46,036 nucleotides of DNA, taken from an uncultured Lachnospiraceae bacterium. GTDB taxonomy: Bacteria; Bacillota; Clostridia; Lachnospirales; Lachnospiraceae. Shown one piece after another: positions 1-46,036 of the stretch. The notes below the pieces were generated by a model, which had not been told where the DNA came from, did not search any database, and saw only the letters and a program-made list of their open reading frames with translations. Both the position numbers and the translations under genes were made by a program. Location: NCBI GenBank assembly GCA_947385425.1, contig CANDKY010000015.1:1-46036 (forward strand), written 5' to 3'. Every line of letters begins with the position of its first letter. The first letter of the stretch is position 1.

Positions 1-29
1 GGAAATTACGGGGTTTTAATGGTAATTTT

Positions 30-55
30 GCTTCATCCAAAAAAGTATACTTTTT
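30..55. repeat. Left inverted repeat (IR-L), part of a 28-bp palindrome
   Basis: Positions 30-55 match the reverse complement of 177-202 at 25 of 26 positions. IR-L also lies within a perfect 28-bp palindrome at 34-61 centred on GTATAC with A/T runs on both sides. The two repeats enclose a 121-bp segment (56-176) just upstream of a serine-recombinase homologue. This arrangement fits either a pair of recombination sites flanking an invertible promoter or a pair of operators for the downstream protein. The sequence shows the repeats; either role is inference. Confidence 0.75.
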
Positions 56-87
56 TGGATGTACTTTTATTTCTAAAAACTGTCCCA

Positions 88-116
88 ATTATATTACGAT
101 ATGCTTAAAAAAGCAA
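88..116 (-). promoter_or_regulatory. Leftward sigma-A-type promoter inside the inverted-repeat segment
   Basis: On the minus strand TTGCTT (111-116) is separated by exactly 17 bases from a perfect TATAAT (88-93). It points away from the recombinase and the glycan genes. On the plus strand of the same segment I find only TTGACG (144-149) with no good -10 at the right spacing. If the segment between the inverted repeats flips, this promoter would face the cluster. Confidence 0.55.
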
Positions 117-176
117 TAGGATTCATTAAATTTTTTTGCTATTTTGACGAAAATTCCCCATAAAGAGAATCGTTCG

Positions 177-202
177 AAAAAGTATACTTTTTTAGATGAA
201 GC
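177..202. repeat. Right inverted repeat (IR-R)
   Basis: Inverted copy of 30-55 with a single mismatch, sharing the AAAAAGTATACTTTTT core. It ends 25 bases before the start codon of the recombinase homologue. The position fits an inversion site or an autoregulatory operator. Confidence 0.75.
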
Positions 203-227
203 AAGAGGAAGAAAGAGGAGGATATCC

Positions 228-881
228 ATGGGGAAAATATACGGATATATTCGGGTATTGTCTGCAGATCAGGATGTGGACGGGCAGGTTGCCATGCTGC
301 GTGAAATGCAGGTGGCAGACAGGGATATCTTTATTGACAGGCCGGATAAAGAGGATGGTTTTTTGCAGTATCAGAGTCTTTTAAAGAAACTGAAGAGCAG
401 GGATCTGCTTTATATGAACAGCCTGGATATGCTGGGATATGATTATGGGGAGATTGGGAAGCAGTGGAGGCTGCTGACAAAGGAAAAGAAAGTGGATGTA
501 GTAGTGCTGGATTTGCCTCCGGTGGATACAAGGCGCGGAAAGACGCAGTACGGGACGCTGGTGAGCGATGTGGTGCTTTCCATGCTGGAGTATGCATCGA
601 ATATGGAGTGGCTGGCGCGAAAGCAGCGGCAGAAGGCGGGGATTGAACGGGCCAAGAGCAGAGGGGTGCAGTTCGGTAGGCCGGAATTGCCATGGTCGGA
701 GAATTTTGAGAAGGCGTACCAGATGTGGAGGCGTAAGGAAATCAGAGGGAGAGACGCAGCGAAGCTTTGTAATATTTCCAGCGCTTTGTTTTATAAAAGG
801 GCGGGGATTTTGAAGGAGATGGAGGAGAGAGGGGAATATGCTGCCGGGAATGGTGTGCAGGATGGGGCATTGGGGCAGTGA
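228..881 (+). CDS. Degenerate serine recombinase (resolvase/invertase family), probably catalytically inactive
   Basis: The start ATG at 228 has a strong GAGGAGGAT site; an upstream in-frame TTG at 144 would add 28 unlikely residues. The 217-residue protein has the resolvase N-terminal pattern GYIRV...DQ at residues 6-15 and a C-terminal helix-turn-helix region after FGRPE. However, the position of the catalytic Ser after Arg-Val holds Leu11. Asp67 is kept, but the two Arg that normally follow in the D-R-L-G-R motif are Met68 and Tyr71. Loss of the nucleophile and two active-site Arg should abolish strand exchange, while DNA binding may persist. Resolvase-like genes often head glycan clusters in Lachnospiraceae. 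I infer a DNA-binding regulator acting on the nearby inverted repeats; alternatively it is a decaying recombinase. Confidence 0.8.
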   Translation: MGKIYGYIRVLSADQDVDGQVAMLREMQVADRDIFIDRPDKEDGFLQYQSLLKKLKSRDLLYMNSLDMLGYDYGEIGKQWRLLTKEKKVDVVVLDLPPVDTRRGKTQYGTLVSDVVLSMLEYASNMEWLARKQRQKAGIERAKSRGVQFGRPELPWSENFEKAYQMWRRKEIRGRDAAKLCNISSALFYKRAGILKEMEERGEYAAGNGVQDGALGQ

Positions 882-922
882 AGAGGCAGCTTAGGGCAGG
901 AGTATGTATATTGGAGGAATCA

Positions 923-994
923 ATGTTCAGGCATTTCTCAGGTGTGGATGCTTCATGTCATGCTACGGAGGCGCATTCGGGATGGATGGTATAA
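923..994 (+). CDS. Possible 23-residue leader peptide upstream of gmhA
   Basis: An ATG at 923 is preceded by a very good site (TTGGAGGAAT) and opens a 23-codon frame that ends with TAA at 992-994. The GTG start of the next gene follows immediately at 995 in the same frame. The peptide has no recognised similarity. It may serve translational coupling or act as a regulatory leader, or the stop may have shortened a longer N-terminus. The good ribosome site here and its absence before gmhA are what make it worth recording. Confidence 0.4.
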   Translation: MFRHFSGVDASCHATEAHSGWMV

Positions 995-1600
995 GTGAGT
1001 CAGAGACGGATAAGTAGAATGATGGGAAGACAATATATTGATGAATTAATAGCAAAACTTTGGAAAGTGGAGATATGGGAAGGTATAGAGAAAAAATGTG
1101 AAGATTATAATGCAGGAATCAGGCTTTTGCTGCAGACATTCTTTGCGCATAAGGAAACAGAATCCCGGCTGTTTTTCATAGGGAATGGAGGAAGCGCTGC
1201 AATAGCGAGTCATATGACCGCTGATTTTATGAAGAATGGCGGTATGAATACTTACAGTCTTTATGATAATGCGGTCACTACATGCATGGGGAATGATTAT
1301 GGGTATGAGTTTATTTTTTCCAGGCCTATGGAATTTCTTGTAAAAGAAAATGATTTGATAGTAGCTGTCAGTAGTTCGGGAAATTCAGGAAATATTATAC
1401 GTGCGATAGAAACTGCCCAAAGTAAGAAAGCATCAGTTATTACTTTTACGGGATTCAGCAGGGAAAACCATGTGAAAAGGATGGGGGATATTAATGTGTA
1501 TGTACCCAGTATGAAATATGGTATGGTGGAATCCATTCATAATCTGATCCTGCAGCAGATAGTGGATATGATAATGGAGAAAGACGGAGTAAATTTATAA
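995..1600 (+). CDS. gmhA: SIS-domain phosphoheptose isomerase (GmhA-like)
   Basis: The family converts sedoheptulose 7-phosphate to D-glycero-D-manno-heptose 7-phosphate, the first step to nucleotide-activated heptose. The sugar-phosphate-binding pattern FFIGNGGSAAIASH is followed by VSSSGNSGN, both typical of SIS isomerases, and a His near the C-terminus (VESIHN) fits the GmhA catalytic His. The 201-residue length fits GmhA (about 190). The GTG at 995 directly follows a short leader frame; ATG 1019 or 1022 is an alternative start. The bifunctional heptose kinase/nucleotidyltransferase two genes downstream supports the assignment. No GmhB-type phosphatase is seen in the window. Confidence 0.85.
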   Translation: MSQRRISRMMGRQYIDELIAKLWKVEIWEGIEKKCEDYNAGIRLLLQTFFAHKETESRLFFIGNGGSAAIASHMTADFMKNGGMNTYSLYDNAVTTCMGNDYGYEFIFSRPMEFLVKENDLIVAVSSSGNSGNIIRAIETAQSKKASVITFTGFSRENHVKRMGDINVYVPSMKYGMVESIHNLILQQIVDMIMEKDGVNL

Positions 1601-1632
1601 ACAGTTTCTTAGAATGGACGGGAGGAAGAAAG

Positions 1633-2625
1633 ATGGTTTCATTGGTGACAGGCGGATGTGGATTTATAGGTTCTCATGTGGTGGATAGACTGTTGGAAGA
1701 GGGGCATACAGTACGGGTAATTGACAATTGGACAACAGGACGGCCGGAGAATCTGGAGCATCAGAAAGACAGCCGGAATCTGACTGTTTATCACATGGAT
1801 ATCAGAAATAAAGAGGAGATAGCCCCAGTATTTCAGGATGTAGACTATATCTTCCATTTGGCGGCGCTGGCGGATATCGTGCCATCAATTCAGAAGCCGG
1901 GGGAGTATTATTCGTCCAATGTTTTGGGAACATACAATGTGGCAGAGTGTGCAAGAGAAGCAGGAATAAGAAAACTGGTGTATGCAGCGTCTTCTTCTTG
2001 TTACGGGCTTCCGGATGAGTACCCGACGAAGGAGACAGCGGCGATAAGGCCGCAGTATCCGTATGCTCTGACTAAGAGACTTGGAGAGGAAATTATACTT
2101 CATTGGGGGCAGGTGTATGGGCTGCCGGTAGTGACACTGCGGCTGTTCAACGTATATGGGACAAGATCGAGGACATCGGGAACTTATGGTGCGGTTTTTG
2201 GAGTATTTCTGGCGCAGAAGCTGGCTGGGAAGCCTTTCACCGTAGTGGGGGACGGAAACCAGACAAGGGATTTTACATATGTGACGGATGTTGCGGATGC
2301 GTTTTATACGGCGGCTGTGTCAGATGTGGTGCAGGACACATTTAATGTAGGGAGCGGAGGATGCTATTCTGTAAACCGGCTTTGTACTTTGTTAGGCGGA
2401 GAAATAACATATATTCCCAAAAGACCGGGAGAGCCGGATTGCACATTTGCGGATACATCGAGGATTGAAAGCCGGCTGGGGTGGAAGGCGAAGGTGGCTT
2501 TTGAAGAGGGCGTACAGAAGGTACTGGAAAATATAGATTATTGGAGGGCTGCACCAGTGTGGACACCGGACAGTATCGGGGTGGCGACGGAGGACTGGTT
2601 CAAATACCTTGGGAAAGAAAAATAG
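1633..2625 (+). CDS. NAD-dependent sugar epimerase/dehydratase (extended SDR family)
   Basis: Starts at ATG 1633 after GGGAGGAAG. The N-terminal Rossmann motif TGGCGFIGSH (residues 6-15) and the catalytic YALTK (Tyr144, Lys148) with upstream Ser residues (about 120-122) define an intact extended SDR. The 330-residue length fits nucleotide-sugar 4-epimerases such as UDP-glucose/UDP-GlcNAc epimerases. Lying between the heptose isomerase and the heptose kinase-like gene, it may act on a nucleotide-activated heptose or hexose. The exact substrate cannot be read from the sequence. Confidence 0.8.
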   Translation: MVSLVTGGCGFIGSHVVDRLLEEGHTVRVIDNWTTGRPENLEHQKDSRNLTVYHMDIRNKEEIAPVFQDVDYIFHLAALADIVPSIQKPGEYYSSNVLGTYNVAECAREAGIRKLVYAASSSCYGLPDEYPTKETAAIRPQYPYALTKRLGEEIILHWGQVYGLPVVTLRLFNVYGTRSRTSGTYGAVFGVFLAQKLAGKPFTVVGDGNQTRDFTYVTDVADAFYTAAVSDVVQDTFNVGSGGCYSVNRLCTLLGGEITYIPKRPGEPDCTFADTSRIESRLGWKAKVAFEEGVQKVLENIDYWRAAPVWTPDSIGVATEDWFKYLGKEK

Positions 2626-2645
2626 GAAGAGGTAAGGATATTGAC

Positions 2646-4184
2646 ATGGGAAAAATAGTCTCCAAGGATGAATTTAAGAACGGGATAAGACAGAAAATAA
2701 AAGAAGAGGGCAAGACAATAGCTTTGTGTCATGGTGTGTTTGACTTGATGCATCCGGGGCATATTATCCATCTGGAGCAGGCAAAAGGGATGGCAGATGT
2801 TCTGGTAGTGTCTGTTACGGCGGCGAAATATGTGCGGAAAGGGCCGGGAAGGCCGTACTTTGCGGATGAGATGCGGATGAAAGTACTGTCTGCATTAGAA
2901 TGTACAGATTATATTATGCTTTCAGAAGGATATACTGTGGACGATATCATTGAAAGTGTGCGGCCCGACATTTATGTGAAAGGTGCAGAGTATGCGAAAG
3001 CGGAGGATGATATCACCGGAAAGATCGCTGAGGAAAAGGAACTGGTAGAGAAACATGGAGGGAGGATTGCGTTTACTGGCGGAGATGTGTTCAGTTCCAC
3101 AAAGCTGATTAATACTGCAATGTCAGGGTTGCCGGAGGAAGTCAGGAGCTTTATGGAGGATTTCAGGATAAGGCATACTATGGAGGAAGTCAGGTGGTAT
3201 GCACAGAGAGCTGAAAGGTTAAAGGTGTTGGTGCTCGGTGATGTGATTATTGACAAGTATACTTACTGCAATGTACAGGGGATCATGTCAAAGGATATGG
3301 GGTATTCAGCGAGATTAGGGTACTCGGAAGAGTATTTGGGAGGAGCAGCGGCGATTGCAAGACATCTTGCCTCATTTTCGAACAAAGTGACATTGATGTC
3401 GATTATTGGCAGTGAGGAAGGGATAAGACGGAAACTTTTTGAGGAACTGGGGGACAGGGTACGGCTGGATCTGATGAACAGTAAGACTTTTCCTTCGATT
3501 ATGAAACACAGATATCTTACGCGGAACGAAAAGAGGGAAGAGTACCGGAAGATTTTTGCCATTAACAATATCCCAGAGTATATGCAATATGAGGAAGAAG
3601 TACATAGGGGGTTCCAAGAGAAACTGGAAACACAGATTGAGGACTATGATGTGGTGTTTCTGTGCGATTTTGGTCATGGACTGGTGAATAGAAAGGTTAT
3701 GGATATAGTTCAGGCCAAGGCGAAATATTTAGTGTTGAATTGCCAAACAAATTCATCGAACAAGGGATTAAATATTATTACAAAGTATAGCAGGGCGGAC
3801 GTGTTTACTCTTGATCAGCAAGAACTGAAATTGGCTTTTCCGGAATATGCGTTAAATGAAAAAGCGGGATTGGCGAAATTAGCAGAACATCTAAAGGGGG
3901 ATGGATGGCTGACGAGAGGATCCAAGGGGGCATATGGTGTATCCGAGAATGGATATGAGGTAATGGAGTGTCCGGCTTTTACACTGAATGTAAAAGATAC
4001 TATTGGAGCGGGAGATTCTTTCTTTGCGGTGGCAGGAATTTTTGCAGCGGCAGGAGCGCCTGCAGAAGTGGGGACTTTTGCAGGAAACATAGGGGGTGCG
4101 CTGGGAGCTAACATTGTAGGGAATAAACATGCGGTGGAGAAAGTGAATGTGCTGAAATTTGCGAGTACGTTGATGAATGTATAG
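2646..4184 (+). CDS. Bifunctional nucleotidyltransferase/PfkB kinase, HldE-like with reversed domain order
   Basis: Start ATG 2646 follows AGGAAGAGGTAAGG; the frame runs further upstream but overlaps the epimerase. Residues about 25-150 form a cytidylyltransferase-type domain with HPGH at 36-39. Residues about 190-512 form a PfkB/ribokinase-type domain with the catalytic DTIGAGD at 451-457. E. coli HldE, which phosphorylates heptose 7-phosphate at C1 and adenylylates heptose 1-phosphate, has the same two domains in the opposite order. With GmhA nearby the likely role is making an NDP-heptose, with the intermediate phosphatase encoded elsewhere. The nucleotide (ADP, CDP or GDP) is unknown. Confidence 0.8.
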   Translation: MGKIVSKDEFKNGIRQKIKEEGKTIALCHGVFDLMHPGHIIHLEQAKGMADVLVVSVTAAKYVRKGPGRPYFADEMRMKVLSALECTDYIMLSEGYTVDDIIESVRPDIYVKGAEYAKAEDDITGKIAEEKELVEKHGGRIAFTGGDVFSSTKLINTAMSGLPEEVRSFMEDFRIRHTMEEVRWYAQRAERLKVLVLGDVIIDKYTYCNVQGIMSKDMGYSARLGYSEEYLGGAAAIARHLASFSNKVTLMSIIGSEEGIRRKLFEELGDRVRLDLMNSKTFPSIMKHRYLTRNEKREEYRKIFAINNIPEYMQYEEEVHRGFQEKLETQIEDYDVVFLCDFGHGLVNRKVMDIVQAKAKYLVLNCQTNSSNKGLNIITKYSRADVFTLDQQELKLAFPEYALNEKAGLAKLAEHLKGDGWLTRGSKGAYGVSENGYEVMECPAFTLNVKDTIGAGDSFFAVAGIFAAAGAPAEVGTFAGNIGGALGANIVGNKHAVEKVNVLKFASTLMNV

Positions 4185-4289
4185 AAGTATGTATAGAAAC
4201 AAAGAGGTGTATGAGTACGGATTCATACATAAAAATATTGGGAGAATGAGAAGAGGGATGGCGGCTGACATATGGCAGAGGATTTAAGA

Positions 4290-5333
4290 ATGGATTCACA
4301 TAAACTAATTTATCATCCGGAGGCAGTGTCCAGGTGGATGAGAGGGGAGAACATATATCCTATTGAGATAGAGATATCCCCCAGCGGGGCATGCAATCAC
4401 AGGTGTGCATTCTGTGCGGTGGATTATATCGGTTACAGGCCGGATTTTCTTGATATGGATACAATATTGAGGGATATATCTCAGATGTCACAAAAAGGAC
4501 TTAAAAGTGTTATCTGTTCCGGAGAGGGGGAACCGCTGCTGAACAAGGATATGCCGGATATTGCCAACAGGATAAATGCCTGCGGCGTAGACGTGGCGAT
4601 GAGTACTAACGGTGTGTTGTTTACGAAAGAGAGGGCTGAGGATTGTCTTGGAGCCTTTACATGGATCCGTTTTAGTGTGGCGAGTATGGAGGAGGAGTCC
4701 TATAACCGAATTCAGCGCGGGAAGCAAGGTGATTTGAACAAGGTAAAAAGGAATTTGGAGGAAGCTGTGAAGATCAAGAGGGACAGAGGGCTTAAGACTA
4801 CTCTTGGCGTGCAGTGCTTGTTATTGCCTGACAATATGGCGCAGTTGCCGGACATGGCAAGGCAGTTGCGGGAAATCGGTGTGGATTACCTGACCATTAA
4901 GCCTTATTCGCAGCATTTACACAGTGAAAACAGTTTCTGGATAGATTATGATGCCATGCTGGAACTGGAACAGGAAATGGCAGGGTATGCGACAGATGAA
5001 TTTGCTGTTTATTTCCGGGTGAATGCTATGAAGAAAATACACTATGAAAAATGCTATAAGCAGTGTTTGGGCCTGCCTTTTATGACACATATTGATGCAA
5101 AAGGAAATGTTTGGCCGTGTGTGGCACATATCGGAACAGAGGGGTTTAGTTACGGGAATATATATGAACAGACTTTTGAAGAAATATGGGAAGGGGAAAG
5201 GCGGCAGGATATTATAAGAAAACTAAATGGATTAGATGTTAACCGGGAATGCAGAGAAGCATGCAGGCTGGATGAAATAAACAGATACTTGAATGATTTG
5301 GTGCATCCGGGCGCACATGTGAATTTTATATAG
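4290..5333 (+). CDS. Radical SAM/SPASM enzyme
   Basis: ATG 4290 is preceded by AGAGGA with a 7-base gap and is preferred over ATG 4272. The CNHRCAFC motif (Cys35, Cys39, Cys42) binds the radical SAM [4Fe-4S] cluster. A C-terminal set of Cys (PCVAH about residue 275, CREAC about 325) indicates a SPASM domain holding an auxiliary cluster. SPASM enzymes include sugar dehydrogenases/epimerases as well as peptide-modifying enzymes. No precursor peptide is visible nearby, and the neighbours are sugar genes (epimerase, DegT aminotransferase). I therefore infer a radical modification, deoxygenation or epimerisation of a sugar. Confidence 0.8.
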   Translation: MDSHKLIYHPEAVSRWMRGENIYPIEIEISPSGACNHRCAFCAVDYIGYRPDFLDMDTILRDISQMSQKGLKSVICSGEGEPLLNKDMPDIANRINACGVDVAMSTNGVLFTKERAEDCLGAFTWIRFSVASMEEESYNRIQRGKQGDLNKVKRNLEEAVKIKRDRGLKTTLGVQCLLLPDNMAQLPDMARQLREIGVDYLTIKPYSQHLHSENSFWIDYDAMLELEQEMAGYATDEFAVYFRVNAMKKIHYEKCYKQCLGLPFMTHIDAKGNVWPCVAHIGTEGFSYGNIYEQTFEEIWEGERRQDIIRKLNGLDVNRECREACRLDEINRYLNDLVHPGAHVNFI

Positions 5334-5384
5334 GGATACGCTAGCAGACTGATTTGCCAAAAAAAATAAAGAAATGGGAATGAA

Positions 5385-6497
5385 ATGGATAGAATGATTA
5401 AGCCGACACAACCGGTTATGCCGGATATGGGTGAGTACATAAAAGAAATAGGTTCTATTTGGGACACTGGAATTATGACGAATAATGGTGATAAGGTACG
5501 CCGGCTGCGGGAAATGCTGGCAGACTATTTGGGCTGCGGAAACATTGACTTATTTGTGAACGGGCATTCTGCATTGCTGATAGGTATTCAGGCGCTGCAC
5601 CTGAAGGGAGAGGTTATAACATCCCCATTTACATTTGTATCTACAACCAACGCGATTATACAAAGCGGGCTTACGCCGGTATTCGGGGACATAGATGATA
5701 CTTATAATCTTTCGCCGGATTCCATAGAGGAATTGGTAACAGACAGGACGAGTGCTGTTATAACGCCCCATATATTCGGAATTCCGTGTAATGTAGAAAA
5801 GATAGAAGAGGCAGCGGCAAAACATAATTTAAAAGTGATTTACGATGGTGCACAGGCATTTGGGACGAAATTAAAGGGAAAGCCGATTGGCTGCTTCGGG
5901 GATATTACCATGTTCAGTTTTCATGCTATCAAGATATTTAACTCGATAGAGGGCGGAATGCTATCATACAAGGATGCACAACTTCAAAAAGCATTCGAAC
6001 TGTATCGGAATTTCGGAATATCATATGAGGAAATGGGAACGGATGTAGAAGTAGTGGGTATGAATGCCAAAATGAATGAATTTCAGGCAGCTATGGGGAT
6101 TGTGAACTTGCCTGGGCTGGATGGTGAGATTAAAAAAAGGAAGAGGCTTGCTGAAATATATTGTGAATGTCTGAAGGATGTGGCTGGAGTTCAAACATAT
6201 CCATATGGTTCAGATATTGATTATAATTATGCCTATTTTCCAGTAAGAATAACGGAAGAATATGGTATTTCAAGAGATGAATTATGGCTAAAGCTGAAAA
6301 AAAAGGGGATTGGTACACGGAAGCTGTATGAGAGGCTTACATGTGATTATAGCTGTTATCAGGGGGCTGGATACCGCAGAAGTACTAAGTATGCTGACAT
6401 AATAAAGGGAATGGTGTTGGATTTGCCTGTTTATGGGACTCTGTCAGAAACAGATGTGGCTTATATATGTAATGAAATGAAAGCGTTGAGAGGATAA
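5385..6497 (+). CDS. DegT/DnrJ/EryC1-type PLP sugar aminotransferase
   Basis: The 370-residue protein has the complete DegT/DnrJ fold signature. It includes the PLP-phosphate-contacting FVNGHSALLIG region, the Asp of YDGAQAFG, and the Schiff-base Lys at about 183 in SFHAIKIFNSIEGG. That last pattern is typical of enzymes making dTDP-amino-dideoxy sugars (VioA/FdtB group). It transfers an amino group from glutamate to a keto-sugar nucleotide in the cytoplasm. It sits directly after the radical SAM gene. The keto-sugar substrate is not known, and no 4,6-dehydratase is present in the window. Confidence 0.85.
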   Translation: MDRMIKPTQPVMPDMGEYIKEIGSIWDTGIMTNNGDKVRRLREMLADYLGCGNIDLFVNGHSALLIGIQALHLKGEVITSPFTFVSTTNAIIQSGLTPVFGDIDDTYNLSPDSIEELVTDRTSAVITPHIFGIPCNVEKIEEAAAKHNLKVIYDGAQAFGTKLKGKPIGCFGDITMFSFHAIKIFNSIEGGMLSYKDAQLQKAFELYRNFGISYEEMGTDVEVVGMNAKMNEFQAAMGIVNLPGLDGEIKKRKRLAEIYCECLKDVAGVQTYPYGSDIDYNYAYFPVRITEEYGISRDELWLKLKKKGIGTRKLYERLTCDYSCYQGAGYRRSTKYADIIKGMVLDLPVYGTLSETDVAYICNEMKALRG

Positions 6498-6561
6498 GGA
6501 GTATAGAAAAGGTTTCCGAATATTGGCTTTGGGTCTGTTAAAGCAGGTATGGGGTATAAAA

Positions 6562-6882
6562 ATGAGAGAAATAGATTTTGATTCTATAGAGAAGGAAGTT
6601 CGCGGAAAGCGGAACATTATATATGGAGCGGGATGTAATGGGAAGACCCTGTGCAGTCTGCTGTGTGATAAGGGTGTATCTGTGCAGGCTTTCTATGATG
6701 ACGACAGAAGTCGATGGGGGGATTTATGCTGTGGGAGGAAAATTCTTTCCGAAAACGAACTGCTTTCCATGGACAGAAAAAATGCAAATATATTTATTTC
6801 CAGCATGTATATTGGGCAGATAGCTGCAAAAGTAAAGAAAATGGGTTTCCTCAATGTGTTTACAGCTCTGGATATATTATAA
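6562..6882 (+). CDS. Rossmann-like N-terminal part of an FkbM methyltransferase gene, ended by an in-frame stop
   Basis: From ATG 6562 the frame encodes about 106 residues with the IIYGAGCNGKT nucleotide-binding-like pattern and YDDDRSRWG, the small Rossmann-like domain repeated across this cluster. It ends at TAA 6880-6882. The same frame then continues open without another stop to 7653, giving the FkbM methyltransferase domain. I therefore read 6562-7653 as one gene (363 sense codons) interrupted by a nonsense codon. It may be a pseudogene, a sequencing error or a readthrough case. The half-protein could still fold as a stand-alone domain. Confidence 0.65.
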   Translation: MREIDFDSIEKEVRGKRNIIYGAGCNGKTLCSLLCDKGVSVQAFYDDDRSRWGDLCCGRKILSENELLSMDRKNANIFISSMYIGQIAAKVKKMGFLNVFTALDIL

Positions 6883-6999
6883 AAAAAGGATACGGATTAC
6901 TTTCAATTCCAGGAATATGGCGGTGATGAAAGTTATATAGACAGATTAAATTGTTTAGCGGAGGCAAGCTGTGATATACAATCAAAAAAATATTTTCAA

Positions 7000-7653
7000 T
7001 TGATTAAACAAACAGTTGAGCATGGAAAAGCACTGAGAGATATCATGGATTTGTATTGCAGTGAAAAACAGTATTTTCTAAATTGCTTTAAAGGAAAACT
7101 AAATGGAATTAATTTTTTGGATGCAGGAGCATATACCGGCGATACGGTAAGGGAGATTTTGAATGAGGGGATATCCCCGGCCGGAGTTTATTGTTTTGAG
7201 GCTGACTATGATAATTACAGGAAGCTGAAAGTTTTCAGAGACAGAGAGTGTGAAATGATAAACCTCATCTGTGAGAATTATGCCCTTTGGGATTGTCATA
7301 CCAGGCTTGGAATGAAGTTGTCAAATTACAATGCAAGGGTGGATTTAGAATGCACGGAGACATCAGTAGAAGCAGTGACAATAGATGATTACTTTCGGGA
7401 TATAAAAGTCGGATTCATAAAGATGGATATTGAGGGAGCTGAAAGAAAAGCGTTGGCTGGCGGGATGAGGACGATAGAACGTGACAGGCCGATTCTTGCC
7501 GTTTCCATATATCATGGGCTGGACGATATGGCAGAAATACCTGAAATGTTGATGGGAAGGCTGGAAAATTATTCGTTTATAGTACGCCATCATTCTTATA
7601 CATATTCGGAAACAATATTGTATGGTGTTCCAAAGGAATTGGATATATTTTAG
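7000..7653 (+). CDS. FkbM-family methyltransferase domain (3' part of the interrupted gene)
   Basis: The frame from TTG 7000 encodes an FkbM-type SAM-dependent methyltransferase: FLDAGAYTGDT is SAM motif I, VYCFEAD the acidic motif, and FIKMDIEGAERKAL the family's hallmark C-terminal motif. FkbM enzymes O-methylate sugars or polyketides. Upstream, the same frame is open back to the TAA at 6880-6882 and encodes a plausible linker, and there is no ATG with a good ribosome site. The natural protein therefore probably began at 6562. Translation of this half alone would need an internal TTG start. Confidence 0.7.
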   Translation: MIKQTVEHGKALRDIMDLYCSEKQYFLNCFKGKLNGINFLDAGAYTGDTVREILNEGISPAGVYCFEADYDNYRKLKVFRDRECEMINLICENYALWDCHTRLGMKLSNYNARVDLECTETSVEAVTIDDYFRDIKVGFIKMDIEGAERKALAGGMRTIERDRPILAVSIYHGLDDMAEIPEMLMGRLENYSFIVRHHSYTYSETILYGVPKELDIF

Positions 7654-7679
7654 GGAAGAAATTGAAATGGGGCAGGCGG

Positions 7680-8243
7680 ATGGACAGTTATTTGTCGGAA
7701 AAGGAACTAAAGGAAATACCTTTTAAAAAAATAGGAAAGGAAGTCAAAATCAGCAGAAGGGCGGTATTCTATTGCGTGGAAAATATTGAGATAGGGAACC
7801 ATGTAAGAATTGATGATTTTGCATTTCTGAGCGGAGGAGGCGGCATACAGATTGGGGATTATGTACATATAGCGGCATACAGTGCCTTATATGGGAAATT
7901 TGGGGTTGAAATCGGAGATTATGTCAATATCAGCAGCCGGGTAAGTATTTATTCTACCAGTGATGATTATTCAGGAGAGTATATGACAGGACCGATGGTA
8001 GAAGAACGGTATATTCATGATATTGGCAAAAAGGTGGTCATAGAGGAACATGTAATAGTCGGGACAGGAAGCGTTCTGCTGCCGGGAGCTATACTGCATC
8101 GAGGAGCGGCAGTAGGGGCAATGAGTCTGGTCAAACAGGAATTGCAGCCGTTTAAGATATATGCGGGGATACCAGCCGGTTATATAAAGGAAAGAGAACA
8201 GGGGATGGTAGAAAAGGAACGGGGAATGAAAGACGGGAATTAG
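7680..8243 (+). CDS. Left-handed beta-helix acyltransferase (hexapeptide repeat)
   Basis: ATG 7680 follows GGGGCAGGCGG. The 187-residue product has hexapeptide-repeat rungs (IEIGNHVRID, IQIGDYVHIA, VEIGDYVNIS) and the late VIVGTGSVLLPGA...AAVGAMSLV region of the maltose/galactoside acetyltransferase group. Such enzymes O- or N-acetylate sugars or nucleotide sugars using acetyl-CoA. It is placed between the FkbM methyltransferase and the nucleotidyltransferase unit; the acceptor is unknown. Confidence 0.8.
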   Translation: MDSYLSEKELKEIPFKKIGKEVKISRRAVFYCVENIEIGNHVRIDDFAFLSGGGGIQIGDYVHIAAYSALYGKFGVEIGDYVNISSRVSIYSTSDDYSGEYMTGPMVEERYIHDIGKKVVIEEHVIVGTGSVLLPGAILHRGAAVGAMSLVKQELQPFKIYAGIPAGYIKEREQGMVEKERGMKDGN

Positions 8244-8314
8244 AACTGGGGAAGGAAAGGCCCTTAATGATGGAATAAAATATTGTTTCAGATGATACAG
8301 ACAAGGAGCGGGAA

Positions 8315-8956
8315 ATGATTGAGAGGCTAAGAAAAGAAGTCAGGAATGTTCAACTAAGGGATATTACAATTGAATTTCTTAGCAATTTTTATGAACAAGA
8401 GGAAAACAGAAATAAAATTTTAATGGTATATAAGGGCAGAGATTATTATACAAATCTTTCCTATGAAGAAGTTATGAAAATCAGCGAAGAAAAGGAACTG
8501 GTATATCTTTTGGAATATCTGTATAAAAGAAAGGATGTCAAAGATAATGAAGATGAGTTAAGAAGTGCGGAAAAAGTGTTGAAAGGAAGTCCGGATATTC
8601 ATTATGTGTTGGCAGAATCTGAAAGCAAACAGAATAGAGAAAGTCTGGATTTTTATTCGGATATAGTATTAATGGAAGGATACTACCGAAAGAGTCTGGT
8701 TGAATTGAGAAGGATTTTAAAAGAAGAAGGTGTGCATACCTACTTAGTCAGTATACCTAAAGCAAGTGATATAAAGGAAGAAGGACAGCATAGCGAATGG
8801 AAATTTGGATTTTTATCGCAGAAAATAAACTGGACAGAGGCAAGGAAAGAAAAAATAAAACAATATTTAAATAAATTTACGGAGCTTGAATATGAACAGG
8901 CAAAAGACGAGATGCTTTCAGGGCATAAATACACAAAACCTTACAGGGGGGGGTAA
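8315..8956 (+). CDS. N-terminal part of a CitC-like multidomain protein, cut off at a G8 tract
   Basis: ATG 8315 follows ACAAGGAGCGGG. The 213 residues are charged and mostly helical, with no recognised family. The frame ends at TAA three codons beyond a run of eight G (8946-8953). One extra G would join it in frame with the sequence before 9052, which already encodes an uninterrupted segment (beginning VKSIFLVGPCIVGGW) running into the next gene. The joined product would be 681 residues. I read it as the 5' half of one phase-variable or frameshifted gene. Confidence 0.65.
   Translation: MIERLRKEVRNVQLRDITIEFLSNFYEQEENRNKILMVYKGRDYYTNLSYEEVMKISEEKELVYLLEYLYKRKDVKDNEDELRSAEKVLKGSPDIHYVLAESESKQNRESLDFYSDIVLMEGYYRKSLVELRRILKEEGVHTYLVSIPKASDIKEEGQHSEWKFGFLSQKINWTEARKEKIKQYLNKFTELEYEQAKDEMLSGHKYTKPYRGG
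8946..8953 (+). repeat. G8 homopolymer at the frame break between two half-genes
   Basis: Eight consecutive G. With G8 the upstream frame stops at once; with G9 (or G6) the frames before and after join exactly, 2046 bases from 8315 to 10359 being divisible by three. Slipped-strand mispairing in such tracts is the known basis of phase variation in C. jejuni capsule genes. Here the sequenced state would be OFF. Confidence 0.7.
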
Positions 8957-9051
8957 AATCAATTTTTCTTGTCGGACCATGCATTGTTGGAGGATGGGAT
9001 GCATTTTCAGGGGAATCTTTTAAAGAGGTTTTATCTGAAAAACTGACAGAA

Positions 9052-10359
9052 ATGGGACTGGATTATAATGTAATAGATGTTATCATTGCACAATATCCAG
9101 ATTCAAATATAAGGTATGTTTTAGAATATGATATCAGGAAGAATGATATTGTATTGTTTATAGATGATGTTATTGATTCAAAAGAGGCAGATATCGATCT
9201 TAGTTATATATATAACGATTATAAGGGAGATAAGTGGCTGTATTCAGATAGGCCGATTCATACAACGTATACAGGAAATATTCTGATTGCGGATGAGATA
9301 GTAAAGAGGATTGTGGGGCCGGTATTTGCCAATTCAGTAAAAGAAAATGACTATGTTGGTTTACATAAAGGGGAGAAGCAGTTAACTTATGAAGAAGATA
9401 TTGCATTAAAACAGTATATAAACGGGATAAAGAAATATAGAGGGAAGAGGGATTTAGGTATAGGAGCCTGTGTGGTAACTTGTAATCCTTTTACTAAAGG
9501 GCATTTTCATTTGATAGATTATGCAAGCAGGCAAGTTAATTTTTTATATGTGTTTGTAGTGGAAGAGGAGGCGGTTTTTTTCCCGTTTGAAGACAGGATA
9601 GAGATGGTACGCAGAGGATTAAGCGGACTTGGAAATGTATTGGTCTGCCCAAGCGGTAAATTTATTATTTCAAGGTCAACTTTCAAGAACTATTTTGAAA
9701 AGGAAGTATGTAGAGATGCCATTATTGATGCATCAAAAGATACAATGATTTTCAGGAAATATATTGCTCCTGCATTGGGGATATCTAAAAGGTTTATAGG
9801 GGAGGAACCCCAGGATAATATAACACGCCAGTATAATAAACTGTTGAAAAAAGATTTGAATGACGTTATGGAAGTTATAGAAATACCCCGTTTGGAAGCG
9901 GAGGGAGAAGTTGTTTCAGCCAGCAGGGTAAGAAAATATTTTCTAAAAAATAATTGGGATGAAATAGGTAAATTAGTGCCCCGATCAACCAAAGAATATC
10001 TACAGGCAAATAAGAGAAAAATCATAGATTTAAAAAATAGAAAGGGGCTTGATGAAATAATAGAATTTATTTGGGAACACAATAAAGTAGTAATATGTGG
10101 TCTGGGAGAAGACGGAAGAAAAATAGTACAGCAGTTAGAGGAAGCATTAGATGAAAAGGAAATGCAAAAGCTGGAATTTTATGATGAAAAATCAGCGGGG
10201 GAAGTGTATAGGGATAAGATAGTTATGGATTTTGAACAACTTGTGAATCGAAGAAGAGATGATTATCTGCTGATTACAACAAGTAAATTTAAAAAGGATA
10301 TCTTTTATTTGTTGAGACGGCGGGGCGTGGATGCAGAGCATATTTTGGTTGCTGAATAA
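9052..10359 (+). CDS. CitC-like nucleotidyltransferase with C-terminal Rossmann-like domain (3' part of split gene)
   Basis: The frame is open from the G8 tract at 8953; ATG 9052 is only the first available internal start. From about residue 140, CNPFTKGHFHLIDYA carries the HxGH-type nucleotidyltransferase signature. FPFEDRIEMV and VVSASRVRKYF follow, as in citrate lyase ligase (CitC), which adenylylates acetate. No citrate lyase genes are near, so a role in activating a glycan substituent with a nucleotide is more likely. Residues about 340-435 (VVICGLGEDGRK...FYDEKSAG) repeat the small Rossmann-like domain of this cluster. Upstream in the open frame, a GPC...GG segment resembles an SGNH-like start. 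Confidence 0.65.
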   Translation: MGLDYNVIDVIIAQYPDSNIRYVLEYDIRKNDIVLFIDDVIDSKEADIDLSYIYNDYKGDKWLYSDRPIHTTYTGNILIADEIVKRIVGPVFANSVKENDYVGLHKGEKQLTYEEDIALKQYINGIKKYRGKRDLGIGACVVTCNPFTKGHFHLIDYASRQVNFLYVFVVEEEAVFFPFEDRIEMVRRGLSGLGNVLVCPSGKFIISRSTFKNYFEKEVCRDAIIDASKDTMIFRKYIAPALGISKRFIGEEPQDNITRQYNKLLKKDLNDVMEVIEIPRLEAEGEVVSASRVRKYFLKNNWDEIGKLVPRSTKEYLQANKRKIIDLKNRKGLDEIIEFIWEHNKVVICGLGEDGRKIVQQLEEALDEKEMQKLEFYDEKSAGEVYRDKIVMDFEQLVNRRRDDYLLITTSKFKKDIFYLLRRRGVDAEHILVAE

Positions 10360-10389
10360 TTTGTTGCAAAAGGAATAAAGGAAACAAAA

Positions 10390-11964
10390 ATGTATGATAG
10401 CAATTTTATCAGGAACATACTGAAAGAGTATATTGATAAAAAGATAGATAAGTTTGTCATTTATCCGTATGGCGTAAACGGGACAAATACTAAAAATGTT
10501 TTAAACAATTATTTTGATTTAGATCCGCAGTTTATTGTAGATAATATGTATGCCAAATATCATTCCAAGATTATCGATATAGATGAATTACGAAATGTTT
10601 ATCGAAAGGATATGTATATTATTCTCACGGTAGAAGATTTTTCCAAGAATACGGAACGGTTAAAAGAACTTTCAGGGTTTATTCCTGCAGAGAATATTAT
10701 TAATCTTCGGAATATGGATAACGGGAAGAGGGAAGAAGAAAAAGCAGAAGAAAACCTTAAGATGGGAAAATTGATTCCCTGGCTGGAATTGACACAGCGA
10801 AATAAACCGTTTAACAACCGAAAAATAAATGTTGTATTTCATATTGGCGCAGCGGCAGAACATTGGAGCTCGACGAAACCGTTGTATGACCTCTTTTGTA
10901 AAGATAATAAATATAATGTGATGGTTGTGCCGTTAGATTCGCCGCGTTTTGAGGAAGACAAAAAACGCATCAGGAAAGATGGGGTTCAGATTATAAAAGA
11001 GGTGGAATTTCCGGAAGATATAGAGCCTGATATTGTAATCGCCAGTGGTTTTGGGTTCCAGGAGCCATATACGTTTTCTACAGCCAAAATTATTGGAAGA
11101 TCTAAAATTATTATAGGGATCTTTGACAGATTGATAGATTTTGATATAGGAGGGGGAGTAACAGAAAGGTATTATGCTCATTTTGGAAGGAATGGAAGAA
11201 TAAAATATTGCGATTATTATATTGCAGATACATCTCTATACAGGCAATTAGTGAAAGATACGGATGAAAGACGCAGAAGTAAATTGGTTGAAATGGGACA
11301 TACCAAATTTGACAAAGTTTTTCTTTCAACCCGGGAGAAGAATTACCCGCCGGGATGGGAAAAGCTGAAGGGAAGAAAAGTAATTTTATGGGCGCCGGTT
11401 CATGGTGTATATGATAGAAAAATCCAATGGTGGTATACTCTGGATTTATATGCTGGAAGTATATTAAAGTATGCAATGGAGCATAAGGAAGCAGGGTTGG
11501 TAATCCGCCTGCAGAATATACTGATTTGGGAATTGATCGAGCAGGGTTTCTGGAGCTATAAAGAACTGCAGGCATTAAAGGATTTTTGCAGGGAATCTGA
11601 AAACATTGTTTTTGATGAAGAACCTTCCTATATTGCAGCGTATTCCGTTATGGACGGAGTAATAACAGATAATAGATGCTCTGTAGAGCATACAGCTTTA
11701 CCGACGTTAAAGCCTATATGTATTACATATAGAAATGATATGGAGCTTGGGACTGATACACAGGAATTAAAAGAAATTCTTTATGAGGCGCGCAGCGGAG
11801 AAGATATCGAAAAATTTTATGAGATGATACTTCATGGCAGAGATCCTATGCTGGAGAACAGAAAGGATAATATGGGAAATTTTATAAAGAATTTCGATGG
11901 AAAAAATACACAGCGGATAAAAAACTTTATAGAGGACAGGTTCTATGAAAAATGCACGAAATAA
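10390..11964 (+). CDS. CDP-glycerol glycerophosphotransferase-like GT-B protein with N-terminal Rossmann-like domain
   Basis: The 524-residue protein starts with the recurring small domain (VIYPYGVNGTNTKN, then FIVDNMYAKYHS, residues about 17-60). From about residue 140 a two-domain GT-B fold resembles the TagB/TagF family of teichoic-acid glycerol- or ribitol-phosphate transferases: KVILWAPVHG and EEPSYIAAYSVMDGVITDNRCSVEHTA fit the conserved His and C-terminal Asp/Ser region. It would transfer a polyol phosphate from a CDP donor. The preceding nucleotidyltransferase-like gene may supply that donor. Confidence 0.7.
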   Translation: MYDSNFIRNILKEYIDKKIDKFVIYPYGVNGTNTKNVLNNYFDLDPQFIVDNMYAKYHSKIIDIDELRNVYRKDMYIILTVEDFSKNTERLKELSGFIPAENIINLRNMDNGKREEEKAEENLKMGKLIPWLELTQRNKPFNNRKINVVFHIGAAAEHWSSTKPLYDLFCKDNKYNVMVVPLDSPRFEEDKKRIRKDGVQIIKEVEFPEDIEPDIVIASGFGFQEPYTFSTAKIIGRSKIIIGIFDRLIDFDIGGGVTERYYAHFGRNGRIKYCDYYIADTSLYRQLVKDTDERRRSKLVEMGHTKFDKVFLSTREKNYPPGWEKLKGRKVILWAPVHGVYDRKIQWWYTLDLYAGSILKYAMEHKEAGLVIRLQNILIWELIEQGFWSYKELQALKDFCRESENIVFDEEPSYIAAYSVMDGVITDNRCSVEHTALPTLKPICITYRNDMELGTDTQELKEILYEARSGEDIEKFYEMILHGRDPMLENRKDNMGNFIKNFDGKNTQRIKNFIEDRFYEKCTK

Positions 11965-12040
11965 GCAGCATTATTCGGACTGTCTGTTTTGACAGTTGAT
12001 ATGAAAAGAGTAGTGTATTGATAAAAGAGGGGGCAGAGGA

Positions 12041-12820
12041 ATGAAAGTAATTATATTAGCAGCGGGGCAGGGGACAAGACTTCGGCCGCTGACAGATGAC
12101 AGACCGAAATGTATGGTAGAGGTTAATGGAAAAAGCATTATTGAACGGCAGTTGGATACGATAAGGAACTGTGGAGTCAGGGATGAGGATATCGCTATTG
12201 TAACAGGGTATTGCAGCGATGTATTGAGCAACAGGTTTAAAGATACGGCAATTTCTTTTGTCAGGAATGAGAAATTTGAAACTACTAATATGGTGTATTC
12301 CCTGATGTGTGCAGAAAAAACAATGGAATCCGATTCAGATATTGTTGTTTCCTATGGCGATATTATTTATGATGAGACAGTTTTTCGAAAAGTTATTAAT
12401 GCCGGGGATGAGCTGTCCGTTATTGTGGATGACGGTTGGTATGAATATTGGTCGCAACGGAATGAAAACCCATTGGATGATGCAGAAACGTTAATGTTTG
12501 ATCAGGATGATTATTTGACAGAGATCGGGCAGAGAACGAAGGAACTGGATAGGATACAGTCCCAGTATATTGGATTAATGCGTTTTCGGGGAAAAGGGGT
12601 GGAAAAAGTTTTGGCTCTGAATGCTGAGGCCAAAAGAAGGAGCGGGCAGGGGGAACCGCTTTGGAAGACGGACAGGAGTTATTCCAGAATGTATATGACA
12701 GATTTGCTGCAGGGGATGATTGAAGAAGGCCATAAGCTGAGGGCAGTTCATATTAATAGAGGATGGTATGAGATAGATGACGGGAATGATTTGAAAATAG
12801 CAGAGGCGGGAATCAAATAG
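12041..12820 (+). CDS. CTP:phosphoglutamine cytidylyltransferase (C. jejuni Cj1416-like), MeOPN pathway
   Basis: Start ATG 12041 follows AGAGGGGGCAGAGGA. Residues 6-18 (LAAGQGTRLRPLT) with RPKCM form the nucleotide-binding signature of sugar-phosphate and choline-phosphate nucleotidyltransferases; TTNMVYSL and VSYGDIIYD fit the LicC/Cj1416 type. The 259-residue length fits Cj1416. Alone it could be any small-molecule cytidylyltransferase. The next five genes supply every other known step of methyl phosphoramidate synthesis, so I infer that it turns L-glutamine phosphate and CTP into CDP-glutamine. Confidence 0.82.
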   Translation: MKVIILAAGQGTRLRPLTDDRPKCMVEVNGKSIIERQLDTIRNCGVRDEDIAIVTGYCSDVLSNRFKDTAISFVRNEKFETTNMVYSLMCAEKTMESDSDIVVSYGDIIYDETVFRKVINAGDELSVIVDDGWYEYWSQRNENPLDDAETLMFDQDDYLTEIGQRTKELDRIQSQYIGLMRFRGKGVEKVLALNAEAKRRSGQGEPLWKTDRSYSRMYMTDLLQGMIEEGHKLRAVHINRGWYEIDDGNDLKIAEAGIK

Positions 12821-12835
12821 GATGGAACAGGCAAT

Positions 12836-13351
12836 ATGAGTGCAGTTTACTGGATAACAGGACTTTCCGGCGCGGGGAAGACTACCATAGGAAAAATATT
12901 TTATGAAAAAATCAGAGAGAAGTATCCCAATACGGTGTTCCTTGACGGGGATATCCTGCGCAAAGTATTTGGGGATGATTTGGGATATACAAAGGAGGAA
13001 CGCAAAAAGTGTGCCATGAGGTATAGCAGGCTGTGTGATATGTTACAAAAACAGGGAATAAATGTGATCTGCTGTACGATATCCATGTTCGACAGTGTGC
13101 GTGAATGGAACCGTGAGAACATCTGCGGTTACAGAGAAATTTATGTAAAAGCATCTATGGATACTCTGAAAGCCAGGGATCAGAAAGGTCTTTACAGCGG
13201 AGTTACACAGGAAAAGCAGAAGGAAGCAGTAGGAATCCATATGGAAGCAGAAGAACCCAGAAATCCTGATTTGGTTTTACAGAATGATGGGCTGCGTACA
13301 CCTGAAGAGCAGGCAGAAACAGTATTCCGGTATTTTCTGCATGATGAATAA
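12836..13351 (+). CDS. APS-kinase-like CDP-phosphoramidate kinase (Cj1415-like), MeOPN pathway
   Basis: A 171-residue CysC-type P-loop kinase: Walker A GLSGAGKTT at residues 9-17, FLDGDILRKVFGDDLGYTKEER as in adenylylsulfate kinase (Asp-Gly-Asp, then Arg), and REIYVKASMDTLKARDQKGLY. No sulfate-assimilation genes surround it; it lies 15 bases after the cytidylyltransferase and just before the glutamine-kinase-like gene. In C. jejuni the CysC-like Cj1415 phosphorylates the 3'-OH of cytidine diphosphoramidate. I infer the same role here. A true APS kinase is the alternative. Confidence 0.82.
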   Translation: MSAVYWITGLSGAGKTTIGKIFYEKIREKYPNTVFLDGDILRKVFGDDLGYTKEERKKCAMRYSRLCDMLQKQGINVICCTISMFDSVREWNRENICGYREIYVKASMDTLKARDQKGLYSGVTQEKQKEAVGIHMEAEEPRNPDLVLQNDGLRTPEEQAETVFRYFLHDE

Positions 13352-13376
13352 TATGGGGTATGAAAAGAGAGAGAGT

Positions 13377-15755
13377 ATGAAACTAGGTACAAAGGCAGAG
13401 TCCTTATATATACTTGAGCAAAATTTAAGAGGGGCAAAGGTTCTGCCGCAGTATGTGTTTACGGTTGGGCAGTGGAGAAAGGACAAACCCGGTATTTTGG
13501 AGAAATTTTGGGAACTGCCATGGAAGGAAAAAGTCATAGTGCGAAGCAGTTCGTTACAGGAGGACACAGGGGAGCAGTCTTTGGCGGGGAAATATGAGTC
13601 GGTGGCTGATGTATCAGGAAAAGACAGGTTCGCATATGCAGTGGATAAGGTTATAGAATCTTACGATGATGGCAATGAATTTAATCAGGTACTTGTACAG
13701 CCTATGCTTGAGGACGTTGACATTTGTGGGGTTGCATTCACTCTGGAGCCGGGAACAGGCGGGCATTATTATGTGGTTAGTTATGATAAGTCGGGATCCA
13801 CTTCAGCTATAACATCCGGGGGAAGTTCTGATAGTTGTTTGTATTATCGGTTCAAGGAATGCACAGATGAAAGGGAAGAAAACAGGAATCCGCAGATGGA
13901 GATGCTGTGCAGGACACTGCATGAACTGGAGCATATTTTTGGGATGGAGAATTTGGATGTGGAGTTTGCTTATACGAAAGACGGCGGCCTGTATATTCTT
14001 CAGGTGAGGCCTTTATGTGTGGAAGCGGGACGGGTTGACAGAAGACGCCAGAAGGAAGAACTGCGCCGTATTGTAGAAAAAGTAACGCTTAACAGCCGGA
14101 AAAATCCGTTCCTATGCGGAGATAGGGCAGTATATAGTGTGATGACGGATTGGAACCCGGCTGAAATGATAGGTGTAAGGCCGAAACCATTGGCCATGTC
14201 GTTGTACAGGGAAATTATAACGGATAGTGTATGGGCGTACCAAAGGGACAATTACGGGTACAGGAACCTGCGAAGTTTCCCTTTGATGGTTGATTTTGCA
14301 GGCCTTCCGTATATAGACGTGCGTGTAAGCTTTAATTCTTTCATTCCTTCGGGTTTAGACGAGCCGCTCAGCGAGAAACTGGTCAACTATTACCTTGAAG
14401 AATTGGTAAAGTATCCGGAAAAGCATGATAAGGCAGAATTTGAAATTGTATATTCCTGCTATACATTGGATTTGCAGCAGAGGGTACAGGTATTGAAGGA
14501 ACATGGATTTTCAGAGGACGAGATTGGCAAGATAGTTGGTGCGCTGCGGAATGTGACAAATCACATCATTGATTACCGGAACGGCCTGTGGCGCAAGGAT
14601 TATAAAAAGATAGAATACCTTAATCGGCGTTACAGCGAAGTTATGGAAAGCGGAATGAGTGATATTGAAAAGACTTACTGGCTGCTGGAAGATTGTAAGC
14701 GTTATGGTACGCTTCCGTTTGCAGGGCTGGCGAGGGCTGCGTTTATCGCAGTTCAGATGCTGCGGTCATTCGTATCCTGTGGAATTTTGGGTGAAGAAGA
14801 CTATGAGGCGTTTATGGGTGGAATCGAGACGGTAAGTTCTGGAATGAACAGGGACTACAAAGAATTGTCGAAGTCTTCCTTTTTAAGGAAGTATGGGCAT
14901 CTGCGGCCGGGGACTTACGATATAACATCGCTTCGGTATGATGAGGCGCCGGAACTTTATTTTGACGAATTTTCGGAAACGATGCCCGGATGTCCGGACA
15001 TAAAGGAAAATGGGGATGCTGATTTTGGTGTGGAGGGAAGGAAAAGCAGAGAATTCCGCCTGTCTTTGGGGCAGTTGAACAGGCTGAGGGATATGCTGCA
15101 GGAAAACGGGTTGTCAAATGATGTGCTGGATATTATGGAATTTATGCGGTGTGTCATAGAAGGAAGGGAGTATGGGAAGTTTGTATTTACCAGAAACCTC
15201 AGTATGGCTATGCATCTGATAGGCCAGATGGGTGCCGGGGCCGGAATTTCCAGAGAAGAATGTGCTTACATGAACATCAGGGCAGTATACGATTTATATG
15301 TCTCTACAGGGGACCTGAAAGATAAGTTTCTGGAATCTGTCAGACGGGGAAAAGAAAGTTATGAAATGACGCAGGTCATTACGCTGCCGCCTGTCATTGC
15401 CTTACCTGTTGATGTGTATTCGTTTTATTATCCGGATTCCGAACCTAATTTTATCACATCACGGAAGATTTGCGGTGAAGTAGGTATTCTCGAAGCTATG
15501 GAGGACATGACGGATATTGAAGGGAAGATAGTAATGATACAGAGCGCGGATCCCGGATATGACTGGATATTTTCCCATGGGATTGGAGGGTTTGTGACCA
15601 TGTATGGGGGAGCAAATTCACATATGGCAATACGGGCAGGGGAACTGGGCATTCCGGCAGCGATAGGTGTAGGTGCAAAGCGTTTTGAGAGATACCGTTT
15701 TGCTAAAATAATGGAAATAGATGCACTGTCAAAAACGATAAAAATATTAAAGTGA
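13377..15755 (+). CDS. L-glutamine kinase (PEP-synthase-like, Cj1418-like), first MeOPN step
   Basis: ATG 13377 follows AAAGAGAGAG; upstream in-frame ATGs overlap the kinase gene or lack a ribosome site. The 792-residue protein has an N-terminal ATP-grasp region of the PEP/pyruvate-binding type (VRSSSLQED residues 55-63, GVAFTLEPGTG, LYILQVRPL) and a C-terminal phosphohistidine swivel domain. GGANSHMAIRAGELGIP places the phosphorylated His at 749. There is no PEP/pyruvate-binding barrel, as in Cj1418 (about 780 residues), which phosphorylates the amide nitrogen of L-glutamine using ATP via phosphohistidine. Rifampicin phosphotransferase-like enzymes share this layout, so context decides the call. 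Confidence 0.85.
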   Translation: MKLGTKAESLYILEQNLRGAKVLPQYVFTVGQWRKDKPGILEKFWELPWKEKVIVRSSSLQEDTGEQSLAGKYESVADVSGKDRFAYAVDKVIESYDDGNEFNQVLVQPMLEDVDICGVAFTLEPGTGGHYYVVSYDKSGSTSAITSGGSSDSCLYYRFKECTDEREENRNPQMEMLCRTLHELEHIFGMENLDVEFAYTKDGGLYILQVRPLCVEAGRVDRRRQKEELRRIVEKVTLNSRKNPFLCGDRAVYSVMTDWNPAEMIGVRPKPLAMSLYREIITDSVWAYQRDNYGYRNLRSFPLMVDFAGLPYIDVRVSFNSFIPSGLDEPLSEKLVNYYLEELVKYPEKHDKAEFEIVYSCYTLDLQQRVQVLKEHGFSEDEIGKIVGALRNVTNHIIDYRNGLWRKDYKKIEYLNRRYSEVMESGMSDIEKTYWLLEDCKRYGTLPFAGLARAAFIAVQMLRSFVSCGILGEEDYEAFMGGIETVSSGMNRDYKELSKSSFLRKYGHLRPGTYDITSLRYDEAPELYFDEFSETMPGCPDIKENGDADFGVEGRKSREFRLSLGQLNRLRDMLQENGLSNDVLDIMEFMRCVIEGREYGKFVFTRNLSMAMHLIGQMGAGAGISREECAYMNIRAVYDLYVSTGDLKDKFLESVRRGKESYEMTQVITLPPVIALPVDVYSFYYPDSEPNFITSRKICGEVGILEAMEDMTDIEGKIVMIQSADPGYDWIFSHGIGGFVTMYGGANSHMAIRAGELGIPAAIGVGAKRFERYRFAKIMEIDALSKTIKILK

Positions 15756-15766
15756 GGAGTAAGAGG

Positions 15767-16534
15767 ATGAAACATGGAGACTTTACAGAACTGGCAAAGT
15801 TTTATAGGAACAGGCCAGGATACTCTAGCGTTGTACTAAAATGTCTGAAGAACCATGTGCTCAACAGTATCGGAGAAGGGAAGGTTGCGGATATCGGAGC
15901 AGGCACTGGTAAGCTGACGGAGAATCTGGCTGGTCTTGGACTTGGCGGGTTTGCGGTAGAACCGAATGAAGCAATGCGTGCAGAAGCAGAAAATGTGTCC
16001 GGGGGGGGGTTCATTTGGAAGGAGGGAACTGCTGAAGCGACAGGGCTTGCGGATAGTTGTGTAAATTGGGCACTGATGGGTTCTTCCTTCCATTGGGCGG
16101 ACAGCAGACTTGCAGTGAGGGAGTTCTATCGGATACTGGTTCCCGGGGGGTTTTTTACGGCTATCTGGAATCCAAGGGATATTGAGCGGAGCGAACTGCA
16201 TAAGAGGATAGAAGAAGCAGTATATTCGGAAGTGCCGGGAATGCGGCGTGTTTCTTCAGGCAAATCTGTTTCTACCGAAGAAATGAGGGATAAACTGCTC
16301 GGAGAAGGATTATTTAAAGACATTTTTTTTGTAGAGGCTCCGCATACAGAATTTATGACAAAAGAAAGATATATGAACACATGGAAGTCTGTCAATGATA
16401 TCCAGGTGCAGGCAGGCAAGGAAGGTTTCTGCAGGATTCTTGAGAAAATAGGGAAAATCATATGTGAGTTTGATGAAATTGAAGTTCCGTATCTGTCCAG
16501 GTCATGGACAGTGCAAAGCAGCAAGCAGTCCTAG
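15767..16534 (+). CDS. SAM-dependent methyltransferase (Cj1419-like) with internal G9 tract, MeOPN pathway
   Basis: ATG 15767 follows GTGAGGAGTAAGAGG; a GTG at 15752 overlaps the previous stop. The 255-residue class I methyltransferase has motif I VADIGAGTGKL (residues 40-50), AVEPNEAM, and the GSSFHWAD and VPGGFFTAIWNPRD motifs. It resembles the second methyltransferase at 16661 throughout, giving a tandem pair like Cj1419/Cj1420 of C. jejuni, which are needed for the methyl group of MeOPN. Codons Gly79-81 are encoded by a run of nine G, so slippage would truncate it. In this sequence the gene is intact. Confidence 0.8.
   Translation: MKHGDFTELAKFYRNRPGYSSVVLKCLKNHVLNSIGEGKVADIGAGTGKLTENLAGLGLGGFAVEPNEAMRAEAENVSGGGFIWKEGTAEATGLADSCVNWALMGSSFHWADSRLAVREFYRILVPGGFFTAIWNPRDIERSELHKRIEEAVYSEVPGMRRVSSGKSVSTEEMRDKLLGEGLFKDIFFVEAPHTEFMTKERYMNTWKSVNDIQVQAGKEGFCRILEKIGKIICEFDEIEVPYLSRSWTVQSSKQS
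16001..16009 (+). repeat. G9 homopolymer inside the first MeOPN methyltransferase gene
   Basis: Nine consecutive G encode Gly79-Gly81 of the methyltransferase. Gain or loss of one G shifts the frame about one third into the protein. The tract is in the ON register here. Together with the G8 tract at 8946 it suggests slipped-strand phase variation within this cluster. Confidence 0.75.
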
Positions 16535-16660
16535 TACTCCATCCAGACTGAGTGGAACTTGAATTTCTGGCTGGATGGCGCATTGGTCCGTTTATGCCGA
16601 AAATCCCGTTATGCCTGCCGAGTGTCTGTACTATGAAATAGTGAAAGAAAGGATGAGGAT

Positions 16661-17413
16661 ATGAAAACGGAATGGGATTATACGGACTTGGCGGAAGCAT
16701 ACTTGAAGCGGCCGGATTATGCACAGGCGGCAATTGATGGGATGCTGGAGACGGCGGGGGTAAAGCCAGGGGATGCAGTATGTGATGTGGGGGCAGGTGT
16801 TGCGCACCTGACTTTGAAGCTGGCGGCGTGTGGGCTGGATGTCTGTGCAGTGGAGCCGAATGACGCGATGCGCAGGAACGGTGTTATTCGGACAGAGCAG
16901 TATAAAAATGTTCGCTGGTTTGAAGGTGTGGGAGAAAATACGGGAATGGAAGATAGCAAGTTTGATTTGGTGACGTTCGGATCGTCCTTTAATGTATGCG
17001 ACCGTCAGGAAGCGTTGAAAGAATCAGAGAGAATTCTCAAAAAAGGAGGATGGTTTGCCTGCATGTGGAACCATCGAAACCTGGAGGATCCTCTCCAGAA
17101 AGAGATTGAGGAAATCCTCAGAAGCCGGATTGAAGGCTATGAATATGGGACAAGAAGGGAAGACCAGACGGAAGTTATTAACCAGTGCGGATTATTCGGG
17201 GATGTGGCTTATATAGAGGGGATTGTAGTGCATGATATGCTGGCGGAGGATTTCATCGAGGGATGGAAGTCTCATGGTACGGTGCAGAGGCAGTCAAAGG
17301 ATAAGTTTCAGTTTATCAATGAGGAGATACGCAGAGTAGTTGAGGCAAAACGCCAAAAATATATCCAGGTGCCATATACGACCAGAATATGGATGGCGCA
17401 AGTAAGGGAATAA
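16661..17413 (+). CDS. SAM-dependent methyltransferase (Cj1420-like), MeOPN pathway
   Basis: ATG 16661 follows AAAGGATGAGGAT. It has 250 residues: motif I VCDVGAGVAHLTLKLA, AVEPNDAMRRNG, FGSSFNVCDRQEAL, and LKKGGWFACMWNHRN. It aligns by eye along its whole length with the methyltransferase at 15767, so the two arose by duplication or were inherited as a pair, as with Cj1419 and Cj1420. One of them, or both together, would O-methylate the phosphoramidate intermediate. The 126-base gap before it holds no recognisable gene. Confidence 0.8.
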   Translation: MKTEWDYTDLAEAYLKRPDYAQAAIDGMLETAGVKPGDAVCDVGAGVAHLTLKLAACGLDVCAVEPNDAMRRNGVIRTEQYKNVRWFEGVGENTGMEDSKFDLVTFGSSFNVCDRQEALKESERILKKGGWFACMWNHRNLEDPLQKEIEEILRSRIEGYEYGTRREDQTEVINQCGLFGDVAYIEGIVVHDMLAEDFIEGWKSHGTVQRQSKDKFQFINEEIRRVVEAKRQKYIQVPYTTRIWMAQVRE

Positions 17414-17426
17414 GGCAGGTGGGAAT

Positions 17427-18032
17427 ATGGGAACTGTGCTGTATACACAGAGAGTAGAGTTTATAGAGAGTTATGGGGAGCGGAGAGATTGTTCAGATCA
17501 GAATATTTCACGATTTATTCAAACCTGCGGATATCTGCCAGTTCCGGTTCCGAACATGTTAGAAGATCCGGAAGAGTTTACTGCTTATGTAAAGCCTGTG
17601 GGGATTGTCCTGACTGGGGGAAATTCATTGGTAAAGTACGGCGGTAATGCACCGGAAAGAGACAGGACAGACAGGCTGCTTATAAAAGCCGCAATAGGGA
17701 GGGGGATTCCAATATACGGATTCTGCCGCGGCATGCAGTCTGTTCTGGATTATTTTGAGTGCAGGTTGGAAAATGTGGAAGGGCATGTAGCAATCCGGCA
17801 TTCCGTCCAGGGGATATGGGGGGCAGGAGAAGTAAACAGTTATCATAACCAGGCATGCAGAAAGGTCAGAGAACCTCTGTATGTGGCACAGATGGCAGGA
17901 GACGGGGTGATAGAGGCTGTAGAATGCCCACAGTATAAGATTATGGCGGTTATGTGGCATCCGGAACGGGAAAATCCGTTCAGGGAAGAAGACATTATGA
18001 GAGTTCGTAATTTGTTTGGATGGAAAATTTAG
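17427..18032 (+). CDS. Gamma-glutamyl-CDP-amidate hydrolase (class I GATase-like, Cj1417-like), MeOPN pathway
   Basis: A 201-residue single-domain class I glutamine amidotransferase/peptidase C26 protein: nucleophile elbow YGFCRGMQ with Cys100, and MWHPERENPF with His178 and Glu180 completing the triad. VLTGGNSLVKYG fits the oxyanion region. It stands 13 bases after the second methyltransferase. In C. jejuni, Cj1417 hydrolyses CDP-glutamine to glutamate and cytidine diphosphoramidate, releasing the P-N group. A gamma-glutamyl-polyamine hydrolase (PuuD type) is an alternative if viewed alone, but no polyamine genes are nearby. Confidence 0.83.
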   Translation: MGTVLYTQRVEFIESYGERRDCSDQNISRFIQTCGYLPVPVPNMLEDPEEFTAYVKPVGIVLTGGNSLVKYGGNAPERDRTDRLLIKAAIGRGIPIYGFCRGMQSVLDYFECRLENVEGHVAIRHSVQGIWGAGEVNSYHNQACRKVREPLYVAQMAGDGVIEAVECPQYKIMAVMWHPERENPFREEDIMRVRNLFGWKI

Positions 18033-18085
18033 TATCAGCCTTTCAGTTTCCGAAAAGAAACTGATGAAGGGAGTGGGGAGAATTG

Positions 18086-19687
18086 GTGAGCAGTGGAAAA
18101 GTAAGAATGCAGAAACTCAAAAAGGACATAAAAGCCTGTAAGAGAATCGTTATGTATGGGGCTGGCTGTCTGGCAAAGATATTAAATACTGAATTAGCCC
18201 AAAGTGGTATCGGTGTGAATTATTGTGTAGTAAGCCATAAGGACAGTAATGTAAATGCGTTTGAGGGTATACCGCTGTATGCAGTTGATGACCGGATTTC
18301 TGACATGCGCAAAGAAGAAGTAATTACACTTATTTCAGTTACGGAGAAATATGAAAAAGAAATAGAAGAGATTCTGCTGCGAAATGGTATTTTCAAATAT
18401 CTGCTAATTTCCAGGTATGTGAGGAAGACGGATTCATTCCGCATATATCAGAATAAATCGGAACAGGAATATCTGGATGAAATAGCAGAATGGTATGCGG
18501 ATGTGAATCATCTCCCCTTCTATGATTCGGATGAAATAAAAAAGCAATTAAAGGACATCATACAGAAGAGCTCACGGCGTAAGGATAAAGCAGTATTTGC
18601 AGTTGGCAATTTCAGTCCAAGAGTGATTAAGATGGCAGGCGCTTTACATAAAAAGGGATTTGAGGTTGAGATATTATTTTATCCGGGTATATGGATTTTG
18701 GACTGTTTTCTTGATGCATTGTTGCATGTGGCGGATTCCTGTAAAATGTGTGAAAGCATAGAGGAACTGATGTATGGGATTATGGTTTCACAGGCAAAAA
18801 TTGTTCATTTATTTTCGAGTATAGAAGTATCCTATGTAGCCCGTATTTTAATTCAAAAGAAAAAATTATTTTCAAAGCTGATATTTGATCAATATGACAT
18901 CGGAAACGGAATGTATATTGAAACAAATGAGTTAACGAAGGAAATGCTTGATGATGAGAAGTATTGCCTGGAGCATGCGGATGGCGTTTGCTTTAGAGGA
19001 TATGAGCAGGAATACTTATTGAATGAGATGAATTATAAGATGGAAGGAACGGCAATTAATTTTTTTGATTATTGCCAGGATGATGAGTTCGATGAAAGCA
19101 AGGACTGTGGTAATGGCGCATTGAATTTGTGTTATGCGGGAGGAATAGCAACAGAACAGGAATGGCCGGGGGCATCGTATGCATGTCTTTTGGAATTTGC
19201 AGGTATTTGTGAGAAAAGCAAGTGTCATTTACATGTATATCCGTCACACTGGGATGAACAAAGATTTTCGGAGTATATTGATTTGGACAGAAAAAGTGAT
19301 TATTTTCATTTCCATAAGCCGGTATCGTATAGAGATTTGAAACAAGAGTTAAAACAATATGATTACGGAATACATATAATTAAAAATAATTTTCTTAAAA
19401 GGGAAAAAGACGGTTATTACACAAGGAATAAACTGATTTATGCAGTAACAAATCACTTTTATGATTACCTGGAAGCCGGTTTGCCAATCATTGCAGCATA
19501 TCCTGTAAAATTTGCGGAATATTTTGAGAAGAAAAACGTGTTATTAAATTGGACACTGGAAGAATTTGATTTTGAACAATTGATATGCAGGCGTAAAGAA
19601 TTGAAGCAGAATGCAATTCAAGTAAAAAGACAGCTTAGCGTAGGAAAACAGATAGAAAAATTAATCGGATTTTATAATATGTTATAA
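18086..19687 (+). CDS. Putative GT-B glycosyl- or phosphoramidate transferase with N-terminal Rossmann-like domain
   Basis: The GTG at 18086 follows GTGGGGAG at good spacing; TTG 18083 and ATG 18107 are alternatives. The first ~100 residues carry the recurring domain (IVMYGAGCLAKILN...PLYAVDDRI). The remainder looks like a GT-B protein: FAVGNFSPRVIKMAGAL, LIFDQYDIGNGMY, and a C-terminal NHFYDYLEAGLPIIAAYPVKFAEYF like the nucleotide-sugar-binding helix region. It directly follows the MeOPN synthesis genes. No clear homologue of the C. jejuni transferases Cj1421/Cj1422 is recognisable, so this is one candidate for that step; an ordinary glycosyltransferase is equally possible. Confidence 0.6.
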   Translation: MSSGKVRMQKLKKDIKACKRIVMYGAGCLAKILNTELAQSGIGVNYCVVSHKDSNVNAFEGIPLYAVDDRISDMRKEEVITLISVTEKYEKEIEEILLRNGIFKYLLISRYVRKTDSFRIYQNKSEQEYLDEIAEWYADVNHLPFYDSDEIKKQLKDIIQKSSRRKDKAVFAVGNFSPRVIKMAGALHKKGFEVEILFYPGIWILDCFLDALLHVADSCKMCESIEELMYGIMVSQAKIVHLFSSIEVSYVARILIQKKKLFSKLIFDQYDIGNGMYIETNELTKEMLDDEKYCLEHADGVCFRGYEQEYLLNEMNYKMEGTAINFFDYCQDDEFDESKDCGNGALNLCYAGGIATEQEWPGASYACLLEFAGICEKSKCHLHVYPSHWDEQRFSEYIDLDRKSDYFHFHKPVSYRDLKQELKQYDYGIHIIKNNFLKREKDGYYTRNKLIYAVTNHFYDYLEAGLPIIAAYPVKFAEYFEKKNVLLNWTLEEFDFEQLICRRKELKQNAIQVKRQLSVGKQIEKLIGFYNML

Positions 19688-19710
19688 ATTATGAAAGGAT
19701 GGAAAAGGGT

Positions 19711-20718
19711 ATGGAGCGTGTTGTGATATACGGGGTAGGAAATACTGGAAAGAGCGCTTATTTTTATTTAAAAAGCAGATATGAATGTTTATTTTTTGTG
19801 GATGGTGACAGTAAAAAATGGGGACAGGAGTTTGAGGGGCTGCAAATTAGGGAGCCGGATGCATTAAAGCAGATAGGAAATATAAAAGTAGTAGTCGCAA
19901 GTATTTATTGGAAAGAAATATTGGATGAAATAAGAGGCTTTGGCCGGATGGTGATAGAGATATACAAGCCGGAAACAGAAGTGATATTGTCTGATGGAAT
20001 AAAAGAAGAATTAAATAAAAGAACAGTAAATTTGGGAAGTTTCTTAAGAAAACAAAAGAGAATATTGTGTAAAGAGCTGACTTTTATGCCGGGAGGCTCA
20101 CAGGTTCTGGATTATGTTTTTTTAAAAGCTGTAGGGAGTGTTTTTCAATGCAAAAAATATTTGGAAATCGGGACTTATATCGGGGAAAGTATTAATATAA
20201 TGACGGAATGTTGTGAGGAATTGTACAGCGTAACTGCACCGCTGGAATCACCCCTGGCAGGGGGGGAATGGTGTAAGGAGTTGGGAATACCAAATCATTC
20301 AGGCAGACTAGCATATGATGAGAGGATAACTCATTATTATGCAGATTCCAGAATTTTTAATTTTGAAAATGTGGGAATGGACATAGATCTATTTTTCATT
20401 GATGGAGATCATAGTTATGAAGGCGTATATAGTGATACAAAAAAGATTTTTGAAGTAAAGAAAGCGGATGCAATTGTGATATGGCATGATTTTAGAAACT
20501 TGGATACTTCTTACAGGGCCGAAGTTGTGAATGCAGTGAGAGATGCATTACAGGATGAATTTCGAAATGTTTATGCAACAAATAATAATTTGTGCGGAAT
20601 TTATTTGCCGGAAAAGTATAAAGAGGAGTTTGAATTAAGAGAAATAAAATATGAGGAAAAGGCGCCTTTGTTTACTTATGATTGTACATTAGACAATTGT
20701 AAAGTGTTTGAAGATTAA
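19711..20718 (+). CDS. SAM-dependent methyltransferase with N-terminal Rossmann-like domain
   Basis: ATG 19711 puts the first Rossmann strand (VVIYGVGNTGKSAYF) right at the N-terminus; ATG 19699 is an in-frame alternative. Residues 1-90 are the cluster's recurring domain (FFVDGDSKKWGQ, GLQIREPDAL). From about residue 145, KYLEIGTYIGESIN and IDLFFIDGDHSYEGVYSD identify a Methyltransf_24-type class I methyltransferase; VIWHDFRN follows. It resembles the architecture of the interrupted FkbM gene at 6562. The acceptor sugar is unknown. There is a G7 run near 20260. Confidence 0.75.
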   Translation: MERVVIYGVGNTGKSAYFYLKSRYECLFFVDGDSKKWGQEFEGLQIREPDALKQIGNIKVVVASIYWKEILDEIRGFGRMVIEIYKPETEVILSDGIKEELNKRTVNLGSFLRKQKRILCKELTFMPGGSQVLDYVFLKAVGSVFQCKKYLEIGTYIGESINIMTECCEELYSVTAPLESPLAGGEWCKELGIPNHSGRLAYDERITHYYADSRIFNFENVGMDIDLFFIDGDHSYEGVYSDTKKIFEVKKADAIVIWHDFRNLDTSYRAEVVNAVRDALQDEFRNVYATNNNLCGIYLPEKYKEEFELREIKYEEKAPLFTYDCTLDNCKVFED

Positions 20719-20776
20719 TATTTTTTTATAGGTATAAACGGAAGCCAAGGAAAATTGATAAAGGAGAATGATGTAG

Positions 20777-22009
20777 ATGGGAAAGAGATGCTCTTCTTTT
20801 TTTTGGAGTGATAATTGGTATATAGAAAGCGGAAAAGCATGGTTCGTAGATGGAGAGCGTAATGTTTTATTTTGTCTGAATCTTGAAAAGAAAGAGTGTG
20901 AGTATATAAAGGAGATACCGGATCCGAATAAAGATACATTTCGATTGAACCCTAAATGTATGAAGTGCAATAATGATATTTTCTGTATGCCTGATATGGG
21001 GAGTTGTATATGGGTATATCATATAGAAAAATCTCAGTTTACATCGATTGCAGTAGATAATCCAAATGGGGTGAGGCTTTCCATAAGGGATTTCTGGAAA
21101 TGCAATAATAAAATTTTTGCAATTTCCGTTGGGCTAAAACAAATTATTGAAATCAGTATAGAGGAAAAGCGGATAGAAAACTATTATGATCTAGATACTG
21201 CGGAGAATGATAGTATAGGAGCAGGAATTAAAGTCGGAAATTGTTTATATATTGTTTCTATGGTTTCGAACAAAATCTATCAATTTGATTTAATAACCAA
21301 AAAGACAGAGGTATTTACTGTTCCTAATGTAGATGGAGCTTTTGGTTCAATATGTTTTGATGGAGACAAGTTTTGGCTGAGCGGATATCGGAGGGAAGTT
21401 TATGCCTGGAACAGGGAAAAGAATGAAGTGAAGGTTATTGATCAGTTTCCGGAACAGTTTGGTATCTATAACTTTAAAGACAAAGAAGTTAATAAATTAG
21501 ATTGTAAGGCATCGGTATATGATGTGCCTGTATTCATCCAGTCAGTTGCAGCGGAAACACATGTCTGGTTTATACCATTTCAGACAAACAAAATATTGTA
21601 TATTGATAAAAATACATATGAAGTAAGAGCTTTTGAAATGGAGACGGAAGACGAAGAGGAAGGTATTCCAATTGATAGGGAATTTTTAAAAGCAAAGTAT
21701 ATATTGGAGTATGTGGATGAAAAACGATATATAGGGCTGTTTTCCTTGAAAAATAACTGCATAGTGGAAATAGATGCGGGAGTAAAAAAGGAAACCAGGA
21801 AAAAATATTTATTGAGTAAGTCGTGCCTTATGAAGATGATGCAGTTATATGAAAAAAGAGGACATATCATGCAGGAAAAAAGTGATATGGATGAAAGGAT
21901 TTACTGTGCAGGAATTGTAAATTGGATTGAGTATATCAGAATGGGAATGGGAGAAAAGACAGGAATGAAAATATATGAAAAGATTGCAATGGAGGAAAAG
22001 AATTGTTAA
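20777..22009 (+). CDS. Beta-propeller-like protein of unknown function
   Basis: ATG 20777 lies after AAGGAGAATGATG. The 410-residue protein shows repeated short units of the type W/F-x-x-[aromatic]-x-x-G-x-x-[I/L]-x-x-[I/F]-D (for example GKAWFVDGERNVLFCLNL, DKFWLSGYRREVYAWN, ETHVWFIPFQTNKILYID). This suggests a six- or seven-bladed propeller over residues 5-340, followed by a helical tail. No signal peptide is seen, so it acts in the cytoplasm. No enzymatic motif is evident. It may bind a glycan intermediate or scaffold the cluster's enzymes; I do not recognise the family. Confidence 0.65.
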   Translation: MGKRCSSFFWSDNWYIESGKAWFVDGERNVLFCLNLEKKECEYIKEIPDPNKDTFRLNPKCMKCNNDIFCMPDMGSCIWVYHIEKSQFTSIAVDNPNGVRLSIRDFWKCNNKIFAISVGLKQIIEISIEEKRIENYYDLDTAENDSIGAGIKVGNCLYIVSMVSNKIYQFDLITKKTEVFTVPNVDGAFGSICFDGDKFWLSGYRREVYAWNREKNEVKVIDQFPEQFGIYNFKDKEVNKLDCKASVYDVPVFIQSVAAETHVWFIPFQTNKILYIDKNTYEVRAFEMETEDEEEGIPIDREFLKAKYILEYVDEKRYIGLFSLKNNCIVEIDAGVKKETRKKYLLSKSCLMKMMQLYEKRGHIMQEKSDMDERIYCAGIVNWIEYIRMGMGEKTGMKIYEKIAMEEKNC

Positions 22010-22305
22010 ATATATGTAGGCAATTGCTGTCGATTATTTACATTTATGCGGTTGTAAAAGAATGGAATGCCGGTGGAGAGTTTAAGGATACAGAAAAAAT
22101 AATTGTAGTTGGAAGCCAAATACAGGCTTTATTGGTAAGGGTATTTTTAATAAAGATATCGGTTCTGGTTTCTTATTGTAACTTGAATTTTTTTGATCAT
22201 ATGTATAAGTGCAGGAAAAATGTGAAATGGATTGTATTTGATAATAGGAAAGCAAAATATTTGAAGAGTACCGGAACTGATATTTTGATTTTTCCAATTT
22301 TATAA
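22003..22305 (+). CDS. Small hypothetical protein, possible Rossmann-like remnant
   Basis: A 100-codon frame opens at TTG 22003, overlapping the end of the propeller gene by 7 bases, so translational coupling is possible. The middle (KIIVVGSQIQALLVRVF) vaguely resembles the glycine-rich strand-loop-helix of the small Rossmann-like domain, and VKWIVFDNRKAKYLKS could be the next strand. No good independent ribosome site exists. It could be a real small gene or a remnant of a longer one. Confidence 0.4.
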   Translation: MLNICRQLLSIIYIYAVVKEWNAGGEFKDTEKIIVVGSQIQALLVRVFLIKISVLVSYCNLNFFDHMYKCRKNVKWIVFDNRKAKYLKSTGTDILIFPIL

Positions 22306-22322
22306 AAAGGGAATATGAGAGA

Positions 22323-23570
22323 ATGAGAGTTTTAGTAGTGGATATTAATTTTGAATATAAAAACCCAATGTATCGACAATTTTATAATCATTTGTCTTAT
22401 TGTATGGAAGTTGATTATTTTGGGCCGGGATATGTGGACAGGAAGGTGTTGGAAAGGGGTATTAAACGGTTCTTGTTTGAAAGGGAATCTTACGATTTCA
22501 TACTTGTCGGCACTTATTTTTTATATTCAGCAGAACTGCGGGGAGCAAGATATAATGCATATTTTACACATAGGTGTGTTGTTATTCCATATTACCGTGT
22601 AAGTGATGCATATCAGTGCTGCAGGCATATTTTAGATGAATTAAAAGATATAGATTCGGTAATCAGGATTTTAAATTATTATGAAGACTCTGTATCGATG
22701 CCGGAGGGAGATTACAGGATATGCAGATCATTTCTGGAAGATGGGTTTTATTTGTTAAGTTGGCCAATACAATATATGCAGATATTCCATGCAAAGAGAA
22801 TAAGGCAGCATCCTGTATTAAATAATAACGCATATAAATTAGCAAAGGAATACAGTTCAAAATATATTCCGATACCGATACATGGAATTTCTTATCCTGA
22901 GATTTTTGTGAGAAATTATGAGGAAAGAGAGTATGATTGGTGTGTTCCGGGCAATAAGGATACAAGTCTGTATGGTGGACGGAAGAATGCGGCAAATATT
23001 ACAGAAAAATCGGGTTACAGGGTGTGGGATACAGATCCATTTCAGAAGCTTTCCACTTTTCATATACAAAAAAAACATATGGAATGGTATGAGTTTAATG
23101 GAAAAATCGAAAAAGCTGTCAGCAGGGTAATAGGGAAAAACACTTATATTCCGTCTTTTCCTAAATTAACATATATTGCGCAATGCCGGGAAAATTATAT
23201 GGAAAGCATGCGAAGAAGCAGAAAAGTTTATGTTGATGGAGGAATTGGTGAGATTTTTGTAAGGAAATATTTTGAAGCATGTGCCTGTGGAGCGTTAGTG
23301 GTAGCAAAGGAAATACCTGGTTTGAGAGATTTTGGATTTAGGGACGGAGTAAACTGTAAAATTATTAAAAAATTTCATGCTGAGATATTGCAGGAGCATA
23401 TTCCGGATGAAGAGTGTATTAGACTTGCAAAAGCAGGTCAGCAGCTTATTTTGGATAAACATATGATGCATCACCGTGTATTGGCGTTATACCAGACAGT
23501 AGAGGCGATAAAGAATGAAATGTATAACGGGGCGTTTTGGAATGAAGGGAATTATAGAATGAAACAGTAG
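22323..23570 (+). CDS. Glycosyltransferase (GT-B, group 1-like C-terminal domain)
   Basis: The 415-residue protein begins MRVLVVDINFEYKNP and ends with a GT-B nucleotide-sugar-binding region: RRSRKVYVDGG, then EIFVRKYFEACACGALVVAKE and PGLRDFGFRDGVNC, typical of family 4-like or DUF3880/Glyco_trans_1_2 proteins. SYDFILVGTYF fits the N-terminal domain. It would add a sugar from a nucleotide donor in the cytoplasm. Donor and acceptor are unknown. Confidence 0.7.
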   Translation: MRVLVVDINFEYKNPMYRQFYNHLSYCMEVDYFGPGYVDRKVLERGIKRFLFERESYDFILVGTYFLYSAELRGARYNAYFTHRCVVIPYYRVSDAYQCCRHILDELKDIDSVIRILNYYEDSVSMPEGDYRICRSFLEDGFYLLSWPIQYMQIFHAKRIRQHPVLNNNAYKLAKEYSSKYIPIPIHGISYPEIFVRNYEEREYDWCVPGNKDTSLYGGRKNAANITEKSGYRVWDTDPFQKLSTFHIQKKHMEWYEFNGKIEKAVSRVIGKNTYIPSFPKLTYIAQCRENYMESMRRSRKVYVDGGIGEIFVRKYFEACACGALVVAKEIPGLRDFGFRDGVNCKIIKKFHAEILQEHIPDEECIRLAKAGQQLILDKHMMHHRVLALYQTVEAIKNEMYNGAFWNEGNYRMKQ

Positions 23571-23620
23571 GGTTTAAAGGATTGTTTCTTGCGTCTGCTG
23601 AAACAGAGTTGAGGTATAAA

Positions 23621-24346
23621 ATGGAATTTACATATAGTGCTTATAAAAAATTATTAGAATTGCTGCAGAATAGCGGATATAAAGATGTACTGTATGACAC
23701 TTGGGGTAATTATGGAAAAACAGTAATCTTGCGGCATGATGTGGACTTATCTATAAAGATGGCAATTCCCTTTTCGAAGATAGAAAAAGAAATGGGTATG
23801 GAGGCTATTTACTTTTTCTTGCTAAATACTGATTTTTATAATATAGCATCTGATAGTTCTCGGAAATTAATTGATAAAATATGCAGAAATGGTGGGAAAA
23901 TAGGGCTTCATTTTGATGAAGCTGCATATGGAAAACAGGATGTTACAGAGGGCATTTTAAAAGAAAAAGCTGCTATGGAGAGTATATTGGGTATGCCGAT
24001 TACTTATGTTTCTATGCATCGGCCTTCGAAAGAAACGCTGGAAGCAGATTATCAGATAGAGGGGATTATTAATTCATATAGTAGGACTTTTTTTCATGAG
24101 TTTAAGTATATATCCGATTCAAGAAGAAAATGGCATGAGAATGTGGAGGAAATTGTAGGAAGCGGGAAGGAGGACAGGCTGCATATATTGACACATGCGT
24201 TTTGGTATAGAGAGTCAGAGGAAGAAGCATCAAAAGCACTTAAGGAATTTATTACATCTTATAAAAAGCAGGTATATTTTAGTTTGTATAATAACATAAG
24301 GGATTTAAATGAATTTCTAAAAGCGGAGGAGGTAGAGGATCTATAA
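23621..24346 (+). CDS. Polysaccharide-deacetylase-like protein (NodB/CE4 type)
   Basis: ATG 23621 after GAGGTATAAA is preferred to TTG 23582. The 241-residue product has RHDVDLSI near residue 38, matching the CE4 metal-binding HDVD, and GLHFDEAAYG and SMHRPSKETL, which may supply the second and third conserved His. No signal peptide is present, so it would act inside the cell on a precursor sugar rather than on wall polymer. It overlaps the next gene by one base (TAATG), implying coupling with the LpxD-like acyltransferase. A deacetylation-then-reacylation pair is a reasonable inference. Confidence 0.7.
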   Translation: MEFTYSAYKKLLELLQNSGYKDVLYDTWGNYGKTVILRHDVDLSIKMAIPFSKIEKEMGMEAIYFFLLNTDFYNIASDSSRKLIDKICRNGGKIGLHFDEAAYGKQDVTEGILKEKAAMESILGMPITYVSMHRPSKETLEADYQIEGIINSYSRTFFHEFKYISDSRRKWHENVEEIVGSGKEDRLHILTHAFWYRESEEEASKALKEFITSYKKQVYFSLYNNIRDLNEFLKAEEVEDL

Positions 24347-25284
24347 TGAAGGATATCGCAATTGAGGAAATATTGGATTTTTTATCTCGCAAAAAGATAA
24401 GTAATACATATTACGGCGACATGAATATACGAGTCAGTGGTTTTTCACCTATAGTTGAGTATCAGCGGGGAACATTGACATGGATAAAATCGAAGGAGAA
24501 ATATGTTAGTCTGGATTCATGGGTGGTTTGGAATGAAATTGATCTTGCCGTTATGGATAATAATACGAAGCAAATAGAAGATGGAACTGGAATAAGGAAT
24601 TCTATTGTATGCCAGAATCCAAAGAATGTTTTTTTCGCTATTTTAGAAGAATTTTTTAGTGAAGAGGAGAAGAGAGACTGTATTGGAAAACATTCTGTCA
24701 TTGAAGCAGGAGCACAGATTGAGGAAAATGTATACATAGGTGCTAATTGTTATATAGGAAATGAAGTAAGAATATGTGAAGGAACCAGAATCGGCAACAA
24801 TGTGGTGATAGAGGGTAAGGTTAATATCGGCAGGAACTGCCGGATTAAGTCAGGTGTGATAATAGGAGGTGACGGGTATGGATACAGCAAGGAGAAGGGT
24901 GTATATTATCCAACTCATCACTTTGGTGGCGTCAGAATCGGTGATAATGTAGATATTGGATCAAACACATGTATTGACAAAGGCAGTATGTCAGACACTG
25001 TCATAGGGTGTGGAAGTAAAATCGATAATTTGTGTCATATTGCACATAATGTCCGGATTGGAAACGGAGTTATGGTGGTTGCAGGTGCGGTGATAGCCGG
25101 AAGCGCTGAGATTGGTAATAATGCCTATATTGCGCCGGGAGTAATTGTGCGGAATCAGATATCCGTGGGGCAGGGGAGCCTGATTGGGATGGGAGGAGTC
25201 TTAACGGAGGATGCAGGGGAGAATTATGTATATATGGGAGTGCCGGCAAAGAGTATTCGGAAAATGAAAGAAGAGAATTTGTAA
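24346..25284 (+). CDS. LpxD-like sugar N-acyltransferase (left-handed beta helix)
   Basis: 312 residues: an N-terminal ~100-residue domain with the VSGFSPIVEYQRGTLTWI region similar to the LpxD uridine-binding domain, then hexapeptide rungs. It has GGDGYGYSKEKG, and DNLCHIAHNVRIGNG with the IAHN catalytic His of LpxD. LpxD transfers 3-hydroxyacyl groups to UDP-3-acyl-glucosamine in lipid A synthesis, but no lipid A genes are present. The likely substrate is a UDP- or dTDP-amino sugar made by the aminotransferases downstream. A second LpxD-like gene lies at 26413. Confidence 0.75.
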   Translation: MKDIAIEEILDFLSRKKISNTYYGDMNIRVSGFSPIVEYQRGTLTWIKSKEKYVSLDSWVVWNEIDLAVMDNNTKQIEDGTGIRNSIVCQNPKNVFFAILEEFFSEEEKRDCIGKHSVIEAGAQIEENVYIGANCYIGNEVRICEGTRIGNNVVIEGKVNIGRNCRIKSGVIIGGDGYGYSKEKGVYYPTHHFGGVRIGDNVDIGSNTCIDKGSMSDTVIGCGSKIDNLCHIAHNVRIGNGVMVVAGAVIAGSAEIGNNAYIAPGVIVRNQISVGQGSLIGMGGVLTEDAGENYVYMGVPAKSIRKMKEENL

Positions 25285-25303
25285 AATGGCGGAGGAAAGG
25301 AAT

Positions 25304-26377
25304 ATGAAATATGCTTTGATAGGGTGCGGGAGAATTTCCCCCAATCATATAGCGGCTGCCTTGAAAAACCAGTTGGAGATTGTAGCTTTATGCGATTGTG
25401 AGAGAACAAATATAGAGGATAAAATTAAAAAGTTTGATTTGTCCGATGATATTCATATTTATGAGGATTATCAGGAGATGCTGCGTAAAGAATCTCCGCA
25501 GCTTGTCGCAGTTGCTACAGAAAGTGGGAAACATGCGGGAATTGCCCTGGATTGTATGGATTACGGGTGCAATTTAATCATCGAAAAACCGATTGCACTT
25601 TCCCTTGCCGATGCAGATAAAATAATAGAAAAGGCAAAGAAACTGGATTTGAAAGTATGTGCGTGCCATCAAAACCGTTTTAATAAATCCATCCGGAAAA
25701 TACGGGAGGCAGTGGAAAAGAACCGTTTTGGAAAAATGATTTACGGGACTGCCCATATCAGATGGTGCAGGGATCATGAATATTATGACAGGGCAAAGTG
25801 GAGAGGAACATGGGAACAGGACGGAGGCGCCCTAATGAATCAATGCATCCACAATATAGATCTATTGCGTTGGATGCTCGGTGATGAGGTTCTGGAAGTT
25901 GTGGGGATGACGGACAGGCTTCGGCATGATTATATAGAGGCGGAGGATTTGGGGATCGCATTAATTCATTTTAAGAATGGTACATATGGGATTGTCGAGG
26001 GGACAACAGACGTGTACCCTAAAAATTTAGAGGAAACTTTGTATTTATTTGGAGAGAAAGGTACGGTAAAGGCCGGGGGCCAGTCGGTCAATGTAATAGA
26101 GGAATGGAGATTTTCCGATATGCTGGATGATCCGGAAGAGGTAAAAGCACAGTTTCATGAAAATCCGCCTAATGTATACGGATATGGACATACCCCTTTG
26201 TATGCAGATATTATAGAAGCCATTAGAAACAACAGGGAACCATATGTAAATGCGGAAGCCGGTAAAAGGGCTTTAGAGCTGGTTTTGGCAATATATAAAT
26301 CATCATTGGCAAACGAGATAATTAGATTACCTTTGCAGGAAGGATCTACTATGGAGTACCAGAAGAAATTTATCTAA
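25304..26377 (+). CDS. Gfo/Idh/MocA sugar oxidoreductase (WbpB/WlbA-like)
   Basis: ATG 25304 sits after GGAGGAAAGGAAT; ATG 25286 is the alternative. The 357-residue protein has the N-terminal NAD-binding YALIGCGRISPNH and the active-site IIEKPIALS with the family's catalytic Lys; GGALMNQCIHNIDLLRWMLG is typical of the C-terminal domain. With the WbpE-like aminotransferase at 27804 it forms the pair that makes 3-amino-uronic sugars: WbpB/WlbA oxidises the 3-OH of UDP-GlcNAcA and WbpE/WlbC aminates the ketone. The 6-dehydrogenase is not in this window. Confidence 0.8.
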   Translation: MKYALIGCGRISPNHIAAALKNQLEIVALCDCERTNIEDKIKKFDLSDDIHIYEDYQEMLRKESPQLVAVATESGKHAGIALDCMDYGCNLIIEKPIALSLADADKIIEKAKKLDLKVCACHQNRFNKSIRKIREAVEKNRFGKMIYGTAHIRWCRDHEYYDRAKWRGTWEQDGGALMNQCIHNIDLLRWMLGDEVLEVVGMTDRLRHDYIEAEDLGIALIHFKNGTYGIVEGTTDVYPKNLEETLYLFGEKGTVKAGGQSVNVIEEWRFSDMLDDPEEVKAQFHENPPNVYGYGHTPLYADIIEAIRNNREPYVNAEAGKRALELVLAIYKSSLANEIIRLPLQEGSTMEYQKKFI

Positions 26378-26412
26378 AACAGGAAAATGTGCGGAAGCAG
26401 GGAGAAAGAAAC

Positions 26413-27321
26413 ATGGAAAACGGACGAGCGGAAAATAGCATGGCAATAAAAGGGGCTTCCTATATCGGAGAACCCCAATCATATACTGTTATGTATATTT
26501 CCAAAAAAGTGGAACATCTGCTGGAAAACCTGGAGGGGATAGAAGGCAGCCTGATTTTTGCAGAAGAAGGGATTCGTGTGCCTGATACCTATGCAGAAAG
26601 GAACCGGTTTGTTTTTTCGGATAATCCGCAAAGAGAGTACGCGGAATATATGCAGATCTATGCGGACAGAAAATGGAATGCGGATAAAGGAAGGCGTTAC
26701 ACACTGACAGATGGAGGGTATTATTTGGGTGAGAATGTCAGGATAGGAGGCAACGCTTGTATAGAGCCGGGATGTCTGCTTGGACATGATGTTATAATCG
26801 GAAAAAATGCATATATAAAGGCGGGAGTTAAGATAAAGAATGCAGTGATTGGAGATGATTTTACCGCCAATGAAAATGCGGTAATCGGAGCGGACGGGTT
26901 TACTATGGCAGTTGATAATAAAGGCAATAAATTCAGGATACCGACGCTTGGAAAAGTTATTATTGGAAATGGTGTGGAAATAGGGGCTCTTAATAACGTC
27001 TCTGTAGGTTCGGGAAGGGATACTGTAATAGAAGATTATGTAAAACTGGATGCGTTGGTTCATATTGGTCACGATGTCAGGATTAAAAAAAATACGGAAG
27101 TTACAGCAGGAGTGATTATAAGCGGGTTTGCAGTGATAGGAGAGGATGTATTTATCGGTGTAAATTCGTCCGTAAGGAACCGTATAGAATTGTCGGATTC
27201 GTGTTTTGTAGGAATGGGATCCAATGTGACTAAGCCGGTTGACAGGCAGGAGATTGTGGCTGGGAACCCGGCGCGCCCGATAAGGAAAAACAGGAGAGGG
27301 GATCAGGGTAGTGCAGAATGA
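26413..27321 (+). CDS. Second LpxD-like acyltransferase
   Basis: ATG 26413 follows GGGAGAAAGAAAC. The 302-residue protein has an atypical N-terminal ~95 residues, then hexapeptide rungs (VRIGGNACIEPG, VIIGKNAYIKAG), GADGFTMAVDNKGNK in place of the LpxD GADGFG motif, and LDALVHIGHDVRI with the catalytic-type His. It occupies the place of the N-acyltransferase WbpD/WlbB in the 3-amino-sugar module but is LpxD-like and longer. The adjacent hydratase suggests that it uses a 3-hydroxyacyl-CoA. Confidence 0.75.
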   Translation: MENGRAENSMAIKGASYIGEPQSYTVMYISKKVEHLLENLEGIEGSLIFAEEGIRVPDTYAERNRFVFSDNPQREYAEYMQIYADRKWNADKGRRYTLTDGGYYLGENVRIGGNACIEPGCLLGHDVIIGKNAYIKAGVKIKNAVIGDDFTANENAVIGADGFTMAVDNKGNKFRIPTLGKVIIGNGVEIGALNNVSVGSGRDTVIEDYVKLDALVHIGHDVRIKKNTEVTAGVIISGFAVIGEDVFIGVNSSVRNRIELSDSCFVGMGSNVTKPVDRQEIVAGNPARPIRKNRRGDQGSAE

Positions 27322-27722
27322 AGAAAAGCTATGTAATCGGAGAAACAGCAATATTTTCTAAAACAATATCAGAAAGCGATGTATATTTATTTGCAGGGAT
27401 TACGGGTGATTTTAATCCGATTCATGTAGACAAGGTTGCTGCTGAAAGTTCGGTTTTTGGAGAAAGAATCGTACATGGCACTCTGGTTGCAGGGTTGCTG
27501 TCCGGTGTCATCGGATTAAAATTTCCAGGTCCGGGAACGATTTATATGCAGCAGGACAGCCGCTTTTTATTGCCGGTAAAAATAGGGGATACTGTAACGG
27601 CAAAGGTGACATTATCTAAAATCATAAATGAGGATAAGGGGATATTGGAACTGCTGACTGAGGCGTTTAATCAGAATCAGGAAAGGGTAATGGAGGGCAA
27701 AGCGGTAGTAAAGGCTCCCTGA
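27318..27722 (+). CDS. MaoC-like (R)-specific enoyl-CoA hydratase
   Basis: 134 residues, a single hot-dog domain of the PhaJ/MaoC type. The hydratase motif GDFNPIHVDKVAA supplies the catalytic Asp and His, and FGERIVHGTLVAGLLSGVIG and PGPGTIYMQQ complete the family pattern. It overlaps the second acyltransferase by 4 bases. Such enzymes hydrate crotonyl-CoA to (R)-3-hydroxybutyryl-CoA. Coupled to LpxD-like acyltransferases, it probably makes the acyl donor for a 3-hydroxyacyl-amino sugar, a substituent known from bacterial O-antigens. Confidence 0.82.
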   Translation: MKKSYVIGETAIFSKTISESDVYLFAGITGDFNPIHVDKVAAESSVFGERIVHGTLVAGLLSGVIGLKFPGPGTIYMQQDSRFLLPVKIGDTVTAKVTLSKIINEDKGILELLTEAFNQNQERVMEGKAVVKAP

Positions 27723-27803
27723 TGCAGTAATAAAAGGTTTATGTATTATCTTTGGTTGAGATGCGTTTGGAAAATGTTCGGGAAGTATGGGAATGAGGAA
27801 GAG

Positions 27804-28928
27804 ATGGAATTCAGGGACTTAAAGATACAATATCAGATTTTGAAACATGACATTGACTTTGCGATAGAAAAGGTAATGAGCAGAGCGGATTTTATTTCAG
27901 GAAAAGAAGTAAAAGCATTGGAAGAAAAATTGGCGGAATATGTCGGAGTAAAGCATTGTATCACATGCGCAAATGGGACGGACGCATTGGTGCTTGCGCT
28001 TATGGCTTGGGGAATCGGAGAGGGAGATGCTGTGTTTGTCCCGGACTTTACCTTTTTTTCCACAGGGGAGGCGCCGGTGGTTTGCGGGGCAACACCAGTA
28101 TTTGTTGATGTAGATAAAACCACATTTAATATTTCGGCGGATGCATTAGAGCAGGCAATACTGCAGATAAGAGAAGAGGATGTATTGCGGCCCAAAGTGA
28201 TTATCGCGGTGGATTTATTCGGTCAGCCTGCCGATTATGGATCACTCAGGGAAGTTGCAGAAAAATATGGTTTATTGCTGTTGGAGGATGGGGCGCAGGG
28301 ATTTGGGGGAACCATACGAAAACGGAAAGCGTGTAGTTTTGGTGATATTTCTACAACTTCTTTTTTCCCTTCGAAACCACTTGGCTGTTATGGGGACGGA
28401 GGGGCTGTCTTTACTGACAATGATGAGTGGGCGGAATTGATCCGATCCTTATGCGTGCATGGCAAAGGGAAGGATAAGTATGATAATATTCGTATTGGTA
28501 TGAATTCGAGGCTGGATACTCTGCAGGCTGCAATTTTACAGGTTAAGTTATGGCAGTTTAATACCTATGAATTACAGCAAGTGAATGTGGCAGCACGGTG
28601 GTATGAGGAATTATCTGATTATGGAGTAATCATTCCCCGGACAGCGGAACATTTTATGTCATCCTGGGCACAGTACACCATTGTATGTAAAGATAAGGCG
28701 CAGAGGGAGCGGGTGCAAAAGGCATTAAAGGCAGAAGGAGTGCCGACAATGGTGTATTACGTAAAAGGTTTGCATGAGCAAAAGGCATTTGAGAACAAAT
28801 GCGTGGTTGTGGAAAAGTATGAGAATACACAATATCTTACGAACAGGGTGTTATCACTCCCTATTCATCCGTATTTGCGGAAGGAACAGGTAAAATATGT
28901 AGTGGAATTGATTCAGGAAACAATATAG
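27804..28928 (+). CDS. WbpE/WlbC-like PLP aminotransferase (DegT family)
   Basis: ATG 27804 follows TGAGGAAGAG; the frame extends upstream to 27741 without a better start. The 374-residue protein matches the WbpE pattern closely: FRDLKIQYQILK at the N-terminus, CANGTDALVLAL, EDGAQGFGGT, and SFFPSKPLGCYGDGGA with the PLP Lys at 191. WbpE converts UDP-3-keto-GlcNAcA to the 3-amino sugar. The MocA-type dehydrogenase and acyltransferases upstream complete the module. Confidence 0.83.
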   Translation: MEFRDLKIQYQILKHDIDFAIEKVMSRADFISGKEVKALEEKLAEYVGVKHCITCANGTDALVLALMAWGIGEGDAVFVPDFTFFSTGEAPVVCGATPVFVDVDKTTFNISADALEQAILQIREEDVLRPKVIIAVDLFGQPADYGSLREVAEKYGLLLLEDGAQGFGGTIRKRKACSFGDISTTSFFPSKPLGCYGDGGAVFTDNDEWAELIRSLCVHGKGKDKYDNIRIGMNSRLDTLQAAILQVKLWQFNTYELQQVNVAARWYEELSDYGVIIPRTAEHFMSSWAQYTIVCKDKAQRERVQKALKAEGVPTMVYYVKGLHEQKAFENKCVVVEKYENTQYLTNRVLSLPIHPYLRKEQVKYVVELIQETI

Positions 28929-28960
28929 AGCGTATACAAAAAAAGGGATGGAGGAAAATT

Positions 28961-29410
28961 ATGTCAAAACTTCAGATGGTAAAGAAAAAAAATAAGCTGT
29001 TGGCAATTATAATCCGTAATGATTATGATTGTGCAGGTGTGGATTTTCTGACACCGGCTGAATATTCACAGCAAATCGCGTATATGCACCATCCGATGGG
29101 GAAGGTCATAGATGCGCATGTACATAATTTAGTACATAGGAATGTCGTGCTTACTCAGGAAGTTCTGTTTATTAAAAAAGGGAAACTTCGGATTGATTTC
29201 TATGATGATTATCAGGATTATTTGGAAAGTTATACTTTATCGGAGGGTGATGTCATCCTTCTTACTTCTGGAGGCCATGGTTTTAAAGTATTGGAAGAAG
29301 TGGAAATGGTCGAGGTAAAACAGGGACCGTATTCGGGGGATGCGGATAAAATCAGGTTTGCAGGAATTGAAGATGAGTATGTTGTTCTGAAAGATGGGGC
29401 ATGTCAGTAA
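28961..29410 (+). CDS. Cupin-fold protein of the sugar-modification type
   Basis: 149 residues with a beta-rich single cupin: HVHNLVHRNVVLTQEVLFIKKG, LRIDFYDD, LSEGDVILLTSGGHGFKVLEE fit the two cupin motifs. Small cupins in such loci include FdtA/QdtA-type keto-isomerases and WbuC-like proteins. It lacks enough features to choose. It lies between the WbpE-like aminotransferase and a glycosyltransferase whose start region it overlaps. Confidence 0.65.
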   Translation: MSKLQMVKKKNKLLAIIIRNDYDCAGVDFLTPAEYSQQIAYMHHPMGKVIDAHVHNLVHRNVVLTQEVLFIKKGKLRIDFYDDYQDYLESYTLSEGDVILLTSGGHGFKVLEEVEMVEVKQGPYSGDADKIRFAGIEDEYVVLKDGACQ

Positions 29411-29427
29411 AAAGGTTGGAGATGATA

Positions 29428-30588
29428 ATGAGAAGAAGAAAGAAAATCGGCTTGGTTTTGGTAACGGAGCCGCAGCTTGGCGGCACTCATCAGTATGCAT
29501 GCCTTGTGGCATCTATTCTATTGAATTACAGGGACAAATATGAAATAGTGGCACTGTGCAGTAATACTTTTTGGATGAGGTGGTGTAAGAAAAATGGTCT
29601 TAGATATATCAGAAGAAGCTGGGAAGAGTATATGGATCAGGAAAAAGAATGGGCCATTCGTCACCCTATTATGAATTATTTATATTGTAATTACATGACT
29701 CCAAGCGGAAATGTACTCAGAAAAGAAAAAATTGATTTGTTGATTTGTTGTTTCCAGGGATTGTTTCTGCCTAATTTCAGAGCAAAGACAATCCACCCGG
29801 TACATGATTTGATGCATAGATATGAACCGGCATTTCCGGAAGTAAAGGGGATGGAAACGGAAAAAAGGGAACTTTTTCACAGGAGTCTGGTAAAATTTGC
29901 GGCGGGAGTGTTGGTAGATTCGAATGTTGGTAGACAGCAATTTGTAGAATCTTACATGGAGGGTAGCAGAAAAGGGCCATTGGTTAAGGTATTGCCGTAT
30001 ATCGCTCCGCAATATAAAACTGCGGAAGAGTATATTGAAACACCGGCAAAATATATTTTTTATCCCGCACAATTCTGGACACACAAAAATCATTTAAATT
30101 TGCTTAAAGCGGTTAAGATGTTAAAAAATGAGATACCGGATATCCATTTAGTTTTAGCCGGAAGTGAAAAAAACTCATTGCGTGTAGTGAAAGGATTTAT
30201 ATCAGAAAATGGATTAGAAGAAAATGTAACAATCAAGGGATTTGTCAGTAATGGGCAAATAATTTATCTGTATAAGCATGCAGCAGGACTGATTATGCCG
30301 TCATATTTTGGCCCTACGAATTTGCCGCCGTTAGAGGCTATGGCGCTGGGATGTCCGGTGGCAGTAGCGAATAATTATGCTATGCCAGAACAAGTAGGGG
30401 ATGCGGGTCTGCTTTTTAATCCTAATGCGCCGGAGGAAATGGCGGATTGTATTTTGAAGATGTGGAAGGATGAGAAATTAAGGAAAGAGATGATAATAAA
30501 AGGGTATAAAAGAGTAGATGCCTGGAAGGCGGAAGATTTTGAGAGAGAGTTTGTGAGAACGGTAGACAGGATTCTTGGAATAAAGTAA
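29428..30588 (+). CDS. Family 4 glycosyltransferase (GT-B)
   Basis: ATG 29428 lies 7 bases after GGAG; ATG 29401 overlaps the cupin gene. The 386-residue protein has an N-terminal KKIGLVLVTEPQLGGTHQYA and a full Glycos_transf_1 domain: YIFYPAQFWTHKNHLNLLKA, LVLAGSEKN, VTIKGFVSNGQIIYLYKHA, PSYFGPTNLPPLEAMALG with the catalytic-site Glu. It transfers a sugar with retention of configuration. The donor may be the acylated amino sugar made by the preceding genes. Confidence 0.85.
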   Translation: MRRRKKIGLVLVTEPQLGGTHQYACLVASILLNYRDKYEIVALCSNTFWMRWCKKNGLRYIRRSWEEYMDQEKEWAIRHPIMNYLYCNYMTPSGNVLRKEKIDLLICCFQGLFLPNFRAKTIHPVHDLMHRYEPAFPEVKGMETEKRELFHRSLVKFAAGVLVDSNVGRQQFVESYMEGSRKGPLVKVLPYIAPQYKTAEEYIETPAKYIFYPAQFWTHKNHLNLLKAVKMLKNEIPDIHLVLAGSEKNSLRVVKGFISENGLEENVTIKGFVSNGQIIYLYKHAAGLIMPSYFGPTNLPPLEAMALGCPVAVANNYAMPEQVGDAGLLFNPNAPEEMADCILKMWKDEKLRKEMIIKGYKRVDAWKAEDFEREFVRTVDRILGIK

Positions 30589-30599
30589 GGGGAGGAAGT

Positions 30600-31748
30600 A
30601 TGGATTTTATACCGGTGAATGAACCGTTGTTGGACGGTAACGAGAAGAAATATTTATGCGAATGTATTGATACAGGCTGGATATCTTCAGAGGGGCCTTT
30701 TGTAAAGGAATTTGAGCAGAGAATGAGCGGGACAGTGCGGCGAAAATACGGTATTGCAGTTACGAACGGGACTGCTGCATTGGAATTAGCAGTTCGGGCA
30801 TTGGAAATCGGAGAAGGCGATGAGGTAATTATGCCGGCGTTTACCATTATTTCCTGTGCAAGTGCGATCACAAGTGTTGGAGCGGTTCCGGTGTTAGTGG
30901 ACAGTGATAGGAATACCTGGAATATGAAAACCGATGAAATAGAAAAAAGAATCACTTCAAAAACAAAGGCAATTATGGTTGTCCATATTTATGGTCTTCC
31001 AGTGGAAATGGAACGGGTTATTCAGCTTGCGGGGAAGTATGGATTAAAAATTATTGAGGATGCAGCGGAGATGCATGGACAGACATATAATGGAAAACCG
31101 TGCGGCAGTTTTGGAGATATCAGTGTATTTAGTTTCTATCCGAATAAACATGTAACAACCGGAGAGGGAGGGATGATAGTCACTGATAATGAGGAGCTGG
31201 CCAAGCGGTGCCGTTCTCTGAGAAATTTGTGTTTCAGAAATGATATACGTTATGTACATAATGAGTTAAGCGGCAACTATCGTTTTACGAATCTGCAGGC
31301 GGCGGTAGGCTTGGCACAGTTAGAACGTCTGGAAGAATTTGTAAAACGAAAAAGGAAGATGGGAAAATATTATACAGAAGCATTAAAAGGTGTAGACGGA
31401 TTAAAATTTCCGGTGGAAAAGACGGAATATGCGGATAACATATACTGGGTATATGGGCTGGTATTAGAACCCTATATATCTGTTACAAACAGAGAGATGT
31501 GTAAAAAATTGGCAGAAGCCGGTATAGGGAGCAGAACGTTTTTCTGGTGTATGCATGAACAGCCCGTATATATGAAAAGAGGCTATTTTCAAGGAGAGAA
31601 TTATGTAAATGCGGAGTACCTTGCACGTAAAGGATTCTATATACCGAGTGGTATGGCGTTGACAGAAAAGCAGATGGAAATAGTAGTTACTCAAATAAAG
31701 CGCATTATGGATGAACTGTGTCATTCGGCGAAGGGAAAAAGAGTGTGA
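30600..31748 (+). CDS. Perosamine-synthase-like PLP aminotransferase (DegT family)
   Basis: ATG 30600 follows AAGGGGAGGAAGT. 382 residues with VNEPLLDGNEKKYL, WISSEGPFVKEFE, TNGTAALELAVRAL, EDAAEMHG, and SFYPNKHVTTGEGGM containing the PLP Lys at 183. This pattern is typical of GDP-perosamine synthase (Per/RfbE) and related 4-aminotransferases. The substrate GDP-4-keto-6-deoxymannose would have to be made by genes outside the window. It is the third DegT gene of the cluster, so at least two or three amino sugars are expected. Confidence 0.83.
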   Translation: MDFIPVNEPLLDGNEKKYLCECIDTGWISSEGPFVKEFEQRMSGTVRRKYGIAVTNGTAALELAVRALEIGEGDEVIMPAFTIISCASAITSVGAVPVLVDSDRNTWNMKTDEIEKRITSKTKAIMVVHIYGLPVEMERVIQLAGKYGLKIIEDAAEMHGQTYNGKPCGSFGDISVFSFYPNKHVTTGEGGMIVTDNEELAKRCRSLRNLCFRNDIRYVHNELSGNYRFTNLQAAVGLAQLERLEEFVKRKRKMGKYYTEALKGVDGLKFPVEKTEYADNIYWVYGLVLEPYISVTNREMCKKLAEAGIGSRTFFWCMHEQPVYMKRGYFQGENYVNAEYLARKGFYIPSGMALTEKQMEIVVTQIKRIMDELCHSAKGKRV

Positions 31749-31759
31749 GGGAGATTTTT

Positions 31760-32518
31760 ATGGATGTATTTAAGGATTATGCCTATTATTACAATGCTTT
31801 TTATGCGGACAAAAATTATCGTTATGAGGCCGGGCAGGTTGATCACCTGCTTAAAGAATATGGAGAAAACATAAAGAAAGTCATTAACTTTGGATGTGGT
31901 ACAGGCAGACATGATATTATTTTGGATGATTTAGGGTATTTGTGTACCGGGATTGATATGAGTGAACTGATGGTGAAACTGGCAAGAGAGAATGCGGAGA
32001 GGGAACAGAAGGATATTTCTTTTTCAGTTGCGGATATCAGGAATTATGAACCGGAAGAAAAGTATGATGCGGTTATTTCGCTTTTCCATGTAATGAGTTA
32101 TCAGGTGGGAAGTCATGATATTTTAAACGCATTTAAAACTGCTAGAAAAGCATTGGAGAAAGGGGGATTGTTTTTATTTGATATATGGTATGGTCCCGGG
32201 GTTTTAAGCGATAAGCCTGCTTTGCGTGTGAAGGAGGCGGGGGATGACAGGAATCGTATTATTCGGATTGCAAGGCCGATTATGTATGATAAGGAAAACA
32301 GAGTAGATGTATGTTATGAAGTGTTAGTCGTGGACAGAGATGGAAATAACGTTAAATTGATTAATGAAATGCACAGTATGCGCTATTTTTTTGTTCCAGA
32401 GCTGGAGATGTTATTGTCCCAGGCAGGTTTTCGGATCACAAAATGTCTGGATTGTAATACGTTAGGAGAAACGGATTATGAGTCGTGGACATGTTATATT
32501 ATTGCGGAAGCAATGTAA
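31760..32518 (+). CDS. SAM-dependent methyltransferase, possible sugar N-methyltransferase
   Basis: ATG 31760 after GTGAGGGAG is preferred to an upstream start at 31718 that overlaps the aminotransferase gene. 252 residues with YYNAFYADKNYRYEAGQVDHLL, motif I VINFGCGTGRHD, TGIDMSELMVKLA, and YDAVISLFHVMSYQ. The N-terminal region resembles the amino-sugar N-methyltransferases of the DesVI/TylM1 group. Its place right after the perosamine-synthase-like gene supports N-methylation of that amino group. O-methylation is the alternative. Confidence 0.72.
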   Translation: MDVFKDYAYYYNAFYADKNYRYEAGQVDHLLKEYGENIKKVINFGCGTGRHDIILDDLGYLCTGIDMSELMVKLARENAEREQKDISFSVADIRNYEPEEKYDAVISLFHVMSYQVGSHDILNAFKTARKALEKGGLFLFDIWYGPGVLSDKPALRVKEAGDDRNRIIRIARPIMYDKENRVDVCYEVLVVDRDGNNVKLINEMHSMRYFFVPELEMLLSQAGFRITKCLDCNTLGETDYESWTCYIIAEAM

Positions 32519-32578
32519 TGCAGATATTGCTTTAAATATTTGGATAAAAATAGAAGAGAAAGGAAATGAGTATTGAAT

Positions 32579-33061
32579 ATGAATAAAGGGATGGTCGCAG
32601 TAATTTCTACGCTTGTTGGGGCAATAGCCGGTGCAACTGCAGCAGCAAAGGTAAGTATTGGTATGATAGATCGCAACAGAGAGATGTCAGATAAGCATTT
32701 GATTATATTGCGCGCGTTAAATGAATGGATGATAACAAAGCAGAATGGTAAGCACATTATAGAATATTTTCATAAAAAAGAGATTAAGACAGTGGCCATT
32801 TATGGTATGAGTTTTTTAGGAGAAAGATTGTATGATGAGTTAAAGGGGACGGATGTTGAAGTTAAATATGCAATAGATAAAAATGCGGTTAATATTTTTT
32901 CAGAAATAGATATTTTGCTGCCGGATGAGGAATTGCCGGAAGTAGATGCTGTTATTGTGACGCCGATTTTCTTTTTTACAGAAATTGAAACTAATCTGGC
33001 TTCGAAGATACAAGCAGAGATAATACCATTAGATGATATTTTATATGAAATACAACTTTAA
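32579..33061 (+). CDS. Small membrane-anchored Rossmann-like domain protein
   Basis: About 160 residues. The first ~25 residues (MVAVISTLVGAIAGATAAA) form one hydrophobic helix likely to anchor the protein in the membrane. After a helical linker, residues ~68-155 repeat the cluster's small Rossmann-like domain (VAIYGMSFLGERLYDELKG, KYAIDKNAVN, AVIVTPIFFF). The start is ATG 32579; TTG 32573 is possible. It is the only copy of this domain that stands with a membrane anchor and no enzyme. A membrane tether for the glycan enzymes is speculation. Confidence 0.6.
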   Translation: MNKGMVAVISTLVGAIAGATAAAKVSIGMIDRNREMSDKHLIILRALNEWMITKQNGKHIIEYFHKKEIKTVAIYGMSFLGERLYDELKGTDVEVKYAIDKNAVNIFSEIDILLPDEELPEVDAVIVTPIFFFTEIETNLASKIQAEIIPLDDILYEIQL

Positions 33062-33139
33062 AAGTAATAATCTGGCAGAGCAACAGGAGGGAAAATGAAG
33101 GGTAGTATGGAAAAAATCTATAATTGAAAGGGTATATCT

Positions 33140-34375
33140 ATGGACATATCAATTATCATTCCGGTATATAATGCGGAAAAATATTTAAAGGAATGTTTGG
33201 ACAGTGCAATTTTGCAAACAGTGAAAGAGAAGGAAATCATTTGTATAGACGATGGCTCTACGGATAGCTCCCTGCAGATCCTGGAATGGTATAGTAAGAA
33301 AGAAGCAAACTTTAAAGTTCTGAGGCAGGAAAACAAGGGAGCCGGGGAAGCAAGAAATGCAGGATTGAAGATAGCTGTCGGGAAATATATAAGCTTTTTG
33401 GATGCGGATGATTTTTACATTGACCCGGAAGCTTTGGAAAAAATGATTTATGCCTGTGAAAACTGTCATCTGCATGTGTGTGCTGGTTTGCGCAGGGTTT
33501 ACAGGGATGGTTTCGGCATAGATTTTCCGCTGTACAGGGATTGTTTTGAGGAAGGAAAAAATGCGGGTGGTAAAGTAATGAGATATGTAGATTATCAGGA
33601 TGATTATTTTTACCAGAATTATATTTTTTCCGCCAGAGTAATACAGGAGAATGAAATAAGGTTTCCAGTATACAGGAGATATGAGGATCCTCCGTTTTTT
33701 TTAGCAGTTATGATGTTGATCAAGGAATATATAATTTTGCCGGTGGAATTTTATGGCTATAGAGATTCGGCGGAAGCGTTTTTACGCAAAGGATTGTATT
33801 TGACAGATATTTTAAGCGGGATACGGGATAATATGAAAATTGCCGCGGATAACAGCCTGGAGGAACTGAAAAAAATTTTAATCCACAGGATTGACAGTGA
33901 ATATGCCCTGTGGATTCTGGATAATGCAAATAAGGATATATTGGAAATATTAAACGAAATATGGAGGACAGCATTTGGTGGAAACAATATGGGAGGGAAT
34001 GCGGCAGAAACGGAAGCATCTCTGGAAATTGTAAGAACCATAGTTTCTGGCATAATAAGAGGTAATAGCCTGGGTGCTTATTTTGAGAAACAGGGACTGA
34101 CAGAAGTTGCAGTCTATGGTCTTGGGGCATTTGGGAAGATGGCTGTTGCAGAGTTGAAAAAATCAAAAGCAATTACAGTTTACGGAGTTGATCAGAAAGT
34201 AAAGGGGATGGACGGAGTTGTGGTATGCACATTAAAGGAAGCCAATCAAAAATGCAGCGAGATTATTATAACACCTTTGAAAAATAATGTAGATATTATA
34301 AATAGTGTCAGAAAAGTATGGCGAGGGAATGTAAGCGGGTTATATGATCTTGCACTTAAGGCAGAAGAAGTATAA
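33140..34375 (+). CDS. Family 2 glycosyltransferase with C-terminal Rossmann-like domain
   Basis: 411 residues: an N-terminal GT-A domain (ISIIIPVYNAEKYLKECLDS, CIDDGSTDSS, NKGAGEARNAGLKIA, FLDADDFYI with the DxD metal site). The C-terminal ~95 residues repeat the small domain (VAVYGLGAFGKMAVAELKK, VYGVDQKVKGMDG, IIITPLKN). It is an inverting glycosyltransferase acting in the cytoplasm. Upstream, 33062-33139 has no gene. Confidence 0.83.
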   Translation: MDISIIIPVYNAEKYLKECLDSAILQTVKEKEIICIDDGSTDSSLQILEWYSKKEANFKVLRQENKGAGEARNAGLKIAVGKYISFLDADDFYIDPEALEKMIYACENCHLHVCAGLRRVYRDGFGIDFPLYRDCFEEGKNAGGKVMRYVDYQDDYFYQNYIFSARVIQENEIRFPVYRRYEDPPFFLAVMMLIKEYIILPVEFYGYRDSAEAFLRKGLYLTDILSGIRDNMKIAADNSLEELKKILIHRIDSEYALWILDNANKDILEILNEIWRTAFGGNNMGGNAAETEASLEIVRTIVSGIIRGNSLGAYFEKQGLTEVAVYGLGAFGKMAVAELKKSKAITVYGVDQKVKGMDGVVVCTLKEANQKCSEIIITPLKNNVDIINSVRKVWRGNVSGLYDLALKAEEV

Positions 34376-34416
34376 GCATATTCTTCGGTGTTTTAGATGA
34401 AAGGCGGATTTGTACA

Positions 34417-35550
34417 TTGAAAAAATATATTATTTTCGGAGCCGGAAATATGGGCATGGAGGCATTGCTTTATTACGGATGCAGGAATGTCGCATTTTTC
34501 TGTGATAATCAGAAAAGCGGAGAGATAAAGGGAATTCCGATCATTAATTTTCAGGAACTGATTCGTGTCCGTCATAAGTATGAAATTGTTGTGGCTGTTT
34601 CTAAGTCTGCATATAGGAAAGAAATGGAGTACCAGCTTGATGAAAGAGGAATTAAATATGTAGAGTTTGGAACTTTGGGCTGGAGATTGCAGGAAGATAA
34701 TTCAATAGGGGAATATCGGTTTCAGAATCGTTCAGGAGGCAAAAACAAACTGGTGATGATTTTAGCGGGGTATAAAGAGTTTTTGTGGGATTCTGTTTTT
34801 GCTAGGGTAAAGGCCTATGTACCCGGAGATGTTGATGTGTGCGTGATGACAGCGGGATATAAAAATGCAGTGTTGGAAACGCTGTGCGGGCAGGAGGGAT
34901 GGTCATATTTATATACATATGAAAACCAGGTATCTCAGATCCAGAATATTACGGTAGGATTGCATCCGGCGGCAGAATGGATATATAAGTTGGATGAGGA
35001 TATTTTCATTACACCTGGTTTATTTGAGGGTCTTATGGATACATATCTGTTAGCAGAAAATGAAAGAAAGTACGGCGTAGGGATAGTGGCTCCGTTAATG
35101 GCGGTCAACGGCTACGGGTATCGGAGGGTCTTAGAATATATGGAATTGCTGCCGGAGTATGAGGCGCGTTTTGGCAGTGCTGTTTCCGGTATAGGAGATA
35201 TAAATACAAATACTGAGGCAGCAGTATACATGTGGGAAAAAACACTTCCGCTGAATAAGTTTGCCAGGAAAATGAAATTGGACGGAATAAAATATACGGT
35301 ATGCCCGTATCGGTTCAGCATAGGATGTTTTCTGATGCATAGGGATGCCTGGGAAGCGATGGGGGGTTTTGAGGCATCGCCGGAGGGCGTTTTGGGAGTA
35401 GATGAAAAGTGCTTATGTCAGTGGTGCATGGATGTTGCGAGGCCGGTTGTTGTTGCTGAACGTGTAGTGGCCGGACATTTTGCATATGGAAAACAGACAG
35501 AAGGTATGAAGAAGCTGTATGCAGAGCGGAGGCGCGATTTTGATAGTTGA
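34417..35550 (+). CDS. Glycosyltransferase-like protein with N-terminal Rossmann-like domain
   Basis: TTG 34417 is the likely start, after AAAGGCGG; the first Rossmann strand (YIIFGAGNMGMEALL) begins three residues later. After ~100 residues, the rest (KNKLVMILAGYKEFLWDSVFARV, WIYKLDEDIFITPGLFEGL with a DxD-like LDEDIF) looks like a GT-A glycosyltransferase. The protein has 377 residues. CDNQKSGEIKGIP resembles the second strand of the domain in the neighbours. Confidence 0.68.
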   Translation: MKKYIIFGAGNMGMEALLYYGCRNVAFFCDNQKSGEIKGIPIINFQELIRVRHKYEIVVAVSKSAYRKEMEYQLDERGIKYVEFGTLGWRLQEDNSIGEYRFQNRSGGKNKLVMILAGYKEFLWDSVFARVKAYVPGDVDVCVMTAGYKNAVLETLCGQEGWSYLYTYENQVSQIQNITVGLHPAAEWIYKLDEDIFITPGLFEGLMDTYLLAENERKYGVGIVAPLMAVNGYGYRRVLEYMELLPEYEARFGSAVSGIGDINTNTEAAVYMWEKTLPLNKFARKMKLDGIKYTVCPYRFSIGCFLMHRDAWEAMGGFEASPEGVLGVDEKCLCQWCMDVARPVVVAERVVAGHFAYGKQTEGMKKLYAERRRDFDS

Positions 35551-35663
35551 TGTAGGTTTATTTCCGCAGAAAATTTTAAAGTTACTTGTTTACAGACAAC
35601 AAATAATGGGTTTATGAAAATGGGCGGGTTAGATTGTATGAGGCCGTTTAAAGGAAGGACAGG

Positions 35664-36977
35664 ATGGAAATAAAAGTATCGGTAATCATGCCGTCACTAA
35701 ACGTAAAAGATTATATTGAAGAGGCAGTGAGGAGTGTGCTGTGCCAGAACTTGAGGGAAATTGAGGTTATATGTATCGATGCAGGTTCCGATGACGGTAC
35801 ATGGGAAATATTGGCATCACTGGCTAAGATGGATGGACGGGTAATATTGCGCCACAGCGATGTAAAAAGCTATGGATATCAGGTGAACATGGGTATAGAT
35901 ATGGCAAAAGGGGAGTATCTTGCCATTTTGGAGACAGATGACTACATAGCACCGGAAATGTACGGGCAGTTATATAAGGCGGCGGTGATGCAGGGCTGTG
36001 ACTATGTAAAGGGTGACTATCTGGCATATTGGACGCAGGACAGCGGCGAAAGGTTCTTTATTAACAGAAAGACTTTCTTTGAGGACAGTCTGTATAATGA
36101 AGTCATAGAACCGAAAAGGAAGTCGGATGTAGCGGCAGGCGACTGGTATTTGTGGCCGGGGATCTATAGGAGAGGGTTTCTGTTGGAAAATAAGATCAGG
36201 CTGTCCGAAACGCCGGGGGCTGCTTTCCAGGATATAGGGTTCCTGTTCCAGACCACTGTCTGTGCGAAAAGGGCCTTATATTTAAAAGAACCTTATTACA
36301 GATATTGCCTTGACAGGGAAGGTGCATCTTCAAATTCAGGAAAGGGGCTGAAATATTCTTTCCAGGAATTCCGCAGGCTTTGCGAAATGTCAGGTGTAAG
36401 GGGCGGATATGGTTACTGGGAAAGGCAGGCTTTATACTGCAGGATGTCGCAGTCCTTTGTCTGCTGTTATGCAGAGATGGAAGAAGGGCGGTGCGGTATA
36501 ACCGACAGGGAAAGAACGGAATATTATGCCTGGTTTCAGGAGGAACTTAGCAATGCTATGAAGAATGGTATAATTAACAGTGAAAATATCCGTCCGGAAA
36601 TATGGAACAAGCTGAATTTATTATTGGAATCAGAAGAGCGTTATATGGAAAAGGCAGGCGGACATGCGTCTGATATTAGAAAAAAGATAGGGGCACCCGG
36701 GGAGTTCCCTGTTATAATATGGGGATGCGGGTATTATGGGTATGGTGCTTACAAGTGGCTGAAAAAGCAGGGGTATGGCATAAGGGCCTTTATGGATAAT
36801 AATAAGGAATTATGGGGAAAAACGGTGAATGGCATAGTGGTTGAACCGCCGGACAGTATAGTAACCTTGGATGAAGGGGCAAAGTACTTGGTTGCAAATG
36901 AGAGATATGCAGAGGAAATCAGAGGGCAATTACAGGGGATGGGTGTCCCGGATAATGATATTTGTATTTATGTATGA
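35664..36977 (+). CDS. Family 2 glycosyltransferase with C-terminal Rossmann-like domain
   Basis: ATG 35664 follows AAGGAAGGACAGG. The 437-residue protein has a GT-A domain (VSVIMPSLNVKDYIEEAVRSV, VICIDAGSDDGTWE, YLAILETDDYIAPE; the DxD position reads ETDD). A C-terminal copy of the small domain starts near residue 345 (VIIWGCGYYGYGAYKWLKKQ, FMDNNKELWGKTVNG). It is the last gene of the glycan cluster on the + strand. Confidence 0.82.
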   Translation: MEIKVSVIMPSLNVKDYIEEAVRSVLCQNLREIEVICIDAGSDDGTWEILASLAKMDGRVILRHSDVKSYGYQVNMGIDMAKGEYLAILETDDYIAPEMYGQLYKAAVMQGCDYVKGDYLAYWTQDSGERFFINRKTFFEDSLYNEVIEPKRKSDVAAGDWYLWPGIYRRGFLLENKIRLSETPGAAFQDIGFLFQTTVCAKRALYLKEPYYRYCLDREGASSNSGKGLKYSFQEFRRLCEMSGVRGGYGYWERQALYCRMSQSFVCCYAEMEEGRCGITDRERTEYYAWFQEELSNAMKNGIINSENIRPEIWNKLNLLLESEERYMEKAGGHASDIRKKIGAPGEFPVIIWGCGYYGYGAYKWLKKQGYGIRAFMDNNKELWGKTVNGIVVEPPDSIVTLDEGAKYLVANERYAEEIRGQLQGMGVPDNDICIYV

Positions 36978-37003
36978 TGGTATAATGACGGAGAGATAAG
37001 TAT

Positions 37004-37043
37004 TAAGAAGATGTGTCTGGTATCTTTATTCTTAGCTTTTTTT
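37004..37043 (+). terminator. Weak intrinsic terminator candidate at the cluster's end
   Basis: TAAGAAGAT (37004-37012) can pair with bulges to ATCTTTATTCTTA (37022-37034), followed two bases later by seven T (37037-37043). It lies 27 bases after the last glycosyltransferase stop. The stem is imperfect, so this is a modest call. Confidence 0.4.
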
Positions 37044-37064
37044 GTTATTGCATGCCGGTACGGT

Positions 37065-37094
37065 GGAATATGCCATGCCGGCATGCGATATTCC
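37065..37094. repeat. Palindromic hairpin in a gene-poor gap
   Basis: GGAATAT (37065-37071) and ATATTCC (37088-37094) flank a perfect 12-base palindrome CATGCCGGCATG (37074-37085). The gap 36978-37564 holds this hairpin, a 60-base repeat and a promoter, but no gene that I can support. Confidence 0.6.
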
Positions 37095-37315
37095 CCATCC
37101 GGTTGTACTTTCAGATAAATGGGATGGCAATAGGGCTTATGCCCCAGCCGGATAAGCTTGGTGTTACATCCGCCATCCGCAGCGGTTGGTTTTCTGTGGT
37201 AATACAGGGAAGGAAACTTTCATGTATGTCCGGTGGTTTTGGAATCCTGGCTGAAAGTATCAGAAACTGGGCACTCCCCTTGTCCATCCGCATCCATGAC
37301 GGCCGCCGGGGTGCC

Positions 37316-37435
37316 AGGGGCTGGAAGGATGCCTCCATCTCCTGTGCTTCCCATGTGATCCGGATAGTGGGATGCGGACGGCGGCGAGATGGAAGGTGGG
37401 GAGGTGCCTCCCATGTGATCCGGATGGTGGAGGAT
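37316..37435. repeat. Two imperfect copies of a ~60-base tandem repeat
   Basis: The segment around CCCATGTGATCCGGAT occurs at about 37350 and again 60 bases later at about 37410, with similar flanks (GTGC.TCCCATGTG... and ATCCGGAT.GTGG). It is GC-rich compared with the glycan cluster. No function is evident. Confidence 0.6.
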
Positions 37436-37498
37436 GCGTACCGCGCGGTCAAGTAGACATACCATGCTGCTGAAATCTTTGGAGACGGCTTCCTTTTG

Positions 37499-37527
37499 TT
37501 TACATATTTTAATTGTAATGATAAAAT
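37499..37527 (+). promoter_or_regulatory. Sigma-A promoter of the AAA-ATPase gene
   Basis: TTTACA (37499-37504), 17 bases, TAAAAT (37522-37527), ending 37 bases before the ATG at 37565, which itself has AGGGAGTGATTTGA as ribosome site. This indicates that the gene is transcribed separately from the glycan cluster. Confidence 0.6.
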
Positions 37528-37564
37528 AAAATTGCAGGCAATGTTCAAATAGGGAGTGATTTGA

Positions 37565-38869
37565 ATGAAACGCAAGTTTAATATAACAGGTTCCTGTAAT
37601 CCGCAAAGACATTATATGGTCAGCATAGATGACAGACTGAAAAAAATTAAACAAAATTATGTAGATGATGGGAACTATTTTGTCATCAACCGCGGACATC
37701 AGTACGGGAAAACCACAACCATAAGGGCGTTGGAGGGGTACTTGGAGGATGACTACATTGTGTTGTCATTGGATTTCCAAGAGGTTCCAACAGCAGGCTT
37801 TGCGGATGGAGTAACATTTTCTAATATTTTCACAAAAAAACTGTGTAAGGCACTTGGTTTTACAAAAGCAGCAGATAAGGAAAAAATAGAGAAAGCGTTG
37901 TCCGACTTTAGGGAAAAAAATCCTAATGGTGATTTGGACGAACTGTTTGAGTGTTTAAGTACAATATGTGCGAATGCGTCCAAACCGATTGTACTGATGA
38001 TAGACGAGGTTGACAGTGCAGGCAACAATCAGGTTTTTATCGATTTCCTGGCGCAGTTGCGAAGCTATTATTTAAACAGTGACAGAATCCCGATTTTTCA
38101 TTCGGTAATTCTTGCAGGTGTATACGATATTAAAAATCTGAAATTGAAGTTACGTTCGGAATCAGGGCATCAATATAACAGTCCCTGGAATATTGCCGCA
38201 CAATTCAAAATCGACATGAGTTTCTCTGTAAACCAGATTGCACATATGCTGGAAGACTACGAAACGGATTATCAAACGGGGATGGACGTCCAGGCAGCAG
38301 CAGAGGAGATTTATGAATATACTTCGGGATACCCTGTACTTGTTTCGTCGATATGCAAGTGCATTGATGAAGAACTTTGCGATGAGGAAGGCTTTGGAAA
38401 TCCGTTAAAGGCGTGGTCAAAAGAGGGTGTAGAGAAAGCGGTATCGATGATATTGAAAGAAAATCCCCCGCTTTTTGAGAGTATGGCAAAACAGCTTGAC
38501 ACCTATACCAATCTCTACAATATCATAGAAAATATTATATATCTTGGAAAAAGGATACCATTCAGTCCCGAAGAGCGCTCCATTAATCTTGGCGCCATGT
38601 TTGGATATTTAAAGGAAGAAAACGGTCATGTGGCGATAGCAAACCGCATTTTTGAAATGGTCCTGCTGAATATGTTTATGGCAAAAGAGGCGATTACCAG
38701 CGAGGTATATGAAAAGGGCGGAAGCGACAGAATCGGATTTATTAAAAATGGTAAGCTTGATATGGATTTGGTCCTGAAAAAGTTTGTGGAATATTTTGAT
38801 GAAATTTATGGCAAGAAAGATGAAAGTTTCATTGAAAAATATGGGCGTAAATTTTTTTGCTTTATTTAA
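37565..38869 (+). pseudogene. AAA-ATPase-like/PD-(D/E)XK protein, 5' part, frameshifted at a T7 run
   Basis: 434 codons encode an AAA-ATPase_like domain: a P-loop variant GHQYGKTTT (residues 44-52) and Walker B IVLMIDEVDSA, then the helical region. In intact relatives the frame continues after GRKFF into a C-terminal PD-(D/E)XK nuclease-like domain. Here the frame ends at TAA 38867 right after seven T (38852-38858). One extra T would give ...KFFLLYLKPIINGTG and a 530-residue protein joined to the next entry. These proteins are abundant in Lachnospiraceae and Bacteroidetes genomes; their role is not settled. It looks unrelated to the glycan cluster. Confidence 0.75.
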
Positions 38870-39156
38870 AACCGATTATAAACGGTACAGGGAATTATTA
38901 CCTTGAGGCGCAGACAAGGGATGAGAGGCGTACGGATGTCATTGTGGATTATCATGGGGAACAGTTTATTATTGAACTGAAAATCTGGCATGGCAGTGAG
39001 TATAACGAAAGAGGAGAAAAACAGCTCACGGATTACCTGGATTATTTCCACAAAGACAAAGGATATATGCTTAGCTTCAATTTTAATAAAAACAAGAAAA
39101 TAGGCATTAATGAGATAAGGATTGGAAATAAGACAATTGTGGAGGCGGTTGTATAA
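38857..39156 (+). pseudogene. PD-(D/E)XK nuclease-like C-terminal domain, 3' part of the frameshifted gene
   Basis: The frame contains KPIINGTGNYYLEAQTR and RRTDVIVDYHG followed by FIIELKIWHG, the D...E-x-K core of the PD-(D/E)XK domain that normally ends the AAA-ATPase_like proteins. It lacks its own start and ribosome site. It is the continuation of 37565-38869 after a one-base shift at the T7 run. Confidence 0.75.
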
Positions 39157-39265
39157 GGTTTTATGAAGATAAATTATTAATTTCATCAAGGGCCAAACCT
39201 GTTGCTTTTGCGATTTGCCCATGGGGCATACCTATTTCCAAAAAGATTCCAGGTAATTTCTATCT

Positions 39266-39338
39266 TAGAGCGTGTTTGAAATGCTTTCCGGCAGATGTGC
39301 ATCACAATTTGTGGGAATGTTTTTTCAAACACGCTCTA
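39266..39338. repeat. REP-like hairpin element
   Basis: Perfect 16-base inverted repeats (39266-39281, TAGAGCGTGTTTGAAA, and its complement at 39323-39338) enclose a 41-base loop with partial internal pairing. It lies between the end of the AAA gene on + and the end of the LacI gene on -, in the stretch 39157-39347 that has no gene. It may act as a bidirectional terminator or be a dispersed repeat. Confidence 0.7.
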
Positions 39339-39347
39339 GGCCAAAAT

Positions 39348-40370
39348 TTACAAGGCGGGGCCGGAAATCCTGCAGACGCTGGCACGTTCGACGAGGGCGG
39401 TACCCACCTTTATATGGCAGTGGAAGAGCCCCGGCTGTTCCATACGGCGCAGCAGGAGAGCAACAGCAGCGGCGCCAAGTTCCGGTTCGCAGGTGCGCAC
39501 GGTAGTAAGGGGCGGTTCCAGAAGGGCGGAAAAAGGCATGTCGTCAAAACCGATCACGGAAATATCGCGGCCGGGGATGAGCCCTTTATCGCGGAGCGCC
39601 CGCATAAAAGCCGCGGCCAGGGAGTCGTTGTCGCAAAGGAACGCAGTAGCTTCGGGAAAACCATGCTCCAGCCACTCATGCAGTTGTCCCAGCATGGATC
39701 CGGAATCGGAGAAGTCTGTAGTTTTGCTGATATCCAGGAATTCTCCCGCAGTCAGATGCTGCCGGAACATTTCATATTCCCAGGCATGCTGCCGATCTTC
39801 GCCGGGCGCCATGGACAGGGAACGCAGATAACCGATGCGGGTATGGCCGAGGCCGTGCAGGTAAAGGAGAGCCGACCGGATCCCCGTGTGATTGTCGTGG
39901 GAAACGGTATCGGCCGGGAAAACTTCCGGGGAGATGCCGGTAATTACGAAAGGAATTCCCAGAGTTTGATACTGCCGAAGCTGTTCCGGGGCGGCGGCAG
40001 CGCCGAGCAGGAGCCCGCCGTCCGCCGGTGGGCGGGAGAGGAAACCGGGATCGGAGGGGGCGAAGGGGCCGCAGAGCTGATAACCCTTTCCGGTAAGCTC
40101 TCTGGATACGGATTCCAGAAACTGATTGTAATATAAAGAATCCTCCGGAGGCGTACAATGCCCCCGGTAAGTGAAATCAATGATCTCAATCAGTCCTTTG
40201 GAATCCGGCATGCTGAGCCGCCCCATGTCATAGCCCTGCCTGCGGGCTTCTTCCAGAATACGTTTTCTCGTCTCCTCGGAAATCCCGGATTTCCCGCGCA
40301 GTGCAACGGATACGGAAGCCGTGCTTACGCCCAGCACATCAGCCAGTTCTCTCATGGATATTCCCGCCAT
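39348..40370 (-). CDS. LacI-family transcription regulator
   Basis: The ATG (rc 40370) follows AAAGGAGATGATTTCAT. 340 residues: N-terminal helix-turn-helix SMRELADVLGVSTASVSVALRG and hinge region, then a periplasmic-binding-protein-like sugar-sensing domain (GIPFVITGISPEVFPADTVSHDN, DISVIGFDDMPFSALLEPPLTTVR). It likely controls the neighbouring glycoside hydrolase (40668-42332) and possibly the divergent hydrolase. TTAG/CTAA-type inverted elements lie in their shared upstream region. Confidence 0.85.
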   Translation of the reverse strand: MAGISMRELADVLGVSTASVSVALRGKSGISEETRKRILEEARRQGYDMGRLSMPDSKGLIEIIDFTYRGHCTPPEDSLYYNQFLESVSRELTGKGYQLCGPFAPSDPGFLSRPPADGGLLLGAAAAPEQLRQYQTLGIPFVITGISPEVFPADTVSHDNHTGIRSALLYLHGLGHTRIGYLRSLSMAPGEDRQHAWEYEMFRQHLTAGEFLDISKTTDFSDSGSMLGQLHEWLEHGFPEATAFLCDNDSLAAAFMRALRDKGLIPGRDISVIGFDDMPFSALLEPPLTTVRTCEPELGAAAVALLLRRMEQPGLFHCHIKVGTALVERASVCRISGPAL

Positions 40371-40414
40371 ATGAAATCATCTCCTTTCCCCAATCTTTTA
40401 TAAGCTTTTTCCAC

Positions 40415-40696
40415 AACCAAGAAGCAGCCAAAACCCTGGAAGAACGCCGCACTCCCGGCGTTCTTCCGCGTGAAATGGATTCGCGATGCTATGCATAGCG
40501 AATCCTAGAAGCTCTTAGGCGGCGTCCTATGACGCCTTAGAGCTTCTTATCCCGCAACCAGGAAGCAGCCAAGAACCTGGAAGAACGCCGCATTCCCGGC
40601 GTTCTTCCGCGTGAAATGGATTCGCGATGCTATGCATAGCGAATCCTAGAAGCTCTTAGGCGGCGTCCTATGATGCCTTAGAGCTTCTTTTCACGC
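40415..40696. repeat. Two tandem copies of a 141-bp hairpin-rich repeat
   Basis: Units 40415-40555 and 40556-40696 are nearly identical. Each contains three stem-loops: GAAGAACGCCG...CGGCGTTCTTC, GGATTCGC...GCGAATCC, and AAGCTCT.AGGCG...CGCCT.AGAGCTT. The second copy runs into the glycoside hydrolase gene on the minus strand and encodes its last residues and stop. In transcripts from the minus strand these structures could end or attenuate transcription between the hydrolase and the LacI gene. Confidence 0.8.
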
Positions 40697-42332
40697 TGAG
40701 TACCAACACCCAATCACCGCCCCCTGTTCTTCCCGGGCAGTCGAGCAGGCCGTCGGCGGGTTTAAGCAATGCGCCATGTTCTGTTCTTTCACCGTTTTGC
40801 GGATTGAACCAGGATGCGTGGAAAGCCATGTTGTGGGGAACCTCGATCCGGCAGCCGCCCCGTGTATGTTCATTATAATAAACCAAAATATGCTTCCGGT
40901 CAATATCCGCAGTCGCCAGCGGGCTGAACATGTCTATTTCGGCGGAAATGCCGAAGGGCGAAATGGAGGAAGAGGCAATGGGTTTGAGAGTTTCAAAATG
41001 CTCTTCCTCATAAAATTTCCTCATATATCCCATCTGTACGGCGCCGATACCGTCTACGGCTTCATACCAGGGGATGCCGAAGCGGTTGAAAGTGTTAAAG
41101 GGATCGGGTGTTTCGGGTTTTTCCCAGACGTTATCCCATATGCCCTGTGCGCCGTAAGTGTAGCCGCAGGCGCCGGACTGGATGGCAGTGTAGGCTACCC
41201 GGCGGACCATGTCGGCGGTGCAGAGCCTGGAACCGTTTTCCTCCAGTGTGGAACAGAACTCATACAGGCTTTCCCCTTCCACGAAAGGCTTGTCCGGATG
41301 GGTGAGCCGGTAATCATAGAAGTCCCTTACGCTTATGGGGAAGTCTCCGTGGCCTGCCTGGTTCAGGGTGAAATCGTACCAGCCTTCGTTATAATAATAG
41401 TCGGAAAAAGGACGGTGATTGTCATAGTGTGCAGTCTGCAGGTTGTGGTAGCTGTCCAGTTCTTCCACGTAAAGGGCGATCTGGCGCCAGTCATCGATAA
41501 AGCGTGAACGCATGGGATCGGGCGCATAGCCTGCCACTTCCCCGGCCAGCGTCCACACCACAGGGAGGGCGCCGTACCGGGCTAAGATGTACCGGGCCAG
41601 ATTTTTCCAGAGCGGGATTTTGTCGGGGATTGACATAAACCATGCGAAGCCAAGGGCGTTGACCAGCCCGCAGTCAGCCAGATAGTACATGCGGCGGTCC
41701 AGTTCTTTTTGGTAGAATTCTACATTGGGGAGAAGCCCTTCCTGCCCCTGTGCCCAGTAAGGGACGGGTGTGCCGTCCATGGAAAAATCAGCCCGCAGGT
41801 TCGTCTGGTAAACGGTAAAGCCCTGTGCGGTGCGCAGGTCGGCCATTCCCCGGAACATGCTTTTCATTTCCGGGTGGTTGGACTCGTCCCAGCGTTCTCC
41901 ATAGGCAAAGGCCCAATGGGTGTCTCCCAGCCAGAAGAAGGGCGTGCCGTCCCGGTAAGTGAGGAAAGCGTTTGTGGGATCGGTTTTCAGGAAACCGTGG
42001 CGGTAGATTGCCAGCCCGCCGGTATAAGGTTTGCAGCATAACTGTCCGGACATGTTGTTTAAACCGGTTTCTTCCGGCGCACCGATATGCCAGCTCCACA
42101 TGCCGGGAGCTGTGGGGGCAAAAGCGATTTTGTAATTGCGTCCCCCGTCCCAGTAGGCTTCGCGGGTGATTTTCTGTCCGCCGGGGCCGGTGAATTCGGC
42201 TTTGATGATTACATCCAGAAAAGGATTGGCATAATCGCAGGCTGTCTCAAAGGGAAGAATGATTTGCCTCCAGGTATCAGTTGTCGGAAAGCTGCTGCCG
42301 GAATTGTCCATAGTTTGGGTTTGTTTCTCCAT
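40668..42332 (-). CDS. DUF5060/DUF4038 glycoside hydrolase (apiosidase-like)
   Basis: ATG (rc 42332) follows ACGGAGGAACAACT. 554 residues without a signal peptide: an N-terminal Ig-like DUF5060 domain (about 25-110, NPFLDVIIKAEFTGPGG, GMWSWHIG), then a DUF4038 TIM-barrel (PFFWLGDTHWAFAYGERW, VYQTNLRADFS, LPVVWTLAGEVAGY, KPFVEGESLYE) and a C-terminal beta domain. Family members cleave plant-derived side-chain sugars such as apiose in rhamnogalacturonan II (GH140-related). Intracellular location suggests action on imported oligosaccharides. The 3' end lies inside the 141-bp repeat. Confidence 0.8.
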   Translation of the reverse strand: MEKQTQTMDNSGSSFPTTDTWRQIILPFETACDYANPFLDVIIKAEFTGPGGQKITREAYWDGGRNYKIAFAPTAPGMWSWHIGAPEETGLNNMSGQLCCKPYTGGLAIYRHGFLKTDPTNAFLTYRDGTPFFWLGDTHWAFAYGERWDESNHPEMKSMFRGMADLRTAQGFTVYQTNLRADFSMDGTPVPYWAQGQEGLLPNVEFYQKELDRRMYYLADCGLVNALGFAWFMSIPDKIPLWKNLARYILARYGALPVVWTLAGEVAGYAPDPMRSRFIDDWRQIALYVEELDSYHNLQTAHYDNHRPFSDYYYNEGWYDFTLNQAGHGDFPISVRDFYDYRLTHPDKPFVEGESLYEFCSTLEENGSRLCTADMVRRVAYTAIQSGACGYTYGAQGIWDNVWEKPETPDPFNTFNRFGIPWYEAVDGIGAVQMGYMRKFYEEEHFETLKPIASSSISPFGISAEIDMFSPLATADIDRKHILVYYNEHTRGGCRIEVPHNMAFHASWFNPQNGERTEHGALLKPADGLLDCPGRTGGGDWVLVLSVKRSSKAS

Positions 42333-42484
42333 AGTTGTTCCTCCGTTTCGTGTTTGTGTGTGTAATGATTTTTTAAATACTTTTTTGCTGTGTTGTTAGT
42401 AATGTTAGGCTAATAAAATAGCGGGCGGTATTTTCTGCTGGCATGTTACTTCATCCGGAAAAACCGTTAGAAATATCTCATTTT

Positions 42485-42552
42485 TGCAGTTGGATTTTCT
42501 TCTCCTACACAGCCAGGGATGCCGGGAGGGGACAGGGCGCCAACTGCACAGG
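42485..42552. repeat. Dispersed GC-rich repeat, copy A
   Basis: About 48 bases (42506-42552) closely match the reverse complement of 45988-46036 at the window's end, including GCCGGGAGGG and ACAGGGCGCCAAC. In this copy TGCAGTTGG (42485-42493) can pair with CCAACTGCA (42540-42548), making a long hairpin. It lies in the divergent intergenic region 42333-42765. Confidence 0.65.
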
Positions 42553-42624
42553 TAGAAATTTTGCTATTCTTCTTACTATATTTCAGTGAAAATTATACAC
42601 GGACGGGAAAAGGATGTCAATCAT

Positions 42625-42657
42625 GTTAACTAAAATATTTTGATTTGTTAGCTTAAC
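42625..42657. promoter_or_regulatory. Possible operator overlapping the promoter region
   Basis: GTTAACTAA and TTAGCTTAAC form an imperfect inverted repeat ending 5 bases before the -35 box at 42662. A related TTAGGCTAA palindrome lies at about 42406-42415 near the divergent gene. The LacI protein encoded next door is an obvious candidate to bind. The binding claim is inference. Confidence 0.35.
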
Positions 42658-42661
42658 GTAA

Positions 42662-42690
42662 TTGACAAGGAAGGAGTGGGAAGATATAAT
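42662..42690 (+). promoter_or_regulatory. Perfect consensus sigma-A promoter
   Basis: TTGACA (42662-42667), 17 bases, TATAAT (42685-42690). It precedes the alpha/beta hydrolase gene, with about 70 bases of leader before ATG 42766. A consensus promoter this strong usually needs a repressor, consistent with the operator-like repeat just upstream. Confidence 0.85.
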
Positions 42691-42765
42691 ACTATTCTAG
42701 TGATACCGTATATACGGGCATGGGGATTTTATGGGCTTTCAGACAAGAGTAAGGAGGATGAGGTT

Positions 42766-44235
42766 ATGATTACACAAATGCGGTTAGTTCCGGTTGCGGA
42801 AGGGAAACATCCTTTTGCATCGGCGGCGGAGAAATGTTGTTTTAAGGAGATTGGCTATGTGGAAGACGAATATTTCATGAGCGGTACGGCCAATGTCTAT
42901 GAGGAGGATGCTTTTCAGAACCCGAAGGTATCCATAGCGGATGCGCCCTATACGACCAGGCTGCTGGTGCGCCGTCCCGTGGACAGGGGGCGGTTCAGTG
43001 GTAATATCGTGATAGAGGTCCTGAACGCTACGGCTATGATCGATATCGACAGGATGTGGGTGAATACCTGGCGTTTTTTTACAAGGAACGGGGATATTTA
43101 TATCGGTATTACCAGCAAGGGGCAGGTGGTGGACGCCTTGAAACGGTTTGATCCGGAACGGTATGCCCCGATCAACTGGGACAATCCCGATAAGGGCAGG
43201 ACACCGATTGCGGAGATCAGGGATAACCCGATGCTTTTCCTGGAGGACTATGAGAGCGGTCTGTTTTGGGATATGCTGATGGATCTGGCAAGGCTGCTGC
43301 GGGAAGACGGGGAGGAGAATCCTTTGGCAGGGTATGGCCCGGCGCATCTGTTCCTGACCGGATGGTCGCAGTCCGGCGGCTATATTGCAAGGATTCTGCA
43401 CTCTTTTGCCTATCAGCCGGAGATTGAGAAGGACGGCCCGCTGTTTGACGGATATCTGATGGCCGGGTGCGGTGCGTCGGATGCGCCGATGAATGCTTAC
43501 AGTTCCGCATTCCGGTTCGGACAGAGCGGTATTCCTCAGGGCAGTGTGCTGGGGGGCAAGGAGCCGGTGATTGCCATTAATACGGAGAGCGAGAACAAAT
43601 ATGCTTACTGGTACGGCGACTTTGACGAACCGGAGTTTAAGTTCCGCACCTGGCAGATTCCGGCGTCCAGCCATGATACGGCCTACAACCTGATCGAATA
43701 TTATGAGGGATACCAGAGGGAGGATCTGGAGCGGCTTGGGTTTACCAATGTGTGGGAAGGCTGTGAGGGAGAGCCTATGGACTGCCCTTATGAGCCGATT
43801 TTCCATGCGGCATTTTATCATCTGTATAACTGGGCAATCCATGGGATCCCCGCGCCCCATGCGCCGAAAATACGGACGCGGATAGTGCGCAAGGCGCAGG
43901 CTTTCCGGGGCTTTTTCGGGAACTGTGCGGAGAACCTCACCGACGTGTTGGGCAATGCCATGGGCGGTATCCGTCACCCTGCGGTGGACTGCGCGACAGG
44001 AACTTATGCATCTTTCAGTAAAAGGGAGGACGGCACGGTCCAGGAGATGTTCGGCAATGTGATGCCTTTTCCGCCGGAAAAGCTGAAAGCGCTCTACGGT
44101 AATCCGGATAATTACCGCAGGCTGGTGCAGGAGAGCGCGGACAGGGCAGTGGCGGAAGGATACGTGCTGAGGGAAGACAGGGACTGGCTTGTGGACAGGG
44201 TAGTGGCGGCAGCAAAGAGAAGAGGGCTGTGCTGA
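42766..44235 (+). CDS. Alpha/beta-hydrolase-domain protein (esterase-like)
   Basis: ATG 42766 follows AAGGAGGATGAGGTT; the longer frame from 42676 would start inside the promoter. 489 residues resembling the large alpha/beta hydrolase family of PF20091: NIVIEVLNATAMIDIDRMW, and nucleophile elbow LTGWSQSGG with Ser201 in the G-x-S-Q-S-G form. A late His (SSHDT or the C-terminal GGIRHPAVD) would complete the triad. No signal peptide is seen. Divergent from a DUF4038 hydrolase, it may remove ester groups from imported plant glycans. Confidence 0.75.
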   Translation: MITQMRLVPVAEGKHPFASAAEKCCFKEIGYVEDEYFMSGTANVYEEDAFQNPKVSIADAPYTTRLLVRRPVDRGRFSGNIVIEVLNATAMIDIDRMWVNTWRFFTRNGDIYIGITSKGQVVDALKRFDPERYAPINWDNPDKGRTPIAEIRDNPMLFLEDYESGLFWDMLMDLARLLREDGEENPLAGYGPAHLFLTGWSQSGGYIARILHSFAYQPEIEKDGPLFDGYLMAGCGASDAPMNAYSSAFRFGQSGIPQGSVLGGKEPVIAINTESENKYAYWYGDFDEPEFKFRTWQIPASSHDTAYNLIEYYEGYQREDLERLGFTNVWEGCEGEPMDCPYEPIFHAAFYHLYNWAIHGIPAPHAPKIRTRIVRKAQAFRGFFGNCAENLTDVLGNAMGGIRHPAVDCATGTYASFSKREDGTVQEMFGNVMPFPPEKLKALYGNPDNYRRLVQESADRAVAEGYVLREDRDWLVDRVVAAAKRRGLC

Positions 44236-44314
44236 AGCTTTTTGGATTGTGCTACAGGAGAAACAGGCAAGCCAGGAGATGGTGAAAATGAGATTTTAAA
44301 CAGGCTCTAAGACA

Positions 44315-44344
44315 CATATGCCCGGCAGGGATGCCGGGCATATG
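44315..44344. terminator. Hairpin between convergent genes, probable bidirectional terminator
   Basis: CATATGCCCGGC (44315-44326) and its exact complement (44333-44344) form a 12-bp stem with a 6-base loop. It lies between the + strand hydrolase and the - strand response regulator. There is no strong T run on either side, so termination efficiency is uncertain. Confidence 0.6.
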
Positions 44345-44349
44345 CAATG

Positions 44350-45927
44350 TCATCCCCGGAATTCCCGGGGAGTCATGCCGGCAAACCGTTTAAACTGTTT
44401 GGAAAAATAGGAAATATTCTGGAACCCGCATTGGGTGGCAATATCGCTGATGCTCTGTCTGGTGCCTGCCAGAAGCCGTTTGGCTTCCTCGATCCGTTCA
44501 TAGATAATATAGTTGGTCAGTGAAAAGCCGGTTTCGTGTTTGAAAAGATGGGACAGATAGTCCGGCGTGAGGTAAACCATTGCCGCCAGTGATTCCCTGG
44601 TCAGGTTTTCATTCAGATGGGAACGGATATATTTTTTTATCGTTGTGACTGCCATATCCTGGTCGGCGGAATTTACGGTGCATTCCTCATACAGTTCTAA
44701 CGCGATGTTGATCCATTCCTGGAGATTCTGGATGGAGGAACAGGCATGGTCGGTGGAAAACCGGGAAATGCGTTCCCGGAAGGAGGGAAGCATGTCGGCA
44801 TTGGCAGTTTCTATGCAGCTAAACAGTATCTGCAGGAAGCTATAATAAAAATGAGTCAGGGTGTCCCTGGTTGCGTACCGGGAGCGCTGCAGGGAACCAA
44901 GGAAAAGCTCTGCTTCGGACAGCAGGTCTTTCGTCCTGCACTGAAGCAGCAGGTCGCTGCAGTCCCGGAAGGAAATGGGGATGTCGTTTCCGTTTCCTGA
45001 CGGCTGTGTAAGCTGTGCCAGGTCGAATACATGGTTTTCCAGGGAAACATTTCCCTCGGCAGCGGCTGTCAGTTCCCGCAGTGCCGCAGGGAAGCCGGAG
45101 ATACTGCAGCAGCGGGCAGGGATATAGAAGTTAAAGGTATTTGGGAATCTGGGGACAAAATCCGTAAAGGTGCGGCCGCACAGCGAGATCAGGTCTTCCC
45201 GGCTGCGTCCCGTTTCCGGCAGCGGCAGGAAATAGAACTGGCTGTTTATGCGCACGACGACCGGGAGCTCTTCTTTTCCGTAAAAGTATTCCCGTGTGAT
45301 ATTTTTCAGGAGAAATTCATGCAGATCTTTTTTCAGGGGGATCTTATCCATACCGTTGCACTGGATCAGGAGCGGCAAATAGGAGAGCTCGGCGGCGGAG
45401 GGGTTTAAATTCCGCAGGTTTAATTCTCCTATGATATCTGTTTTGCGGCTGGAAACGGCGCCTGCCGAAAGGTCAAGCCAGAACAGTTCCCACAGGTACA
45501 GTTCGCTTTCCTTCCAGTAGCCTGCCTGCAGGGTATTGAGGCGGATGCTTGCCTGGCGGCGGTACTGTTCCACAGCCCTGGACACGGCGGACATGAGATC
45601 TTTTTCGTCCACCGGCTTGAGCAGATAATCTATGCTGGTAAGGCGCATGGCTTTGGAGACATATTCAAATTTAGCATAGGCGGTCAGGAATATGCAGATC
45701 GTATCCAGGCCGTTCTGGCGGATATGGTCTAAAAGCTCCAGCCCGCTCCCGCCGGGCATTTCAATATCCAGGATCATGACGGCGACAGCGTGCTCTTTAA
45801 AATATTCCAAAGCCTGCCCCATGCTGTAGGCGCAGAAGATCTCATCAAAAGCCGGCCCGCTCCGGGCAATCTTCATCCGGGTGCTTTCCGCGCTGTAATA
45901 TTCATCATCCACGATTAACAAATTCAT
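44350..45927 (-). CDS. YesN-type response regulator with AraC DNA-binding domain
   Basis: The ATG (rc 45927) follows AAAGGAACCTCTT; the frame extends upstream without a better start. 525 residues: a receiver domain with acidic DDE at 7-9, phospho-acceptor Asp54 in MILDIEMPGG, and the conserved Lys in LLKPV. A long middle region follows, then a C-terminal AraC double helix-turn-helix (LTRESLAAMVYLTPDYLSHLFKHETG, ISDIATQCGFQNISYFSKQFKRF). Such regulators pair with a YesM-type histidine kinase and control sugar ABC transporters. The partner kinase would lie beyond the right edge. Confidence 0.88.
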   Translation of the reverse strand: MNLLIVDDEYYSAESTRMKIARSGPAFDEIFCAYSMGQALEYFKEHAVAVMILDIEMPGGSGLELLDHIRQNGLDTICIFLTAYAKFEYVSKAMRLTSIDYLLKPVDEKDLMSAVSRAVEQYRRQASIRLNTLQAGYWKESELYLWELFWLDLSAGAVSSRKTDIIGELNLRNLNPSAAELSYLPLLIQCNGMDKIPLKKDLHEFLLKNITREYFYGKEELPVVVRINSQFYFLPLPETGRSREDLISLCGRTFTDFVPRFPNTFNFYIPARCCSISGFPAALRELTAAAEGNVSLENHVFDLAQLTQPSGNGNDIPISFRDCSDLLLQCRTKDLLSEAELFLGSLQRSRYATRDTLTHFYYSFLQILFSCIETANADMLPSFRERISRFSTDHACSSIQNLQEWINIALELYEECTVNSADQDMAVTTIKKYIRSHLNENLTRESLAAMVYLTPDYLSHLFKHETGFSLTNYIIYERIEEAKRLLAGTRQSISDIATQCGFQNISYFSKQFKRFAGMTPREFRG

Positions 45928-45987
45928 AAGAGGTTCCTTTCTGCGTTTGGCAGTTCCGGCATCGGCATGTTTGAAAAATACTTCCAC

Positions 45988-46036
45988 CTGTGCGGTTGGC
46001 GCCCTGTGCCCTCCCGGCTGCCCCTGGCTGCACAGG
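45988..46036. repeat. Dispersed GC-rich repeat, copy B (inverted)
   Basis: Inverted, slightly diverged copy of 42506-42552. It continues to the window's edge, so its full extent is not visible. It lies upstream of the response regulator gene. Confidence 0.6.

Follow-up and report, generated by a model that had tools for sequence, protein, structure and literature searches.

A probable phosphoramidate-donor operon in a gut Lachnospiraceae bacterium and the spread of its gene set across bacterial phyla

The closest described counterpart of the locus analysed here is the pathway by which Campylobacter jejuni makes the O-methyl phosphoramidate (MeOPN) of its capsule (Cj1415-Cj1422; HS19.01-HS19.07), in which Cj1419 and Cj1420 are methyltransferase-like. 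According to passages of a 2025 paper, Cj1415-Cj1418 convert glutamine, ATP and CTP to CDP-phosphoramidate 3'-phosphate, while Cj1419 and Cj1420 carry no functional assignment and their knockouts left the CPS without apparent change (PMC11800397); as of 2026, decoration with the methylated group is described as 'currently unclear' (PMC13276843). The MeOPN group serves as a phage receptor in C. jejuni and affects serum resistance (passages of PMC3907429 and PMC9561416), and a review from 2022 describes the kinase as specific to C. jejuni (PMC9561416). P-N groups on surface glycans have also been described outside Campylobacterota, in the LPS of Xanthomonas campestris and Shewanella (passages of PMC3907429 and PMC3655273), where the part of PMC3907429 concerned presents them as lacking O-methyl.

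The window, a stretch of 46,036 nucleotides from an uncultured Lachnospiraceae bacterium, contains an operon that very probably follows the C. jejuni route to an activated phosphoramidate, to be donated to a surface glycan. The likeness lies in family and role. In both organisms the four donor enzymes, glutamine kinase, cytidylyltransferase, CDP-amidate hydrolase and 3'-kinase, are encoded side by side among surface-glycan genes, and two methyltransferase genes adjoin them. The differences are that the host belongs to Bacillota rather than Campylobacterota, that the transferase of this genome is a candidate only, and that the same genome bears a second, divergent cassette without methyltransferases. 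The relevant features are as follows.

995-1600, + strand: SIS isomerase, heptose-type, surface-glycan locus
1633-2625, + strand: NAD epimerase, heptose-type, surface-glycan locus
2541-4184, + strand: HldE-like protein, surface-glycan locus
10390-11964, + strand: candidate phosphoramidate transferase, by a weak profile match a distant relative of CDP-glycerol glycerophosphotransferases
12041-12820, + strand: CTP:phosphoglutamine cytidylyltransferase-like nucleotidyltransferase (role of Cj1416), 259 aa
12836-13351, + strand: APS-kinase-fold protein, proposed CDP-phosphoramidate 3'-kinase (role of Cj1415), 171 aa
13377-15755, + strand: L-glutamine kinase-like protein (role of Cj1418), 792 aa
15752-16534, + strand: SAM methyltransferase 1, proposed donor methylation, 260 aa, GTG start, PF08241 over cut-off
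16661-17413, + strand: SAM methyltransferase 2, same family, 250 aa, PF08241 over cut-off
17427-18032, + strand: gamma-glutamyl-CDP-amidate hydrolase-like C26 enzyme (role of Cj1417), 201 aa

The six adjacent genes reported in the earlier note are indeed there: the ORFs from 12041 to 18032 are all open, run in the same direction and are closely packed, with gaps of 15, 25, -4, 126 and 13 bp (the kinase frame is already open from 13284). Further upstream, the gmhA-like and HldE-like NCBIfam matches in 995-4184 fall under their cut-offs; the assignment of these heptose-type genes draws on Pfam as well. The 12041 protein exceeds the Pfam cut-offs for PF12804/PF00483, has CTP:phosphocholine cytidylyltransferase as its top PDB relative (1.4e-15) and belongs to an alignment in which R13 and K23 are kept in 77/77 sequences; among the 25 of 41 NCBIfam matches listed, no family specific for phosphoglutamine cytidylyltransferase activity appears. 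The kinase scores 924.7 bits against NF004508/PRK05849 (cut-off 501), and its Pfam content, PPDK_N and PEP-utilizers only, suggests PEP-synthase-like ATP-binding and His domains without the pyruvate barrel. Its His749 (codon 15621-15623) is found in 82 of 85 aligned kinases, the remaining 3 being gapped, and hydrolase residues C100, H178 and E180 are each present in 79/79 aligned sequences, so that the residues singled out by the earlier note are real and the enzyme set fitting the donor pathway retains its conserved catalytic residues. The families it had named as competing identities lie far under their cut-offs: rifamycin phosphotransferase (NF041857, 42.8 of 999 bits, with PEP synthase, TIGR01418, at 50.7 of 739.75) for the kinase, PuuD gamma-glutamyl-GABA hydrolase (NF008471, 48.2 of 266) for the 17427 protein, and the apsK equivalog (115.5 of 138.7) for the 12836 protein, which reaches 107.8 bits with PF01583 and 184.1 with NF004041 (cut-off 127).

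By analogy with the named Campylobacter enzymes, the 13377 protein would act as an L-glutamine kinase, the 12041 cytidylyltransferase would join phosphoglutamine to CMP, the 17427 hydrolase would strip the glutamate to leave CDP-amidate, and the 12836 enzyme would put on a 3'-phosphate. One or both methyltransferases might then supply an O-methyl group, and a transferase, perhaps the 10390-11964 protein, would pass the group to a sugar; these last two steps are the least certain. On our best reading the likely product is 3'-phospho-CDP-(methyl)phosphoramidate, of which we infer the methylation.

Does the gene set hold together elsewhere? Eighty loci were collected by the glutamine kinase alone, and partners were counted up to 10 kb from it, or over a shorter distance where less of the contig was available. 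The hydrolase lies near the kinase in 75/80 loci, the cytidylyltransferase in 73/80, the CysC-like 3'-kinase in 66/80 (fused copies included) and the methyltransferase family in 64/80; the corresponding counts among the 54 loci flanked by 5 kb or more on each side are 52, 53, 50 and 44. Named strains that carry the set include Lachnospiraceae bacterium 28-4 (L027) and Anaerotruncus colihominis DSM 17241 (L070), the latter with a linked sulfotransferase-family protein. Each partner is found in 0/20 control loci, PEP-synthase-like and drawn from 51 below-cut-off places, and the co-occurrence of the gene set exceeds chance. Most loci missing the hydrolase (L022, L025, L043, L044, L060) or the cytidylyltransferase (L022, L025, L041, L043, L044, L061, L077) are short or cut contigs, L022 and L060, with at least 5 kb on either side, being true exceptions. 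The cassette-bearing kinase relatives span nine phylum labels. The proposal of a new host lineage thus holds in that the genes lie outside Campylobacterota, and fails in its uniqueness, given these nine labels and the Xanthomonas and Shewanella phosphoramidates described in passages of PMC3907429.

Fusions and co-variation bind the gene set further. The CysC-like enzyme is fused to the kinase in 14 loci forming one clade of the tree, the kinase to the hydrolase in one further record, L100, and a methyltransferase, of the methyltransferase 2 type, to the kinase in frame in a single locus, L029. Pairwise distances of the kinase correlate with those of the hydrolase (0.57, 78 loci) and of the cytidylyltransferase (0.63, 76 loci), with 0/199 shuffles as high in either case. 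In the Lachnospiraceae-like subset, distances of the CysC-like enzyme (0.17, 28/199 shuffles as high, 26 loci) and of the methyltransferase (0.09, 20/199, 27 loci) barely track the kinase, which suggests that these two are swapped more freely.

This loose coupling bears on the leading alternative, that the phosphoramidate stays unmethylated while both methyltransferases, paralogues with 34% identity over 255 positions, act on a sugar of the same glycan. Phosphoramidates without the methyl group are known from the LPS of Xanthomonas and Shewanella, and C. jejuni has them as a variant (passages of PMC3907429 and PMC9561416). The second cassette of this genome does without methyltransferases, and among the 54 well-flanked loci there are 4 core cassettes (L052, L056, L057, L058) lacking both the CysC-like enzyme and the methyltransferase. 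Against sugar methylation stand the L029 fusion, in its one locus, and the confinement of the methyltransferase to loci with the CysC-like enzyme, which accompanies it in 44/44 well-flanked loci; the 4 loci among all 80 with a methyltransferase but no CysC-like enzyme are on short or cut contigs. We regard sugar methylation as unlikely and favour methylation of the donor. The earlier note's 'methyl' is sound as to the linkage of methyltransferases and overstated as to methylation itself, PMC11800397 giving Cj1419 and Cj1420 no functional assignment.

Related gene sets indicate which proteins are the likeliest to methylate the phosphoramidate and to transfer it. The 10390-11964 protein has no Pfam match of its own. 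Its family comprises 18 proteins spread over 17 searched loci, counting the window, and the family profile matches a PF04464-bearing group (97.4%, E 1.4e-11) and retrieves nothing meaningful among PDB sequences; the protein reads RLQN where 13/17 aligned members keep RPH. The donor enzyme set of the claimed 'complete MeOPN cassette' is present, and 'complete' goes too far because no transferase could be assigned, this protein lacking the RPH motif. A second candidate is a sulfotransferase-family protein linked to the cassette in 39/80 related loci (best PDB match 4.6e-14); such a transferase would explain the 3'-phosphate. Its core was not found in this genome, where matches to the family profile were confined to the N-terminal domain. 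In all 30 well-flanked loci that bear it, both the CysC-like enzyme and the methyltransferase are present. As a strict rule this association fails, with 3 exceptions among the 80 loci (L044, L068, L096), each with a contig end no more than 0.9 kb from the kinase. Phylogenetically independent contrasts number 2 to 4, none contrary, and Fisher values ignore kinship; with so few contrasts we claim no significance. TagF-related proteins display no such association. A PF04464-type protein, whose profile retrieves TagF structures, stands beside the kinase in the core-only cassettes L050, L052, L056, L057 and L064, and none was found near the kinase in the core-only loci L058 and L076. The resemblance to TagF and other CDP-glycerol glycerophosphotransferases is bounded by the proposed donor, CDP-amidate rather than CDP-glycerol, and by the window's candidate being only a remote relative.

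The enzymes might instead use another amide or nucleotide, for example a different amino-acid amide, and make a related P-N donor, a possibility raised by the hydrolase score of 103.5 bits with NF045546, which does not reach the equivalog cut-off of 250. Gamma-glutamyl-CDP-amidate hydrolase is nevertheless its top NCBIfam match listed by far, the next lying at 48.2, and the two cassette hydrolases stand out in this genome (114.5 and 102.8, next relative 51.4), which makes another substrate improbable. That the genes have decayed or survive as an unexpressed relic is more improbable still: the genome is a draft in 198 contigs, the transferase is insecure and the candidate's motif is altered, but six frames are intact, catalytic residues are retained and gaps are short.

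The APS-kinase fold of the 12836 protein invites comparison with PAPS sulfate activation, in which an enzyme of this fold likewise yields a 3'-phosphorylated nucleotide donor; here the donor would be CDP-phosphoramidate 3'-phosphate, and ATP sulfurylase was not found (PF01747, 0 matches in a genome 96.95% complete). The genome's two APS-kinase matches sit in its two cassettes and are left without a known APS source, since no ATP sulfurylase was found. Its sole PF01507 match is a 452-aa protein adjoining a ParB-like gene, presumably YbdN-like and unlike CysD in size and neighbour, and PF13469 returns 0 matches, hence no Sulfotransfer_3 protein. These observations, together with its score under the apsK cut-off, suggest that 12836 is not an APS kinase, and we propose it as a CDP-amidate 3'-kinase. 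True APS kinase activity serving sulfation through PAPS is scarcely credible despite the fold and the sulfotransferase-family genes beside related cassettes, as it would also leave the kinase, the cytidylyltransferase, the hydrolase and the CysC-kinase fusion unexplained.

Several further leads were rejected. A scan of viral_contigs gave 65 pattern matches and 0 confirmed phage-borne cassettes, and the single match among 50,697 phage records, MT837632, is most likely bacterial, because it also bears ORFs that we take from their translations to be murC-, prs- and trxB-like. A paper on the flagellin glycan of Clostridium botulinum (PMC2674064) contains the word phosphoramidate only in a reference title, and an invertible promoter near window position 1 is unsupported.

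We tentatively hypothesize, at somewhat less than even confidence, that phosphoramidate activation parallels sulfate activation as a general process found across phyla. A movable core of glutamine kinase, cytidylyltransferase and hydrolase would supply CDP-amidate directly to TagF-like transferases, and an extended form would add an APS-kinase-like enzyme and a donor methyltransferase for sulfotransferase-family enzymes that use 3'-phospho-CDP-methylphosphoramidate as others use PAPS, the linked methyltransferases being the missing MeOPN methylating enzyme. If so, tandem redundancy would explain the silent Cj1419 and Cj1420 knockouts. Two steps of the Campylobacter pathway stand without an enzyme or details, and concrete proteins to test are offered by the fusion of methyltransferase to kinase and by the sulfotransferase-family genes linked to related cassettes. 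The literature consulted presents the chemistry as particular to Campylobacter, whereas the gene set occurs here in gut Lachnospiraceae and under eight other phylum labels; P-N bonded glycans may, therefore, be a wider surface modification, one that may escape standard glycan analysis. As MeOPN is a phage receptor in C. jejuni, phages of the gut may likewise recognise this group on commensal bacteria.

The six open reading frames of the earlier note stand at 12041-18032, all on the plus strand, separated by 15, 25, -4, 126 and 13 bp, in a genome of 4.42 Mb and 198 contigs. The kinase at 13377 scores 924.7 bits against NF004508/PRK05849 (cut-off 501), and the CysC-like protein at 12836 scores 184.1 bits against NF004041 (cut-off 127). 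For the hydrolase at 17427 the top family is gamma-glutamyl-CDP-amidate hydrolase; the score of 103.5 bits falls short of the strict cut-off (250) but is well above the 48.2 of the runner-up family. The cytidylyltransferase at 12041 has a nucleotidyltransferase fold, with CTP:phosphocholine cytidylyltransferase as the closest solved structure, and the two methyltransferases are paralogues (34% identity across 255 positions).

Could the CysC-like gene be a true APS kinase? NF004041 is itself titled adenylyl-sulfate kinase, but the protein stays under the cut-off of the apsK equivalog (115.5 bits against 138.7), and of the two APS-kinase matches in the window genome each cassette holds one. A search of this genome for a PF01747-type ATP sulfurylase gave nothing, an absence that is strong but not absolute given its 96.95% completeness, and the single PF01507 protein, of 452 aa and adjoining a ParB-like gene, is presumably YbdN-like. 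A working APS kinase would thus have no known source of APS. Reading the glutamine kinase as a rifamycin phosphotransferase or a PEP synthase is rejected, at 42.8 and 50.7 bits, far under those families' cut-offs.

An alignment of four kinases, run against 84,980 species genomes, matched at least 587 stretches; confirmation left 523, and the 80 with the highest scores form the set of loci used here. Partner profiles were run over these 80 loci, within 10 kb or to the contig limit. Among the best 80 of 523, the hydrolase is linked in 75, the cytidylyltransferase in 73, CysC in 66, a methyltransferase in 64, a sulfotransferase-type protein in 39 and a TagF-related protein (PF04464-bearing group and 10390-11964 family taken together) in 26, counts which may fail for more distant relatives. 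In the 54 loci that have 5 kb or more to either side of the kinase the corresponding numbers are 52, 53, 50, 44, 30 and 20. Both sets of counts come from profiles that were built from the 80 loci, the window and L013-L018 and are not independent of the loci counted. Among the 54, L022 lacks both hydrolase and cytidylyltransferase, L060 lacks the hydrolase, and CysC is absent from L052, L056, L057 and L058. The control loci, 20 of 51 PEP-synthase-like places below the cut-off with up to 10 kb around each, had no part in building the profiles and gave no partner match at any profile threshold.

Single-frame fusions join the kinase to a CysC domain (14 loci), a methyltransferase (L029) and the hydrolase (L100); judged from these frames, it is tied by fusion to three of four partner activities, two of the three on one record each. 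Since the 14 CysC fusions coincide exactly with a single supported clade in the kinase tree, they probably reflect one event. At L018 (2834-5614) the kinase carries about 140 extra N-terminal residues, by eye like a CTP_transf-type nucleotidyltransferase, possibly a further fusion. Kinase pairwise distances correlate with those of the hydrolase (0.57), cytidylyltransferase (0.63), CysC (0.51) and methyltransferase (0.25); for none of the four did any of 199 shuffles reach the observed value. Within the Lachnospiraceae-like subset (L019-L047 and the window) the values are 0.53 and 0.42 for hydrolase and cytidylyltransferase, and 0.17 and 0.09 for CysC and methyltransferase, where 28 and 20 of 199 shuffles are as high. 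By this measure kinase, hydrolase and cytidylyltransferase are co-inherited as a core, CysC and methyltransferase being exchanged more often. Family scores, linkage and fusions together support well the reading of the gene set as a phosphoramidate pathway.

The proposal of a new host lineage has to be cut back: Lachnospiraceae carry the set, but the window is only one of its many scattered occurrences. By record titles, the 85 rows of the kinase tree comprise Bacillota (38), Pseudomonadota (17), Acidobacteriota (10), Spirochaetota (5), Planctomycetota (2), Verrucomicrobiota (2), three more phyla with one each, and 8 ungrouped rows. Named strains occur among the Bacillota and Pseudomonadota; rows beyond these bear no cultured-strain name and are nearly all titled MAG, so that some contigs there may be misbinned. 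The window kinase falls within a Lachnospiraceae clade (nearest row L042, 73% identity). Another genome of its genus has a kinase identical to that of Lachnospiraceae bacterium 28-4 (L027, KE159600.1), which marks the host as a Lachnospiraceae relative. The set turns up only sporadically, in 3 of 41 relatives, own genome counted, and in 1 of 398 genomes drawn evenly across the phylum, again the own genome. Earlier work describes unmethylated phosphoramidate forms in Xanthomonas and Shewanella (PMC3907429), phosphoramide on Xanthomonas LOS (PMC3655273) and Cj1418 as the first amide-N kinase (PMC10971088), and a 2022 review calls the kinase C. jejuni-specific (PMC9561416); the literature covered also includes PMC12409886, PMC8708908 and PMC2674064. 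The open literature yielded nothing joining MeOPN with Lachnospiraceae, although an earlier remark on wider distribution is possible, nor phosphoramidate polysaccharide with Anaerotruncus, nor anything relevant on methyl phosphoramidate with sulfotransferase.

The genome's second cassette (L013, 4344-12182, on contig C19) is divergent and without methyltransferases, with identities of 44% (kinase), 55% (hydrolase), 38% (cytidylyltransferase) and 29% (CysC); its kinase forms a long separate branch of unsure position. An AlgX-like gene within it and a DltD-like gene close by are possible alternative transfer enzymes. Seven cassettes, mostly from Pseudomonas (L081, L083, L085, L087, L089, L093, L097), adjoin flagellar-looking hook and filament genes, which from their translations we take to be flgH, flgJ and flgK; these neighbours suggest phosphoramidate on flagellin glycans at the seven loci. 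L100 (MT837632.1), labelled Bacteriophage sp. (UNVERIFIED), combines ordinary-looking bacterial chromosome genes with the kinase-hydrolase fusion, and the phage label is probably wrong.

At four places in the window genome a small serine recombinase gene is immediately preceded by a pair of near-palindromes (core AAAAGTATACTTTT) with a spacing of about 136 bp:

Window, 28-204 and 144-881: palindromes and recombinase
L013 (contig C19), 18942-19790: palindromes and recombinase
L118 (own genome), 4095-4969: palindromes and recombinase
L119 (own genome), 5590-6417: palindromes and recombinase

In the window and L119 these elements are followed by one and the same set of genes (isomerase, epimerase, HldE-like). 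All four places share one orientation, which favours a res-like or operator site over an invertible promoter. Elsewhere in the glycan locus, 9052-10359 encodes a citrate-lyase-ligase-like nucleotidyltransferase under the TIGR00124 cut-off. Two genes adjoin the cassette of a same-genus relative (L016, 12714-14595), one for a further nucleotidyltransferase and one for an aminotransferase-like protein resembling those of 2-aminoethylphosphonate metabolism; perhaps this one locus holds a second phosphorus decoration.

What could attach the tag? In C. jejuni, Cj1415-Cj1418 yield CDP-phosphoramidate 3'-phosphate, Cj1419/Cj1420 are assigned no function and MeOPN is lost on Cj1421/Cj1422 deletion (PMC11800397); synthesis and transfer take seven genes, with decoration details unclear (PMC13276843), and seven gene products are given as HS19.1-7 and HS1.01-07 (PMC10919079, PMC11924219). 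Two classes of transferase candidate recur beside the cassettes, a sulfotransferase family and PF04464-type proteins. Run against PDB sequences, the profile of the former retrieves CurM and tyrosine sulfotransferases (best 4.6e-14). The PF13469 cut-off is reached by individual members from L051, L071 and L003, while those from L035 and L092 fall short. Both the SGS-type and the R-x-P...S loops, which in sulfotransferases bind 5' and 3' phosphates, are present. All 30 sulfotransferase-type carriers among the 54 well-flanked loci also have CysC and methyltransferase, the exceptions in the 80 (L044, L068, L096) each being cut close to the kinase; corrected for kinship, the association reduces to 2 to 4 contrasts, none contrary and too few to establish a rule. 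Such a link would explain the 3'-phosphate of the pathway. PF04464-type proteins neighbour the kinase in spirochaetes and an Acetatifactor whose cassettes consist of the core only; none was found near the core-only loci L058 and L076.

In the window genome, matches to the sulfotransferase-family profile are confined to positions 5-111 of 529, outside any sulfotransferase core, and PF13469 gives 0 matches. The family of 10390-11964, just 5' of the six genes, has 18 members across 17 loci and aligns with the PF04464 group in profile comparison (97.4%, E 1.4e-11). RPH is present in 13 of 17 aligned members; the window copy reads RLQN there, and the motif is also missing in L029, L030 and L033. 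The cassette had been called complete: by gene content this would hold for the donor pathway, but, with no sulfotransferase core and an altered motif in the candidate transferase 10390-11964, the window genome has no secure transferase. On methylation and attachment of the tag, a testable answer comes from the relatives more than from the window.
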